A DNA stretch of 64,000 bases from Aurantiochytrium sp. KH105 (lineage: Eukaryota > Sar > Bigyra > Thraustochytrida > Thraustochytriidae): NCBI GenBank assembly GCA_003116975.1, contig BGKB01000016.1, forward strand, positions 375,127-439,126, in the 5' to 3' direction. The position numbers and the translations under genes are program-made. A model generated the notes under the pieces. The model ran no database searches and was not told where the DNA came from. It saw nothing but the letters and a program-made list of their open reading frames with translations. Shown here piece by piece: positions 1 to 64,000 of the stretch. Each line of letters starts with the position of its first letter. Position 1 is the stretch's first letter.

Positions 1-1431
1 CTCTGGATCCAATCTGCGCACCCGTACGCGCGATTGGGAGCGCGCGCGAGACTGCCCGCGAACGCGCGTCACAACCACAGATTTACCTCGCGTTCGCGAC
101 CTGCTCGACGTGTTGTAGTCGCGGTCGTTGCGCTCGAGCGAGCGGGCCCTGCGGCTCGACGCCGGTGGAATGCCTTGAAAGACACCCGGTCGGAACCCAT
201 TACGCTGCAGGACACGGCGCTCGAACTCTTGCGCTCTCGAAGCCACGCTCGTCGACTGAGCCTGCATGCGCCGCTGCGCATCTTTCAAAGCGGCAGCCTT
301 GAAAGCTTCCATCAGACGCTCTCGTTGCGAGGCTACGTTGAGGCCCTTTTCGCGCAGGACCTGGTGCGTGAGCGATTTGGCGCGAGCAAGCGTGTAGTTT
401 TCAAACAGTGGCTTCATGTGCCCGTATCCGAGCTCGTCCAGAACGGCCTCGACCGGGTCCACGGATCCATCGGAGGAGCCCTCATCGCTTTCGGATCCGC
501 CGGCGGCATCATCAAAGTCCTCGCCCGAGCCTGCGATTGAGCCTCCGGACTCTGATGGCGTTTCGTAGTTGATGAACGCGTGCAAGATAGCAGCACGATC
601 CTTGAACTCATTGATGCCCCAGCTCGTCATGTCATGGTGCGTCAGCGCTTGCGCATCCTCGATCGTCACGCAATTATTTTTGTCAAAGATGGGCATGTAC
701 TTTTGCAGTCCGAGACGACGCAGCACGATCTGAATGTCGCGGTACTCATCGCGCTCGGACCCGCTCATGGACATGGTGTCGTCTTCGTCGCTGATGACAA
801 TGTTGCGATCCCGCGGTCGCCGCGACGGTCCGCGTGACGCTGCACGCACGGCGGGCCTTGGACCGCGGGAAGAAGATCTTCTCCTCCGAGAGGCTGACCG
901 CGTGCCGTTGCGCTGAGGCTTGGAGGACGACGAGGATCGTCGCTGGCCGGAGCGACCTTTACTCGAGCTCCGTTTGGCGGAAGAGCCCCTCATTCGACGT
1001 GGCGAGGCGCGCGAACTAGATCTCATGCGCGCTGCTTGGCGCGCGTACAGCTCATCCTCGTCTGTTTCAGAGGATTCGATATCGGAATCGAGCTCTGACA
1101 CGAACAACAAATCGTCCATGCGCTTGCGAAAGTCGAAGCCGACCTTTTCATGGGCCCTATCGTCCACAACGGAGGCGAGGATTTCTGTGCGTAGAGGCAG
1201 AGCGTTTGTAGTCCGTTTCGCTTTTCCTGACGACGAGCTTCGGCCGGAGGCACCGCGCGACGCGCTCCGCGTGCGTGAGGGCCCGCGTGAGGACTCACGG
1301 ACCTTGGAGACCGACCTTGCCCTTCTCGACGACGACCCGCTCCCCGCGGACGCCGCGATGTCTCCGCGGCTTCTGCTCCGCACACGCATGATATCCATGT
1401 GCCGCGAGTGCGACCGCGTGCGAGCACTCAT
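1..1431 (-). CDS. Tandem SAM-domain protein, partial (runs off left edge)
   Basis: The reading frame opens at an ATG whose complement ends at 1431 and stays open for 477 codons to the window edge, so the C-terminus is missing. The first ~215 residues are rich in Arg and Ser, with RS-like runs and acidic patches, and are probably disordered. A SAM-like domain follows at about residues 225-288 (YRDIQIVLRRLGLQKY through ILHAFINYE). A weaker second SAM-like unit lies at about 327-377 (VEAVLDELGYGHM through RLMEAFKAA). SAM domains mediate homo- and hetero-oligomerisation, or RNA/lipid binding. The first unit resembles the first SAM unit of the giant myosin-like protein encoded at 4158-13340 (both end in an [IL]HAF-x-NY pattern). 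The biological role is unknown. Confidence 0.7.
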   Translation of the reverse strand, partial: MSARTRSHSRHMDIMRVRSRSRGDIAASAGSGSSSRRARSVSKVRESSRGPSRTRSASRGASGRSSSSGKAKRTTNALPLRTEILASVVDDRAHEKVGFDFRKRMDDLLFVSELDSDIESSETDEDELYARQAARMRSSSRASPRRMRGSSAKRSSSKGRSGQRRSSSSSKPQRNGTRSASRRRRSSSRGPRPAVRAASRGPSRRPRDRNIVISDEDDTMSMSGSERDEYRDIQIVLRRLGLQKYMPIFDKNNCVTIEDAQALTHHDMTSWGINEFKDRAAILHAFINYETPSESGGSIAGSGEDFDDAAGGSESDEGSSDGSVDPVEAVLDELGYGHMKPLFENYTLARAKSLTHQVLREKGLNVASQRERLMEAFKAAALKDAQRRMQAQSTSVASRAQEFERRVLQRNGFRPGVFQGIPPASSRRARSLERNDRDYNTSSRSRTRGKSVVVTRVRGQSRARSQSRVRVRRLDPE

Positions 1432-2989
1432 CCTCCTGCTTTATTGTTCTTCCGCGCGCAAGCAACAAGGTCTATTTCCTTCGGGCCGTACGGGACGTGC
1501 CGTGCGGGACCAAGGTCGCGCTCCCGGTCGCGAGCCGACTACTTTCAAGTCCTCCTCCTCCTGCTTCTGCTGCTTCTTCGTCGTCGTCGTCCGAAGCGAG
1601 TCTGCCGCGCACTCCCGGGCGCGTGCGTACTCCGCCACGAACGGGATGCAAAGCGGGCCCGGCACTTGCACGAGCGCGAGCGCGCGTGAGGCCTCGGGGA
1701 GGCCTAGTGGACTCTTGATAATATGGTTTTCTGGTCGCGTGCAGCGCGTGCACCTGCGTGCGTGCCTGCCTGCTGCCTGCCTGCCTCCGCCCAGCGCAGG
1801 GGTCCGCTCAACCGATCGAGCGGGCCGAACGACCGCGACCGAGCAGCCGGCTCCGCAACCTCCAAAGTCTACGTACCCGCGCGGCCTCGGGGCGCGTGCT
1901 CGCGAGCTCGATCGAGCACGAGCTTAGGATGGACGAATGGATGAAGGTCTCGGAGTCCGAGTTCAAATCGCGCGGACCTCCCGCTCGCCCCGGTCCGCGA
2001 GGAAGGCTCCGCCAAGAGCGAGCCGCGGAGTCTCGTGCCGCAGCTGCTGCTGCTGCTGCTGCTCGCGCCTCGCGCCTCGCCGCCCGCGCGCGCGTCTGCG
2101 CGTCTGCGCGCCCGCGTGCGTGCGTGAGCGCGTGCGTGCGTGAGCGCCGCCGCCTCGCGCTGCCGATGCTAGGCCTACTTTCAATTTTGTTGCTTTCTTT
2201 CTTTTTTTTCTTTTTCTTGCTTATCTCCAGGCTTCCTTCTATGTTTTTTCTACCCTTCGCCGGCGCCGCAAGTAGGGCATCGCCGCACATGCCAATGGCC
2301 TAAACGCGACGCGCAAGTGGCACTTCACCCACGCAAGTCGGTTATTGCTGGTCGGCCGCGGCCGCAGAGAAGCAAGTAACCAACCAACGCTGCACTTGCA
2401 GCCGCGCCATTTCAGACTTGCGCGCGCGCGATACTCCACTTGTGCGCACACCATTCTCCACTTGCCGCCCGCGGGGCCCCGATCACCAGCCGGCGGAGGT
2501 TTCCCCGTGGGGCCCGTTTCTTTCCGCGCCCAAGCGACCTATTTGGATGATAGCAACCCAAGGGTTCCCCACGAAACATGGACTCCGGGTTTCCCCGAGA
2601 TTCGCCGACGCCCGGCTGAGAGAAGGGTGCGCGCGCACACCTACAGAAGAGAATGGACAGGGGTGCGCGCATCGGGTGTGTACCATGTGCTGTGCTTGTC
2701 CCGGGACGCGGACAGCAGAGCGCGGACCGCGGCGGCTGGCATCCGAGTTTGGTGGACTTGATCCAACTCCGAGTTGGCTGAGCGGGTGGGGAGGCGAGGA
2801 GGCGGGAAGACAAGGGGCGAGGGAGCAAAAGGCATGCAGACGCCTGAAACACACTTTTGGAGGAAAGGGAGGTGAGCTGGAAGGCCGAAAGGAGCAGAAC
2901 TGATTTTTGCCCCTCGTCGCTCGCGTTCCAAGTTCTTTCCAGCTGAAAGCATAAATAGCAAACCAGAGCGCATCGAAGAGCAAGAAATC
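1432..2989. other. Intergenic spacer with simple repeats
   Basis: About 1.56 kb between the divergent SAM gene and TPR gene. It holds GCCT/GCGT-type tetranucleotide tracts (about 1740-1800 and 2095-2150), a GCT tract near 2040-2065, a T-rich tract near 2190-2225 and the CACTTG cluster listed separately. The many overlapping open frames here have the arginine/alanine-rich composition expected of GC-rich non-coding DNA, and I see no gene. Confidence 0.6.
2314..2464. promoter_or_regulatory. Cluster of CACTTG/CAAGTG hexamers
   Basis: Within 151 bases the hexamer CACTTG or its complement CAAGTG occurs at 2314-2319, 2393-2398, 2437-2442 and 2459-2464. Near-matches (CAAGTC, CAAGTA, GACTTG) lie in between at about 2334, 2373 and 2415. 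The sequence is a CANNTG E-box form. The cluster lies 0.5-0.7 kb upstream of the TPR gene and 0.9-1.0 kb upstream of the SAM gene, so it could be a shared upstream element. Function is inference from clustering only. Confidence 0.25.
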
Positions 2990-3844
2990 ATGGCCAAAAA
3001 GAAGAAGAGCAAGTCACAGGAAGAAATAAGCGAGGTAGATGAGGTTGACGCCACGGACCAAGGCAGCCAATCTCTTGCAGAGATCGATGTCCCCAACGAT
3101 GTGCCAAAGCCCGCATGCCTCTGCGGCCGAAGGGCGTTGCGTAGAGAACGATACCGTCCACACTTGTGTCCCATGGAGATTCGAAACAAGAGAACCATTT
3201 TTGAGGATGTCCACGTGACCCGACCGTACCAGCTCGTAGAAGATCAGCTTTTCCGTCGAGTCCAAAGTAAGCTTCCCCCCGACACCAAATTTCGTGATCA
3301 GCTCATTAGCGTCGAACCAAACGAGAAGACACGCGAATGGTGCGAAGCTCAGCTCGAAAGATACAATGCACTTCTTGAAAGGCATGAACAGGCGATGCGA
3401 AGCAATGCAGAAAATTTCGTGGAGCCGCTCCTGAAGAACATTCCGCAATCACCAGTGCCTAGGTCCAAGGGACGCGGATCTCTTTCCAGCAATCGAAACA
3501 GCCGCACGGAGGCTGATGTCTCGCAAACTCAGAATACAGAAGGCGATCGGATACCTCTCCCAACCATGGAAGACCCCTGCGCAAATGAGAATTTGGCGCT
3601 GCCATACACGCGTCGAGCTGCTCTTCTTATGGCTCTTGGACGATATGAGGAGGCGCTCGAAAGCGCTAGTAAGGCGGCCACACTCAATGTGCACTTGGCC
3701 AGTGCCTTTTACCAATGGGGTCTCGCTTCTTATTACCTTGGCGACTTTGCAGGGGCCGCAGACGCAATGCTCAAAGGCCTGCGCCACAACCCTAGAAACC
3801 CACGACTTGATCGCGCGGCCGCTCGACTTCGTGTACTTTTGTAA
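2990..3844 (+). CDS. Small TPR-repeat protein
   Basis: An intronless 284-residue protein. The N-terminus is a lysine-rich run (MAKKKKSKS) followed by an acidic stretch. A middle region of no recognised family contains a CLC pair near residue 39. The C-terminal ~75 residues form two helix-turn-helix units with TPR spacing (RRAALLMALGRYEEALESA, then FYQWGLASYYLGDFAGAADA), so a protein-protein interaction role is likely. The sequence CATAAATAG about 40 bases before the ATG is TATA-like, which would imply a very short 5' leader. The partner and pathway are unknown. Confidence 0.75.
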   Translation: MAKKKKSKSQEEISEVDEVDATDQGSQSLAEIDVPNDVPKPACLCGRRALRRERYRPHLCPMEIRNKRTIFEDVHVTRPYQLVEDQLFRRVQSKLPPDTKFRDQLISVEPNEKTREWCEAQLERYNALLERHEQAMRSNAENFVEPLLKNIPQSPVPRSKGRGSLSSNRNSRTEADVSQTQNTEGDRIPLPTMEDPCANENLALPYTRRAALLMALGRYEEALESASKAATLNVHLASAFYQWGLASYYLGDFAGAADAMLKGLRHNPRNPRLDRAAARLRVLL

Positions 3845-3976
3845 CTCTGAATTGCTCTTTTCTAACTTTTGCATTTGATACAGCTCACAGACTTGCCTTT
3901 CAATGACGCTAAACTTAACATTTGTCAACAACATCATTAATCAACACAGGATGCTAAAGAGAGGGTGTGTGTATAT

Positions 3977-3996
3977 GGGGGGGGGGGGGGGGGGGG
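3977..3996 (+). repeat. Homopolymer of 20 G
   Basis: An uninterrupted run of 20 guanines in the 313-base gap between the convergent TPR gene and the giant myosin-like gene. Its length is prone to polymerase slippage and sequencing error. It could form a G-quadruplex on the + strand. No gene is seen in the rest of the gap (3845-4157). Confidence 0.9.
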
Positions 3997-4157
3997 ATGG
4001 GGCTTCCAAAGCTCTTTCTCATGTACGTTTTGGTCTTCAGGAAACGAACCTTGTTCCGTTGTTCAACTCCGTCATGTGTCTCACTCACGCGAGGCCCTCA
4101 ACCCCTCACCCCCCTCGGCCCCATCCCAAGCCTCGTCAATTGCGGCAACGTCATCTC

Positions 4158-7100
4158 TTACTCTGCAGGTCCATCCTTTTTCGAACGCTTTCTGCCATCC
4201 ACGACGCGGTGTCTGACGAAAGGCAACCGAGCACCCCAGCCCCGTCGCTCCGAACCAGAGGAAGTCGCTGGCAATGCATCAGCCGCCGTGCTGCTCGCAC
4301 CGAGACTGCTTCTGCTTCCGCTCTCGTCTGCCGCGCCCTCAGGCAATTCATCCGTCCCCTCGGACACACCGTTTGCTTCACGATTTGACCTTGCGCTGCT
4401 GCCTGCAGACGATGCAGCGTTCGTTTCCGCGCTCGTTGCATTGGATGAGGCTGAGGCCCCCATCGGCGCTCGAGCGGGCAACGGCGGTCCGGCCGGTGTC
4501 GATGACGACGACGAAAAGGATACTGAATCCGGAGACATTGACGACGCAGCAGCATCCGACGCCACGGATGGTGACATGATTTCTGGTCCAGGTTGGACCC
4601 CGGATCCGGAACGTACCCTTGAAAAGCTGATTCCCGACCCCATTCTTACTCTGGAGCTCGAGCTCGATAATTTAGGCCTGCTCAATGGTGAAAGCGGTCT
4701 CCCAACTTCCGCGTGACGACTTAACGGCGATGACTCCGCCCGACCAAGCGGAGAACGAGTTGTTGCGGAAGACGTTGACGAGGAAGAAAGAGACGGAGAT
4801 GAAGAAGTGGAAGCGAGACCGCCTGGCGAGAATGAAGAAAACCGCGGGAGCGGTACTAGACGTTGGAAAAACGTGTTGATTCGCTCAATGCGGCCTTGTT
4901 TTGGTGCGATCTTCTTCAGATGCTCGTTACTCACGCGAATGTCGATGCCCTCGTCAAAGGCTACATCGCATTCAGGAATCGTCTTATAGGCAACAGTCAC
5001 CATGCCTGCAGCCCCTCGCTCGAGACCAGACCCGTTGCTTACGGTAAGCTTCACCCGATCTCCCATCTCAAACTCTGAAGGTGGAAACATCTCAGCTGCA
5101 GAGAGCGAAGCATCTGATCGCGACGATTGGCAGTTCCCACAAAGCATGATATCTGGTGCGTTTGTACGTCGACAGGTTGAGCACACCCAGGGTTCAAGGC
5201 TTTCCGTACCATTTACGCTAGTTCCCATGCGACGTCCACAAGGCCCGCACTTGTCGACCCCTGGTTCGTTCTCACGGCCGCAGGCAGGGCATTTCCAAGG
5301 CGTTTCCTCCGCCAATGTATCGACACGGCTGCTTTCGTGTGGGAAGAGACCGTGGCGTAACGCCGAGGTTTCTGAGGCGTCAAGAGAGCGGGATTTAGAC
5401 CGCGGTCGGACCCAATGTACGGCGCTCCCGCTCATATGTTCGAGACTACGGATTCTTCGATGATGTAGTCCAGAATCCTTTGCTCCAGCAACTGCGCTTC
5501 TTTCGGCGTCGGCTTCGACGCCAAGGCCATCCACAGGTTCCTCGTTCTCGATGTCCCGAGGCGTGTCGGCAAGGTCGTCGTCTTCGACGTCGTCCACGTC
5601 TACACTATGTTCGACCCGTCCGAGACGCTTGGTGCTCTTGCTATCGTCTCCTGAGGAGTCTAAGGCTTCCAAGTCCCGGGCTTTAACACCTGCCGCTACT
5701 GCTGCTGCTGCTGCTGCTGCGAAGAATCCCGACTTTTTACGCGCATCACCTTTGCCGCGACGCCGTCCCGTAGCACTTTTGCCGTGATTGGACGATGTGT
5801 CCTTTTCGTCCTCGCCATCATCGTCATCATCGTCGTCGACATTATCGCCAGCGGTGGAGGCGGTATCGCCATCTCCATCTCCATCGCCATCGTCGTCGTC
5901 GTCGTCGTCGTCGTTCTCGTCGTCGTTGTCATCATCGTCACCTTCATCATCACTATCGTTCACACCGCCTTCGCCATTATCCAGTCTTCCTCGTTCCATC
6001 GCGGAGATGCTGCCATTCCGCGTGGCAGATGCGTTAGCGATCGCTTCTTCTTGCGCGAGCATCTCCCGAAGCTTTGGACCTTCCGAGTTCAGCTTCTCAA
6101 GGATCTGCTTGCGGTCATGATGGCTGCCAACGCCAAGCTTGGAGAGTCGCTGCTTGTTGAGAACGAGTAGATCTTCCACAGTGAACAAGCCACGCTCCAC
6201 GAGTTTCGTGCGCCATTCCTCGAGGCCAAGAATCTCAATTGCGTCATCAAATCGAGGACCCGAAATGAAGAGCTCTTCGATCCGCTGGCTTGCTCGACGC
6301 GGCTGAGCAATAGCGGAACCCACGCGACCATAGTTGCGAAAGGCATGAATGAGTTTCTCTTGATGCGAAAATCCGGAGACCCCAAATTCGGGCAAATCAG
6401 CATGAGTTAGCTGTTTGGCCTGTCGCATCCGTACGCACCCCATCTTACGAAACCCGTCCATGTATTGACTCATACCCAGATGTTGCAAGAGCTCTTCAAG
6501 CAGCTTCCCATCCTCGTCGCCTTCACCGAGGACATCAGCGTCAAACCCGTCGAGCTCGCCTTCGCTGTCAGCCCCAGCGCCGCCGCTCAAGGCTACCTGC
6601 TTTCGGCGGCGCCGTCGAGGCGGCACAGCAATATTGGAGAACAAGAGCAAATCGTTCTGTCGTGCCTCCGTGTCGGGTAAAGGCGGAACGACAAGCTTGT
6701 CAAGAATGCTTTCCTTAAGAGAAGCATGCTCCAAGAAGGCGTCCCAGGCTTCATCATCGTCACCCGCGCGCAGCAAGACAGAGCTCACCGTGCTGTACAA
6801 GTCAGCGGACCCTTTGCCCCCATGTGCCGAAAACGCGCAGAATGCAGCACTGTACTCGGGACTCGTGATCGCATGATAGAGACCCTCCGTTTCGCGATGT
6901 ATGAGAGCGCGCGCTTTGGCCTGAAGACGCCGTCGAACGATAGCTCGCTGCCGTCGTAACTTTTCAAAGTTCGCAGAACGTAGCTTTGACGTGGCGGAAG
7001 GCGACAGCCCGCGCTTCATTTGCGATTTCGCTACCTTCACGTCTGGGACATCTTCCTGTTCCTTCACCAAAAACGGCCCTGGTGCATTCAACATTTTGGA

Positions 7101-10100
7101 TAAGCGCCGACCTTTGACATCTGTGCGCCGTACGCTCTCTGCGCTCTCTGCGCCGATGTGCAGAGTCTCTGGTGCGGAGAACTTTCCAGAAGTACGGATG
7201 CATTCGACAGCTAGAGCATGTGTGACGAACGAGGCGCCTTCCACACTCCGCATCTGTTTCTCCCGAAGCTGCTCCAGACGTTTGTCGGCACTAGCAAGGT
7301 GAAGGACGCACGCAATTGCTTGGGCCCAGCGCTGACGTAGCACGTCCTCGGCAAAACGCAGCAGACACAAAATCTCGCCTGAAGGTGAGGTCATTTCCAA
7401 GAAGTTATGCTCCATGTGGTCCACGACGTTGATGGCCTTAATTTGAATCCCGGCGCTCAGCTCGAAAGTTTGCTCCACCTCTTCACCTCGTAAAAGGAAG
7501 AGCTGGCCTTGGTGTAAGGCGGCGAAACGCTCCTTCCAGCTGTGCCGACCTCCACTGCTTGGGACAACACGGACCTGAAGCGAACCGCTGGCAAAGAGAC
7601 TTGTGCGGAACTTGGCGGCGAGCGAGACCACGGAACTCGTGATCAGGTCAATGTTAAAAGGCGGCGCCTCAATGTCGCGCGCCCATGCACCATGACTCTT
7701 GGGACAGAGATTGTCAGAAAAGACAATCGTACGTTTCGTACCTTCAATGAAAGCCTCAACCTCCACATGCGAGCCACCTGAATCATCTTCGGCCTCTACA
7801 TGTTTTGCCGTAGTTCCTGGCACCACAGTGACGACCCAAAAAAGCCGCCCCGTGGTGGGATCCGCCAAGCGAAGCTCTGCCTTTGGCCTTCCCGTCAACA
7901 CGAGTGCTTGGCGTTTCCGCCGAGGGACCCGCGGAAGACCTTGGGTCGTGGACGGAATGGTCACAAGCGAGGTTCGTATGGGACGAGAGTGAGACAGCTC
8001 GAACATGCCCGGACTCTGATCGCGACAAATTTCGGCCAAAATCATGCGTTGCCGCACAGCATGACCTCGCCAGATGCGCTGAATTGAGATGGCAACGCTG
8101 AAAGCGCGCACGTCCTGCGATCGGCAAATGAATCGACGCGCAAGAGCTTGAATACGAATCGCTGCCCCACGCACAATGAGGTAGTCGTTACGCACCCGAA
8201 ACAGACGAAAGGCGTTCTGAATGGAGATGGCCGCATCACGAAAGTGGGCGGGGTCCAGGATTTTGCGGTATACCAAGGCTTGAATCTTGAGAATGGCTTC
8301 AATCTTCTCCGAAAGCTTCATGCATTCGTGTTGTATCTTAATCGTTGCCTTCTCGCGAATGCGCCAGCGGCATCGTTCTAGAATCCGATGTCCCTTTGCA
8401 CTCAGATAGAAGATCGGATCTGGGTCGCCTTCCTCGCCAGCGTCGATCCACCGTTCGCCTTCTTCGCCAAGCAGCATCTCAAGTGTGACCGATGCACTCT
8501 TGGACAAGTCAACGTCAAAGCGACGCGCGATTGACCAGAATCGCAACAGGATCTCGGACTCAGAAATTCGCATTGGGAAGAAAGCGTCCCGCACCGCGCA
8601 CAGCTGAGAAAACCCTGCATAGTCCAATTGCCGCGTTGCGACATCCTCGTCCCATTCCATGGGCCAATAGCCAAGATTGGGAAGGATGCAGCGTATAAGC
8701 CACATTCTACCCGACTCAAGAATCTCGGAGAGACCCATGATCTCATTGCGACGACGCTGTGCGGAGGTGCGTGTCTCGGCGCGCTGGTTAAATATCGCAG
8801 CGTGTTCCAGCTCGCTGTCGACCAGCGCCAGCGCTCCCTTTTGTAAGACAGCAAGCACAGACGATACCTTTGGGTCAAACAGCTCGAGAAATTGCTCGCT
8901 GGAAACCTGGCATGAGCGTGCGTTGGCCGCAATGAGGCCGCGCGCGTCATACTCGACAAAGTAACCTCCATAGTGCCGAACGCGGAATGAGTCGTATCCA
9001 AAGGTTGCTCGCTGCAGATACCGTTTACTTTCATGAAGCACAAGAAGGGTCTGTACAAACTCTGCATCGTCGAGCGCATGTTTGCCACGCACAAGAGCTT
9101 GCTCATCGAGACGCGAGAAAATGCCATCGGGTTGGCCCACGAACATTTCGAGAAGCTCATGGTTCGTCTGCAGGTGCATGGACCGCACCGCGTCTTGACA
9201 TGCCTTGGGAAGCCGCTTCTTTTCTGTTTCGTGCATGCCCGTCTCGTAGATGTGCTCGCAGACCTCGTTGGCAAAGTTTTGGAAGAGGGCCTCGCCCGAA
9301 AGCCATTGCGACCCTGCGAATTCTTTGGGTGACGCTTCCGCAGTTCCCTTCATGCCGCACGTGGGGGCGGCAAAGTCCTTCTCTGGATCAGACCCGGCGA
9401 TGCCAAACACAAATCCGGGGTGCTCGACAACGTTTAGACACAGATCTGAAGGACTTGGCGGCTTGCTGTCCGACTGCGCCGCCATCTTTACGTTGATCGT
9501 CTGCAACACAAAATCAAAGATCAAGCCATACACAAACTCGATGAAGTGATCACGCATCTCGGACGCCTGCTCGGCAGAGAGTGCCGTAAAAAGGTCTTCT
9601 TCTTCATGGGGGCAACGGAACAGAAATGATTGCGTCACGCGCGCATGCCCGACGTCCAAGAGCCTGCAGGCTCGCTCCAAACAATCTGCGCTTTGACCGC
9701 TCTCACTCACGGCCGCTTTAGGCGAGACATCGCTTTCGCTCGCGCGTCTCTTGCTGCTCTCTTCGTTCTCCCAAATTGAATCGCTGGCTTCGAACTCAAC
9801 GTTGCTAAGCAAAAGCAAAGAGGCCAGAATACGCATCAGGTCCTCTTGGACAGACGCGTTGAGACCCAGATCGTCGAGAGCGCGCAGCGTAGATTTGAGC
9901 GCCGAAGCGCGCGTGAAGCGAAACCGACTCGACGATTTGTCTCGGGGCCGAAGGTGTCGGCGGTAGGTTGCATCTTCGTGTCCAAGCATGTGATACTTTG
10001 AAGGCTTCTCGAGCCCAAAATCTTCGGTGAAAGCGTCAATGTCACGCCAGCCATTGCACAGCTGATAAAAGACGTTGAAGCCGCGCTCTAATGGGTGCTT

Positions 10101-13100
10101 GCGCAAGAGACGATTCCTCTCAAAAGCGTACGCCTCGGTAAAAACGCGCGAAATTTCGTACGAAGGCTTTGAGCCTTCGCCACCTCCACCTGTACTTGTC
10201 TCGCGCAGACACACCCGCATAAGCTTCGTGAAGCATGTCGTATCCGAGCAGCGAACGCCAGAAGCGTTTCCAAACGCCTGGAGAGCAACTTGAGCGGCTG
10301 AGAATGTTTTCAACATCTCTTCCGACTTGCCCGCTACAGGCTTGGCCGAAAGCAAGTAACGTATGAGCTCCTCGCTGAGCCGTGATTTCCCAGATCCGGA
10401 CATACCTGTGAGGACGATGGACTGAGATGTCAAGTCTTCGCTTGTTGCTGCCGCAAAAGCTTGGTCGCCGAGCGCAAACACGTGAGGGGCAACGCTCTTG
10501 GAGGACGATGCACTCGACGATGCACTCAAATTCGTTTGGCTAGGGTGTGCAAAGAGCCCTTCGAGCTCGATGCCCGGGTTTACTGCAGCCAAAACGCCTT
10601 CGGAGACCCAGGTGAAAACCTTTTGTCGGCGAACGAAACGATCCTCGAGACGGTGCGCAATGACGCCCTCGTTGAGCTCATCAAGGCTCGACAAATCGTC
10701 ATCCATGCAATGCTCGAGATCAACATGGCAAGGGTGCACAGTACGCGCGCGATCGAGGGGCACAAGAACCGTAGACTCACTACCATCGCAGCGCACGCGC
10801 ATGGATGTCTTCAAGTACTCCACCACGGTGGCCATCTTCCACGCTGCGCGTTCATCGGGGCGAACCCACGCCCTTACAGCGAGACTGGAGACAGGATAAT
10901 CCTTGCCATGCATGAGCCAGTCCCATCCTGGCGTGAAGGGCCCTGGGAGAGGCCGATAACCAGACTCTGAGGCAGCGGCCTTCTTTCGCCGGCGCAGAGC
11001 CCACTTTGCGTCGACCACCTGCATTGTACGAGAAGGGGCAAGCGGGCTCCGTCGTTGTTCCGGAATGATCTGCAGGTTGCTCGGTTTCTGTATAAATCGC
11101 TCAAAGCCCACATGCAGAGGGCGGTCTTCTGCATTAATCCATTCCATGATTGCGTCTTTGTCCCGAATGTCTTCGTAGTCCATGTGTTCAGCACTTTGCT
11201 CATCCTCATTGTCTTCATTAGGCTTGACGAGCGCAATCGTTTCTCCGCTATTGTCCAGGGCTGCAAAACTGCGCTTGCCAATGTAGACAATGCGATTCCC
11301 CTCCTCGATGAGCGACTCGATATCCGGGAGAGACTCTTGAAAAAGCTCATAGTCCAGGCCAGAGAGCTCGAGCGTTCCGTCATCCATGACAAAAAAGTCA
11401 AAACCAACGTCCTGCGTGTCCACAACAAGTTCTGTAATGACGCTGACCAGGTTGATCGGTTGTTCTGGCTCCTTGTAAGGTTCCAATGCTTTTGTTTTGC
11501 TCTTTGATTTTAACGATACCTTTGTCTCCTCGGAAGCACGAAGAGATCCGGACGACGCAGTTGCGGTTGTCAAAGACATTTTCGTAGAGTGCCCCTTTGT
11601 GAACCGTTCTCCAAGCGTACTGTCGGTTTCGTCACCACTCGTGAGGCTTTCGAGAGCAAGACGTTCTTCATCTGCAGACTCGTCCTCGTCCCCACCTTGG
11701 TAGTCGATGTCGCCTTCGGCAGCCGTAGCCACAGCCACATCCTCCTCCTCTTCCTCCTCCTCCTCCTCATCATCATCGTCATCTTGACGCTGATGTTGGT
11801 TGTCATGTCTGCGAGAGTTCTTTGAGCTGTGGGAAGATTGACGGCGCTCGTGCGTTGGCTGAGCTGTCGATGATTTGGCCATCAACGAGGAATCTATCAA
11901 AGGCGATGGTGCTCTTGAAAGTTTTTGTGATCCGTCCTGCGCAGGCGCATGCTCGACGCTCTCTTCGTCCCCGAGTGTCTGGGTTTCGTCACCTTTGCGA
12001 ACTTTGGTGCTGCCTTTCGACGACCGCGAAGACGATGTCGATGATGATGACGACGCTTTGGCTGTTTGCGACTTGTTCTTACCATCGCTGCTATTTCTGT
12101 TGCTGCTGCTGTGGTTTTGCAACCCAGACTTACGCCGAGACAACGAGCGCGAAGCAACCTTTTCCTTCTCGTCCCCTTCGCCAGCAGAGGTCGAATGCGC
12201 TTCATCCGTCAAGTCGCCTCGATGTGTTCGTTTGGTCCCTTCCTTCGACCTTCTCCGCCTGCTGGAGCCCCCTCCACTTGTCGAACGCACGTCGTCCACG
12301 AGACCCTCGCTATTTAGGTCGCTGCCCATGTCGTGGCTGTCGTCAGATTCTGACCCCTTGGTGTATACATCAAGATCAAGCGTTCGCCCAGTAGATTTCG
12401 CAGCATGATGCCCGGCCTTGCTGTTGTTAGTAATTTCTGGGACTGTATCAAAGCGCGTTACTATATTTGGTTGACCTGGAGCACGCTCAAATGTCGATGA
12501 CATACTGGCTGTTGCAGAAGAGGCCCGTTTGCGAGGCACTGGATCAATCAACACATCTTCGTCTGTCTCCTCTCCACCGGCACTCGACCTCTCGGGGATG
12601 TCATTGAGGGGACGTGACTTGCTGGGTTTCGAACGGCGAGCAGATGCATGAGACCCTTTTGCATTGCGCAATTCGGCGTGATTAATAACTGCTGCAGGTG
12701 TGCTTTGCCGACGCTCCTGCCGGTGCGTAGGGCTGAAATGAAGGGGCTCGCTGAGTTGGCCGGCGCTTCTGCTCGCGACGCCTGCTGAGAGCTGTCGATG
12801 CGACTTTTGCGATGCACGGCTGGAGTCAGGATCGTCCGAAGAGCGGGTTAGCAGTCTTCCTGTTTTTGCAGAATCCCCAAGCTTGGAGTCTACACTGGCG
12901 GATCGTCGCATGTGTTTCAGTGGCTCGTCTTCTTCGGCCGACAAGGTCGAGTTGGACAAAGAAGATGAAGAGACTGCGCGCGCTTCGGAAGATTTTCGTC
13001 GCGTAGGTTTGTGAGATGCGGATTTTTCGGATTCCGAGCCGTTGCGAGACACACTCGAGGGGCCGCGCCGTCGCGCGACGAGCCCTTCGTCTGCCCGCGG

Positions 13101-13340
13101 CGCAGGCGGGACTGCCTCAAGATTTGTTTTGGGCAGGACGGCAGATTTTCGTCGTGGCGCCTCGTTCGCAGACTCAGCTCCACTCCCCGGATCCGAGCCC
13201 ACGGCGGTGGTCGTCGCTCTCCGCGCGCGACGCTGCTTTGCGCTTTTCCGTTTCGTATCTTCATCCGACGCCAGGCCCGCTGCCGTCGAGGTACGCGCTC
13301 CGTCGCGAGACTTGTCGGTCGTGGTGGTGGTAGTCGTCAT
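4158..13340 (-). CDS. Giant multidomain myosin-like protein with degenerate motor (PDZ-like/motor/IQ/PH/SAM/ZnF)
   Basis: A single uninterrupted frame of about 3060 residues, with the first ATG at 13340. Approximate order: disordered Ser/Arg-rich N-terminus with a polyacidic block (520-550); PDZ-like region (630-745, ending RPLHVGFER); myosin N-terminal region and motor core (about 860-1660); four or five IQ motifs (1665-1767); PH domain (1917-2017); two SAM domains (2275-2336, 2362-2423); acidic low-complexity stretch; two RanBP2-type zinc fingers (CPAC...CGPC near 2680, CSTC...CGNC near 2720); SH3/KOW-like segment (2754-2813); Ser-rich tail. Motor identity rests on VFTWVSEGVLAAVNPG, the P-loop GMSGSGKS (979-986) and RCILPN in the actin-binding region. 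Switch I reads CSDTTCFTK where NxNSSRFGK is expected, and switch II reads VEHPGF where DIxGFE is expected. ATP hydrolysis is therefore doubtful. A calmodulin-binding, membrane-attached scaffold is inferred. Confidence 0.85.
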   Translation of the reverse strand: MTTTTTTTDKSRDGARTSTAAGLASDEDTKRKSAKQRRARRATTTAVGSDPGSGAESANEAPRRKSAVLPKTNLEAVPPAPRADEGLVARRRGPSSVSRNGSESEKSASHKPTRRKSSEARAVSSSSLSNSTLSAEEDEPLKHMRRSASVDSKLGDSAKTGRLLTRSSDDPDSSRASQKSHRQLSAGVASRSAGQLSEPLHFSPTHRQERRQSTPAAVINHAELRNAKGSHASARRSKPSKSRPLNDIPERSSAGGEETDEDVLIDPVPRKRASSATASMSSTFERAPGQPNIVTRFDTVPEITNNSKAGHHAAKSTGRTLDLDVYTKGSESDDSHDMGSDLNSEGLVDDVRSTSGGGSSRRRRSKEGTKRTHRGDLTDEAHSTSAGEGDEKEKVASRSLSRRKSGLQNHSSSNRNSSDGKNKSQTAKASSSSSTSSSRSSKGSTKVRKGDETQTLGDEESVEHAPAQDGSQKLSRAPSPLIDSSLMAKSSTAQPTHERRQSSHSSKNSRRHDNQHQRQDDDDDEEEEEEEEEDVAVATAAEGDIDYQGGDEDESADEERLALESLTSGDETDSTLGERFTKGHSTKMSLTTATASSGSLRASEETKVSLKSKSKTKALEPYKEPEQPINLVSVITELVVDTQDVGFDFFVMDDGTLELSGLDYELFQESLPDIESLIEEGNRIVYIGKRSFAALDNSGETIALVKPNEDNEDEQSAEHMDYEDIRDKDAIMEWINAEDRPLHVGFERFIQKPSNLQIIPEQRRSPLAPSRTMQVVDAKWALRRRKKAAASESGYRPLPGPFTPGWDWLMHGKDYPVSSLAVRAWVRPDERAAWKMATVVEYLKTSMRVRCDGSESTVLVPLDRARTVHPCHVDLEHCMDDDLSSLDELNEGVIAHRLEDRFVRRQKVFTWVSEGVLAAVNPGIELEGLFAHPSQTNLSASSSASSSKSVAPHVFALGDQAFAAATSEDLTSQSIVLTGMSGSGKSRLSEELIRYLLSAKPVAGKSEEMLKTFSAAQVALQAFGNASGVRCSDTTCFTKLMRVCLRETSTGGGGEGSKPSYEISRVFTEAYAFERNRLLRKHPLERGFNVFYQLCNGWRDIDAFTEDFGLEKPSKYHMLGHEDATYRRHLRPRDKSSSRFRFTRASALKSTLRALDDLGLNASVQEDLMRILASLLLLSNVEFEASDSIWENEESSKRRASESDVSPKAAVSESGQSADCLERACRLLDVGHARVTQSFLFRCPHEEEDLFTALSAEQASEMRDHFIEFVYGLIFDFVLQTINVKMAAQSDSKPPSPSDLCLNVVEHPGFVFGIAGSDPEKDFAAPTCGMKGTAEASPKEFAGSQWLSGEALFQNFANEVCEHIYETGMHETEKKRLPKACQDAVRSMHLQTNHELLEMFVGQPDGIFSRLDEQALVRGKHALDDAEFVQTLLVLHESKRYLQRATFGYDSFRVRHYGGYFVEYDARGLIAANARSCQVSSEQFLELFDPKVSSVLAVLQKGALALVDSELEHAAIFNQRAETRTSAQRRRNEIMGLSEILESGRMWLIRCILPNLGYWPMEWDEDVATRQLDYAGFSQLCAVRDAFFPMRISESEILLRFWSIARRFDVDLSKSASVTLEMLLGEEGERWIDAGEEGDPDPIFYLSAKGHRILERCRWRIREKATIKIQHECMKLSEKIEAILKIQALVYRKILDPAHFRDAAISIQNAFRLFRVRNDYLIVRGAAIRIQALARRFICRSQDVRAFSVAISIQRIWRGHAVRQRMILAEICRDQSPGMFELSHSRPIRTSLVTIPSTTQGLPRVPRRKRQALVLTGRPKAELRLADPTTGRLFWVVTVVPGTTAKHVEAEDDSGGSHVEVEAFIEGTKRTIVFSDNLCPKSHGAWARDIEAPPFNIDLITSSVVSLAAKFRTSLFASGSLQVRVVPSSGGRHSWKERFAALHQGQLFLLRGEEVEQTFELSAGIQIKAINVVDHMEHNFLEMTSPSGEILCLLRFAEDVLRQRWAQAIACVLHLASADKRLEQLREKQMRSVEGASFVTHALAVECIRTSGKFSAPETLHIGAESAESVRRTDVKGRRLSKMLNAPGPFLVKEQEDVPDVKVAKSQMKRGLSPSATSKLRSANFEKLRRQRAIVRRRLQAKARALIHRETEGLYHAITSPEYSAAFCAFSAHGGKGSADLYSTVSSVLLRAGDDDEAWDAFLEHASLKESILDKLVVPPLPDTEARQNDLLLFSNIAVPPRRRRRKQVALSGGAGADSEGELDGFDADVLGEGDEDGKLLEELLQHLGMSQYMDGFRKMGCVRMRQAKQLTHADLPEFGVSGFSHQEKLIHAFRNYGRVGSAIAQPRRASQRIEELFISGPRFDDAIEILGLEEWRTKLVERGLFTVEDLLVLNKQRLSKLGVGSHHDRKQILEKLNSEGPKLREMLAQEEAIANASATRNGSISAMERGRLDNGEGGVNDSDDEGDDDDNDDENDDDDDDDDGDGDGDGDTASTAGDNVDDDDDDDGEDEKDTSSNHGKSATGRRRGKGDARKKSGFFAAAAAAAVAAGVKARDLEALDSSGDDSKSTKRLGRVEHSVDVDDVEDDDLADTPRDIENEEPVDGLGVEADAERSAVAGAKDSGLHHRRIRSLEHMSGSAVHWVRPRSKSRSLDASETSALRHGLFPHESSRVDTLAEETPWKCPACGRENEPGVDKCGPCGRRMGTSVNGTESLEPWVCSTCRRTNAPDIMLCGNCQSSRSDASLSAAEMFPPSEFEMGDRVKLTVSNGSGLERGAAGMVTVAYKTIPECDVAFDEGIDIRVSNEHLKKIAPKQGRIERINTFFQRLVPLPRFSSFSPGGLASTSSSPSLSSSSTSSATTRSPLGRAESSPLSRHAEVGRPLSPLSRPKLSSSSSRVRMGSGISFSRVRSGSGVQPGPEIMSPSVASDAAASSMSPDSVSFSSSSSTPAGPPLPARAPMGASASSNATSAETNAASSAGSSARSNREANGVSEGTDELPEGAADESGSRSSLGASSTAADALPATSSGSERRGWGARLPFVRHRVVDGRKRSKKDGPAE

Positions 13341-14495
13341 CCCGGCCAGCTCGAGCCGCGAGAGCTTTCCCTCCCTCGCGCTCCTCGCGCGCAGGCTCAA
13401 GACTTACACCCGCGCCGCGCAGACGAGGCTTGGCATGCGCGCCCCCCGCCCCCTGCCTCCCGCGCGCGCCAGCGCTCGCGCAGCCCCGCGCAGACCCCGC
13501 ACGCGCAGAGTTCTTTCTTTCTGCCTCGCCGCGCCGTGCACGCGCCGCCTGCTCGCCTCCCTATACGCTATGACGATACGGTGGCCAGACCAGACCTCGG
13601 ACCAGACCGGCCACTGCTGCCCGCCGCGACGCGCTCGTCGTTATCCACCGCGACCGCGACCGCGACCGCGACCGCGGGATCGGAGAGCGAGAGCGAGAGC
13701 GAGAGCGAGAGCGAGAGCGAGAGCGAGCGAGGGTCCTTGACGCTCGCTCTGTCTCGTCTGTCTTCAGGGTTTCAAATCGATCTCGCGGCGGCGATGGGCC
13801 CGGCGCGGCTGCCCGCCTGGCCGACTTTCTCCGCGCCGCTCGCGCGCGCCGCTCGCTCGCTCGCTCGCGCGCGCGCGCGCTCACGCGAGGGCGCGAGGGC
13901 GCGAGGGCGTACGCCGCGGCAGCCTCGAGTGCTCGCGCGGGGCCGCAGCGTGTTGGCTCGACTCTGGGTTTGAAAAGACAGCGAGGACAAGGGGGGGAGA
14001 GAGGAGGAGGAGAGGAAAAGTAGTGCAGGGACAAGTCGAGGGAAAGGAGGCGGAGTGGACAACCACCGGGGTTTCCTCCTCGCCCACGCTGACCCCCCTC
14101 GGGGAATCCGACGCCGGTGCATTGCCTTCACAGAGGTCGCTGGTTTTGTGGGAGCCGGGGCACTGTGCGACTGTGGTTTGGCCGACGCCGAGCACCCTCT
14201 TCTCCTGGTCTTGTATAGCAGTTTTGTATGCTGGCGATATTGTGTCACCTATACAAGACGCGACAAGACGGCAAGGGCGCGGAAGGGGTGCGCGCACGCG
14301 TCGGGGACTCACAGGGGGTGTGTGCTAGCACGGTTCGCGACGCGGGACTCGGGCGAAGATGGACGGGACGGGACACCAATACGCGGAGACGGGGCCCGCG
14401 CTGCGACACCCCTCATATCACGCGCCGAGCGGCGTCCAGAACGAAGACCATTGCCGTCCCCGGGAGCGCAGCGCGAAGGATTGATTGTCGCGAGC
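13341..14495. other. Divergent intergenic region with hexanucleotide repeats
   Basis: A 1.15-kb region between the giant myosin-like gene (minus) and the unknown gene beginning at 14496 (plus). It contains a CGCGAC tract (about 13648-13677), a GCGAGA tract (about 13684-13730), CGCT/CG tracts (about 13845-13880) and a G-rich stretch near 13990-14010. The frame of the 14496 gene remains open further upstream, but without an ATG that adds plausible protein. Confidence 0.5.
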
Positions 14496-15425
14496 ATGAC
14501 GGAGCCCGTCAAGACCGGGAAGCGGATCGCGGTGCGCCACCGGGAGCACGTCAAGGAGTATCGCGCTTGGCTCCTGGGACCAACGCCTGTCGAGCCCTGC
14601 CGCGTCGTCCCCAAACTGCGCCTGGAGGCAGACACTGTGCGCACGGAGCCTGCGCTGGCCACGACGCGAGGGCTTTCGAGCAATAATCGAGGGCCCAATC
14701 CCAACTCGAGCGATGGGACGCAGTCTGCGCGGACGACACACTGGAACGAGTGGAATGGCGATACCAATGTGGCGCGATGGAGGAATGAACTCCAAGAAAA
14801 TGCTGACAAGCGAAGCTTGACCCACGAGCCACGCATTTGGCATACCCATGCGCGTAGCTTTCCCAAGCATAGCCAAGTTCTCTCGGCAGATCGCGAAAGA
14901 CACCAAGCGCACGGGATGCTGGGCCCACCGCACAACGAGGACCGTCTCATGCTTCATCAAACTGGACGATCAGGATTTGCAAGCTATGATCGGATTGTGC
15001 TCCGCTCAGCGCGCCCCAAAGATAATCGGTTTCGCGCGTCGCAGGACCCGACCCTATTAGGTCTTCAAGACCTCGAGCCTGTGCGCGGACGCAGGGCGAA
15101 TGGTCGGCATCTCATCTCCTCGATTCGCCCCGTGGGCAATGGTTCAGGCGAATCGGAACCGGAGTCAACGAATCCACTGCTTCCTGCTAAACCAAGACCG
15201 CCGCCGCCTCGCTGCTCATACGATCCTGTGCGACACATGTTTGAGCCAGCCAACGCGAATGCATCCAACTGTTCACGACAAGACCCAATGCATGTTCGAG
15301 CCCACTTGGACCATGGAGATGAGCGTCTGCCTTCAGGTCGACTGCGAGGCCGCTACAAGTCCTTTGAAGACAGCAAAGCGTCGACGACAACGATTGCATC
15401 TGTTCTCGCTCACCCTCAGCCGTAG
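14496..15425 (+). CDS. Hypothetical basic protein
   Basis: A 309-residue intronless protein beginning MTEPVKTGKRIAVRHREH. The open frame extends upstream to about 14055, but that part reads as low-complexity GC-rich translation, so the ATG at 14496 was preferred. The protein is Arg/His/Pro-rich, with Trp-containing segments (YRAWLLGP, WNEWNGDTNVARWRNEL) and a short polyproline run near residue 230. I recognise no domain, signal peptide or membrane segment. It converges on the pseudokinase gene, with 130 bases between the stops. Confidence 0.6.
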   Translation: MTEPVKTGKRIAVRHREHVKEYRAWLLGPTPVEPCRVVPKLRLEADTVRTEPALATTRGLSSNNRGPNPNSSDGTQSARTTHWNEWNGDTNVARWRNELQENADKRSLTHEPRIWHTHARSFPKHSQVLSADRERHQAHGMLGPPHNEDRLMLHQTGRSGFASYDRIVLRSARPKDNRFRASQDPTLLGLQDLEPVRGRRANGRHLISSIRPVGNGSGESEPESTNPLLPAKPRPPPPRCSYDPVRHMFEPANANASNCSRQDPMHVRAHLDHGDERLPSGRLRGRYKSFEDSKASTTTIASVLAHPQP

Positions 15426-15555
15426 TCAGCTAGCGTCCTTGAGTCAAGGCCTAAATATTCGAATCGTTACCCTTGTTTTTAAAAAGTTCGTGTATACAAG
15501 CATTTGAGACGTGATGCAGCCGAGAGGTCTTGCGTCCGGAGGCTGGCGTACAGTC

Positions 15556-17079
15556 TCAGGTCTGAAAAGCATGTTTCGATGCACGTCTTGCTGCAGCTAA
15601 ACGCGCTTTTTTACTTTTCGCCTTGTCGCTCATGCCAATGTCATCAACTTTCAGAGTGCCTCGAAGACTTGGTAGTTGATCTACTTTGCGGAGCTCATCA
15701 AAAAGGGCTTGACGCCGTGCCTGGCGTTCAGCCTTTTTGTTTAAGCCGTGCTCCAATCGACGAAACATTGCAGAGAACTCCATGCCTTCGTCATAGAGGA
15801 CAGCATCAGCGTCCAGTTGGCCCTCGTTCCACTCGTTGCGTGCGCGACGGGTGCAAGTCTGGACCGTCTCGGCCATGAGTTCCTTGCAAATGTGAGTAAA
15901 ATAGCAGTACTCGATTTCCTCGTCTGATGGTCTGACCTGGAGCTCCTCTGGGGTTGCCCCTGGTTGAGAAAAGATGCGTCTATGTTCACGTATGGGTGCC
16001 CTGAAGCAGGTCGTGTCCGCCGTGACGAGATAGTTTCGGGGATAATAAGGCGCCTCCATGTGGTGCAAGAGACTCCAGTCTCCAATCATGGCGAAGAGTT
16101 TGCTTGTTTTCAGACTGTCAAAGTTCCAGCGGTCGTTTCGGTCAAAGGTTAGCAGCCCTTCAAGAGCTTCAATGATGCCCTCTCCTTTGACTCTTTTCGT
16201 AACAGCGTCGGTCCAGAGGAGCCGAAAGGCTCGCCGATTGGACAGAATGCGCTTGCACACGACTTCGTCATCCTCGGCATTCTCATTGCCGTATGGATCG
16301 TACCCGTATGTGAGCTGGAAGATGAGCACGCCAAGCGCCCACCAATCCACTTCGAAACTATGCACGGCACTCCCATCGTTGGCGCCCAAGAGTTTTTCGC
16401 GCTGCATCGGTGCAATGAACTCTGGTGCAGCGCTGTAAAGATTCAACGCTGCATCGCGGTCCAAAGTATATATAACATCATCGGGATTGTCGAGTTGAAC
16501 AGCGTGTCCGAACCCAAGGAGCTTGACGTGCCCGTTCCAGGCAATCCCTACATTTTCTGCGAGCAGATTGCGGTGTGCAATATTTCGCTCGTGCAAATGG
16601 GCCAACGCAGAGGTGATTTGAGCGGCGTAGAAACGGACAAAGTCTGGGCCAAAGACTTTTGGAGGGGCGAGACGCGGAAATGCTCGTCTACGGAGCAGCT
16701 GCAGCGTTCCACCTACACAGAATTCTTGCACAAAGAATACAAAGGAGTGATGGTCAAAGACGCGAAAAAGGTTGACAATAAATTTGCTTTGCAGCTGCAG
16801 GTGAATGTGGGCCTCGCGGCGTACCTGGTCAAGGGCTTTGGCTTTGAAGATCCATTTCTTCTTGACGCCTCGTAATGCGTAAAAGTGGCCATTGCTCAGC
16901 AATTTGGCGATGCTCACGCGCGTGCGGCGTCCTTCGCAAAGAAACTTTGGGGTGTCAAAGCTGTCAATGTTGATGAATCGTGTAGTGATTACTTTGCCGT
17001 CGCGAACAGGATTAGCCAGCCAAGGCGGGAACGACCGCTCCGTCGCCTCACGCAGGCGGTATCGGGGCGACCGCTTCAT
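15556..17079 (-). CDS. AGC-type (PKA-like) pseudokinase
   Basis: A 507-residue protein with a serine/threonine kinase fold of AGC type. Visible landmarks are the beta-3 strand FYALRGVKKKW, the alpha-C glutamate in RREAHI, the catalytic loop IAHRNLLAENVGI, the activation-segment start VKLLGFGHA, an intact APE (218-220) and DWWALGVLIFQL of helix F. Three catalytic positions have changed: the ATP-binding Lys is Arg70, the HRD Asp is Asn171 and the DFG Asp is Gly189. Phosphotransfer is therefore unlikely, and a scaffold or allosteric role is inferred. The C-terminal ~150 residues are helical and charged, ending in a Lys/Ala-rich tail. The gene starts 756 bases from the RSPH3 start in a head-to-head pair, which suggests co-expression in the flagellar programme. 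Confidence 0.85.
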   Translation of the reverse strand: MKRSPRYRLREATERSFPPWLANPVRDGKVITTRFINIDSFDTPKFLCEGRRTRVSIAKLLSNGHFYALRGVKKKWIFKAKALDQVRREAHIHLQLQSKFIVNLFRVFDHHSFVFFVQEFCVGGTLQLLRRRAFPRLAPPKVFGPDFVRFYAAQITSALAHLHERNIAHRNLLAENVGIAWNGHVKLLGFGHAVQLDNPDDVIYTLDRDAALNLYSAAPEFIAPMQREKLLGANDGSAVHSFEVDWWALGVLIFQLTYGYDPYGNENAEDDEVVCKRILSNRRAFRLLWTDAVTKRVKGEGIIEALEGLLTFDRNDRWNFDSLKTSKLFAMIGDWSLLHHMEAPYYPRNYLVTADTTCFRAPIREHRRIFSQPGATPEELQVRPSDEEIEYCYFTHICKELMAETVQTCTRRARNEWNEGQLDADAVLYDEGMEFSAMFRRLEHGLNKKAERQARRQALFDELRKVDQLPSLRGTLKVDDIGMSDKAKSKKARLAAARRASKHAFQT

Positions 17080-17835
17080 ACGCTGCTACTCTGGCGCACA
17101 CAGGCACCAAAGCTGCGCTGCCCACTGCTTCGCATCGATCACACCCCGCTTGCCTGCCTGCCTGCCTGCCTGACTGACTGATTGATTCGTCGGTCTCCTC
17201 GCGCTGGCGCGTCTCGCCTCGAGAAAGTAAAGAAGCAGAGAAACAAGGCCAAAGCCCAATGCGAAGTCGAGATCTCCATCTTATAGACCAGTCAAAGGTG
17301 CAGATCCGTTGAAACAACATAAAGCCTTGGCTGCCTGACAGTGAGTCTGACTGGGCATTCTTCAATGTGTCTAGATAGCAGCGCCAAAGGGAAGACCAGC
17401 AACAACACATCAAAAGAGAGCGAGAAAGGAGAAAGGGAAGCAAGGGCGAAGAGGAGAGAGGAAGTCTGGCCTGGTCTTGTGACGCCAATAGTGATGACCG
17501 CTCTGCCAGGCAGGTAGGCAGGTAGGCAGAAAAGCCACTGAAGAGCAAAGCGGTGCCGAGACGCTTGCGAGATTGCAAAGACTGGCGTGGCGTCTGGCGC
17601 TTTGGCGTCTGGTTTTCGGCGTTTGGCGCTTTGCGTTTGGCACCGCGCGAGCTTCCATTCATAGTCTACGTCGTTGCGAACTCATTCGCTGCGCAACGTA
17701 GTTGCTTCGAGTTGCCTCAACTTTTGGGGTTGACAGTGGATGCGCGTGTAGAGCGCAAGCGTGAACAAGGACTTGCTTGGAAAGCGACGTAGGGCGCAGC
17801 CCCGATCCAAGGCTAGGAAAGAGGCTGGACGCCCA
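17080..17835. other. Bidirectional promoter region of pseudokinase and RSPH3
   Basis: A 756-base divergent spacer. It contains a GCCT tetranucleotide tract grading into GACT/GATT (about 17150-17186), about 75 bases upstream of the pseudokinase ATG. Two copies of a GGCAGGTA unit lie near 17509-17525, and GGCGTTTGGCG-type repeats lie near 17585-17640. The RSPH3 frame is open upstream from 17761 but has no ATG there. I see no other gene. Confidence 0.45.
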
Positions 17836-19221
17836 ATGGATTCAAGTCCGATGTACAAGTTCGCGGCCAGCCCGCAGGCCGTCGATGCACGGCGGCGATC
17901 TCTCTATCGCAACGCCAAAGACAAAGCTGAAGTCTCAATGCGAAAAGACGCACGCGTGCAGCGAGCAGGAGAACTCGAATCGGACTCGAGCGAGGAACAG
18001 CGACTTGCTCATGGGCGCGTCGCGTGGAGCGAAATTGCACGTCAAAAGCAGGATGCTGAGTTGCTCGCAATGCTCCAGCAGGCTGGCCGTGGCCACATAG
18101 ACATTTCCAGCAATCTTGTCGAGCAAGAAGAGCCTGTGCAGACTGTTGGAATGGACACGCAGACCGACACCTTCCATGAAAAGCCAGAATCGCCTCCGTA
18201 CGCGCCTCGCAAAACCGGCGTCGATGTTGGCACCCAAATCGAGGATCAGACGGAGCTCTTTAACTTTGATGTCGAGGTTGAGCCAATCCTGAATATCATC
18301 GTAACCAAGACACTCGAGCAAAGCCTTCTTGAGGTTCGCCAAGAAGAGGAAATTGCCCAGCTTGCGCGGGCCAAGGCGCACCATCTCGCAGAGCGTCAGA
18401 GAATTCGCGCAGAGCAGGAGGCACGTGAGCGCCTTGAGATGCAGCGCTGGACGAAAAAGGAAGCACTCAAAAGACAGGAATCAGGACGTCTCGCGCGCGA
18501 ACTCGTTCTATGCAAAAAGGCTGCCGCAACTCGGTTTTTCCAAATGAACCTTGGAGCCCAACTCGAGGCAAGTGCAATCCGAAACCTCGAGGCGTCCGGG
18601 CACTTTCGGGACGAACTGCGCGATGAGGTCACCGAGATTTTTCTGCCGTTCTTGGAAGACGCTGCCGGGGCGCTGGTGGAGCGACGCGAAAACGCAAGCA
18701 GCCTGGCTGACGAAATTCTTGGCCACGCCCTTTCCAAGCGACGACAACGCGCACTGGCGTACCGACAAGCGATTCACGACCGGAAGGCTGCCGACGCCCT
18801 GGCTGCCGCCGAGGCGCGGGCAAAGGAGAAGCAGCGACGTATTCGTATTTACCTTCGCGGGGAGGACATCTTGGGCACTGAAGGGATGCTGGGTCCAATT
18901 GAGCTCCATGTGCACGAGAGTATTGCAGCGGCAGAACGCGCCATTCAAGAATGGATTGATGAGAATGTTCTTGACACGACCGTCTCGGCGCCAGAAGGGG
19001 GATACCTCCAGCTCGCTCTCGAACTTTCGGAGGAAAGCTTTGATCCAAATGACGAGGAGCATACGCTCGAATTTCTTACCTTTTTGGACGACTGCGTGGT
19101 TGCCTCTTCAGAAAGCGGCGAGACGCCACGGTCGTCGTCTCTGGAAGACAAAGCAGATGAAGACATCGATGCTAACGAAGATGACGACAACCTTGCACCA
19201 GCACCATCTACAACAGAGTAA
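17836..19221 (+). CDS. RSPH3: Radial spoke protein 3 homolog
   Basis: A 461-residue protein with the radial-spoke-3 domain. The hallmark block is DVGTQIEDQTEL, then DVEVEPILNIIVTKTLEQSL, then a long Arg/Glu-rich helix through about residue 355. RSP3/RSPH3 forms the dimeric backbone of the axonemal radial spoke, anchors it to the outer doublet, and in other species acts as an A-kinase anchoring protein through its amphipathic helices. The acidic Ser/Glu/Asp tail is typical of the family. The first ATG (17836) gives MDSSPMYKF. Its presence implies motile 9+2 flagella. It pairs head-to-head with a PKA-like pseudokinase and its stop is 139 bases from that of the convergent coiled-coil gene. Confidence 0.93.
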   Translation: MDSSPMYKFAASPQAVDARRRSLYRNAKDKAEVSMRKDARVQRAGELESDSSEEQRLAHGRVAWSEIARQKQDAELLAMLQQAGRGHIDISSNLVEQEEPVQTVGMDTQTDTFHEKPESPPYAPRKTGVDVGTQIEDQTELFNFDVEVEPILNIIVTKTLEQSLLEVRQEEEIAQLARAKAHHLAERQRIRAEQEARERLEMQRWTKKEALKRQESGRLARELVLCKKAAATRFFQMNLGAQLEASAIRNLEASGHFRDELRDEVTEIFLPFLEDAAGALVERRENASSLADEILGHALSKRRQRALAYRQAIHDRKAADALAAAEARAKEKQRRIRIYLRGEDILGTEGMLGPIELHVHESIAAAERAIQEWIDENVLDTTVSAPEGGYLQLALELSEESFDPNDEEHTLEFLTFLDDCVVASSESGETPRSSSLEDKADEDIDANEDDDNLAPAPSTTE

Positions 19222-19360
19222 AAAAGATTTCATACACGAAAAAGCCTAACTTTTATGGTGTGCCATAGCCTCTTTTTGACAAATTTGGGACAAAACCTGG
19301 GAACACGCGGCTCGTTTCAGGGCAGCCTGAAGGAATAAATCAGATTTGTCCTTGGTTGCT

Positions 19361-21085
19361 TCACAGATCAACCTCGGTATCGTCGCCATTTGCAGATGCG
19401 CGACGGCCACGCTCGAGCGCGTTGATACGTGCCTTTAGCGTTTGCACCTCTTGTGCATACGACTGGGCGCCCGTTTCGAGCAGCGACCGCATCTCTTTGA
19501 GGGCCATATTCTCTTGCAAGAGCGCCTCAAGGCGTTTGGCTAGGTCCAGTTTGACAGTATCGTTTTCCCGGGTTGGGGCGCCGTTGCCCGAGGCGCCATG
19601 CAAGACTCCATTTCCCGCGCCGGGCGCAGAGGGACGTTTACGCATAAGCGCAGACAGAGAAGGACCTTTGCGGGCTTGTGCTTCCTGAAGCGCTTCGCGC
19701 AGCTGATGGATTTCGTCTTGGGAACGCTTCTGCGAGGATGCGGCCTCCGACTTGGCAGCATCTAAGGCCGCCGATAGATCCGCGATCTGGCGCTTGAGCT
19801 CGCCGCTTGCCGCTGACTCACGAGCAAGCTCGCCCTTGAGCTCCTTCACGAGCGACAGCGTCCGTTTGGAAGCAATTTTGTGTTCTACAGTCTGCTCTTC
19901 GAGCTGCTTCTCGAGCTGCTTTATATTTTCTGAGCCGCGCTCATTCTGCTCTCTGGCTTCGTTCAGCGCTGCTCGCGTGCTGGTAAGACTTTCTTCCGCC
20001 TGTGTGGCCCGAGCCTCGGCATCTTCACACGCACGTTGCGCCACGTTGAGCTCATCTTCTGCCTTGGAGGCACGCTCTGCGTCCCTTGCGGCAGCCTGCT
20101 TGGCTTCCTCAAGCGCGGTTTCTGCAGCTTCGGCACGAGGACGGAGACTTGCGAGTTCGCTTTCTGCTTCGGACAGAGCCTTTGATTTCGCTTCAAGCTC
20201 CTGCTGTGCCGAGGCGAGTTGTGACTGTGTTTGCGCGTGACGTCGGGCCTTGGCCTTGAGCTTGTCAGACTGTTTCTCGAGCTCGGCGGCTTGCTCGCTG
20301 ACTTTGGCCTCGAGATCCTGTTCGGCGCTCTTGTCATCGCTAGCCTTGACCGCCTCGGCCAACTGGGCTTGTAAAAGGCCACACTTTTCTTCAAGCGCGG
20401 TGGCGCGGTCTCGGGCTTCCGAGAGCGCTTTGGGGTCGGCTGCTGGAGCACTGGTGATTTCAAGTGCCTCGCGAAGCGATTTGACTTGTTGCCGTAAGCC
20501 ACTGTTTTCGTCGCGAAGCTGCTGGATCATACTTGGCTCGCGTTCTTTCTCGTCGAGTGCCTGGCAAACCTTGCGCAGGTCAGACTCTTTTTTGGCTGCA
20601 TCCTCTTGAGCGCACTTTGCTGCAGCTTGCGCTTCTGCAAGAGCAGCGTGCAGACGATCCATCTCTGCCCGCATTTCGGTCTCATTTTGCGTTTCGGTAA
20701 GCGCGCTGTTTTCATCCACATGTTCTTGATCCGCTACCTCGTCTTTGACTTCTTCATTACTCGGTGTCGGTTTGAGGTCATCTTCTTTCGGCGGATCTGG
20801 TGCTTCGACATTGGCGTCTTTGCCTCCTTCGTCGTAGTGTTCAGATTCGGATGCATTTTCTTCTGCTGTGCGTGTGATTTCGGCTTCTTTAGCATCGCCA
20901 TCGTCGTTGTCGTCGTCGCCATCGTTGTTGAGATCCGCCACTTTTGGATTCTGCTGGTCGTGCGGGTCAAAATCGTCCTCTGCGTTGACCTGCGAGGTAT
21001 GCTGGTTGGAGTCCTCCTCCCCCATCTCCTCTTGCACATCGTGCGTCTGACGAAGCTCCCCCTCTTCTTCTTCTCGGCCTTGCAT
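19361..21085 (-). CDS. Acidic coiled-coil protein
   Basis: A 574-residue protein. Residues 1-135 are strongly acidic and low-complexity (Asp/Glu/Asn), with no hydrophobic segments. From about 135 to 470 it is an almost unbroken Ala/Glu/Lys heptad coiled coil of the golgin/tropomyosin-like type. A short linker with Arg-Lys-Arg-Pro follows, then a second coiled coil at about 515-565 (LAKRLEALLQENMALKEM). A role as an elongated tether or cytoskeletal scaffold is inferred from shape only, since coiled coils are too generic for family assignment. It lies head-to-head with SHQ1 across 450 bases. Confidence 0.75.
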   Translation of the reverse strand: MQGREEEEGELRQTHDVQEEMGEEDSNQHTSQVNAEDDFDPHDQQNPKVADLNNDGDDDNDDGDAKEAEITRTAEENASESEHYDEGGKDANVEAPDPPKEDDLKPTPSNEEVKDEVADQEHVDENSALTETQNETEMRAEMDRLHAALAEAQAAAKCAQEDAAKKESDLRKVCQALDEKEREPSMIQQLRDENSGLRQQVKSLREALEITSAPAADPKALSEARDRATALEEKCGLLQAQLAEAVKASDDKSAEQDLEAKVSEQAAELEKQSDKLKAKARRHAQTQSQLASAQQELEAKSKALSEAESELASLRPRAEAAETALEEAKQAAARDAERASKAEDELNVAQRACEDAEARATQAEESLTSTRAALNEAREQNERGSENIKQLEKQLEEQTVEHKIASKRTLSLVKELKGELARESAASGELKRQIADLSAALDAAKSEAASSQKRSQDEIHQLREALQEAQARKGPSLSALMRKRPSAPGAGNGVLHGASGNGAPTRENDTVKLDLAKRLEALLQENMALKEMRSLLETGAQSYAQEVQTLKARINALERGRRASANGDDTEVDL

Positions 21086-21535
21086 CCTGCCGCTGCGTGA
21101 GCTTCTTCGTCGAGGTCTTCGTCTCCTGCTTCTTCACGCTCGCCAGGACGTCTGTCTTCTGGCTCGTGCACGCCAGACCCTCGGCGGAGCACGCCCGAGC
21201 CGCTCGCGTCAGGCTCGTCCCGCGTCCGGACCCCGGCGCGCCCGGCGCGCGCAGGAGGTCTCGCTCGCTTGCTCGCCTGCTCGCCTGCGCGTCCGCGTTG
21301 AGCGTCTGTCTCGTCTCGCCGGGCGCCGCTGCAGTGCTCACTGCGTTCGACAGGCCTAGGCCCTAGTTCATTCACTCACAGTTCACTTCGATTCACTTGA
21401 TCAATCAATTTGCGCGCAGCACTGGCACAGCAGTCCAGGAGCAAGGGCAGGCAGGCAAGACCACCCACTGGAGGCGAGGCCGGTGCGTGCGTGCGTGCGG
21501 GCGGGCGTGCATAGCGACGTCGGCGAGGCGCGGAG
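21086..21535. other. Divergent promoter region of coiled-coil gene and SHQ1
   Basis: A 450-base spacer with a GCGT tract (about 21484-21507) 30-50 bases before the SHQ1 ATG, CGCT/GCCTG-type repeats near 21255-21300, and two TTCACTT motifs near 21375-21400. No gene is seen. Confidence 0.4.
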
Positions 21536-23748
21536 ATGCCGGTGACGCCGCAGTTCTCGCTGTCTCAGGACGAGACCTTCGTGTACGTGCGGCTGCGCGT
21601 GCCATACGTGCGCGTCTCGGACCTGGAGTACACGATTGAAGGCTGCGCGGTCTCCGTGTACGTGAAGCCCTACTTGCTCAAACTGAGCTTGCCCGGGGAG
21701 GTGGAGGACGACGAAAGGACCAAGGCAGAGTACGACCCGGTCCAGGACAATGGCACTGTCACAATGCATCTGCCCAAGCGGGAGAAGGGTCAGCATTTTC
21801 AGGACCTCGACCTTCTCACCAAACTGCGAGAACCAGCCAAATTGCGCTCCGTCTTACAAGGCAGTGCTGGCGATAGTGGTTCAGGAACGGGCCCTGCAAA
21901 TCCCGATGCTGCTCGGCAGCCCACGCAGCCCTTGACTCGCGAGGCAGCCGGAACAACCGCACCCCTCATCCAAGTTCTTAGTTCTCTCAACTTTGACGAC
22001 ACGAACAAAACCGAGAATGGAAACGACGAGAGCGACAAAAAGAACGGAGAACCCGAGGGTACCGAAGGCGAAAACATCAATGCCTCAAAGGGTGCGCCCG
22101 TCAAGACGGACACGGATGGTGTTGGCATTGACTCGCCCCGTAAAGGTGAGGCCGTGAACGAAAGTGGTCAGCAAGACGGCGATGCTCCAAAGTATGACGC
22201 AGAGGCTTATCTCGCTTCGCTTCTCGAAAACACCTCATTGGATGATAACTCCAAGGGAGACGTTGATACTGCAGGCGTGCAGGTGGATTTTAAGGCACCA
22301 AAGTACGGGTTTAACCACGGCATGGAGGGCTTTTTCCGTGACATTTTGAACGAGTTTCCGGAGCTTGTGGACCTGCCCAAGCCTGACTCGACGCCCGAAG
22401 CTGAGCGGCGTCCCGCACGGATAGAGGTCGAGAATGCAGGATTTGATGTGGCGCGGTATCTCGGCGATCTCGTCGGAGTAGCGGACGATCCATTTTACCG
22501 CGCTGCCATCGACTTTGCAGGCCCACGAGACCCATCGGAAGGTTTCTCGGAGGATGAGCAGGAGCAAATGCGACAATTGCGGAATCGTGAATTTTTGGAT
22601 TTTTCTCCTCTTGAGCAAGAACGGGCGCTTTGCGCGATCCTCGACATCTCTCTCGCCTACTTGTATGATTTACGGGCGACACAGGGCGAACACAATGTGG
22701 AGTCTGCATGGACCATTCGCGTGCTTAGTCCAACACTCTCATGGCTTGACGCATTCACAGTAAGTTCAACGACGTTTCTTGTCCGAAAATCATGTACGAT
22801 GCACGAGATGACTAACTCTCGTCGTGGATGTCTTTTCTTTTCGGCTTTCTGTAAAACCTTGACTCTTTCGTTGATGCGCATCTACAGGACGTGGGTGAAG
22901 TCACTCGCGCTGTGACGCACCGTTGCATCGTGTATCCCTATATTCGCCATCTTTCGCTGGCTGCTCGCATGCTCGAAGACGGCGCCAAGGTCTTGCAGCA
23001 GGGACGTCGCGGACTTTTGCGTTGCCTGCTCGGCGTGCACCGTATATTCGCGCGCTCTGACACTTTCTATTTTCTCAATAGGCTTTACGTGACCGAGATG
23101 GCCATCTGGATTCAGCAGGTTGATGCTGCTGTCATTGACGACTTTTGTCGTCGGGCTGCGGCCTGCACGTCGTTCTATGCGTCCGATCCATATGGTGCCT
23201 TGAGGTGGGATTTGCGCGCGCTCGAGAACGACTTTGCGAAAGATACGGCGTTGTCATCGGACGACTCATCCTCAGACTCATCCTCGTCTTCTGATGATGA
23301 AGATGCAGAGAGCGAAAGTGAGAATTCAGATTCCTCCTCGGATTCCTCCTCAACGTCCTCTTCGGACTCGGACTCGGACTCGGACTCGGACTCGGAAGCC
23401 TCAGCCCCGGATCAAGATGAAGAAGATGCGTCCAAAGAGGACGGAGATGATCAGACTGTACATGTGGTGGGCGAAAGCGCAAAGGAAGGCGCAAAGGAAA
23501 GTCCATTGATCGAAGAAATCGCGTCAATAGAATCACTGCTCGAGTCGCAGCAACGAGAAAGTCAGGAAGAGGAGAGCCTGAAGGAAGAGAACGCGAGCGT
23601 GAAGCAGAAGCCTCTCATCGAGGAAATAACGCAAAACGAAACGCCTAAGTCACAGCAAGATAAGGTTCAGGATGATAGCAAAACAGAGACCTCAAAAGAA
23701 GAGGACGCGAGTAGTGCCCAAAAGCCTTTGATCGAGGAGATTGCCTAG
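21536..23748 (+). CDS. SHQ1: SHQ1-type H/ACA RNP assembly chaperone (two exons)
   Basis: Exon 1 is 21536-22759 and exon 2 is 22888-23748, giving 694 residues. The N-terminus is a CS/HSP20-like domain (about 1-95) with the SHQ1 signature FSLSQDETFVYVRLRVPY and KPYLLKLSLPG. The SHQ1-specific helical domain spans about 270-540 (VLSPTLSWLDAFT joining DVGEVTRAV, then LLRCLLGVHRIF and LYVTEMAIWIQ). SHQ1 holds dyskerin (Cbf5/NAP57) before its assembly into box H/ACA RNPs, which serve pseudouridylation and telomerase. The splice joins the conserved domain in frame at phase 0, which strongly supports the intron. The C-terminal ~150 residues are a Ser/Asp/Glu-rich tail with three copies of a [SK]PLIEEI motif, absent from the core family as I know it. 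Confidence 0.92.
22760..22887 (+). other. SHQ1: Spliceosomal intron in SHQ1
   Basis: A 128-base intron with donor GTAAGT at 22760 and acceptor CTACAG ending at 22887. It falls in phase 0 between conserved SHQ1 residues. Reading through instead gives a non-homologous tail and then a stop. Confidence 0.9.
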
Positions 23749-24172
23749 GTCTTGGGCATATTTGTCGAAAACAAAAACAAGAGGATGTCCAAAGGTGAAT
23801 GAACTAAAATATAAATGAAATTGTGGAAGGCTCATTTCTTGCTGCGCAAAGCAGCAACGGCAGAGAAGAACGACTCGCGCACACAACGCGGTCAACGACC
23901 ATACAGACGATTCCGTAAGTGCCGCTTCGCCAGACTTTGCGTCTGCGCGCGCGAGAGTGTCGTGCATAGGACAATCTGAAATAAAAGACAGATCAGTTTG
24001 GTGATGGTATGCAAATTAAAGAAACAGAGACGCGAGGTTCGTTTCTGACTACGCAACGCAACGATAGGGGGTAGATGGCTCCACCGATGCACTGCAAACT
24101 AAACAAATCAGCACGTCGGCTTTTTGTGGGGAGTCACGTACGATCGTAAACTTTTGCATGAAAGATGAAAGG
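23749..24172. other. Intergenic spacer, 3' ends of convergent genes
   Basis: A 424-base relatively AT-rich gap between the SHQ1 stop and the stop of the 82-residue gene. It has A/T-rich stretches (AAAATATAAATGAAA near 23805) compatible with 3' end formation. No gene is seen. Confidence 0.5.
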
Positions 24173-24421
24173 TCATTTGCGGCCGCCTCCGAGCTCCTTG
24201 CCGAGCTCTTTCCGGACCTCGGAGAGAAATCCGAGAATGTTGGTGCTGCCCTCCTTGGCGGACGAGGAGGCCTTGGTGGTCGTCTCGTTGATGTACTTGT
24301 GCGACTTGGTCACGTTCTGGTGCGTCTTGTGCGCGGCGCGCATAAAGGTCTCGGACTGCGCCAGACGCTTGGTGATGAGCTCGTTCGCGAGGAACTGCGC
24401 GATGCGCTGGAAGAACGACAT
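24173..24421 (-). CDS. Small conserved-looking protein, 82 aa
   Basis: The ATG at 24421 opens an 82-residue protein starting MSFFQRIAQFLANELITKRL. It is Ser/Thr/Lys-rich, largely helical by eye, has no clear membrane segment, and ends KELGKELGGGRK. Unlike the surrounding GC-rich noise frames it has balanced composition and no low complexity, so I judge it real. I cannot assign a family. The amphipathic N-terminus could contact a membrane or a mitochondrion. Confidence 0.55.
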   Translation of the reverse strand: MSFFQRIAQFLANELITKRLAQSETFMRAAHKTHQNVTKSHKYINETTTKASSSAKEGSTNILGFLSEVRKELGKELGGGRK

Positions 24422-24591
24422 TCTCGCCGACCCGAAGGGCCAAGTGTTCCCGCTCTGATCCGCTCGCCTCCACGCCCGTTCGGTCTCTGCTGCGCGCGCG
24501 CCCCGCCGTTTCTCGACCACCGCTCGCTCGCTGCAGCTGGCTGGCTGGCTGGCTGGCTACGACGCAGTGTTGCAGGACTGCTGCGCGCGTG

Positions 24592-24674
<83 letters not shown>

Positions 24675-25202
24675 TCGTGCGTCGCTTTTAGGCATAGCAA
24701 AACATGTGGGTGAATGAATGAAACTCTCTTTCCGCCATTTGCAGCGGAATTCCCCCCTTTGCGCCGCGGGACTCGCACTGTCCTCGCCCTGATTGTCCAC
24801 TTCGGCGGCGCCCCATTGTTCACTTCCGGCCGTCCATTCGCGGGAAAGCTGCCTTTTTTGCTCAGCTTTCTTTCCCTGCGCCGCCGCCCCTGACTTCACA
24901 TACTACATTCCTCGGCCACCGCAAATTGAAGGGGCTCGGGCGGCGGCGCTGCAGAGGCCGCGCGGCCAGCCGCGCCGCCGCGCCGCTCCGAAGACGAGAA
25001 GGAGAGCAAGCGAGAGCGACGCGAGCAAGCAGGAGAGAAGGAAGGAAAAGAAAAGAAAAGTGGCCAAACATTCGGGAAATTCCGAGTCCAGTGTCGAGGG
25101 CCTAATGGGTTGTGCAAGTTACAGAAGCAATAGAGGTTCTGAAGGAAGGAGGCGGCGCCGCTGCCGTCGAGTACGCGGAGGTGGGGAGCAAGCCTTTGCA
25201 GA

Positions 25203-25236
<34 letters not shown>

Positions 25237-25313
25237 TGCCATCTTCGTCGTCGACGTTGTTGGTCCCTTGGTTGTGTGGAGGCAGGCGTTTGATTTCTTC
25301 GGCCGGCGCAAGC
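24422..25313. other. Divergent intergenic region rich in microsatellites
   Basis: An 892-base spacer between the 82-residue gene and UXT. It holds a GGCT tract (about 24537-24559), the long CTTT array listed separately and a GTC trinucleotide array (about 25205-25245) about 70 bases before the UXT ATG. No gene is seen. Confidence 0.5.
24592..24676 (+). repeat. (CTTT)n microsatellite, about 21 units
   Basis: 85 bases of pure CTTT repeat, a homopurine/homopyrimidine tract, located 171-255 bases upstream of the 82-residue gene. Tracts of this kind can adopt triplex DNA and are length-polymorphic. Confidence 0.95.
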
Positions 25314-25865
25314 ATGGAGGCGAGCGAGGCCGCCGAGGGCTCGGCGGACGTGGAGAGAGCGCTGGGAGACGCGCGGAGCCAGGCGGCGTGGCTTGACGCG
25401 CGGCAGGCGGAGCTCGAGGCGGAAATTGAGGCGAACGAGGACCTTGTGGTCCAGACGAAGGTGCTCATTGAGCGCGAACGACTACGCAAGAAGGAGCAAC
25501 AGCAGCAGGAGAAAAACAAAAAGTCTGGCGAGGCGGTGTTCGATCGCTCGGTCGATTGTCGTCCCGAGGCGCTCGTGGATCTCGGGTGCGGCGTCTTCTC
25601 CAAGGCAAGACTCGATACTCCAGACCGCCTGAGCGTTTGTATTGGCGCAGGTGTGTACGTGGATCTTGCGCTTGAAGAGGTGGAGGCCGTTGTGAATCGG
25701 CGTATCTCTTTGCTTCGGGAAGAACTTTCGAACTGGATGAAAAAGCGAGGCGAAGTGCATGGACATGCGCTTGTGCTTCAAGAAGCGCAACAAATTCTCC
25801 AGTATGTTTCTGGGCTAAGCGCTGACGGTCTAGCTTCCCTTGGTGCTGGCGGAGATGGTCGATAG
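25314..25865 (+). CDS. UXT: UXT-like prefoldin alpha subunit
   Basis: A 183-residue protein. The first ~65 residues form a coiled coil, followed by the prefoldin-alpha/UXT core (ALVDLGCGVFSKARLDTP, then VCIGAGVYVDLALEEVEAVV) and a second coiled coil. The LGCGV and GAGVYVDL strands match UXT (VNLGCNFYVQA, LGYGFFVEF) better than PFDN5. UXT is a subunit of the R2TP/prefoldin-like complex that helps assemble large machines such as RNA polymerases and snoRNPs. The start at 25314 was chosen because earlier sequence in the frame lacks an ATG and is repeat-derived. SHQ1, another RNP assembly factor, lies 1.6 kb upstream. Confidence 0.8.
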   Translation: MEASEAAEGSADVERALGDARSQAAWLDARQAELEAEIEANEDLVVQTKVLIERERLRKKEQQQQEKNKKSGEAVFDRSVDCRPEALVDLGCGVFSKARLDTPDRLSVCIGAGVYVDLALEEVEAVVNRRISLLREELSNWMKKRGEVHGHALVLQEAQQILQYVSGLSADGLASLGAGGDGR

Positions 25866-26218
25866 ACATGCTCGAGATTCCTTCTTTTATTTTCTTTTAC
25901 GTACAATAAGGTGGTTGGCCGAGGCTAGCTACAAGCAGATTTTTCATTTCGCCTGATCCTCTTCCTCATTACAGCTGGCGAGCTGAGTGAGTGAGCCAGC
26001 GAGAGCAAGAACTCTGTCTCTATCTCTTTCGCTCTCAGAACTCTGTCTCTATCTCTTTCGCTCTCACTCTTGCGCGAGCTCCGTTCCTGCTCCTGCTCCT
26101 TATAAGCATACATACGCCGTGATTGTCAGCAGCTTCGCTCAAGTAGAGGGCCAATAAGAAGACCCACGTGAGCATACATACGCCGTGTCTGTTAGCAGTT
26201 TCGCTCAAGCAGTTTCGC
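25866..26218. other. Gap between convergent UXT and CIAO2 genes with tandem duplications
   Basis: A 353-base region. A 29-base unit is perfectly duplicated in tandem (26008-26036 and 26037-26065). A second ~39-base unit beginning AGCATACATACGCCGTG is repeated at about 26104 and 26171. No gene is seen. Confidence 0.6.
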
Positions 26219-26224
26219 TCAAGC
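26197..26224 (+). repeat. 14-bp tandem duplication spanning the CIAO2 stop codon
   Basis: AGTTTCGCTCAAGC occurs twice in direct succession (26197-26210 and 26211-26224). The CIAO2-family stop codon at 26219-26221 lies inside the second unit, so the duplication touches the 3' end of the gene. Confidence 0.8.
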
Positions 26225-26698
26225 AGCGGGCGAAAGACCCGCAATGCACTTGTTGACAGTCTGCAGCAAATTCGGGTTCTCGAGAGCAGCGGCGACGCGC
26301 TCCTTGTCATTGAGCTGCTTGTTCACCTGGTGCTCTTGCATGTGCGTTCCGGGCATAACAAAAATGTCAACCTTGAAGCGCTGCGGCAGCGAGCGCAGCA
26401 ACTTGACGCGCAGACTTAGTCCGATGAGAGTCGACATGGAGCAGTGCGGCACCGTCGGCGTAAAATGAATCACGACGCGACCCTTTTGGTTGTCCACCTG
26501 GACATTCTTGACCTCCATGACGTTGAGTTGCTCTAGCGTCAGCGGATGCTCGGGGTCTTGGATGTCGCGGACCAGGTCAAAGACCTCGGTCGCGTCGAAG
26601 GGCTCCGGGGCGTCTTCGTCGTCAATGTCATCCACCGACGCCGCGCGCTCCACGCGGCTCACCGCGTACACGGTTGGGTTCTCGTTCAGCTTGGCCAT
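26219..26698 (-). CDS. CIAO2B: MIP18/CIAO2-family cytosolic Fe-S cluster targeting protein
   Basis: A 159-residue protein of the usual MIP18 family length. Diagnostic segments are [42 protein letters not shown] with the conserved reactive Cys, and [23 protein letters not shown]2B (MIP18/FAM96B) works with CIAO1 and MMS19 in the CIA targeting complex, delivering Fe-S clusters to DNA polymerases, helicases and other nuclear or cytosolic clients. The ATG at 26698 ([15 protein letters not shown]) fits the family start. The A versus B paralog cannot be settled by eye, though the VMEVKNV segment favours the B type. Confidence 0.9.
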
Positions 26699-27660
26699 CG
26701 TCCTGCGCCGCGCTTCCCCGCGCTCCTTGTCCTGCCTCGTCGCGCGCTCCGGCCTCCTCTCTCGTGCGTCTTTGCCAGCCACGCGAGCAAGCAAGCCGAG
26801 CAACACACGACTCGCCGTCTGCCTGCCTGGCTGGTTGGCTGACGTCGGTCATAGTGGGCTATACTCTAAATCGCATTGTGCCGGGCCCTATCGTTCACTT
26901 GTCTCATGCTTGCCTAGTAGTAAGAGTATGTCTAGACGGCTGGACGTCTTCAAGTTGGCCGGCCACCTCGCCAAGAGCTTGTCGTAGGACCAGGAGGCAC
27001 CACTTCTACATTGATCTAGAGCAGGATAGACAGTCAATTTGAGAAAAGAGTTATATGTGACGTACGCAGCCTGTAGCTCAAGCTTTCCAAGCATCTTGTG
27101 AAATCCGCATCCCTGCCTCACGCGTGGCGTGCGTGCGCGCCAAAGCGTGCGAAGCGTGACTGTTCTGGTTGCGAGCTGCAAATGGCAAGACCTCTGATGT
27201 CGCTCACTGCCATGATGAAGCCTCTGACTCGAATCCGTCGTCGAGCTCGGAGAGATCAACTGCAACTTGCTTGGATGAAGATCAGCCCAATAAGAAAAAG
27301 AAGGGGTTGGGTTTCCCCGAAGCCGAGAGCCATCGCGAGAACCGCGATCAAGCCCAATCTCGAATCCGCTGGTTGCCGCGCGAGAGGCAGCAGGCAGACA
27401 GCTCGCGCGCACCCGTGCCGAGCGGGGGCCGAGCACGCGCGAGCGAGCAGGCAGGCTCGCAGGCAGGCAAGCAGGCAAGCAGGCACTCACTCGGTCGAAG
27501 CGAGCGCTGGCTCCTCGTCTCCGTCCATCGTCGTCACCAAACCAGCAAAGCCGACGCTGCGCGCTGACGAACTCTGAACAAAAGGTTGACGAAGGCGAGG
27601 TTGACGAAAGCGAGGTTGACGTCACGAGAGCGACCGAGGGCTTGCCTGCGAGTCGAAAAG
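26699..27660. other. Divergent intergenic region
   Basis: A 962-base spacer between the CIAO2 gene and the ATP-grasp gene. It includes a GCCT/GGCT/GGTT tract (about 26818-26841), GGCA/AGCA tracts (about 27447-27486) and a 14-15-base direct repeat of the form GAGGTTGACGAAGGC (three copies, the last truncated, about 27582-27620) just before the ATP-grasp ATG. The open frames crossing this area are low-complexity and antisense to each other; none is convincing. Confidence 0.45.
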
Positions 27661-28944
27661 ATGTTTGGCATGCTTCTCCTGCTGGTGGTGCTGGGCGGCG
27701 TGGCTGCAGGCGCGTACGCGTACTCGACCGCGTCTGACGCAGGCAAACAGGCGGCCGTGGAGGCCCTGCAGACAACGCTCGAATTCTATCGCGCCGTTGC
27801 CCACTTTCTGCAGGGCGGGAGCTACTCACAATGCAAGGCGTTGTCGCACTCGAAGCGCGCCAAAATTCACGTGTTCGGACTCTGCATGAACTTTCGGCTC
27901 TGGAACAGGCCCCATTACAGACACAGTACTTTTCAAAAGGACCTCGCGCAAAATCTTCGCAACGTTGCCGTGCCCGGCACGGGTGTGCCGCTGAGCGTCT
28001 TTGCCTTTAGCAGATTATCCGCTGGCTTTGCACTCATGGTATTGTATCCTGTGGGTTGCTTGGTGGCGGCCGTGCGCGAGTGCGGTAAAGACATGGTCAA
28101 CGTGCGCAAGGCGTACGAGGAGCAGCTGCTTCGACCCGACGACTGGTTCTATTTGTGGCGACTGAACTGCGTGCTGGCCTCGTGGCACGCGCTGGTGACC
28201 AACGAGGAGGGTTACAAGCTCGAGGACAAGCTCACCTTCTTGCAAGTCGCCGAGGAAAAGGATGTGGCCGTGACACCCTTTATGGACATCCCTGCCATCA
28301 TTTGCAAACATCGCAATGAAGAGGGCGGCCTTGGCTACAAATTCTTTTCCAATGCCATGGCGGGAGGCGACTGGATCATCCAAGAGGTTTTGTCCAACGA
28401 TTCTCCCATCAAAGAGCTTCTTCCGGACGATGCACCCCTCTCGACCTTTCGCGTAATCACGCTTTCGGAACACGAAACCAATGAGATCACAGCCCTCAGC
28501 TGCGTTTGGCGCGCTGGCATGGCGGGTGCCAAGACGGATCACAAGGCCATCTTCTTTGACGTTGACGTCCCGGGCGGTGTCTTTAAGAAAGGAGCCAGCA
28601 ACGCGAACTGGTACCAGCTTGGTGTCACCAAGGCTTTCAAGAGTCGGGGCACCACGGCACACGAAATCTCCATGCACCCAGACAACCAAAAGACAATCGC
28701 AGGAGAGAAGATTGATGCAGAGGCGATCGTTTCCTTTGCCACGCGTGCGCACAAGTCCATGATGCCTCGGGTGCCTCTGGTAGGCTGGGATGTGGCTCTC
28801 ACGGAAAAGGGCATGGTCATGCTCGAGTGCAACCTTTCGTGCAACTTTTTCCTCGGATCTTTCGACATGGAAAAGTACTTTGACGCAGTTGGGACATACT
28901 TTGAGGCGCTCGAGACGCTTGAAGCGAGCGAAAAGGCCACTTGA
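27661..28944 (+). CDS. Membrane-anchored ATP-grasp protein (sugar-transfer-associated/glutamate-ligase-like)
   Basis: A 427-residue protein. It starts with a hydrophobic signal-anchor (MFGMLLLLVVLGGVAAGAYA). A second hydrophobic stretch lies near residues 119-138 (FALMVLYPVGCLVAAV). The C-terminal ~270 residues resemble the ATP-grasp fold of the alpha-L-glutamate-ligase-like or sugar-transfer-associated family. Visible matches include GGDWIIQEVLSND, LSTFRVITL and, for the metal/ATP-binding end, GWDVALTEKGMVMLECN. ATP-grasp enzymes join a carboxylate to an amine, thiol or similar group through an acyl-phosphate; the substrate here is unknown. Localisation to the endomembrane system or plasma membrane is inferred from the N-terminus. 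Confidence 0.75.
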   Translation: MFGMLLLLVVLGGVAAGAYAYSTASDAGKQAAVEALQTTLEFYRAVAHFLQGGSYSQCKALSHSKRAKIHVFGLCMNFRLWNRPHYRHSTFQKDLAQNLRNVAVPGTGVPLSVFAFSRLSAGFALMVLYPVGCLVAAVRECGKDMVNVRKAYEEQLLRPDDWFYLWRLNCVLASWHALVTNEEGYKLEDKLTFLQVAEEKDVAVTPFMDIPAIICKHRNEEGGLGYKFFSNAMAGGDWIIQEVLSNDSPIKELLPDDAPLSTFRVITLSEHETNEITALSCVWRAGMAGAKTDHKAIFFDVDVPGGVFKKGASNANWYQLGVTKAFKSRGTTAHEISMHPDNQKTIAGEKIDAEAIVSFATRAHKSMMPRVPLVGWDVALTEKGMVMLECNLSCNFFLGSFDMEKYFDAVGTYFEALETLEASEKAT

Positions 28945-29372
28945 GGTGATTGGTCTGATTAGTTTTCTTGAAAAGGTCTTTTCAAAGCAATTTTGTGCTC
29001 GAGCTGAGACGAGGATGTCCACAAGTCGTAGTTGTAGCCGTATAGCCACATTTCCAACTTTGCTCTGCCGATTGCTGCGCAAGAAATAATTCTGGAATAA
29101 AAGAAAACGATGTTTACACAGGAGCGAAGGAACAATGTTGCAAAGCTTGTTTGTTGCAGACCTTAATTTCGAAGCCACAAACAAAGGCATTCACAGTGCT
29201 AATCTGTTGCGAAGCGACGGCGCGGCGGCGGCGCGGCGAGGCGAGGCGAGGCGAAATCTCCCCATTCGTTCCTTCCTGAGCTTTTTACAGGGAAAGCACA
29301 ATAAGCTTGCGTGAATGTTCACGGCAGTTCTACCACTCTTTTCCAAACAGTGAATTTCAAAAGATTACACAT
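28945..29372. other. Gap between convergent genes
   Basis: A 428-base gap with an AT-rich first half, including GAATAAAAG near 29094 that could serve as a poly(A) signal, and a short GCG/GAGGC repeat at about 29218-29255. No gene is seen. Confidence 0.5.
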
Positions 29373-31460
29373 CTACAAAACGGCATCGCAAACTTCAATG
29401 CGCGCTGTTGAGACGAGAGAGCGGACGATGACAGAGGCGTCAAAAGGTTTCCTGACAACCTCGTCAAATCCAATTTCACGCAGACGGGCTTCTTCGATGG
29501 CGTTTCCTGTGACAGCAACGATGGGGCAGGTCCATCCCGCGGCCCGCATGCGCGTACAGAGCTCGTCTCCATTGAGTCTGTGCATGACAATGTCGACAAA
29601 GCAAACGTCTGGCTCCGCCTTGTGGCCGCTTGCGAGACTGAGAGGCACCTGGTCGCCATCCGCAAAGGCAATGATATTTCGTCGCTGGAAACCGGCCTTG
29701 GAAAGCATGCGCGACATGATCATGCGATTGACAGGCTCATCGTCAACAATGTAAGCCGTCACATCGTGCGCGGGTTTGAGTTGCATCTCACAACAAATGC
29801 CGTCATGGCGGGGCAGCTTTGCAATTTTGTTCACGTCGGCAGTTTTGCACATGTGTTTGTGGCCGCAAATCTGCGTCTCGCAGGCGTCGTCACTTGTGCA
29901 CGACTCCAAGCTGGAGATTTCGCCAGCCTCGCTGGACACGCTGTCCACAGTATCTGCGAGTTTGCGCATTGCCGGGACAAAGTCAACGGGGTCGAGACTT
30001 GGCGAGGTCACCAGCGGGTCCGGGACGCAAAGAGACATGCAGACAATGTCCGCGGGGTCTCGAGTACTCGTCGTGGGGAGCGAAGCCCCGAGACTGGACG
30101 TCGCAGTCTTGGACGCGGCGGCGGCGGGGACGGCGCTAGCGTCAATTGAGCACGGCGCTACGCGAGTATTGGCCTCTGAAGCGTCAGCATCTCCTTTTGT
30201 CTCGCCGAAAACGATATCATTGGCAGTCGGTGTCTCGAGTTTCCCGCCGAGTTGCTCTGCAAGTTTGTTGGCCACGAAGAGATGACTGTCCACGAAGGAG
30301 AAGCCTTTAGAAGAGAGGCGAACGTGTGGAAGCGCGCCAGTGTTGAAGAACAGCGAGACCTTAAGCTCCTTGGTTTCCGGGTCGAGATCTAGCGTCACCA
30401 AGAGCCGCATGTGCGCCTTTGATGTTTTCATTCGCTGGGCCACGGCCACGGCTGGATCAAGCTCTGCATTCTCTGTGACGTCCGCGACACCACGCAATGC
30501 AATGCTGAAAAGATGGCCGATGCACTTTGCGAATTTGGCGCGCTGCATGCGCACTCGATTGACCTGGCCGTCTACATCGAGTTTGTTTGTGATTTCGATG
30601 CAGACGCGAGGCACGAGGGGTGCGTAAAAGTTTACCAGGTCGCGGAGGACGTCGGCAGGACTGAAAAGTGTAGGCGTGAACTTGGCCTGGAGCTCGGAGA
30701 GCACATCCATGGTGGCTGCAGACTCGATTGCGGACGTGAGCTGATCCACAGAATGTTCAAGGCCTTGAAGTAGCGCAGGCTGAATGTTTTCTTCCTTGCG
30801 GATGAGCGAGGTCACGTCTCGAAGGGCGTGTAGGGGGTTGAGCATCTGGTGGCCCATATTGATCATCGTTTGCCTTTGAAGTTTGCGCGAGATGCTCTGA
30901 CGCTTCTTGAGACCAACGAGAATGTCGACGACGACATCGGCCATGGCTGCGAGCTTTTCCTGGTCTCCTGAGGTGAAGGAGGTTTCGTTGCGGGGCGTGT
31001 TGTCGAGAAGACAGAGCGTACCGACAGCGAGATTTCTGGATTTGTCCAGCACGAGCGGGACGCCAGCATAGAAGCGGATGTCGGGGAATCCAGTGACGAG
31101 CGCGTTTGACGAGAAGCGCTCGTCTTCCTCGGCGTTCCATACCACAAAGGGCCACTGTTTGCGTCCGTTCGCTGCTTCCGCGATGGGATGGTTGCAGAAT
31201 GCAAGTTCGCGCGGGGTCTCCTTGACGGCGAGGCCGGTGTGCGAAAGGAACCACTGCCTATTCGTGTCCATCATGCTCACGAGAGCGATGGGGCAGTCGA
31301 AGACGAGGCAGGCAAGCTGCGTCATTTGGTCAAAGGCGCGGTCTCCATCGGAGTCGAGCACTTCGAGGTCGCGCAGCAGGTCCAGTCGCTCCTGCTCCAG
31401 GTCGCAAATCGGGTACCCTTTGGCGAGCGCGTCGGCGCGCGCCTCCTCGGCGTCGCTCAT
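29373..31460 (-). CDS. GAF/histidine-kinase-like/receiver hybrid protein with degenerate ATPase
   Basis: A 695-residue protein. A GAF domain covers about 40-185 (FDCPIALVSMMDTNRQWF, FYAGVPLVLDK, GTLCLLD). A HisKA-like helix follows with a candidate phospho-His at 204 (NMGHQMLNPLHALRD). The HATPase-like region (about 285-430) is poor: where NLLxNAxK is expected there is HLFSIALRG, and the Gly-rich lid is replaced by FSFVDSHLFVANKLAEQLGG. The C-terminal receiver (about 570-690) is complete, with VDDEP, phosphoacceptor Asp623 in CFVDIVM, Thr in AVTGN and RKPF. It may be a sensor whose receiver is phosphorylated in trans. It starts at the first ATG, 17-67 bases downstream of a GTGC repeat. Confidence 0.8.
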   Translation of the reverse strand: MSDAEEARADALAKGYPICDLEQERLDLLRDLEVLDSDGDRAFDQMTQLACLVFDCPIALVSMMDTNRQWFLSHTGLAVKETPRELAFCNHPIAEAANGRKQWPFVVWNAEEDERFSSNALVTGFPDIRFYAGVPLVLDKSRNLAVGTLCLLDNTPRNETSFTSGDQEKLAAMADVVVDILVGLKKRQSISRKLQRQTMINMGHQMLNPLHALRDVTSLIRKEENIQPALLQGLEHSVDQLTSAIESAATMDVLSELQAKFTPTLFSPADVLRDLVNFYAPLVPRVCIEITNKLDVDGQVNRVRMQRAKFAKCIGHLFSIALRGVADVTENAELDPAVAVAQRMKTSKAHMRLLVTLDLDPETKELKVSLFFNTGALPHVRLSSKGFSFVDSHLFVANKLAEQLGGKLETPTANDIVFGETKGDADASEANTRVAPCSIDASAVPAAAASKTATSSLGASLPTTSTRDPADIVCMSLCVPDPLVTSPSLDPVDFVPAMRKLADTVDSVSSEAGEISSLESCTSDDACETQICGHKHMCKTADVNKIAKLPRHDGICCEMQLKPAHDVTAYIVDDEPVNRMIMSRMLSKAGFQRRNIIAFADGDQVPLSLASGHKAEPDVCFVDIVMHRLNGDELCTRMRAAGWTCPIVAVTGNAIEEARLREIGFDEVVRKPFDASVIVRSLVSTARIEVCDAVL

Positions 31461-32605
31461 GGTCTTTCGTAGGTCTGCGTGCGTGCGTGCGTGCGTGCGT
31501 GTGTGCGTGCGTGCGCGCGTGCGTAGAACCTTTCCTCTTCGCGACCCGCTTTGCCCAAGCTCTTCGAAAGAGCGGCCCGCCGCACGACCTGACAAAGTGG
31601 GTGTGTGTGAGTGTAGCGCCCCGGCAGCACGGGCCGCTGTTCTCGAAAGGGTGTCGCCGCGGGTTTCTGCAGCGGCGCGCTCGCCCGCTCTCCCGCCCGC
31701 CCTCGCGCTCGCTCTCCCGCGCCCTGCTCCCGCGCGCCGCGGCGCTCGACGCTCTGCTCTGCAGCTCCGTCCGAAGCCGCGCGTCGCGGTTTTGCTTTTG
31801 CTCTGCTTTGCTCTGCTCTGCTTTGCTCTGCTTTGCTTTGCTTTGCTTTGCTTTACTTTGCTGTCTGCTTTTTGCTCTCTGCTTTTCTGCTTTTCCGCTT
31901 CGTCTTACTTGCTCGCCTCGCTCAGTGCTTTCCCGCCCTCGGCTCGACCGCCTCCGGTCCCAGCTGCGAGCTCGAGCTCAGGCTCAGCTCCCGCGCCCGC
32001 GCCGTGCGCCCTGCTGGCCTTGCTGCGGCAGCTTTGGTCGCAGCTCGAGCTGCAGCGAGCTCGCTGCAGCAGCTGCAGCTGCTGCTGCAGCTTCTGCCGC
32101 GTGCCGCTCCACGACGGGCCCGCGCTGCTCCGAGCTCCGCCACCTGCTGCTGCTGCTCTGCTGCTGCTGGAGCAGATGTACGTACTCGCTGCTCCTGCTC
32201 GCTCTGCGCTGCTCCTGCTCGCTCTGCGCTGCTCCTGCTCGCTCTGCGCTGCGACGACGAGACGAGACGAGACGAGACGAGACGAGTCGAGTCGAGACGA
32301 GACGAGAGTCCCTGCGCTGTGCTCTGCGGCGCGGCCTCGCGAGCTCCGGCGCGTGCCGCCAGAGCCGGCCGAGCAAAAGTGAGGATGGGAATGCACAAGC
32401 AAGCCCCTGCGTGCCTCCCTCGCACGTTGACTCGGCCGAGACCAGCGTGACGAGCGCTTCGCCGGAGGCGCGGGCTCGCTCCTCGACTCGACTCGACTCG
32501 ACTCGACCGGAGGACTTGGATGGAGGTGGATGAAAAACATCTTGCGCCATGGCCGCGAGCAAAAACTCGTCGCGGCTTCTCCTCTTCGTCCTCCTCCTCC
32601 TCGCA

Positions 32606-32642
<37 letters not shown>

Positions 32643-33806
32643 CAAGCAAGCAAGCAAGCAGCGGAGCGGCCGCGGCGCCGGCGTTTAGCGAAGCTGCGAG
32701 CTCGAGCGGCGGTACGCGGCTAGCTCCTACGAGCGCATCGCCGGCGTTGAGTCAGCTTCTCTCGGTACCAGCAGCTGGAGCCGCGCTTCCAAGTCGCCGG
32801 AGCCACGCCGCCGCGAGCTCCGCCCCTCGCTAGCGCTCGCGAGCCCTCGTTTTGCGAGCCCAACTCGGAGCGCCGCGCGGAGCAGCAGCAGCAGCAGCAG
32901 CAGCTGCTGCAGCTCGCGCACAAGACGCAAGCTGTGCCTGACGAGGCCGCCATAACCAACCCGTCGAAGCCGCCGAACTAAGATAGTACTACATGAAGGC
33001 GGCGGAGGCGGGGGACAACGAGGCCGTCGTGGAGATTTTGCGCGGCCTGACCTGGCTGGCGGAGTCATACACTCACGCGCAGCCGGCAGCCGGTGACGTT
33101 TGTGCGCGACGTTTGGGAGCGAGGAGGGTGCGGAGTGACGCCATCGCGTGTCAAAGGGCAGGTGGGCGGGACAGTGGTCAGAGGAATGTGTCGGATGTGT
33201 GCACGGTGACCGACCTCAGGGAGAGAGGTCGGTCTCGACTGCGAAGAAGAGGCAGTCGAGCCTGGTCCGACGTGCGCGAGGGGACAGAGTCGCAAAGGAA
33301 GAAGGAATTGGAGAGACGAGGCAGGGATAGCAAGCAGTCCGTAATAATAAAGGTAAACCAACGCAAGCCCAGAGTCTGTTGAAGGCCTATTCTACTCCAG
33401 CTGATCATCGACCATCCACAACTGTGAATGCTAATCTTGGATTTTCAAGCACACAGCGCCAGTAAAAGAGGCAGACTGCCAGGTCGGGCTGCGAGAGCAG
33501 CAGCACGGACAGTGATGATGTTTTTTTAGTTTTTCCTTTCCTTTCCTTTCCTTTCCATTCCTTTTTCTTTTCTTTTCTTTTCTTTTCTTTTCTTTTCTTT
33601 TCTTTTCTTTTCTTTTCTTTTCCTTTCTTTTCTTTTCTTTTCTCGTTGCCGGAATCCGTTGAAAATCAATCGGGCGGCCTGGCCGTTCGCCGCTCGCTCG
33701 TCTTGTCTGCCCATCGTAGAGAAGAATATGACGCAGGACCATCACCGCAAGCCCAAAACGAACGGAAGCCCCAAAAGGAAAGCTCGCAACCAAAAAAGTC
33801 TTCGAC
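31461..33806. other. Long repeat-rich divergent intergenic region
   Basis: 2.35 kb with little non-repetitive sequence. It contains GTGC (about 31477-31527), GCTTT/GCTCT (31797-31875), three copies of a ~20-base CTGCTCCTGCTCGCTCTGCG unit (about 32186-32250), GACGA and GTCGA pentamers (about 32253-32305), GACTC pentamers (about 32492-32512), GGCA then AAGC (32607-32661), CAG (32880-32905) and the pyrimidine tract listed separately. A frame at 32549 begins like a signal peptide but runs straight into the GGCA repeat. A frame at 32993 begins like an ankyrin repeat (see findings). No gene is firmly supported. Confidence 0.5.
33558..33643 (+). repeat. Polypyrimidine TTTTC array
   Basis: 86 bases of pure pyrimidine, mostly TTTTC pentamers, preceded by a CCTTT pentamer array from about 33531. 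It ends about 160 bases before the ATG of the calpain-like gene. Confidence 0.92.
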
Positions 33807-35666
33807 ATGGACGCCTCAGAAGAGTCGGCCCTTGCCGCAGAACGCGAGCTCGTGGCGCGCCTCGGCTCAGGAGAAAGGTTTTGCGACCCCTGGACAACGC
33901 CAGGGACTGCCGCAGCAGACGCGCTCTATCATGATTGCACGGTCCTGCCGCCAGGCGCCTGCGCACCGGAGCTCGCGAGGTGGTGCAGCATCCATAACGG
34001 CAATGAGATCGAGGGGTGCTTTGCGCCAAAGCTCTTGCCCAATCCAGACTCTTCGTGGAGTCCGCTGCGACAAGGCCGACTCGCCAATGCATGGTGGCTC
34101 AATGCCGTCTCCCTTCTCGCAGCCTCAGCGGCGGGAAGGACGGCATTGCAAAAGCTTTTTGTCTCAAGTGCGCACGCAGCCTCGCATGGCATTTATTCGG
34201 TTCGCTTCTGGAAACGTGGCGCTTGGACAGTCGTTCACGTGGACGACAAAATCCCTTGCGACCCCAGAGGTGTGCCTTTGTTCAGTCGATGTCTCGATCC
34301 CAACGAGGTTTGGATCCTTGTTCTGGAAAAAGCATACGCAAAGCTTCACGGTAGTTATCTCAACCTAGAAAATGGTCGACTTGTCGAAGCCCTCCGCGAT
34401 CTCACAGGGGGCGTGGCGGCATGGGCCTCGCTCAGCGATTGGTTCGACTTTGCCGCACGGGTCCCTTCCCTGCCGATCAACGATGAAAATGATCCTGCAT
34501 CAGAGAAAAAGGCAAGTACGCTGGTCTTTGGTGCCCGCATCAGTCCCGAGGGCCTCGCTGATGGGGGTCCACGCAAGCGAAGTGATGGACTGCGCGCAGG
34601 ATGGATCTACGCGGTTCGAGGCGCTTTCCAAAGCGATTGCGGCAAAGTTCGCCTTGTGGGACTCAAGGAACCCTGGCGCGCTGCCTTGTGGCGCGGACCT
34701 TGGAGCAAACTGGATCGCGCGACTTGGCAAGCCCACATGGACGTCAAGGAAGCTCTAAATCCCGACGACGACATTCCTGATGACGCGGTGTACCTGCCCT
34801 GGGATCTGTTCGCGTCAACTTTTGGCCAGGTACTCGTGTGTCAGATTCCAACCGCAGAAACCGCGCGCACGCGCTTTCAAGGGCGATTTGAGCCCAGCAG
34901 CCTCGTTTGCGGCGCCGGCGGGTCTCCCGAGGACGAGGTCAATTGGCTTACAAACCCGATGATTGCTTTTACAGCGTCTGAACCTGCATGTCTGAGCATC
35001 TCCTTTGGCCAGGACGAAGATGCTCGCATGGATGACTTTTTTAGCCCCTCGCGCGATCGTGGATTTGTCCGCACTGCTACCCAACAACGTTCGGACGCTG
35101 ATTCCGACGACGAAGACACGGAAGTCGCACAGGACAAATCCTTCGCGATTTCCATGCCGTCTCGCGACGCGAGTGGCCTAGGTTTGATCGTACTCAAAGT
35201 CGGTAATAAGGACTCGGGTCGACAGCGGGCAATCGGATTTCAGGAGTCCCGCATGGTTGGCCACAGTGGTGAGCAGTATCGCACGGATCGCGAGGTAGGG
35301 TGTTTTTGCCGGCTCACCGCTGGAGACTACGTCATCGTCCCCAGTACCTTTGCATCCAACGTGCAGGGCGAGTTTGTCATCGACTGTTTGGTTGATCTAC
35401 CAGCTGCTATTACCTTTGCGCAAGATCCGGCAAAGCGTCTGCAAGATCAATTGAAAGAAAGCGACGGCGGCGATGTGAGCGATGACGACGTAGAAACAAA
35501 GGGAGGCGCAGAGGGATCCTCGCGAGCCCAGGCGACTCGCGGCAAAACATCCAAGCTCGTTTTTCAGGCGGATCCAAATCTCTCGAGGCACGATGACATG
35601 GTGTCACATCGTGACCTCGAATTGCGTGCCCTGCAGGATCTCATGCATGGCCAAGCCCTTGTATGA
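33807..35666 (+). CDS. Calpain-fold protein lacking the catalytic triad
   Basis: A 619-residue intronless protein with a calpain-type (C2 family) protease core at about 20-345, followed by a beta-rich calpain domain-III-like region (about 370-560) and an acidic tail. The fold is recognised from RQGRLANAWWLNAVSLLA, the VHVDDKIPCD strand, EVWILVLEKAYAKLHGSY and LKEPWRAALWRGPWS. Active calpains have QGxxGDCW, GHAY and RNPWG. Here Cys is Ala95, His is Trp266 and Asn is Glu288, so peptidase activity is not expected. Residues DDKIP and EKAYAKLHGSY are well kept, indicating that the fold is maintained. It is probably a regulatory or scaffold pseudoprotease. Its partner is unknown. Confidence 0.85.
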   Translation: MDASEESALAAERELVARLGSGERFCDPWTTPGTAAADALYHDCTVLPPGACAPELARWCSIHNGNEIEGCFAPKLLPNPDSSWSPLRQGRLANAWWLNAVSLLAASAAGRTALQKLFVSSAHAASHGIYSVRFWKRGAWTVVHVDDKIPCDPRGVPLFSRCLDPNEVWILVLEKAYAKLHGSYLNLENGRLVEALRDLTGGVAAWASLSDWFDFAARVPSLPINDENDPASEKKASTLVFGARISPEGLADGGPRKRSDGLRAGWIYAVRGAFQSDCGKVRLVGLKEPWRAALWRGPWSKLDRATWQAHMDVKEALNPDDDIPDDAVYLPWDLFASTFGQVLVCQIPTAETARTRFQGRFEPSSLVCGAGGSPEDEVNWLTNPMIAFTASEPACLSISFGQDEDARMDDFFSPSRDRGFVRTATQQRSDADSDDEDTEVAQDKSFAISMPSRDASGLGLIVLKVGNKDSGRQRAIGFQESRMVGHSGEQYRTDREVGCFCRLTAGDYVIVPSTFASNVQGEFVIDCLVDLPAAITFAQDPAKRLQDQLKESDGGDVSDDDVETKGGAEGSSRAQATRGKTSKLVFQADPNLSRHDDMVSHRDLELRALQDLMHGQALV

Positions 35667-35924
35667 TTGCTCTTGCATAAAGCTCGAGCTGCAAAGCAGC
35701 TTCAATTATGAGCTCAATTCCAGCTTTGGAGTTTCGCCTTTCCTTTCCATTCTGCTTATCTTTTTTCTTGCGTTTGAGCTTTCCATACGAAAGCCAAACT
35801 CACTGACACCACAGAGGGAGAGAGAGAACGAGAGAGGGTCAGCGCAGAGTTGTTTTTCATATTTTCTTTTTTTGTTTTCTTTGTTGGATCTAGAATGCAA
35901 GTAGCGGTTTCCGAGCCCGCAAAA

Positions 35925-36618
35925 CTACATGTTAAGCTTGTGCTCCATGGTCTCATGGAAATTGCACAAGTACTGCGTTGACAGTTCGGGCTCGCCGAGC
36001 CAGTCCTCAAAGGAGAGAGTGGAATCAGCGCCAGTGTAGCTCTGCAGTCCCGCAAAAGAGCTCTCAAGACCAGGGAGACGGTGGAACTGAGAATACAGAC
36101 GGTGGTCAGCCTGGTAACGCATGGCGGCGGCGAGGCCCTGCTGCGCCGTCAGGTCGCGCACCCTAGACTGCATTTCACGCGCGCGGCGCTGCTTCTGCAT
36201 CTGCTCCACTGGGTGTGGTGGCGCAAGATCGCTCACGGCGCTAGGGAGGCCCTCGCGCATCGAGTCGTGCGGCGTGGCCAACACCTGGAGCTCATTCTCT
36301 GCCTGCGAGTGATGGATGTGTTGTTTGTTGCATACAGCAAAACGTTATGCGCAGCCCGTTTGATTTGTCAGTTTTCCCATTCTCTCATTCTTGACGACCT
36401 TGGCGCGTCGATCAAATCGTAATCTTTAGCACTCTTCACCCTATCCTCTCCTCCGCTCCCTCATGAGACCTCGCGGGCCGTGTCCTTTGCGCGCCGTTGA
36501 GCGCGACCGACGAGGTCGGGGTAGCTTTCTTCGGCTGTCCTCATCCTTGCTCCTCACGCGCGCATCGTCTCTCGGCCTGCACACCCGAAGAAAGAAGGCT
36601 GCGCGCACGTACCTGCAT
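35925..36618 (-). CDS. POMP: Proteasome maturation factor POMP/UMP1 (two exons, first exon two codons)
   Basis: The main exon (35925-36302) encodes 125 residues with UMP1/POMP features: HDSMREGLPSAVSDLAPPHP matching the HDLLRKGF...LLPSHPLEL block, QQGLAAAMRYQ, and the end ELSTQYL...MEHKLNM. That frame has no ATG before the conserved HD block and meets a stop upstream, so an upstream exon is needed. At 36613-36618 the sequence CACCATGCAG, followed by donor GTACGT, gives Met-Gln. The acceptor ACTCGCAG ends at 36303 and joins in phase 0, yielding MQAENELQVLATPHD and a 127-residue protein, normal for the family. POMP chaperones 20S proteasome half-mer assembly and is degraded on completion. The first exon is inferred. 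Confidence 0.8.
36303..36612 (-). other. POMP: Inferred 310-bp intron of POMP
   Basis: Minus-strand donor GTACGT at 36612 and acceptor CGCAG ending at 36303. A perfect CACCATG context precedes the six-base first exon. The intron contains in-frame stops. Confidence 0.6.
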
Positions 36619-37273
36619 GGTGACCGGCGGGCGGTAGGTCCTGGCTGCGCGCTCGCGCTCTTCGCTCGCTCGCTCGCTCGCGTGTCTGGTCTGTCTCGCG
36701 CGCACGAAACGAAGCCGCTCGAAGCTGGTTTGGCTTCGCTCGAGCTTCGCTGGGAATTCGGCGCCTCTGTGCGCCGAAGTCTTCCATTCCGGTTTGACTT
36801 CTGTTTGTGGAGCGTGTCTCGGGCAAATTTAACCCGGTGCGCGACCGGACGAAGAGTGTCCAGCGTGTTGGAAAAATTGACTTTTGGTACGCGAGAGGAC
36901 AGAAAAGTATCCAGCGCGATGCAACGACGATTTACGACGGGACATTCTGCGTCGAAAATAGCGGAATGTGTTGCTTGCTTGCTTGCTTGCTTGCAAGGGA
37001 CAATCTACTTTTTCTTATAATAAATAAAAAACCAACTGGGTGCGCACTCTCGCTCTAAAGCGATAATACCGTATCGAAACAATAGATGAATGTAAGGAAC
37101 AAGAACAGAATCTAGCTTTCTTATTGTTCTTGCAAAAGAAAAAAATAAAATCCATGGAGAGACAGTCAGACGTGTGAGACGTTTTGCATGCATGGCAATC
37201 AGAAGTCAACGCTTTTACTTGGTTGCCGCGCTCGCACTCACGTTCACTCTCAGAAACAGTCATGCGCAATGTC
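36619..37273. other. Intergenic spacer upstream of POMP
   Basis: A 655-base spacer with CGCT repeats (about 36660-36680), a GCTT tract (about 36970-36993) and an AT-rich stretch (about 37005-37150) that probably holds the 3' untranslated region of the TMEM223-like gene. No gene is seen. Confidence 0.5.
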
Positions 37274-38308
37274 TCACAGCTTGCGACCTTGACGCTTGAG
37301 TCTTGCTGCGCGAATCTCCTCGAGAGAAGGTGGCTGCATACTTTTAGGTCCGGGTGCAGAATCCTCTGTCGTGTCAGCGGTGGAGCCACTGTTGTCGCTT
37401 GCGGACGTTGCGGTAGAGCCAGGAAGCACATTACCACTGAGACCAACGCCGCCGTATGAGACACCAAGACGAGTCATGACGGACCTTCTATGAGTGTCGA
37501 CGGCTTCCTGCCCGCTGGTCGGATCCGTGCCGGCAGCAGCCTGGTAAAGGTCGAAAAAGTCGCCCTTGGAGTCCAAAAGCATGTTCCATGACTTTGTGGG
37601 CACCTTGACCATGTAGTATCGCTGACGCTGCGAAGGCGCCGTGATCTCAACGTCTCGAATTGCAAACGTCTCCGGCCCCTTCAAGTTACCAAAGAACGTG
37701 TGTCCCCGCAATTGAAGTTCTCCCGAGGCGTCCTTGATGGCCATGCGGCCGATATTTGCGTGTGCATAAAGACGCGTCAGAACGGAGCAGGCGATACTTG
37801 TAAGGCCGCCAAAGAGGATCCATGCGGGATCTGTGTAGAATCCCATTGTGTCTGAAATCCCCTCGAGCATCTCTGGCGAAGGAGTGAGACGCGAGGGAAC
37901 TCCAAGAGCAGGCGCGAGAAAGGCGTCAGCAGACAGCGCAGTCCAATACACGGCTTGCGACAAGCTAAAGACGGCCATGAGTCGAATGTGCGTTGTCTGG
38001 TTGTTCTCGTACACAGACACGAATGTCTCGGGGTCCTTGGACTGCCGCATAAAATTGCCCCTCGTTGGTTTGACCGCGCTCGGCCGCGAAGCCTTCACAC
38101 TCGCTGCATTCTCATCAGACTTTTCTGTCTCAGAGGCTGGCGGCGCAGGCGAAGGCGCCGTCGCAAGCAGCCTCACCGTGGCGAGTCGTGCTTGGGGCCG
38201 CAGAATCGCCACTGACGACCACAACGACAGTGTCTGCACGCCAGAGCTTCGTGGCACCTTGCGTAGGAGACCACGCGTAGCGGCACGCAGCAGGGTGGCC
38301 GTCGCCAT
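37274..38308 (-). CDS. TMEM223-like mitochondrial membrane protein
   Basis: A 344-residue protein. The N-terminal ~55 residues are rich in Arg, Ala, Ser and Leu without acidic residues (MATATLLRAATRGLLRKVPR), a typical mitochondrial presequence. Two hydrophobic helices follow the VYENNQTTHIRLMAVFSLSQ segment: one ending near TALSADAF and one at AWILFGGLTSIACSVLTRLY. This pattern (VYE, short loop, SxSQxxYW, second helix, then a beta-rich soluble part) resembles TMEM223/TMEM186 family proteins, inner-membrane factors linked to respiratory-chain assembly. The first ATG is at 38308. The family call is tentative, whereas mitochondrial import is well supported by the N-terminus. Confidence 0.6.
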   Translation of the reverse strand: MATATLLRAATRGLLRKVPRSSGVQTLSLWSSVAILRPQARLATVRLLATAPSPAPPASETEKSDENAASVKASRPSAVKPTRGNFMRQSKDPETFVSVYENNQTTHIRLMAVFSLSQAVYWTALSADAFLAPALGVPSRLTPSPEMLEGISDTMGFYTDPAWILFGGLTSIACSVLTRLYAHANIGRMAIKDASGELQLRGHTFFGNLKGPETFAIRDVEITAPSQRQRYYMVKVPTKSWNMLLDSKGDFFDLYQAAAGTDPTSGQEAVDTHRRSVMTRLGVSYGGVGLSGNVLPGSTATSASDNSGSTADTTEDSAPGPKSMQPPSLEEIRAARLKRQGRKL

Positions 38309-38932
38309 GCTCGCCACGTCTGAGCTCGCAGCAGCCGACCGCTGGTACAGAGATTGTGAAAGAGGGTCTGGACTTTGCGACGCGGCCTTTTGCGTTTTGG
38401 ACACATGGCGTCCAAAAGTCTGTCCGGAAACCCTGCAGCCGACCGCCAGACCCGAGAGGGCGGGCACACGCTGCCGCAATGGACGCGCTCAGGGACTTGG
38501 AGCGTCGCCGTAAGTTTCCGAGCAGATGAAATACGCGCCGCCGGGCCATGAGCGTCATGGAGCTTTATCATGGCGCCGCGGAGATAAAGCATACCGTGGC
38601 CGCGGTCGACCCTGGCGAGATCAAGTGCGCGTCGTGAAAGCAGAGCGCGACGCGTGCAGCGTGCGACCGCGAGCCTGCGTCAAACCTTAGACGCCTGAAA
38701 AGCCCGCCTCGACGCAGACACATGCTCGTAGGCCACTCGCACTCCAAGACTTGGCGGTCGTGCTAAGACCCATTCATGTCTCACCGCATCAAGGTGTCAT
38801 CACTTGTCGCCAATCGCGAGCAAAGCCAGCCTTTCGGCGAGCCGGAACGACAGCGTCGAGCTCCTCCCCACAATAATCGACAGTGTCAATAAAGAGCCAC
38901 CAAAAGGCACTGACGGATGTTGAAAAACTGAC
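38309..38932. other. Divergent intergenic region
   Basis: 624 bases between the TMEM223-like gene and the disordered-protein gene. It is unusually free of microsatellites. AATAAAG occurs near 38889, about 45 bases before the next ATG. No gene is seen. Confidence 0.45.
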
Positions 38933-40522
38933 ATGCGTTTTTCCCTTATGACGAATACAGTCTCGGCGGCCGTCGCCGAGACCTATGCAGTGAACAACGA
39001 GGAAGACATCAATGCGGTTTACCTTTACTCAAATGGCAAAGGTAACAGTAGCAGCAGCAGTAGAGGTGCCAGTAGCTCTCGCAAACATAATACGCCACAT
39101 GGCTTCCTCGAAGAGGACCGGGAAGACAATCTGGATTGGGAAAGCCGCGGCGCAGGGCGCGCTGCTGCGACGCCGAGCGAAGTTTCTTTGAACTCAATCG
39201 TCGGTGCATCCGCACAGCAGACAACACCTGAAGTCTTGCATCGAGTGAGTGGTGTCTTGGACAAGCGTCGTGGCGAGCTTTCGAGTCTTCGGCCAGCAGC
39301 AACGCTCGATGAGTTCCGAAACAGTAGTCACGGATCGGCCAAGAGTGCCATCAATTCATTACTCACGTCGGAGCGCGTCTTGCGGCCCTTGCGCTCGCTT
39401 ATTGTGCAGTCTTATTTGCAAAGGCCCGAGCGCTTCTCATTGAATTTGGGCGAACTTCTCACAGAACTCGCCGAAGAAGAGCAACAAGGGGCGCGCCAAG
39501 CCACTAGCGGCGCCCTTGGAAACGGTAGCCCCTCCTCGCGCGACCGACAGTCAGATGTCCATGTAGGTCTCGACGCCGAGGTCACCGAGGAGAATCCATA
39601 CTATCTCGCGGTCGACATGCTCGAGGTTGAACTTGCCAACATTCTTAGCACGTGTTCGCTACCCCGGACTCGAAGTCGTAAAAGCGGTAGAACATCAGCC
39701 TCTATGAACAAAAAGTCGCCTGCGCGATCATCGCCGCCCCGAAGCGACCCTGAGGAGACAAACGACGATACAGGATACCGACGCCACGGCTCGGGGCTCA
39801 AACCGTCCGCATCTTTGCGCTCGCGGGGGTCACAGAAATCCTCACGTCGAAAGCACGCTTCGAATTCCACGCGCGCGGGGCCAAACTCGAGGAATAGCAA
39901 GACCGCAGCTCCTCGCGAGCTCGATAGGGACGACCCCCTTGCAGAGACAGTTCTCATGTGGAACGCGGCAAGTGGACCCCCCCCTGATTCAAGCGACTCG
40001 GATCGTGCGGGATCGCGACGGGCAGGGAGACTTGCATGGCAACCCCTGCGAGAGAGACGAAAAAAGGGTCTCAAGGCCCATCTTGATTTCGAAGACCTCG
40101 AAGCTTCACTCAACGAAGTGAGCGGACCTGTCGAAGTTGACTCTGAATTGCATGATATGGCGGCTGACGTGGATGAGGTGTTTTTGGCGACTTCTTCCCG
40201 GCCTCGCACGCAAGGACAGCGACCTTTCACCTCATCGCCCGCATTTTCTTCCGCAACGGCAAGGCGTTCTTCCACTCGCGCCCGTGCCGAGAACGCTCGA
40301 CCCTGGACTTCGGCAGACGAGAGGGTTGCCTCTAGCAAAAAGTCGCAAAGAAGAAAGAAATCGTCAAAGACAAGAAAACTCCATGGAATGGGGTCATTGC
40401 ATCAAGACCAGTACCATGATGATCCTGGCAAATCGATTCGGAGAAAGACCGCTTCCAGCGCGGAGCTAGACCGGCTATGTCGCGACACGGCCTCGACACG
40501 CGCACGCCAACTTGCGGAGTAA
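38933..40522 (+). CDS. Hypothetical Ser/Arg-rich disordered protein
   Basis: A 529-residue intronless protein starting MRFSLMTNTVSAAV. A short ordered-looking helical block lies at about 135-190 (INSLLTSERVLRPLRSLIVQSYLQRPERFSLNLGELLTELAEEE; cited only in part as LRSLIVQSYLQRP). A second lies near 222-245 (YYLAVDMLEVELANIL). The remainder is Ser, Arg, Lys and Asp-rich and likely disordered. I recognise no family. The LIVQSYLQ...GELLTELA block somewhat resembles an RII-alpha/LisH-type helical hairpin, but this is uncertain. Confidence 0.65.
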   Translation: MRFSLMTNTVSAAVAETYAVNNEEDINAVYLYSNGKGNSSSSSRGASSSRKHNTPHGFLEEDREDNLDWESRGAGRAAATPSEVSLNSIVGASAQQTTPEVLHRVSGVLDKRRGELSSLRPAATLDEFRNSSHGSAKSAINSLLTSERVLRPLRSLIVQSYLQRPERFSLNLGELLTELAEEEQQGARQATSGALGNGSPSSRDRQSDVHVGLDAEVTEENPYYLAVDMLEVELANILSTCSLPRTRSRKSGRTSASMNKKSPARSSPPRSDPEETNDDTGYRRHGSGLKPSASLRSRGSQKSSRRKHASNSTRAGPNSRNSKTAAPRELDRDDPLAETVLMWNAASGPPPDSSDSDRAGSRRAGRLAWQPLRERRKKGLKAHLDFEDLEASLNEVSGPVEVDSELHDMAADVDEVFLATSSRPRTQGQRPFTSSPAFSSATARRSSTRARAENARPWTSADERVASSKKSQRRKKSSKTRKLHGMGSLHQDQYHDDPGKSIRRKTASSAELDRLCRDTASTRARQLAE

Positions 40523-40736
40523 TGTAGGGTTCGTTGCTTTACGCTAGTACGGTTCAACTCTTTGATTCGCTAGGACCTAGCCTTTTCGTGTGACGCTTAA
40601 ACTCTAGAAGTAGTTCGTAGGAGGTCTCAGTCAGTTATTCTTGATCAAGCGTGAGAAAACATTTTCTCTACTTCGCTTTCTATCTTTTTTACAGTGGCTG
40701 ACTTGGTTGCGATCTTCTCAATGGGTCCTCTTTTTT

Positions 40737-42155
40737 TCACGGAGTAAAGAGCTGTGAGAAAAGGCCCAAACCAGCGACCCAGGCTTGGCGTGACGCAGGC
40801 GAAGGCGCAGCAAATTGCATGGGCATGACGCCTTTGCGCGCCACATGGAGTCGAAAAATAGTCTGCGGAGGGGCAATCATGGCTTCCTCCTCGGCAAGAC
40901 CTGCACAAAAAATTGCACTAATGTCCGAAAGTGGAAGGGAGAATGTATGCTTTGCATTCTGTTCGCTGCGGCGTTGCTGCTGGGCGAGAAACCGGTCCTG
41001 CCCACGTATTGGTACAGAGGACATATCACCATCGTTGGTCGCCATCGAAAAATCGTCCTCGTGTTCTTGGAGCGTCCAGAAGAGCTTGTCGAGTTTTGCA
41101 TTGAGACACAGAAAGACCTCGGTGCACACATGAGGGTCGCCTGGCTGGCTACCTCGCACGAGAACAGCGCGCATAGACGTGCCATTGCGCAGCATATTGG
41201 CAAGTTCAAAGTGCTCCTCAAGAATTGGAGCGAGCAGTTCGTTTGCGTCAGCAGCGGGACCGTCCCGGGGACCTTTAATGCGCAGGGCGCGCTTAAGCCG
41301 CGGAGCGCGTTTGATTTTGTCACCGTTCGCACGATTGACGGCGCCATCCTCGCTTGGCGCGCCAAGAGGTTGCTTCTGCGGACCCTTTTTCAAACGTGTG
41401 GACCCAAGCCTCTGAAGATGCGTACGGACGAGGGCTTCTTCTTGTTCGAGAATTGCGAGGCGCTCGGCAAGTGCTTTCTTCACCTGTTTGGCTTTTTGCG
41501 CATGGCGCGCTGAAGTCCGCGACGAGGCCACGGAGAATTCTTGGGCCGTAACAAAGTCGTCCTCCTCGATCTCTTCTCCGTTGTCGTCGTCTTCGTGGTG
41601 ACTTCTAGGTCCTACTGAAGAGGATGCATGAGAGTAGACTTCTTCCACGCGATGTCGAGCGGTAAGACTTCGGATGCTAGTCACCAGAGAGTCTACATCA
41701 TCATCATCATGGTTGTCGACGTCGTTGTTGTAGTGGTCATTGTAATGTTCGTGTTCATCGTCAATATTTTCTTGGAGGGCAACGGCGAGATCGCTGTCGT
41801 TGTCAAGGTCGTCCGCGACGGCGCGGAGCATGCTGGAGATGGACAGCTGCACGCGACGCCTGGGCGAGCGGAAGCCAACCTCGGATGTCTCCGAGTCCCC
41901 CGTCCGGCCCGTTCCCTGCGCAGCGCGTGTGGATGAAGCCGACACAGGCTGCCCTTGCGCTTCATGCTGGGCTAGTCCCTGGGAGCGCTGATGTTTCTGC
42001 TGCAGCCGCTGTTCAAGGTCTTTGTCTGCAGCGCGCAGTCGTTGAAGGAGTGCGCCATGTCGCTGCAGTGGGCGTCCGTGGTCCTGGAGCTCGCGCTCAA
42101 AGCGCTGCGCGAGCGCCGACCTGCCCGAAGGGTCGTGTCCAATGTCCACGGACAT
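40737..42155 (-). CDS. Coiled-coil protein with C-terminal PH-like domain
   Basis: A 472-residue protein from the first ATG at 42155. Order: Gln/Arg-rich helical N-terminus, an acidic His/Asn/Asp-rich stretch near residue 140, a coiled coil at about 225-265 (KAKQVKKALAERLAILEQEE), a basic linker, and a C-terminal domain at about 310-470. The last segment reads like a pleckstrin-homology fold: a strand ending VFLCLNAKLDKLFWTL, an internal loop, SLPLSDISAIF, and a closing helix SRQAWVAGLGLFSQLF. PH folds bind phosphoinositides or proteins. The helical N-terminus suggests a scaffold. No family name can be given. Confidence 0.65.
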   Translation of the reverse strand: MSVDIGHDPSGRSALAQRFERELQDHGRPLQRHGALLQRLRAADKDLEQRLQQKHQRSQGLAQHEAQGQPVSASSTRAAQGTGRTGDSETSEVGFRSPRRRVQLSISSMLRAVADDLDNDSDLAVALQENIDDEHEHYNDHYNNDVDNHDDDDVDSLVTSIRSLTARHRVEEVYSHASSSVGPRSHHEDDDNGEEIEEDDFVTAQEFSVASSRTSARHAQKAKQVKKALAERLAILEQEEALVRTHLQRLGSTRLKKGPQKQPLGAPSEDGAVNRANGDKIKRAPRLKRALRIKGPRDGPAADANELLAPILEEHFELANMLRNGTSMRAVLVRGSQPGDPHVCTEVFLCLNAKLDKLFWTLQEHEDDFSMATNDGDMSSVPIRGQDRFLAQQQRRSEQNAKHTFSLPLSDISAIFCAGLAEEEAMIAPPQTIFRLHVARKGVMPMQFAAPSPASRQAWVAGLGLFSQLFTP

Positions 42156-42688
42156 AAGGCCCCACGCGCAAAGCGCAAAGCGCAAAGCGCAAATGCTCGG
42201 CGCGCACAATGGTGGTCTGTCTCCTCCGTCAGTGTGTGTCTCTCTCTCCAAGAATGTGGCGCTCCCATTGTCTTGGTTTCTTCTGCTTTCTGCTTTGTGA
42301 GCGTTTCATGATGCCACAGCCTGCCTGAGCCGGTCACACATCATCATCGTGGTGAAAACTACTCCATTGTGACGAGACACACGCGCGATGGTTGGCATGC
42401 TCGCTTGATCGTTCGCGTGTCGCCAGCTAGCAGCTTGCAGCTAGCACACCTGCCAGCACGAGGTCGAACCAAAACAGAGAAAAGACATAGTAATATTAGG
42501 TCAGGTGAGGGAGGTGTCTGACGGCGAGAGGGGTAGGTAGACCGCGCAGGCAGGCAGGCAGGCAGGCAGGCAGGCTGGCTGGCAAAAATGGTGCAAAGAG
42601 AGGGTGGAAGAAAGACTTGAACGGCATGGCATGGCATGGCATGGCATGGCATGGCATGGCATACGAAGCACAAAGGCAGACAAAAGTG
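42156..42688. other. Intergenic spacer with GGCA and GCATG repeats
   Basis: 533 bases between two genes on the minus strand. It contains GCGCAAA repeats (about 42169-42190), a GGCA tract (42547-42583) and a perfect (GCATG)7 array (42624-42658). No gene is seen. Confidence 0.55.
42624..42658 (+). repeat. (GCATG)7 pentanucleotide array
   Basis: Seven perfect GCATG units, with degenerate flanks, starting 31 bases after the stop codon of the minus-strand N-myristoylation-candidate gene, probably within its 3' untranslated region. Confidence 0.9.
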
Positions 42689-43993
42689 TTATGCTGCGCC
42701 GCCGGAGCCCTTAGGATTGGCCGCTTTGCGGCGCGGTACGTCGTCTTCGTCATCGTCGTCAATATCCGTGGCAGAGTCCCCGGCATCGGTATCGCAGTCA
42801 GAATACTCGTACTTGTGAATGACGCGTTCTTCGTCGTCGAAGAGCTCGCTAAAGACGAGAATTGCAAAGTGCACAAGAAAGGCCGAACGGAGCGCAAGCA
42901 GGGTTTCCGTGGTGAGCTTGCGACGCATATCCATGTCGAGACCTTCCGAGACAAAGCTAAGGATGTTGCGAATACTCTTGCTTGAAGACATGCGCCGAGC
43001 ATTCTTCTTGGCATTTCGCGAGTAGTAACCCTGGAAAGAGTTGACGGAGTTGTTGTTGACCAAGACGCTGTTTGTGTTGCCATCTTTGTCAGCGAGCTCG
43101 ATGGTCTTTTGGTCAAGGTTGGTATCGAAAGCTGTCTCTGTGTGGTCCTCCAAGGGAAAGGTATCATCGGACTCGTTGCCAGAGCTGGGTCCGGCCGAGG
43201 AAAGCTTGATTGCAAGGGTTTCGGGAATGGACTGTTGTTCCTGGTCAGCGCTTTCGCCGCTGGCACTGCTCGCGTTTGCGGCTTCGTCTTCTTCCTCGTC
43301 GCTCTCGAGAGGAGCGCCCACGCTGCGATTATCGTTTACCGCTGCAACTTCATCGACTTCGGCATGCAGGCCAAGCATGTAGCCCACCTCGTTCCAGATG
43401 CCGCTGGGGGTCCTGCTCACACTCGATGAGGCGTGTTGGCGACGCTCCACTTCGAACGTGTTGTTGATTTCGACGAGAAGACCCACGGGGATTTCGTTGC
43501 CACCTCCGTGCTTGGCCAGGACGTCTTCGACCAGATTGGGGAGGCCTTTGTCGTCGTAGACGACGTTGATGTCGAAGAGCTCGAAACAGCATTTCTCCAT
43601 GAGTTTGCGCACGATCTTGTTCTTGTTGTAGGCGGAGATGTTTTGAGGGGCCACAACGGCGTGCAGGACGCGGGCGCGCGAGACGACTTTCTCGCGCGCA
43701 TTCATGATGAGGGCGCGACGGCCGGGATCGGTGAGCCGGAGCCAGGTCTTGACGACGCGATCCTTTTCGCGAACCCAGCTCTCGTACAACTCTGCTGACA
43801 GGCTTTCGGTTCCGGCCCTTTTGCGGAATTCACTAATGCGGTTGCGAACGCGATTGACCTCCAACTCGGCCTCCTTGCCGCTCAGCATGGGCTCGCCGCT
43901 GCTCGTCAATGACGAAAAGGATGCTGCGGAGTCGAGGGATCGCAGGGAGCGCGCGTCGCTCTGCGTGGCATTTCGCGACGAGTCCTGGCCCAT
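42689..43993 (-). CDS. Hypothetical acidic protein, probable N-myristoylation
   Basis: A 434-residue protein from the first ATG at 43993. It starts MGQDSSRNAT, with Gly2 and Ser6 fitting the N-myristoyltransferase consensus, so membrane attachment is likely. A helical middle region (about 40-190, with LRLTDPGRRALIMNAREKVV and IVRKLMEKCCFELFDINVVYD) looks folded. Then follow an acidic/Ser-rich linker, a Lys/Arg-rich helix and a helical block (about 365-400, LTTETLLALRSAFLVHFAIL), and the protein ends in an acidic tail. I recognise no family. Neighbouring PH-like and SAM/PH proteins are also putative membrane scaffolds. Confidence 0.65.
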   Translation of the reverse strand: MGQDSSRNATQSDARSLRSLDSAASFSSLTSSGEPMLSGKEAELEVNRVRNRISEFRKRAGTESLSAELYESWVREKDRVVKTWLRLTDPGRRALIMNAREKVVSRARVLHAVVAPQNISAYNKNKIVRKLMEKCCFELFDINVVYDDKGLPNLVEDVLAKHGGGNEIPVGLLVEINNTFEVERRQHASSSVSRTPSGIWNEVGYMLGLHAEVDEVAAVNDNRSVGAPLESDEEEDEAANASSASGESADQEQQSIPETLAIKLSSAGPSSGNESDDTFPLEDHTETAFDTNLDQKTIELADKDGNTNSVLVNNNSVNSFQGYYSRNAKKNARRMSSSKSIRNILSFVSEGLDMDMRRKLTTETLLALRSAFLVHFAILVFSELFDDEERVIHKYEYSDCDTDAGDSATDIDDDDEDDVPRRKAANPKGSGGAA

Positions 43994-45546
43994 GGTGCCC
44001 TGTGTATGTATGTGCGAATGTCGTATGCGAATCCGCGTGGCGTCTGCGATGTCAACGAGAGGACAGGCCACTAAGTAGCTCCCTCGCCCGACCAACCCAC
44101 CGGCCTTGCCCCTGCCCTGCTTGTAGACTTTGTCCAAGAGGTTGTTACGCTTGTGTCGCTACTTCTTTTCCCTCTTTGTCTGTCTCTTTGCCTTTGCTCG
44201 CTTTGCTAGCCAGCGGCAACAGCAACTGGCGGTGACAGGGCAGTCAATCCGCGCGCGTCCGGGGCCAGGCAGGCTGCGCCGCGTCCGTGCGAGCGCAGGA
44301 GCACGGCGCACGGCGCAAGCGCAGGGCAGCGCAGCGCAGCGCGGGGTAACGCGGAGCAGAGCGAGCCTGGCTGGCGACGCGGCGGCGGCGGAATTTCAAC
44401 TCAATTCCGCGCCTGGACGCGCCCGCGAGCGCGGCTCGCTCGCCGTCCGGCGCGCGTCTGCCTGCGTCTGCGCCTGCGTCTGCGCCGGCGTCTGCGCCGG
44501 CGAGAGCGGCCGCGTGGCAGGCGCTCGCTCGCTCGCTGGCTGGCTCGAGGTCCGTCGCGCGGGCTCGGGGCGTTCGAGGTCTGGTCTCGCGTGCGTGCGT
44601 GCGTGCGGCGGCGGGTCCTTCTTTCCGGCGAGGCCCCGCGGTTTCCCGCGCTTTGCCCCACTGTGGCGGCCGCCGCCGCAAGTGGGTTATAGCCCGCAAG
44701 TGGGGTATAGCCGCGGCCACTGGGGTAGGCGCGCAAGCAGGGCCAGGAAAGAAAGCAATGGCAAGCCAGAGCACAAGCACGAGCACCAGCACGAGCAGGA
44801 ACACGAGCACGGTGATCCAGGCTCAGCTAGCTAGCTCTTCCATTCCAAGATCGCGTTCACCACTGGTGGCTGGCCGGCAGCGGCAGCGGCTGCTGCAGCA
44901 GCCAGCTAGCTAGCTTCTCAAGCTCACTCTGCTTGCTTGCCGGCTGGCTGGCTCGCGATGATCTGGCCTCGGCCTGGGCTCTCAACCTCTCGGGCGAGGT
45001 CCTCGCGCTCGCGACGACGCCGCCGCGCCTGCGATCAGACCGTCGCGGAGCGCCCCGTCGAGGCCACGACGCGACGCGCGCGAGGCGGGCAGGCCTGGAG
45101 GAGGCGCTGGAAGCGGAGCGGCGGCAGCCAGGAGCCAGCGGCCGCCGCAGTGTCGCTGGCAGGGAGGGGCCTCGGAGAAAGAAAGAGGCGGTGTGCGCTT
45201 GGAAGCGCCGTATCATTTCGCAGGGGGTGATTGGAGCAGCAGCACGCCTCGACCGGCCTGCTCGGCGCGCGCGTGTGCGCGTGTGCGGCCAGTGCTGGCT
45301 GTCTGGCTGGCTGGCTTGCGAGAAATTGGCGAGGGAGAAGTCGAAGATGCAAGGAGGATCGGTTGCGTCGGTGAAAAACGGGGAAAGCACAAGCGGTGAG
45401 ACTTGATTCGCGCAATTCTGTTACAGCACGATCGGCCGTGATTTGGGCGAACTTCGTGGAGAGGCTGCAGCGGATAACTCGTGCGTATGTGCGATGGCTG
45501 GGGAGATCAAAACTCTTCTTTACTGCAAACTCACAAGAGGAAGAAA

Positions 45547-45577
<31 letters not shown>

Positions 45578-45706
45578 GTTGAAGTTTGACTTGTAATTTA
45601 GATAGTTTGTGTGATCGATTCTGGACAGCAGATGGAGATGGACGCTGACGCCGTGATCCTGTCGACCTTGTTTCTCCTCTCTACATCCAAGTATCCGTTC
45701 GTCAGC
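43994..45706. other. Long intergenic region with low-complexity DNA
   Basis: 1.7 kb between the N-myristoylation-candidate gene and the short-chain dehydrogenase gene. Contents include CTGCG-type repeats (about 44457-44500), CGCT/GGCT (44523-44545), the 18-bp tandem repeat listed separately, GAGCACCAGCAC-type repeats (about 44770-44815), AGCT-rich palindromic patches (44826-44838 and 44900-44912) and a GAA tract (about 45538-45577). Open frames here are Arg/Ala/Ser-rich artefacts of composition. No gene is supported. Confidence 0.5.
44677..44712 (+). promoter_or_regulatory. 18-bp tandem repeat containing CAAGTGGG and TATAG
   Basis: Two adjacent 18-base units (44677-44694 and 44695-44712), CGCAAGTGGGTTATAGCC and the same with one change (GGGGTATAG), plus a weaker third (about 44713-44730). 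The unit includes CAAGTG, the hexamer that clusters at 2314-2464. It lies about 0.7 kb upstream of the N-myristoylation-candidate gene. A regulatory role is inferred. Confidence 0.3.
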
Positions 45707-46657
45707 TCACTTGCCCAAAAGACGACGGAGAACGGCGCGAGCGGCGACGGCCTGGGCGAGGAGCACAAGAAAGACACAGGAAGCGTCGCTGAGTCCAATG
45801 GTGTCACGGATCCGCGCAGCAGCGTACGAGTTAAGCATGACGTAGCTGAAGCAGAACTTGCGAAAGCGGGGGTTCACAAGGTAGGTTCCCGGCAGCAGGC
45901 GCGGGAGGAAGTCGAGCAGGTATGCGTCCGGGCCAACGCGAATGCGAAACTGGTTCCGCATGGCGCCTTCGAGGATCATCTTCGCGGCCTGGTCAGAGTT
46001 CGTGAGGCCGATTCTCTTGAACATGTCAAGAGCGTCCTCGCGGGTGATCTGAGTCAAGTCGGCGTTCTCCATGAGTTGCGAACGAACGTAGCCGGGATGC
46101 ACGCAGTGCACCTTGACTTGTGGGCAGCGAATGGTGCATTCAGTCGCGAGCGCCTCCGTAAAGCCGCGCACCGCGAACTTGGACGCGTGGTAGTTCGAGT
46201 TGTTGTCAGTGGCAAAGTAGCCGTACATGGACGAGATGTTGATGAGGTGGGCGGACTTTTCGCGCTTGAGCAGCGGCAGAAAGACGCGCGTGCAGTCGAC
46301 AACACCGTCAAAGTTGATTTTGATGGTGCGGTCGTAGTACTCCTTGGTCTGGTCCTCGAAGAAGCCCAGCGCGGCGATACCGGCATTATTTACAAGCACT
46401 GAGCACCGCTTGTGCTTCTCGAGCGTCTCGTCGCGGAAGCGCTCAAGGTCCTCGACGCTGCGCACGTCCACCACGTGTGTCGAGACGGGGCACTTGTCGC
46501 CAATGTCCTGGCGCGTCTGCTCGAGCGCCTTCTCATTGAAGTCGGCGAGCGCGAGGCCCGCGCATCCGCTCCGCGCGAGCAGCAAGGCCATCTCCCTTCC
46601 CATGCCTTGGGCCGCGCCGGTGATGGCAATCACATGGTTCGAGTAGTCTCCGCGCAT
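45707..46657 (-). CDS. Short-chain dehydrogenase/reductase
   Basis: A 316-residue classical SDR. The Rossmann glycine motif TGAAQGMG is at 13-20, NNAG follows strand 4, and the catalytic Ser (INISSMYGY) and Tyr-x-x-x-Lys (YHASK) are intact, so an active NAD(P)-dependent oxidoreductase is expected. A PGYVRS loop follows strand 6. After the SDR core the C-terminus has hydrophobic segments (DFLPRLLPGTYL and ASCVFLVLLAQAVAARAVL) that may anchor it to a membrane or lipid droplet, as in retinol and 17-beta-hydroxysteroid type SDRs. The substrate cannot be read from sequence. The ATG at 46657 fits the family start. Confidence 0.9.
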   Translation of the reverse strand: MRGDYSNHVIAITGAAQGMGREMALLLARSGCAGLALADFNEKALEQTRQDIGDKCPVSTHVVDVRSVEDLERFRDETLEKHKRCSVLVNNAGIAALGFFEDQTKEYYDRTIKINFDGVVDCTRVFLPLLKREKSAHLINISSMYGYFATDNNSNYHASKFAVRGFTEALATECTIRCPQVKVHCVHPGYVRSQLMENADLTQITREDALDMFKRIGLTNSDQAAKMILEGAMRNQFRIRVGPDAYLLDFLPRLLPGTYLVNPRFRKFCFSYVMLNSYAAARIRDTIGLSDASCVFLVLLAQAVAARAVLRRLLGK

Positions 46658-46853
46658 TTTCCCTACTTCTGCTGCTCCTGCTGCTCCTGCTGCCTCTGCT
46701 GCTGCTCTCTTCGCTCGGTCCAAGTCCTCTGTTCGCCGAGATCTCCTCCTCGTGCACTGCACAGCCGCGCAGGTTTCACTCCTGTCGTCTTGCTCTTCTT
46801 CTGGTTCGTGCTCGCGTGTTCCGGATTTGCCGTCCCCTGGGAAGCGCCCGCGG

Positions 46854-46911
<58 letters not shown>

Positions 46912-48149
46912 GATCTCGATCTCCTCGCTCACCCTTTGCAGGATACTCTATCTTGTCTCGTCGTGATCACACTGGCCGCACGCACGGGCAGCGGATCCTG
47001 CTCGGCGATCTTCTTCTCCTCCCCGGCGCAGTGCAGCGCGGAGTGGTCGTAGTCGTAGTATACGTGCGTGTACGGGACGCAGTATCCGCGCGCCTCGGCT
47101 CGAGGTCGCGGCGCCGCGAGAACTGCGATTTGCAGCTGCGCTGCGCGGCGCGGGCTGGGCTGAGACGGCGCCGGCGCGAGGCGCGGGGCGCGTCCCGCGG
47201 GCGCCGGACTGGCGCGGCGCCGCCGTCTGAGGCGCCATCGGGACCGGCAACGCCGACACAGACCAGGCGAGTCCCACGCCGACCCGGCGAAGCCCGCGAA
47301 GCGCGCGAAGCGCGCGAAGCGAAGCGGCTGCCGCGAAGCAGCGCAAAAGCGAGTGGCCGCCGGGCACGGCGCGCTGCGCTGTCGACCGCCCCGGGTTCGG
47401 TCGGGGCCGGACGCGGGCGTCGTGGAACTGCGACCGCGAGGGTGAGAAAGATACTCTTCGCCCGCATCGCTCTCACAACACACACTGACTCGGATTTGAT
47501 GGAAGGGAAGGGAAGTTGCGTTGCGCACACCGCGGCGGAGCATGATCTGCAAGGGCTTGAGGGCTCGAGCGAGGGCTAGTTGGTGGCTTGCTGTCGGAAA
47601 AGAGGAAAGGATGTTGCAGAATGCGAAGGAAAAGGATCGTGAAGGGATGCTCTTGAACGTTTTGAGAGAGAGAGATTGAGAAAATGGATGGCGAACGAAG
47701 TCATAGCAAGTCAACGCAACACATACTATATACATTAATCGATCGATGGATCAATCGCTTGCTTGCTTGCTCGCTTGCTTGCTTGCTTGCCTGCTTCTCG
47801 CTCGCAGTCAATACCTTGATCCTACTAGGTAGGGTTACTATGCATGTCGTCTTCAATAATAAAAAGATGCTATAGCTGCATTCTCGGTGCACACCGGGTA
47901 CGCGCGCGCACACGAAGCGAAGTTTTTGCAGAGGCTCATTGTCAATCGATGATGGCCGTGAGCACCTCGCGCAGAGCCAGAGGGTCTAGGCGATCCCCGG
48001 CTGGCTGCGGCCTCGTTGAATCGAGCATCGAGGTTTAGCGTGCGTCGCTGACACGCGCTTCACTTCAACGCGCTTGTCTCAGGCAGACGCGAGTACCGTG
48101 AGCCGTCTTGTGCGGGAAACGCTCGAGGAGAGAAGGCTCGCTCGCACCG
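46658..48149. other. Divergent intergenic region with GCTT arrays
   Basis: 1.5 kb between the SDR and INPP4-type genes. It contains GCT (46667-46705), (GCTT)n of about 14 units (46855-46911), GCGCGAA repeats (47295-47322) and a second GCTT tract (47756-47790). The INPP4 frame is open back to 48108 but has no ATG before 48150. No other gene is seen. Confidence 0.5.
46855..46911 (+). repeat. (GCTT)n microsatellite, about 14 units
   Basis: 57 bases of pure GCTT located about 200 bases upstream of the SDR start codon. Similar tracts recur at 36970, 47756, 54747 and 55307. Confidence 0.95.
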
Positions 48150-51100
48150 ATGCGACAACTTGTGCAAGTGGTCGCACGCCTCGAGGCGCCCTGGATCCCC
48201 TGCGATGCCTTGCACCTTCGGCTCCTCGAGCAAGAAAGCCCCGATCAGCACCTCGCTCACGCCTCACAACATCGGCACGCGGGACAGCATGACAACGATA
48301 ACGTCGCAAGCGAACACAACGATTTATTCGCCGTGAAAGAAGAAGAGAGCTTTGGTGGCGGCGGCGGCGGCGGAGGCGTGTACGTGGGAGAGCAACGCAA
48401 TCGCAATTGGAAATATAATTTGGTGTACTTGAGCAATACGGTCTCCGTGAAGCCAGCATACACCCCCCTGCTGCGCACCTTCGAGGTGGTCCTTTCTTTT
48501 GCCCTCGCTTCGGACTCGCGCGCCCTCGTCTTTCAAGTATGCCAAGGTTATGGTCCACAGGGATCCATTGCTCCTGCCGCTAGCGTCCTTGGCATTACGC
48601 ATGTTGACGCAAGAGCGCTTGCAGAATCCGGTCGTGTTGACCTCGAAGTGTGGTGGAGCGCCGAGGCTGTTGCGCGCGTCAATCCACAGCAAAATCTTGC
48701 CGCTGGCGCAAATCCAACCACCATGGGCCGCTTGGTGCTATCTGTTCTCCAAGTGCCTGTATGGCAGCAACTCTGCGGCACTACGCTCGCAAAGTACGCC
48801 GGTCGCCTTCTTCAGCATCCTAGTGCGCGCACGCTCGTCGTTTCAGCGCTCAGCTCTTCAATTCCCGTGCCCTATCGCGAAGAAGAAGAAAATCAGGTCA
48901 TCGCCAGTGAAATTGCTTTCGAAACCATGCTCACCTTTAGCGTCCCCACGCAGCTCTTACGGCTTCGCCTCGCACGACTCGTAGAGTACTGCCAGCGCTG
49001 GGAAAAACTTTATTCGGCGGTGCGCATTGCCAACTGCCACTTTAGCTCTGACCATCTTGCAGCAAAACATGGCTATGAGCGCGTCAAACTCACCATCCTT
49101 GGCGCACGCCATCTTTCGCAAACACAGCACAGTCAGCAAGCGAATGGCGACGGAACCAAGCGAAAGAGTAACGCCTTCTCTGGGGCCTTGCGGGGTATGA
49201 TGCAGACCGCGCAGAAGCGAATGGACGCGAGCGGCATGGGCCAGCCTTTGCAGACCGGTCCTTCCTCGTCCTCGTCTTCTTCCTCCTCGCAAAAATTGTG
49301 CAATCCCTTTGTTCGCGTATCCTACCAGCATCCAGCAGGTCACAGAGTGGTTGTGGGACGTACCACTGCCGAACATCGCACCATGGACCCCGTCTTCAAA
49401 ACTTGTCTGTTGGAGAATGAGTTTGCTTCACTTGAAGGGCCAAACACGCTCTCCTTTTACGTTCCATCGACCCCCGACGTTCTCGTCATGTTCGAGGTCT
49501 TCCACGAGAGGAATTCAACGCTCACACAGCGCACAACAAATGTCCCCATGATGGAGGCATGCTATCCGCTCGGGGCTTTGCTGGCGATGCAAGCCAAGGC
49601 CTCTGCGGCAGGTCTCGCTCACGCTGCCCTCAATTTGTGTCCGCATGGGACGCAGACGCCTGTTCTGGGGACACTTCAGGTTGCCACACAATCTACGCGT
49701 GATAAGTCGGACCCGATGGCCCGTGCACGAGACGCAACCTTTGTTCCAGGGAATCCCTTTTACTTTCAATGGGGTGTTCGCTGGATGGATACCTTTGTCC
49801 AGCACTTGCACGAGGACGTCGTCACTCTAAACCAGCTTCTCAAGGCTTGTCAGGATTCCGAAGAGGCTGTGACCAATGAGCTTCGCGCTGGAACCTTGGT
49901 AACCTCGTGCATGAAACAGTCTGTATGCAAAAAGGACTTTCACGTCGGTGCGATGCCCACAAATCTGCATGCCAACTTTTGGGTTGTCGAGTCTCGAAGC
50001 GCCAAGCAAGTTCCTGTTCACGCCTCTTCATCGTCCTCGCTGTCTTCTGCCGCATCAGCACCGCCGCCTCCACCTCCGCCACCACCTCCACCACCAACGA
50101 TACGTTCCCAATCTGCTGCAGCACCTGCCAGTGCCAATTTAAGTTCCCGTGCGAGCTCAGCTGCTCGTGAAGTACATACGTCAGCCGCTCAAGCCCGTCC
50201 ATCGCCACCACCACCGCCGCCGCCTCGCTCCCCACCTCCGTCTCCGCCAAGACCTGCTGCGGCGAGCCCACGAAGTACTTCAAAACCAGCATCAAGTCCA
50301 CCACAAAGACCTGCAAGACCAGCACCTCCTTCGGCGACGAGGCCGCAAGCATCCACAAACCAAGTGCCCACTCATGCCGGTCAAGCCGATGCAGCATATC
50401 AACACCAAGGACCACGACCTCTAAGCCGAAGTCTTTCGAGCCGGAGACCCCCGCCACCGCAACGACGTGCGCCCTCTCGCGTCGGCACGCAAACACGATC
50501 GCACTCTGTTGTGGAAGCCGAGCCTTCTGTTCTTGCGGCCCGCCAGACACATGCTGATGCATCTGCGACCGATCGCGAAGAGGCAGATCGATGCCAACGG
50601 GTCCCAGGCGTCTTTGGGATCTTTCCTATTACAACGTGTGGAGCGCCAGCGGCGCACTGCTTTGGTTTTGGGAGTTCCAATACACTTTTGCACGAACGGG
50701 CTCGCATGAGGGAGCTCCACAAGGCTTCGCCCCAAGAGTGGACACCCGGATCCCCTGAGGCCCTACCACTTGCCAACGTCACGAACGAGGATGCCAAAGT
50801 GGTTACTGAACAATGGCAGCATTTGGCCAATGCATGGCGCAAGCACTTTTTGCGAGAGAGCGTCGTTCTGAGTCAGGCCCTCTCCTCGCTTGTGACGTGT
50901 TTTGTCGCCGAGCTCGCAGTGCGGCTTAGCGGATCCGACATTGCCGTACACCATGTTTCGCAGTGGGCCGAATCGGGCGCGATTGGTGGGCTTTGGGTGC
51001 GTCAGCTGTACGAGATTGGCTTTCTCGTTGGCTGGGAAAGCCTGGTGTCAGCCCAAGGCAAGGAGCTCGGCATGCTCGAGGATGCCATTGCGGGTCTTGA

Positions 51101-52010
51101 AGCTCTGGAAAAGTCAACGCGCTTTCATATAATTCCATACGAAGATATGCCTTCGTGTGGCTTTGCCAAATCCGCCTCAGAGGCCTTGTTGCTTCGTCAG
51201 GAATGCCAAATCTACGTGCACGTCTCTGACGGTGCTGATGCGAGCAGGTCGCCCCGCGGAGCAGGATCGGGCGATGCCAACGACCGACAGCAGGCCTCGG
51301 AAATTCAGGTCTACATTGCAGTTCCTCGGCAAGAGTACGAGACGCTTGTCGCTCCCGTGACGTCGGAGAAATTGATGCGTGGTATTCGTGTGGTTCCCGT
51401 GCTCTTCACGCAAGGCATCAACGAGACGCAAACGCTCGCGAACTTGACAACCTTTCTTACAGACACGGCTGGTTCTACGCGCCAATTGGACCTGAACCAC
51501 GCAAGTTTACGCCGCGTGGAGCGTTATTTGGAAAGCTATCGAGAATGGCTGCGTCTCTGCGGCTACGGCGTGGGTCGTGGTGGCGAGCCGGAAACCTTGC
51601 GGCTTGCAGCAGAAAGTCTGCAGCGCGCTGTGCACGCGCAGCAGCGGGCTGCCAAGGACGTACAGGTTCTTATTTCCGCTGAGAATGCTGTGCGGGCTCT
51701 GAATGGCGGACGCATCACATTTTGCAAATCAGGCAAGGATCGCACGGCCATGTCCATGACGCTCGAACAAACACGACTTTTGCGTGCAACGCCTCTGCCG
51801 GGGAATCGCAGTCTTGAGCATCTTGATGATCAGGTCATGGCGAATCTTATGCGCGAGTATGGAGGGCGCATCGTGGTGGCTGAAAAGAACGTGGGCCGTC
51901 CCAAGTACTCATTCAATGCAGCGCAGCGACAGCTTTTGCCCAGCATTTACCGTCCGCCAACTACAACGATTCAAGACTTTTATACCTCTGTGCTTGCTCG
52001 CGATTCATGA
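48150..52010 (+). CDS. INPP4: INPP4-type inositol polyphosphate 4-phosphatase with proline-rich insert
   Basis: A 1286-residue intronless protein. The C-terminal phosphatase signature is CKSGKDRT, with nucleophile Cys1192 and Arg1198, followed by AMSMTLEQ. This matches INPP4A/B (CKSAKDRTAMSVTLEQ) almost exactly. Upstream are a poly-Gly patch (near residue 70), a possible first C2-like region (about 80-170), a C2-like domain (about 309-455, including NPFVRVSYQHPAGH and DVLVMFEVFHE), a long Pro/Ser/Ala-rich linker with polyproline runs (about 630-780), and the helical INPP4 catalytic region (about 850-1286). INPP4 enzymes remove the 4-phosphate from PtdIns(3,4)P2. Length exceeds the roughly 920-980 residues usual in animals because of the linker and N-terminus. 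Confidence 0.9.
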   Translation: MRQLVQVVARLEAPWIPCDALHLRLLEQESPDQHLAHASQHRHAGQHDNDNVASEHNDLFAVKEEESFGGGGGGGGVYVGEQRNRNWKYNLVYLSNTVSVKPAYTPLLRTFEVVLSFALASDSRALVFQVCQGYGPQGSIAPAASVLGITHVDARALAESGRVDLEVWWSAEAVARVNPQQNLAAGANPTTMGRLVLSVLQVPVWQQLCGTTLAKYAGRLLQHPSARTLVVSALSSSIPVPYREEEENQVIASEIAFETMLTFSVPTQLLRLRLARLVEYCQRWEKLYSAVRIANCHFSSDHLAAKHGYERVKLTILGARHLSQTQHSQQANGDGTKRKSNAFSGALRGMMQTAQKRMDASGMGQPLQTGPSSSSSSSSSQKLCNPFVRVSYQHPAGHRVVVGRTTAEHRTMDPVFKTCLLENEFASLEGPNTLSFYVPSTPDVLVMFEVFHERNSTLTQRTTNVPMMEACYPLGALLAMQAKASAAGLAHAALNLCPHGTQTPVLGTLQVATQSTRDKSDPMARARDATFVPGNPFYFQWGVRWMDTFVQHLHEDVVTLNQLLKACQDSEEAVTNELRAGTLVTSCMKQSVCKKDFHVGAMPTNLHANFWVVESRSAKQVPVHASSSSSLSSAASAPPPPPPPPPPPPTIRSQSAAAPASANLSSRASSAAREVHTSAAQARPSPPPPPPPRSPPPSPPRPAAASPRSTSKPASSPPQRPARPAPPSATRPQASTNQVPTHAGQADAAYQHQGPRPLSRSLSSRRPPPPQRRAPSRVGTQTRSHSVVEAEPSVLAARQTHADASATDREEADRCQRVPGVFGIFPITTCGAPAAHCFGFGSSNTLLHERARMRELHKASPQEWTPGSPEALPLANVTNEDAKVVTEQWQHLANAWRKHFLRESVVLSQALSSLVTCFVAELAVRLSGSDIAVHHVSQWAESGAIGGLWVRQLYEIGFLVGWESLVSAQGKELGMLEDAIAGLEALEKSTRFHIIPYEDMPSCGFAKSASEALLLRQECQIYVHVSDGADASRSPRGAGSGDANDRQQASEIQVYIAVPRQEYETLVAPVTSEKLMRGIRVVPVLFTQGINETQTLANLTTFLTDTAGSTRQLDLNHASLRRVERYLESYREWLRLCGYGVGRGGEPETLRLAAESLQRAVHAQQRAAKDVQVLISAENAVRALNGGRITFCKSGKDRTAMSMTLEQTRLLRATPLPGNRSLEHLDDQVMANLMREYGGRIVVAEKNVGRPKYSFNAAQRQLLPSIYRPPTTTIQDFYTSVLARDS

Positions 52011-52223
52011 GGTTTCGTAGAGAGTTTGCACTGCTTTATGTGTTCATGAATAATTTTCAGATTTTGGTTCAGCCAGTCCCCTCATCACACTAATAGAGAG
52101 GTACCAAAAAGGAACCTGTCTCGGAACTGTGATGAAGACCAGGAGAACACAAACATAGACAAACACACACAAAAAACATCGTTTGCGACTACAGGAGAGG
52201 GACCGAAGGTCACGACCTTTGGC

Positions 52224-54665
52224 CTACGAAGAAAACTTTGCCGAAGGGAGAATCGGCATCGGGATTTGCAGTCCGTCATGATGCTCGCGAAGGGCTTTGT
52301 TTGCAGCGCGAATATCCCGTTTTGTTTGAGAGAACACAAGAGACCAATCCCGATGCGGGAACCGGATAAAAAAATCGAGAAGGTCATCATGCACAGCAAG
52401 ACCGACGCGATGAAGGCCCTGATGCGAAATGAGACCCTCGTCGTAGGCGAGCAGGGCTGCGCCGACATAAGTATCATAAAACAGAATGTTGTTCTTTGCC
52501 CAAAAGGCCTCGCGCTCCTTGGGCGCCACGGTCGAAAGCAAAGCCTCATCATCGTTGGACTGAACGCGATGGACGAAACACGCCTGCACAACGGGACCGG
52601 TCGCAGCGTTTTGCGCGAGAAGCTCGGCAGCAAGCAAGTCTCCCTGGGCATTATCTCCAAAAAAGACCATGTCGTACTCGGGATAGAGGGTGACAAATTG
52701 CTCGACGCGTTCAACCTTGGTGCGGCCGACGGCTTCCCAATTGTGATTACCGATACGCCGTGCCGCCGACGCGCCAAATCCGGAGCTCCACGATCTTTGG
52801 AGGGGTGGCACATCGGTTCCTGCCGCAATGGCGCCAGCTTCGTCAACGTCGTCGGTAATGACTCCTTCAGGGACCTCCTCCTGAAGAATAGATCGGCGTT
52901 TCGAACGCCGCTTCTGCGACTTTGTGAATACTGCTTTGCCGCGTTGCCAGCCATCCTGCATTGCACCGCTGATACCAGCAAAGGCAGCATCAAAGGCATC
53001 CATAACAAAGTTGCTCATGTGCTCAAAGAGGCGGAGCCAGACGGCGAGTGAGCCCGTGTACAGCGAGCCAGTAAGCATCGTGGGCACAGCGTGCATGCGG
53101 CCTTCACGGACAAGCTGACGAAAGCGACGATATGAGCTATTCTCTGCAACGTCCTTCCAGACGTGAGGACGTGCCGAAACAAAGACGATGTTGCCGTCGT
53201 CCCACTCGATCGCACGCTCGCGCGTCGACTGTTCAACGTCTTCATCGTTCTCGAGCGCGTCGTCATCGAAGGCGCGGGCGCTCCGAGGGGCAGCGCTCAG
53301 GACCAACTCCTGTTGCGCGGGCGCGACGAAAAACTTGGACTGCACCATGCTCTGGAGATTTGCGATAGACTTTCGAGTCTCGAATTCCAGCTCGTAAACT
53401 TTTCCTCCCTTTTGCCATGGGGTGAGCACCGCAACACTGACGGTGTCGAGACCCGTCGAATCAGCCTCGGAGCTCTGCTCGCTGGTGAGCGTCTGCCTGT
53501 GCAAGTGGCTGAGAACCTTTTGCTTTCCATGTCGATCAATCTCCTCGTACAAAGAAAGCACGCCTGGATAGAGGGCATGGCGAGGAAAACGCGTGTCCGA
53601 ACCTGCAGGAAAGCTGCCACCGCTGCAATAGAGCGTGTCATCGACATCGCTGAGAAGCTTGATGGGAGCAAAGCCGTCATTGCCCTTGCGCACGGCGGCA
53701 CCCTCGGCACGCATGTGCTTGAGGAGACGCTTGCGCAACTTCGGATCGGCGATGTCGCTGAACACGAGTTTGTAGAGGTTGTTGAAGTCACCCGTGGAGT
53801 CGAGCATGTTCTTTAGCAGAGTGAGCTCGGTGCCTTGCGCGCCCATAAAAAGGTCGCTGGCCCAGCGCATCTCTTGCGGAATGAATGGGAGACTTTCTGT
53901 CCTCATGAGACCGTGCAGCACGGCGGCGCGCGAGGTTGGCGAGAGCTCGGTGCTTCGCTCGTTCATAATGTACGCCAAGAGATTGTTGAGATCGCTGCCA
54001 TTGGTGCCGTGAGCGAGGAGGCGTGGCACGTTGACGGTTTCCATGATGCGATTGAGCTCGTCGGGCGTTGCTTCCTGGACAACGGTTTTGATGCTGGCCT
54101 GACTTTCCTCAATTTGGCCACGAATCCAGGCGGTGAACATGCGAATTTGGTTGCTAAAAACCAGCCTGTCGAGAACCCTGTCAACATAGACCAACTTGCT
54201 GCGTGCGATCATGTCGCGTTCATCAACAACGGCAGCGTCAAACATGGAGCTGTCGGCGCGTTTGCTGCGGCGCACTTTACGGGCGACCTCGGACCCGCGA
54301 TGCGCATTTCTCCGGTTCAAGTGCTCACGAGCATGTTCGAGTCTGCGCTGGAGCGTGTCGTTGCCGCCGCGGAACTCCTGGTAGGAGGTCAGCTTTGAGT
54401 TGACAAAGCTTCTGACGAGGAATCCAGAGTAAATGGGCACGAGTAGACCAAAGGTAATCCCGAGACTTGCTGGCGACCGATTCACAGTGACGAGAAAGCG
54501 CAAAGGGCTGTCGTCGAACAGGAGGCTCAGCACGGCGCTTGCCTCGAGGACGGCGAGCCAAAAGACGAATTCTACGCTTGGTCGGTGCCATGGGAAGCGC
54601 TCTGTCATGACAAAGAAGATGACTAACACCAGCAGGGCGGCCGACCCGCGGTAGAAGCCTTCCAT
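52224..54665 (-). CDS. Membrane-anchored App1-type phosphatidate phosphatase-like protein
   Basis: An 813-residue protein from the ATG at 54665. Residues 5-110 contain hydrophobic segments (GSAALLVLVIFFVM, FVFWLAVLEASAVLSLL, LGITFGLLVPIYSGFLV), giving an N-terminal membrane anchor. A helical region follows. The App1 (DUF2183) HAD-like catalytic domain starts at about 335 with the DxDxT motif LLSDVDDTLY. It continues with the VFVSARPHVW block and MLTGSL, and ends with the acidic motif MVFFGDNAQGDLLAAELL (near 670). App1 converts phosphatidate to diacylglycerol in yeast actin patches. Between the DxDxT and SARPH motifs lies an insert whose middle (about 415-460) reads like a ubiquitin-like fold. 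Catalytic aspartates are present, so activity is expected. Confidence 0.82.
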   Translation of the reverse strand: MEGFYRGSAALLVLVIFFVMTERFPWHRPSVEFVFWLAVLEASAVLSLLFDDSPLRFLVTVNRSPASLGITFGLLVPIYSGFLVRSFVNSKLTSYQEFRGGNDTLQRRLEHAREHLNRRNAHRGSEVARKVRRSKRADSSMFDAAVVDERDMIARSKLVYVDRVLDRLVFSNQIRMFTAWIRGQIEESQASIKTVVQEATPDELNRIMETVNVPRLLAHGTNGSDLNNLLAYIMNERSTELSPTSRAAVLHGLMRTESLPFIPQEMRWASDLFMGAQGTELTLLKNMLDSTGDFNNLYKLVFSDIADPKLRKRLLKHMRAEGAAVRKGNDGFAPIKLLSDVDDTLYCSGGSFPAGSDTRFPRHALYPGVLSLYEEIDRHGKQKVLSHLHRQTLTSEQSSEADSTGLDTVSVAVLTPWQKGGKVYELEFETRKSIANLQSMVQSKFFVAPAQQELVLSAAPRSARAFDDDALENDEDVEQSTRERAIEWDDGNIVFVSARPHVWKDVAENSSYRRFRQLVREGRMHAVPTMLTGSLYTGSLAVWLRLFEHMSNFVMDAFDAAFAGISGAMQDGWQRGKAVFTKSQKRRSKRRSILQEEVPEGVITDDVDEAGAIAAGTDVPPLQRSWSSGFGASAARRIGNHNWEAVGRTKVERVEQFVTLYPEYDMVFFGDNAQGDLLAAELLAQNAATGPVVQACFVHRVQSNDDEALLSTVAPKEREAFWAKNNILFYDTYVGAALLAYDEGLISHQGLHRVGLAVHDDLLDFFIRFPHRDWSLVFSQTKRDIRAANKALREHHDGLQIPMPILPSAKFSS

Positions 54666-55316
54666 CCTGTCGGCGTCTCGATCGACGTCGTACTTTCCCC
54701 TCTTTGCGCGGGACTTTTGGCTTTTGCTTTCTGGTTTCGTGTCACAAAGCAAGCAAGCAAGGAAGCAAGCAAGCAAGCAAGCAAGCAAGCGAGCGAGCGA
54801 GCGAGCGAGCAGGCAAGCGCCCGTCTCTTGCCGCCTTTTCCTCCTCTTCGATTCACTCGCGTATACGTCCGTACGTACCACCGGCAGTAGCGGGCCACGG
54901 CCGCCGGCCCCGGCAAGACCAGACCTGGCTTTGGTCTTGACTTATGTTGCTCGGCGAATGCAGCAACACGAGTGCACGAGTGACCGACGTCCCTCGCGTC
55001 CTTTGCACGTGCGGTCACTCCGCCCGGAGCGCAGCGCCCTTGCCCCTGGCCCTCCCCACGCGACTCCACTCGAGGCGACTCGGCCTCAGGGTCAGGGTCG
55101 GGCTCAAGCTCGAGCTCGGACCCGGCCGCCGATGGTGTTCTGGCTGCTCTGTGTGCGGCTGCACCTACTATACTTCAATCGAGTCTCGGGGCACGCGCGT
55201 GGAGGGAGGCAGCAGGGAGGGAGACTTCGTCTCGTCTCGTCCCGTGCCACCGCTTGTTTTCTTGTCTGCCAATCTTGTCTCCTTCACTCACTGTCAAGTT
55301 GTTCGCTGGCTTGCTG

Positions 55317-55354
<38 letters not shown>

Positions 55355-56047
55355 GCTCGTGGCGCTCGCCGTGCACCGTGTCATCGCCGCCCCCCGAGGA
55401 CGAAAGAAAGGAAAGAAAGGAAAGCCAAAGCAAGAAAGGCCGCCGCCGCCAAAAAGCGTTGCGCCGAAAAGGGTTGCGCCACGCGCGCGCCGCGGTCCGC
55501 TGCACCCTAACCCAAACCTAACCCTGGCTAGCCTGGCGGGGCCCCTATCCGCCAAGATCGGGTGCCCCGGCCTCAGTGAGCGGCGCGTGTCCCTCTCCCG
55601 ATACGATCGATACCTTACCTAACCCGGCCCAGCCCAGCCCACCCTAAGCCGCCCCGGCCACCCCACCGCGCACGCGCGCGCTCGCACCGCGCCTCCGCGC
55701 CCGGTGCCCGACGCCGCCGCGCCGCGCGCAGCCCTAACGCGTGCGCGGCGAGGCGGGCCGGGCTGAGCGGCGGGAAAGCAGGTCGAAGACGCGCCCGGAT
55801 AGGGAGGGAAGGCCGCTAGAGAGGAAAGAGGAAGGAAGGAAGGAAGGGAGGAAGGAAGGAAGGAAGGAGCGCGTGACGGCCACGAAAGGCGACGAGCAGA
55901 CCGGCAACGAGGAGAGCCCCGTTACGGACGCGCAGCGCGGGGCAGACGCGCGCAGGAGCGAGCGGGGGCGAGCGAGCGAGGCGGGACGCGCGGGCGAGCG
56001 AGCGAGCGAGAGAGCGAGAGAGCGAGAGAGCGAGAGAGCGAGAGAGG
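54666..56047. other. Divergent intergenic region with repeats and telomere-like patch
   Basis: 1.38 kb between the App1-like gene and the PSD gene. It contains AAGC/GAGC arrays (54747-54811), a GCTT array (55307-55354), short CCCTAA/CCTAACCC matches (55504-55526), C-rich CCCAGCC repeats (55624-55665), GGAA tracts (55827-55866) and GCGAGAGA repeats just before the PSD ATG (55998-56045). No gene is seen. Confidence 0.5.
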
Positions 56048-57310
56048 ATGCCGCTCATGAGCGTGTCGGAGGCGGAGACGCTGGGGTCGGCCGTGTCGGC
56101 GCTCACGTCGCAGGCGTCGATCCTGCAGCACGCGGACGCGGAGGCGGCGGGGATGGTGAACAAGGCGGATATCGACCTGCCCAAGGCGGACGGCATGCTG
56201 CTGCTGCTCGTGCTCTTTCTGTTTCTTACGGGCGCTGGGCTCTCGTACTCGCTGGAGGTCGGGTTGAGGGGCGCAAAGATGGCCGCCGGCGTCGCCAACA
56301 GGAAACGTCTGCGCGTCAGGGTGCTCGCTTACGAATGGTGGCTTGCCTTCCTCGTGCACGCTATCCCGTACCGATGGCTCTCGCAGATCTGGGGCCGTCT
56401 CACGCAAATGTCGTTGCCCCCGGGCATCAAACAGATGGTCTACATGGGATGGGCCAAGACCTTTAACTGCAACCTGGACGAGATGGCCCTCCCGCTCGAA
56501 GAGTACGCCTCTCTCCGCGAATTCTTCCTGCGCCCGCTCAAGCCCGGCTTGCGCCCTGTCGACGAGACGCCAAACAGCCTCGTCTGCCCTGTTGACGGCA
56601 AGGTTCTCCATGTCGGCGCCGTCAGTCTCGACCGCGTTGGGGATTTGGTTCTCGAACAAGTCAAGGGTATCCGCTACCACATTGAAAACTTTATCGGCCC
56701 CGTTCCCGCGGGTTTCGACAACAAGCTTTGGGACGATTCCATGGAGCGCGCGCTGGCTGACTTTGACGCCATGTCCATGGCCAGCGATATTAGCACGGTC
56801 GAGGCCATCGCGCACGGCGGCAAGATCCTGCGTACGATTGTTATTTACCTCGGCCCGGGCGACTACCACCACTTTCACTCACCCACAGAGTGGAAGATCC
56901 TGCAGCGGCGTCACTATCCGGGTAACCTCTTGCCGGTCAAACCCTGGGCCGCGCGCCATATTCCGGAGTTGTATTGCACGAACGAGCGTGTTGTGCTCAA
57001 TGGTCAGTGGAAGCACGGCTTTTTGAGTTTCACTGCCGTCGGCGCGCTTAACGTTGGCTCCATCGACATTGCCTGCGAGCCGGAGCTTGCCACGAACCAG
57101 TCTTCGCGCTGGCCATTCCAGTGTCCGCGCAAGACGTGCTCGGAGCGCAACTACGAGCCTGCGCACGAGCACGAGCGAGGTGAGCGCATGGGCGCCTTCA
57201 ACCTTGGCTCCACCGTTGTACTCATCGCCGAGACTCCGGCTAACTTTGACTTTTGCGTCAAGGAGGGCGACGTCGTCCGCATGGGCGAGCTCCTCGCAAA
57301 GTCTCTTTAA
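56048..57310 (+). CDS. PSD: Phosphatidylserine decarboxylase proenzyme
   Basis: A 420-residue intronless protein with a single hydrophobic segment (about 49-65, GMLLLLVLFLFLTGAGL) and the PSD fold. Diagnostic blocks are LREFFLRPLKPGLRPVD, SLVCPVDGKVLHVG, YLGPGDYHHFHSP with the conserved His pair, and the C-terminal self-cleavage site FNLGSTVVLIAE. Cleavage is expected between Gly387 and Ser388, generating the pyruvoyl group on the alpha chain. The LGST motif and single anchor point to a type I, mitochondrial inner-membrane enzyme that makes phosphatidylethanolamine. The N-terminus before the anchor (MPLMSVSEAETLG) is acidic and does not look like a classical presequence, so targeting is uncertain. 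Confidence 0.95.
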   Translation: MPLMSVSEAETLGSAVSALTSQASILQHADAEAAGMVNKADIDLPKADGMLLLLVLFLFLTGAGLSYSLEVGLRGAKMAAGVANRKRLRVRVLAYEWWLAFLVHAIPYRWLSQIWGRLTQMSLPPGIKQMVYMGWAKTFNCNLDEMALPLEEYASLREFFLRPLKPGLRPVDETPNSLVCPVDGKVLHVGAVSLDRVGDLVLEQVKGIRYHIENFIGPVPAGFDNKLWDDSMERALADFDAMSMASDISTVEAIAHGGKILRTIVIYLGPGDYHHFHSPTEWKILQRRHYPGNLLPVKPWAARHIPELYCTNERVVLNGQWKHGFLSFTAVGALNVGSIDIACEPELATNQSSRWPFQCPRKTCSERNYEPAHEHERGERMGAFNLGSTVVLIAETPANFDFCVKEGDVVRMGELLAKSL

Positions 57311-58424
57311 CTAACAAGCTGACGGGTGGTCTTTGGTGCTCTCATGGCTTCCATTGCTCTAACTTCATATTATGTTCAAGTTGTCATTTTTATCTACATT
57401 CGTGTGCACTACTCTACCACTCATCGATGGCTGCCAGCCACCGCCAGCCAGGATCACGTCGTCATCAATGGTGGCTCCTTCTTGGGCTCACGTTTCCGTC
57501 TCATCCTGTCCTGTCCTGTCCTGTCCTGGCCTGATGTGTCTCGCCGCGATCTCTTTTTCCATCCTTTCTGAAGCGCGTAAGGCGTTGCTTTTCAACGTTC
57601 TGTAGTATACTGTGTGGTTCTGCAAAGTTGGCAAAGCCTGGGGTAGAAGGGACGATGATGGGACATTGATGTGAGTTGATCATTGGCATTATCAAGATCA
57701 TCATCGTCATCGTCGTCAAGGCCATACTTCACCCTTTCCCGCAAGGAAACAGGAGGCAAGACCTAATATAATACAGTAGCGGCGCGTGTAGAACAGCGAA
57801 AGCTCCTCTTGGAAGAGAGAGTCTCATTCCATGTCGCTGTCGCTTGCCATGCTTGCTACTTTACTCTACCGTAGTATACCACCACCGCCCGCCCCTCGCG
57901 CTGGCCGCTTCGTTACTAGTGTCTCGGCAAAGGCCGTCCTTGCTCTTTCAGGATGAGGTCGCAGGTTATCGGCTCAGCAGTGGCAGCGCCTGTCGCTTGT
58001 CGTCGTCACAGCGCGACTCGGTCGACCTTGGCCAGGACCATCTTCGCGCAAACCACGGGTGCACCTCCATACCTGCCGGCACGTACCGAGTCGTGCCTTG
58101 CCGTGCCGTACCGCGCCGTAGAGCACGAAAGACTCGCCTGGGCAGCTAGCTGGTGCGCACGCACGCACGCACGCACGCACGCTCCTCAACAGCTCCGCTC
58201 CGCGCAACAGCAGAGTGGAGCTCGAGCACGTGCGCGAGTAGGACTCAGGAAAGTGGCCAAGGTTGAAAGAAGTAGTAGTAGCACTTGTCAAGCAGTCGCA
58301 GAAGGAGGTCGCGGTGGTAACAGCGCAAGTAAGGTAAGGTAAGGTACTACGCGTCGCGACAGACCAAGAACTTTTGCCAGCCCCGCGACGGCGGCGAGGA
58401 GGGAGGGAGGAGGGAGCGGCAGGA

Positions 58425-58456
<32 letters not shown>

Positions 58457-58469
58457 AGCAACAGGCGCG
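57311..58469. other. Intergenic spacer between PSD and ACBP-fusion genes
   Basis: 1.16 kb. It contains a CCTGT pentamer run (57506-57525), an ATC-rich stretch (57680-57720), a CGCA tract (58156-58182), AAGGT pentamers (58330-58345) and a GCG tract (58424-58456) immediately before the ACBP gene ATG. No gene is seen. Confidence 0.5.
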
Positions 58470-60104
58470 ATGGCCGTGACGCCGGAGGCCTTCGCCTCGG
58501 CGGTGGAGCATGTGAAGCAGCATGCCTCGGTCAAGGTGGGCGACGCGGACAAGCTCAGGCTTTATGGACTCTACAAGCAGGCGCTCGAGGGAGACTGCAA
58601 GGCGCCCGCGCCGTCGGTGCTTAGTGTCGTGGCCCACGCCAAGTGGAAAGCGTGGAATGAGTCCACGGGAACCTCGCAGGAAAAAGCTCGGCAGCTGTAC
58701 CTCGCGACCGTAAGCGAGCTGTACCCTGCCTTTGCCGTGCCCAAATGCGCCGCAGAACCGACCCTGGAAAACCCAGCGGAAGAACCAGCGGATGAGGCCA
58801 AATCCTCTGCACCTGTCGAGATTCCGACAGAAGACCTTGCCACAGAAACCCCCATGGATCCCAACGCGGAAAAGGCTGTTGAAGTTGCAGCAGAGGCGAT
58901 CGAGCTCGCTGCCACGGCGCTCAAGGCGGCCACTTCCAAAGCGGCGACCACGTCCGATGACACGGCCAGGCCTGTCTCGGTGTCGGGCGCCCAAGTTTCC
59001 TCCGAAAGTAAACAGCAAAAAACTCAGCAACAGTCGGCACCGAAGCCAGCACATGTCGCCGAGGTCGTCTCTGCGGAGACGAAGGTCACGACCAGCACGA
59101 CCAGCACCAGCGCCAGTACCAAGAAGACCTCGCGCGTCGAAACTCTCTTGGCTGGTACCAAGCCTGTCGCTGGACCGGCGGGCCCCTCTGCATCTAGCGC
59201 GCCCGTCTTTGATGCGGGCTTGGTCAAGCCGCGGTCGGTGGCCAAGGCACCCATGTCAACCTTTCAAATGTCGGTCCTGGCAAGTTTGGGCGTGAGCGCC
59301 ATCGGTGTCTGCGGTTTTCTGGTCTCAACCCTGAGTCCTACTGCGCTCACCTTTCTAGTGCTCATTGCCGCCGGCATTATGGGCATCATTGGCTCATTTG
59401 CCGTCCTTCTCGACTCAAATGGCCTCATTGCCATGTATCCTTCAATCCTACAGCGCATTCTACTGGACAAGACCCTTGTGGAAGTGATTCTCGAAGGCAC
59501 GATCTTGCGCCGTATTCGTGATTTCATCACCGAGATCTATCCTCTCATTTACTGCAAGACCGAAGAGGATCGAATCGAGGTCCTGGCCAACATGTCGCAA
59601 AAGACGCGCGAGCTGATGACAACGCGCGGCATCGTGAATCTTCTTCCCGAATGGCAGCAGCGCATCACGCTTTCGGGCGAGGAATATGCTCGACAAAAGA
59701 GCAAGCTTAAAACGAGCGCAACGGCCTTTCGGCCTGCGATTGATGCGCAACCACAGGGTGCTCGCAAACCGAACCTGAGCACGCCGCAGCTTGAAAAGCA
59801 GGTCGAGCTTGCAAGCAAGCTGCTCACACGATCGATTCAGGATCGCGCATCAGCGTGGATTCTTCAGCGCGTCAATCCTCAAGTCTGCAAGGGGGTCTCT
59901 TTGGCTTTGGGCGTGACGGTTCTTGCTCGTCTGCGCGCAAGCGCGCGAGCGCGTCGCGCTGTCGTCGCCTATGCGCGGCGTCTTTCCTTTTCTGGCGCAT
60001 CGATCGGCGCCGTTTTTTTCGCACTCTTGGCCATCGCGCATCAACTCGCGCGGGGGTACCAGAGTCGCCGGCAACGCCAGCTTCTTAAGGGCGGGCAACA
60101 ATGA
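58470..60104 (+). CDS. Acyl-CoA-binding domain fused to a multi-pass membrane region
   Basis: A 544-residue intronless protein. Residues 1-90 are an acyl-CoA-binding (ACBP) domain: FASAVEHVKQHASVKVGDADK, LYGLYKQALEGDC and AKWKAWN are the conserved ligand-contacting helices. A Pro/Ala/Thr/Ser-rich linker runs to about 255. Two strong transmembrane helices lie at about 268-315 (FQMSVLASLGVSAIGVCGFL and TALTFLVLIAAGIMGIIGSF). An amphipathic region follows, and another hydrophobic stretch near 512-530 (GAVFFALLAIAHQLA) sits before a basic end. ACBP domains bind long-chain acyl-CoA. Membrane tethering resembles ACBD5 or plant ACBP1/2 in principle, but those have the anchor differently placed. It may shuttle acyl-CoA at the ER, peroxisome or mitochondrion. 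Confidence 0.85.
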   Translation: MAVTPEAFASAVEHVKQHASVKVGDADKLRLYGLYKQALEGDCKAPAPSVLSVVAHAKWKAWNESTGTSQEKARQLYLATVSELYPAFAVPKCAAEPTLENPAEEPADEAKSSAPVEIPTEDLATETPMDPNAEKAVEVAAEAIELAATALKAATSKAATTSDDTARPVSVSGAQVSSESKQQKTQQQSAPKPAHVAEVVSAETKVTTSTTSTSASTKKTSRVETLLAGTKPVAGPAGPSASSAPVFDAGLVKPRSVAKAPMSTFQMSVLASLGVSAIGVCGFLVSTLSPTALTFLVLIAAGIMGIIGSFAVLLDSNGLIAMYPSILQRILLDKTLVEVILEGTILRRIRDFITEIYPLIYCKTEEDRIEVLANMSQKTRELMTTRGIVNLLPEWQQRITLSGEEYARQKSKLKTSATAFRPAIDAQPQGARKPNLSTPQLEKQVELASKLLTRSIQDRASAWILQRVNPQVCKGVSLALGVTVLARLRASARARRAVVAYARRLSFSGASIGAVFFALLAIAHQLARGYQSRRQRQLLKGGQQ

Positions 60105-60473
60105 ATTTCTATTTCCAAAAACATCAGCTTTCTTCATCATAACATTAACAAATCGTCATTTTATAGCTTTTTCTGACAAAAGCCTTCCCACTTTTTGGGG
60201 GAGAAAGTTCTTGCTTGTCCCAAACATAGGCTCTACTTTTCTTGGCACATTGTCAAATAACTCTTTTTCGTTCTTGTTCAGACGTTTGCCGCACGCACGC
60301 AATCAATCAATCAATCAACCAACCAATCAATCAAGAGCGACTCATCACTTTACAAAGCTGGTTTGATTTGTTCATTGTCATAATGCATCTTTCAGGACCC
60401 CCTTATTCTTGGAAAGAAAAATCCCGACAAGCTTTTCATTTTCTTAGCTGACGGTCTGAGGCTGCGAAAAGAG
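60105..60473. other. Gap between convergent genes with CAAT repeat
   Basis: 369 bases, AT-rich compared with other spacers, with an (AATC)n/CAAC tract (about 60299-60334). It probably holds both 3' untranslated regions. No gene is seen. Confidence 0.5.
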
Positions 60474-63299
60474 CTAATTGCTCAATGCTTCCGTGCGCTG
60501 ACTCAACCGCCCGTGATCCTCGCGATGTCCTACGGCCATCCGCATCGGTGAGGAGGTGGCTTCGCTTCCAGGCGGCGTACTTGAGCTTGAATATGCGGCT
60601 CGCATTGCCTTTTCCAGCTCCTTGAGACGTCGCTTTTCCTCCTTCCGAGCGCGTCGCGCACGCTTCTCCTTGCGTCTCGCCCTTTTCTCTTCCTTGCGTT
60701 TTCTCTTTTCTTCGCTTGCCGTTCGCGACAAGCTTTGTGTATTGGCTGAAGGCTGAAGATCATGACCCACCTTGTCACGTACAGAAACAACCTCGCCGAC
60801 AGAAGATGGCAAAACGTCGGTATCACAGATGGGGCTGGCGCTTGCAGAGGCCAGCCCGTCGACCGCGGTCAGCTCTTCCGCGGATAGTTTTGCCGACTCC
60901 CCTTCCATGGACGAGTCATCATCAAGTCCCAGCCAGGTATTATTGAGCTGCATCTGCGATACCTTGGGTTTCTTGCGAAGGCGCTTGTTGTGCACGGTGG
61001 CCGGCTCAGCGATGAAAACAGGACTCGGCTTGACAATGCGGCCACTTGCCGACGTGCGTCGCCCAGGAGCTTGCGTCAGCGGCGTGCCGAGCGTCCTGCT
61101 AATCTCTTTCGAATTGTCAGCAAGCCGACGTGGTACCGCTTGTACAGTCTCTGCCTTGAATCTCGACATGATCTCGAGGTCCTCACGCGGCTGGTTCTGC
61201 CTCAGCTTCTTGTTATGCGTCGTAGCTGGCTCCGCAACAAAGGCGTTCGTAGGTTTGACAATGCGTCCACTGGACGAGGTAACAAGAGTGCTACTGTTGG
61301 CAGTGGAGGCAGACATGTCTCTTGATCGAGACACTTTGCCGCTAGAGGACGAGACTTTCGCTTTCTTCTCGTGGGACTTTGGCGTCGAGAGACCGCCAAG
61401 CTTACGCGATGAAGACCCTTCATCGCCTCGAACAGGAGGTTTTCGTGCACTCGTCACTCTCTTTCTCGTGGGAGGTGACGCTCTAGCGTGTGGAAGCACA
61501 GAACCCTCCACGGTTTCCTCATTCCGTAATTTCTTGTTGTGAGCCGTCGCAGGCTCGGCAACGTAATGCGCAGTAGGTTTGACTTGGCGGCCACGCAGAG
61601 AAGTTCTCGAGCTGGTCGGGACTGGCTTCTCCGTGACTTGCGGAGCAGACGAGACCAAGGATGTCTTTTTCGACAAGGACTTGGTAACTGACTTGGTGGT
61701 TGGTATAACGCCCGGGTCTTGGTGCTTGAGTTTTTTGTTATGCGACGTCGCAGGCTCCGCAATGTAGTGAACAGCTGGTTTGACGACGCGTCCACGCCCT
61801 GACACACGAAGAGGGGTGATCATTTCCTTGGGTGTGGTGAGAACTTGCCTTTTTTGACGTTTTGGAGTGGTCGTCTGTTCCACAGCTGTGCCCGAGTCCG
61901 AGCGAGTCCTTTTCAATGTTTTCTTTGCGGGTGCAACGGTCTCATCTTGATGACTTGCTTCCAGACGACTCTTGACTTTCTTGTTATCTACAGTGGCGGG
62001 CTCTGCCACGAAATGCTTGACGGGTTTGGGGTTGCGCTTGCGCGTCAAACCAGAAAGTGCAGTGCTATCATCATGCTGGTTTTCGTTGTGCTGCATTTGA
62101 GCGTCAATGTCTTCCAACGAATCCGACGACGATAAATAGCCTGATCCACCTATTGTCTCAAGTGGTCGCTTTGGTGTGGGCTCTGCGTCATGGAGTTCTG
62201 GTTCTGAGAGTTTCAATATTTCGGACCTCTTCTCGCGACGTTTTCGCTTCTTTTCTTTCCGTAGCCTTCGTGCCTCCTTGGCGCTCAGTCGATCAGATTC
62301 CGAGTCTGCCAGTTCCCTCTTCTTCTTCTTTCTCTTTTTCTTCTTCTTTTTTTTCTTTGCGTCTTTTTTATCCTTTGCCGCCTTGCCCGCGTCGAGTGGA
62401 ACCCCCTCGGCCTCTGGAACGGGCATTCTTTCGACAGAACTTTGATCTATACTAGTCGTCGCAGCAGCAGAAAGATCCGTGTGATCATTGATAGTAGGCT
62501 TTTCGAGCTTGCGTCGGGACTTGCTCGCCGCCAAAGTGCCAGATCCCGGGGCCGTCTTTGGCGTGCGAGGCACCTTTGATGTGGCTTTCCGTGAGCCAGA
62601 CGCTGCGGCAGAGGGTGAGCTGCCCCGTAGTTTCTTATTGTGTGCTGTGGCCGGCTCTGCAACGTATACGGGCGCCGGTTTCCTTTTGCGTCCGCTCAAG
62701 GAGATCTGTGATCGGCCTAGGGTATCAATCTCGATCGACCCATTCGAAGAAGAGACGGAGCTGCGGCGCGGGACCGCAACCCGTGCGGCAATACGAGATC
62801 CCGTGGCTTGCCGAGGGCGTACGAGCCGCGGTGGCGGTGGCAAGCTCTCGGGTGAGCTACTCTCCTCCTCGTCGCTGGAGTGCACGTCAAGCTGCTGTCC
62901 TGCGGAAAGTCCCGGGCCTGCCCTACTCTCAGCGTTTGCAGCTACAATAGAGGACGCGGAGCTATTTGACGAGAAGGAGGTCCTCGCGGCATGCCCCCCG
63001 GCCAAGTCCCCGAGCTCTGCGCGATCCCGGCGAGGCCCCTTCGCATTGCCCGTGGAGCTCCCGACCGAGGCTCTCGCTTCGTTTCCCTCCACCTCCGACG
63101 TAGACGCCGACTTCTTCACATCAAAGTCCTCCTCGTCGGACTCGCCGCCGCTGCCGCTGCTGCTGCTGCTGCTGCATATCGTCTCCTCGTCGCTGGGCGC
63201 GACCTCGACGGCCTCTCGCGCCACCGTCCACGTTGGCCGCGCCGACGAGGCCCTGGCGCCCATCTCCATCTCCATCTCCATCTCCATCTCCATCTCCAT
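60474..63299 (-). CDS. Basic nuclear-type protein with six AEPAT-motif repeats
   Basis: A 941-residue intronless protein starting MEMEMEMEMEMEMG at the first ATG (63299). It is mostly Lys/Arg/Ser-rich and disordered, with acidic Ser patches near the N-terminus, a Lys-rich run (about 305-325) and a Lys/Arg/Glu helix near the C-terminus (about 875-905). Six copies of a ~25-residue motif occur with AEPAT at 214, 432, 514, 581, 689 and 764. The consensus is (S)GRxVKPxxxFVAEPATxHNKKLR, given as GRxVKP, then F/Y-I/V-AEPAT, then HNKKLR. The GRxVKP head resembles AT-hook-like or GR-x-x-KP chromatin motifs. I know no named family with this unit. Nuclear location and nucleic-acid or chromatin binding are inferred from charge and the repeated GRxxKP. 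Confidence 0.8.
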   Translation of the reverse strand: MEMEMEMEMEMEMGARASSARPTWTVAREAVEVAPSDEETICSSSSSSGSGGESDEEDFDVKKSASTSEVEGNEARASVGSSTGNAKGPRRDRAELGDLAGGHAARTSFSSNSSASSIVAANAESRAGPGLSAGQQLDVHSSDEEESSSPESLPPPPRLVRPRQATGSRIAARVAVPRRSSVSSSNGSIEIDTLGRSQISLSGRKRKPAPVYVAEPATAHNKKLRGSSPSAAASGSRKATSKVPRTPKTAPGSGTLAASKSRRKLEKPTINDHTDLSAAATTSIDQSSVERMPVPEAEGVPLDAGKAAKDKKDAKKKKKKKKRKKKKRELADSESDRLSAKEARRLRKEKKRKRREKRSEILKLSEPELHDAEPTPKRPLETIGGSGYLSSSDSLEDIDAQMQHNENQHDDSTALSGLTRKRNPKPVKHFVAEPATVDNKKVKSRLEASHQDETVAPAKKTLKRTRSDSGTAVEQTTTPKRQKRQVLTTPKEMITPLRVSGRGRVVKPAVHYIAEPATSHNKKLKHQDPGVIPTTKSVTKSLSKKTSLVSSAPQVTEKPVPTSSRTSLRGRQVKPTAHYVAEPATAHNKKLRNEETVEGSVLPHARASPPTRKRVTSARKPPVRGDEGSSSRKLGGLSTPKSHEKKAKVSSSSGKVSRSRDMSASTANSSTLVTSSSGRIVKPTNAFVAEPATTHNKKLRQNQPREDLEIMSRFKAETVQAVPRRLADNSKEISRTLGTPLTQAPGRRTSASGRIVKPSPVFIAEPATVHNKRLRKKPKVSQMQLNNTWLGLDDDSSMEGESAKLSAEELTAVDGLASASASPICDTDVLPSSVGEVVSVRDKVGHDLQPSANTQSLSRTASEEKRKRKEEKRARRKEKRARRARKEEKRRLKELEKAMRAAYSSSSTPPGSEATSSPMRMAVGHREDHGRLSQRTEALSN

Positions 63300-63877
63300 C
63301 CCCGACCTCGCCACCCCGGCGGGCCGGAGCGCAGCGGCGCGGGGCAAGGCGGAGCGCGCGGCGGCCGCGCAGGCCGGCGCAGCGCAGACCGGGCGCGGGC
63401 GGGCGCGCGGGCGGCCAGGCTCGGGCTCGGCCCGCTGGATTTTCCCTCCGCCTCCTCGAAGCGGGTCTGCCGCGGAGGCCGCTCGTGGTTAGCTCCTGCT
63501 ACAGTTGGAAAGAGGGAGCGGAGGAGAGCGGGACGCGCGGCCGCGGTGTGCACGGCCCGAGCCCGGGCTCGATCGGGCTCGGGCTCGGGCCCCGCCGCGC
63601 CCGCGGCAGCACAGCAGCGTCACGTCGGGCGGGTCTGGTCTGCGGGCGGGGAAGCGAGCGGGGAGGCGATTCTGGACGGGAAGGCTCGACGAGCGGGCAG
63701 GAAGCGCACGAGCGAAGGAAGATGAGATGGCGAGGAGCGGCTGTGGCCAGCGAGTGCACGGAGGGATGGATACACACGGGAGAACCGAAGGCTCACGCGT
63801 TCGCGAGGGGGAGGACCGGAAGGGGAGGAAGAGACGAGGCGGGAGAGCCTGGCGGCGACGAGAATGTGGCGGCTTTC
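63300..63877. other. GC-rich spacer upstream of the AEPAT-repeat gene
   Basis: GC-rich low-complexity DNA with CGGGCT-type repeats (63548-63605). The frame of the AEPAT gene is open a little upstream of 63299 but has no ATG there. No gene is seen. Confidence 0.45.
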
Positions 63878-63917
63878 TTACTTGTTGATGGACTTGGCGT
63901 GGCGATCGCGCCAAGGT
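63878..63917 (-). other. Possible exon of a minus-strand gene entering from the right
   Basis: On the minus strand a branch-like CTGAT and the pyrimidine tract TTTTTTTCCCTTTCC lead to CCACCAG. A 40-base segment then reads PWRDRHAKSINK followed by TAA in one frame. The same TAA overlaps a GTAAGA donor, so the segment could be an internal or a terminal exon. Upstream exons would lie beyond the window edge. The protein is not recognised and support is limited to splice-like signals. Confidence 0.25.
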
Positions 63918-64000
63918 CTGGTGGGTGGGTCAAGGAAAGGGAAAAAAATCAGATGTTCCCAATGCACAAGAACGATTCCAGCATCGCGTATACGAGTATA

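Follow-up and report, generated by a model that had tools for sequence, protein, structure and literature searches.

Why should one basic protein carry the same short peptide six times, dispersed over linkers that show no resemblance to each other? We address this question for P1, which is encoded at positions 60474..63299 on the minus strand of the window (the whole 64-kb stretch of contig C16 analysed here) and whose translation yields 941 residues followed by one terminal stop. With 19% K+R, 12% D+E and 14% S the protein is basic and Ser-rich, and a Pfam scan found no domain in it, the sole match being AAA_23 at E 2.1. P1 starts with an (ME)n stretch that is encoded by a six-base coding repeat, (CCATCT)n at 63260-63300. 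Since the length of this repeat varies between the two copies of the gene, the true start codon is uncertain; the reading frame continues upstream past its first ATG, and every ATG within the GAGATG repeat is a possible start.

The six motif copies, each 24 residues long, are all read from the minus strand: SGRKRKPAPVYVAEPATAHNKKLR at 62625..62696 (residues 202-225), RKRNPKPVKHFVAEPATVDNKKVK with a variant head at 61971..62042 (residues 420-443), RGRVVKPAVHYIAEPATSHNKKLK at 61725..61796 (residues 502-525), RGRQVKPTAHYVAEPATAHNKKLR at 61524..61595 (residues 569-592), SGRIVKPTNAFVAEPATTHNKKLR at 61200..61271 (residues 677-700) and SGRIVKPSPVFIAEPATVHNKRLR at 60975..61046 (residues 752-775). In the translation of 63299-60474, the AEPAT cores lie exactly where the preliminary description had placed them, at residues 214, 432, 514, 581, 689 and 764. 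The flanks described for every copy are present in part: the tail [HD]NK[KR][LV][KR] occurs in all six, the head GRx[VR]KP in five, and copy 2 has KRNPKP instead. The codons of the core had been said to differ between nearly all copies, and the six AEPAT strings are indeed all distinct, with Glu written as GAG in every one of them. Across the 24-residue copies, codons differ at 126 of 232 identical residue pairs, compared to 149 expected for independent codon draws from the P1 gene's own usage. The copies are thus near synonymous saturation and therefore old, and do not stem from a recent DNA duplication.

The linkers between the copies measure 194, 58, 43, 84 and 51 residues, and blastp among these five gave nothing below E 1, in agreement with the claim that they share no similarity. 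The linker between copies 1 and 2 includes a lysine/arginine-rich tract (62211..62369, minus strand, residues 311-363, read from the translation), and a charged stretch follows towards the C-terminus (60582..60707, minus strand, about residues 865-906), in which K, R or E make up 26 of the first 30 residues. A motif profile scores each real copy at 45-53 bits and the best of 2000 P1 shuffles at 8.0, a contrast that is partly by construction, as the profile was built from the scored copies together with their paralogues. Motif patterns were not found outside P1 in any of the six frames of the 64-kb window, and with a nine-copy profile run on the six-frame translation of the window plus 84 loci, the best score outside the known copies was 13.2 bits (L005). 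The frame next to P1 (58374-60104), oriented towards it, encodes an acyl-CoA-binding domain (E 5.6e-24) followed by hydrophobic stretches, and a 3080-residue frame at 4161-13400 combines a myosin motor domain with a SAM domain. The GC content varies between 52 and 64% by 2-kb step.

The assembly of 76,034,492 bases in 367 contigs holds a second P1 locus on C41, with 92.4% identity in an alignment of 8,878 positions and all six motifs retained. Because all eight genes examined occur twice (P1 to P4 and the CHD1-like, MRE11-like, CENP-C and PfaA-like genes), the P1 pair probably represents either two haplotypes or the subgenomes of two parents. We therefore compared synonymous and nonsynonymous change between the two P1 gene copies, leaving out 14 gapped alignment columns. 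The motifs differ by 2 amino-acid changes in 144 codons and by 6 synonymous changes (dN/dS 0.10), whereas the linkers have accumulated 46 amino-acid changes in 441 codons (dN/dS 0.69). For the first 200 residues dN/dS is 0.42, and the part beyond residue 785 is also constrained (0.24). Among 20,000 random sets of six 24-codon windows, the mean was 12.0 amino-acid changes, and a fraction of 0.0002 had two or fewer; synonymous changes in the motifs are not depleted, with 6 against 6.8 in the random window sets. As synonymous change in the motifs is ordinary while amino-acid change is scarce, the constraint acts on the peptide: selection holds the motif while the linkers drift. Together with the codon differences (126/232), this bears out the earlier proposal of selection on the peptide rather than recent duplication.

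The motif had been taken for a feature of one protein, which turned out to be too narrow. Single-protein searches of the whole genome, in which only the best candidates were scored and introns were ignored, located it in at least three genes, P1, P2 and P3, each present as a pair. The second P1 copy, P2 and P3, the close relatives in which the motif might have been missing, all retain it. P2 is encoded on C56 and C27 by frames of 1262 and 1246 residues, carries two copies, SGRRRKPARIYEAEPASVHNRRLR and SRRAIKPVSHFVAESASDDNKKIL, and terminates in a Cys/His-rich stretch. P3, on C104 and C113, comprises 221 and 225 residues counted from a common Met and has one copy seven residues short of its C-terminus, which reads GRVIRP on C113 where the other reads GRVIKP. 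Weak genome matches on C147, C98, C275, C23, C120, C44 and C21 had no visible motif. In all nine non-allelic copies of P1, P2 and P3, R3, K6, P7, A13, E14, A16 and N20 do not vary, while position 11 is restricted to Y/F, position 17 to S/T and positions 21 and 22 to K/R; P15 is present in eight of nine. Between the two P2 genes none of 48 motif codons has changed, and the 1161 codons outside them contain 90 amino-acid changes, a contrast of little added power as these motif codons have no synonymous changes either. In the P3 pair the motif is no more conserved than the remaining sequence, with 2 amino-acid changes in 24 codons and a dN of 0.038 versus 0.045.

Besides the motif itself, P1 and P2 share an extended block around copy 1 (62625..62807, minus strand, residues 165-225 of P1) with 49% identity over 61 residues (E 4.5e-10) and the pattern RRxSV...GSIE[IL]DxxGR...SGR[KR]RKP. 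P2 copy 1 is nearest to P1 copy 1 (16/24), followed by P1 copy 6 and P3 (15), and P2 copy 2 is nearest to P1 copy 2 (14/24). These pairings and the common upstream block suggest an ancestor with two motif copies, to which P1 added copies 3 to 6. A fourth gene, P4, on C201 and C54 (L044, L045) is without a motif copy and shares with P3 the N-terminal block KMQKKF[IV]KLA...GY..DD.V; a search of P1 and P2 for this basic-helix block was negative. In P4, several CxxxGC...CxxHGG-like fingers are joined to the block conserved in P3, and they match Zf_WRKY19 (PF24906) with 34.8 bits at a cut-off of 27. The Cys/His stretch of P2 resembles that of P4 (blastp E 0.002), with no match of P2 to PF24906 in Pfam at E 1. 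WRKY19-type zinc finger proteins are connected to this group by the fingers of P4 and its block common to P3, whereas P1 has no such finger when tested for it, P4 has no motif and P2 misses the Pfam model. A literature search with the WRKY19 finger names found nothing.

Searches of Pfam, NCBIfam and the PDB returned no family match above cut-off, in line with the initial statement that no named domain was known with this consensus. NCBIfam gave nothing for P1 and P2, and the PDB yielded an ABC transporter at E 0.8 for P1 and two short profile matches, all judged to be chance. A DUF5024 match on a piece of P3 stayed below the Pfam cut-off (E 0.0071, 17.1 bits versus 25). Three protein-database searches with 7979, 126 and 178 candidates had none at E 1, 10 and 10, respectively, in a database whose eukaryote share is uncertain. 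Among bacterial and archaeal GTDB contigs 483 stretches fitted the pattern, and 75 among viral contigs, of which none was confirmed. Four peptide strings of the motif were not found in the papers searched. In the libraries searched no named family covers this motif, which is clearly under selection and occurs in nine non-allelic copies distributed over three genes.

What could such an element do? In its features a motif copy resembles a short linear docking element: the extended basic head is followed by a conserved aromatic residue, and S/T opens a helix. The helix comes from an AlphaFold2 prediction of low confidence, run on six sequences only, which places it at residues 26-39 of a 41-residue piece, directly after AEPAT (pLDDT 73.9, pTM 0.25). 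We favour a multivalent docking motif made of a basic extended head and a short helix, probably for chromatin, which is a plausible partner deduced from composition and analogy. Each copy would act as an independent binding element, in which the head RxxKPxxx[YF] could hook onto an acidic surface with the aromatic residue packing behind, and AEPA[ST]xxN[KR][KR][LIV][KR] would form the short helix, opened by the conserved [ST]. The presence of six copies on unrelated linkers would fit a repetitive partner, so that several copies might bind several identical sites together; nucleosomes, or some other chromatin component that occurs in repeats, are the most plausible candidates. Our leading, still tentative reading is that P1 is a presumably largely unstructured scaffold that displays the six docking motifs and thereby tethers or clusters chromatin. 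Ki-67, MDC1 and treacle are nuclear scaffolds with multiple copies of a short motif. P1 is comparable to them in that one peptide is repeated in a basic Ser/Lys-rich protein and kept above unrelated linkers, whereas its repeated sequence is unrelated to theirs as far as the searches here go. The motif offers a ready-made bait peptide for its partner, in a eukaryote that is not among the usual models. Should this partner be the nucleosome, the motif would represent a novel type of multivalent reader; otherwise it would still define an unknown docking pair.

The reading that competes best with a chromatin scaffold keeps the docking and changes the partner. The motif could provide multivalent docking for one partner other than chromatin itself (a folded adaptor, an enzyme or a chaperone), with P1, P2 and P3 as its co-clients, which we regard as possible though rather unlikely. 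The strong constraint on the peptide (dN/dS 0.10) and its occurrence in three otherwise different proteins, near the C-terminus of P3 and twice in the Cys/His-ended P2, would fit such an arrangement; but no candidate partner emerged. Neither P1 (both copies) nor P2 (C56) nor P3 (C104) contains an RVxF, PxVxL or KEN pattern, and the B56-type LxxIxE pattern has a single match in the C16 copy of P1 that is missing from the C41 copy.

A narrower version of the chromatin reading draws on the shugoshin C-box. The motif might be a lineage-own peptide that reads the nucleosome or a histone tail, similar to the C-box with altered spacing, and that forms, through six copies in P1 and two further proteins, a multivalent chromatin clamp outside the described families; we consider this doubtful. 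A stricter proposal, which appears improbable to us, is that the motif is a diverged shugoshin-type C-box, each copy reading a histone H2A tail mark, and that P1, P2 or P3 replaces shugoshin. The point of departure for both is the published meiotic shugoshin consensus RYRRRRACKPVSYKEPSLRCKMRR, given with Table 3 in PMC5134366. With this consensus the motif shares R, KP, Y, EP and [KR][LM]R in the same order, and both are short basic motifs outside a folded domain. Furthermore, the P3 copy sits near the C-terminus, and the genome search with PF07557 brought only one chromodomain protein pair above the cut-off, so that no shugoshin was found by profile.

The alignments give a mixed picture. Against 16 published C-box sequences, 26, 4 and 0 of 500 column permutations reach the observed mean at gap-opening costs of 11, 6 and 3, so the resemblance is marginal with ordinary gap costs (26/500) and positive with cheap gaps (4/500, 0/500). 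For the meiotic consensus alone, 98, 7 and 0 of 2000 permutations reach the score at the same gap costs, and the mitotic consensus is a poorer match (679, 126 and 90 of 2000). The best of these figures come from several trials, with five reference peptides and then the 16 sequences, each at three gap costs. An MRE11-like piece, intended as a control, had 146, 27 and 13 of 2000 permutations at gap costs of 11, 6 and 3, and since it also beats most permutations, the resemblance is not specific to shugoshin; a CHD1-like piece had 1212, 619 and 484. Membership in the shugoshin family is ruled out by the profiles: PF07557 gave 17 matches to E 10 through the genome, none of them at a motif copy (19 candidates scored), nine motif pieces had no match to PF07557 at E 10, and hhalign against the 16 published C-boxes reported 0.6% over nine columns, while 60 column-permuted motifs reached up to 22.5%. 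In addition, the alignment requires several one-residue insertions as the spacing differs at three places, P1 has six copies instead of one, and the shugoshin Leu two residues beyond EP is S or T in all nine motif copies here. The motif thus has the order of features in common with the C-box and not their spacing, which we take as a lead on how it may work and not as membership.

The chromodomain protein (CHD1-like by eye) has its N-terminal stretch RRSTRDRATKNYKEPSLD at C16:479631-479684 (L028) and C41:198544-198597 (L029), on P1's own contigs. This stretch passes PF07557 (Shugoshin_C) with 23.9 bits at a cut-off of 23.3 in the genome search and scores 18.4 bits on a 621-residue piece of the protein. 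The protein that is MRE11-like by eye (L030 and L031, on C83 and C85) ends near RGRRAARKSVSYAESADE, a basic R..R...VSYAE stretch that outscores most permutations when compared with the motif.

The motif could also be a basic element that binds DNA or RNA directly with an AT-hook-like head, to which we give little credence. Head and tail are basic, and GRKRKP and RGRxVKP recall AT-hooks, but the [RK]GRP core occurs zero times in P1 (both copies), P2 (C56) and P3 (C104), there is no Pfam AT-hook match, and the centre [YF]xAEPA[ST] is not basic and yet among the best kept parts. It is very improbable that the copies are nuclear-import signals present several times, or a repeat that drifts and has no specific role: a loose basic import pattern is matched by the tail KK[LV][RK], and K[KR]x[KR] has 25 matches in P1 compared to a mean of 3.3 in shuffles, but one or two such signals would be enough, the lysine tracts already provide them, and neither the dN/dS of 0.10 nor the invariance of the non-basic A, E, A and N agrees with this reading. 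That P1 is a CENP-C-type kinetochore protein is scarcely credible, for although RxxKPxxx[YF] recalls the head of the CENP-C motif (arginine, then P and an aromatic residue), the P1 motif lacks the YW/HW pair, its similarity to the CENP-C motif is at chance against permuted motif columns (963, 1037 and 942 of 2000 at gap costs of 11, 6 and 3), and the idea is refuted by the absence of a Pfam cupin from P1 together with a genuine, separate CENP-C on C147 and C96, the only places in the genome matched by PF11699, where the cupins score 38.8 and 38.5 bits at a cut-off of 29 and the stretch RRRSLRKRWQTLDHWKGERL is present.

Apart from P1, a TIGR02813 search of the genome found a PfaA-like region on C72, with 930.4 bits under the cut-off of 1010.1; TIGR02813 also matches 11 of 14 control genomes, none over the cut-off. 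On C72, 4.9 kb separate this region from a frame of 2081 residues in the opposite orientation, and a similar layout is found on C155. The divergent pair of large frames (C72:305786-314912 and C155:166452-175544) resembles a PUFA synthase, in an arrangement like that of the thraustochytrid PUFA-synthase cluster; this is compatible with a stramenopile, and the host is probably a thraustochytrid. The part matching the later half of TIGR02813 is located on C290 and on C61, there near the contig start, and its separation is perhaps an assembly break.
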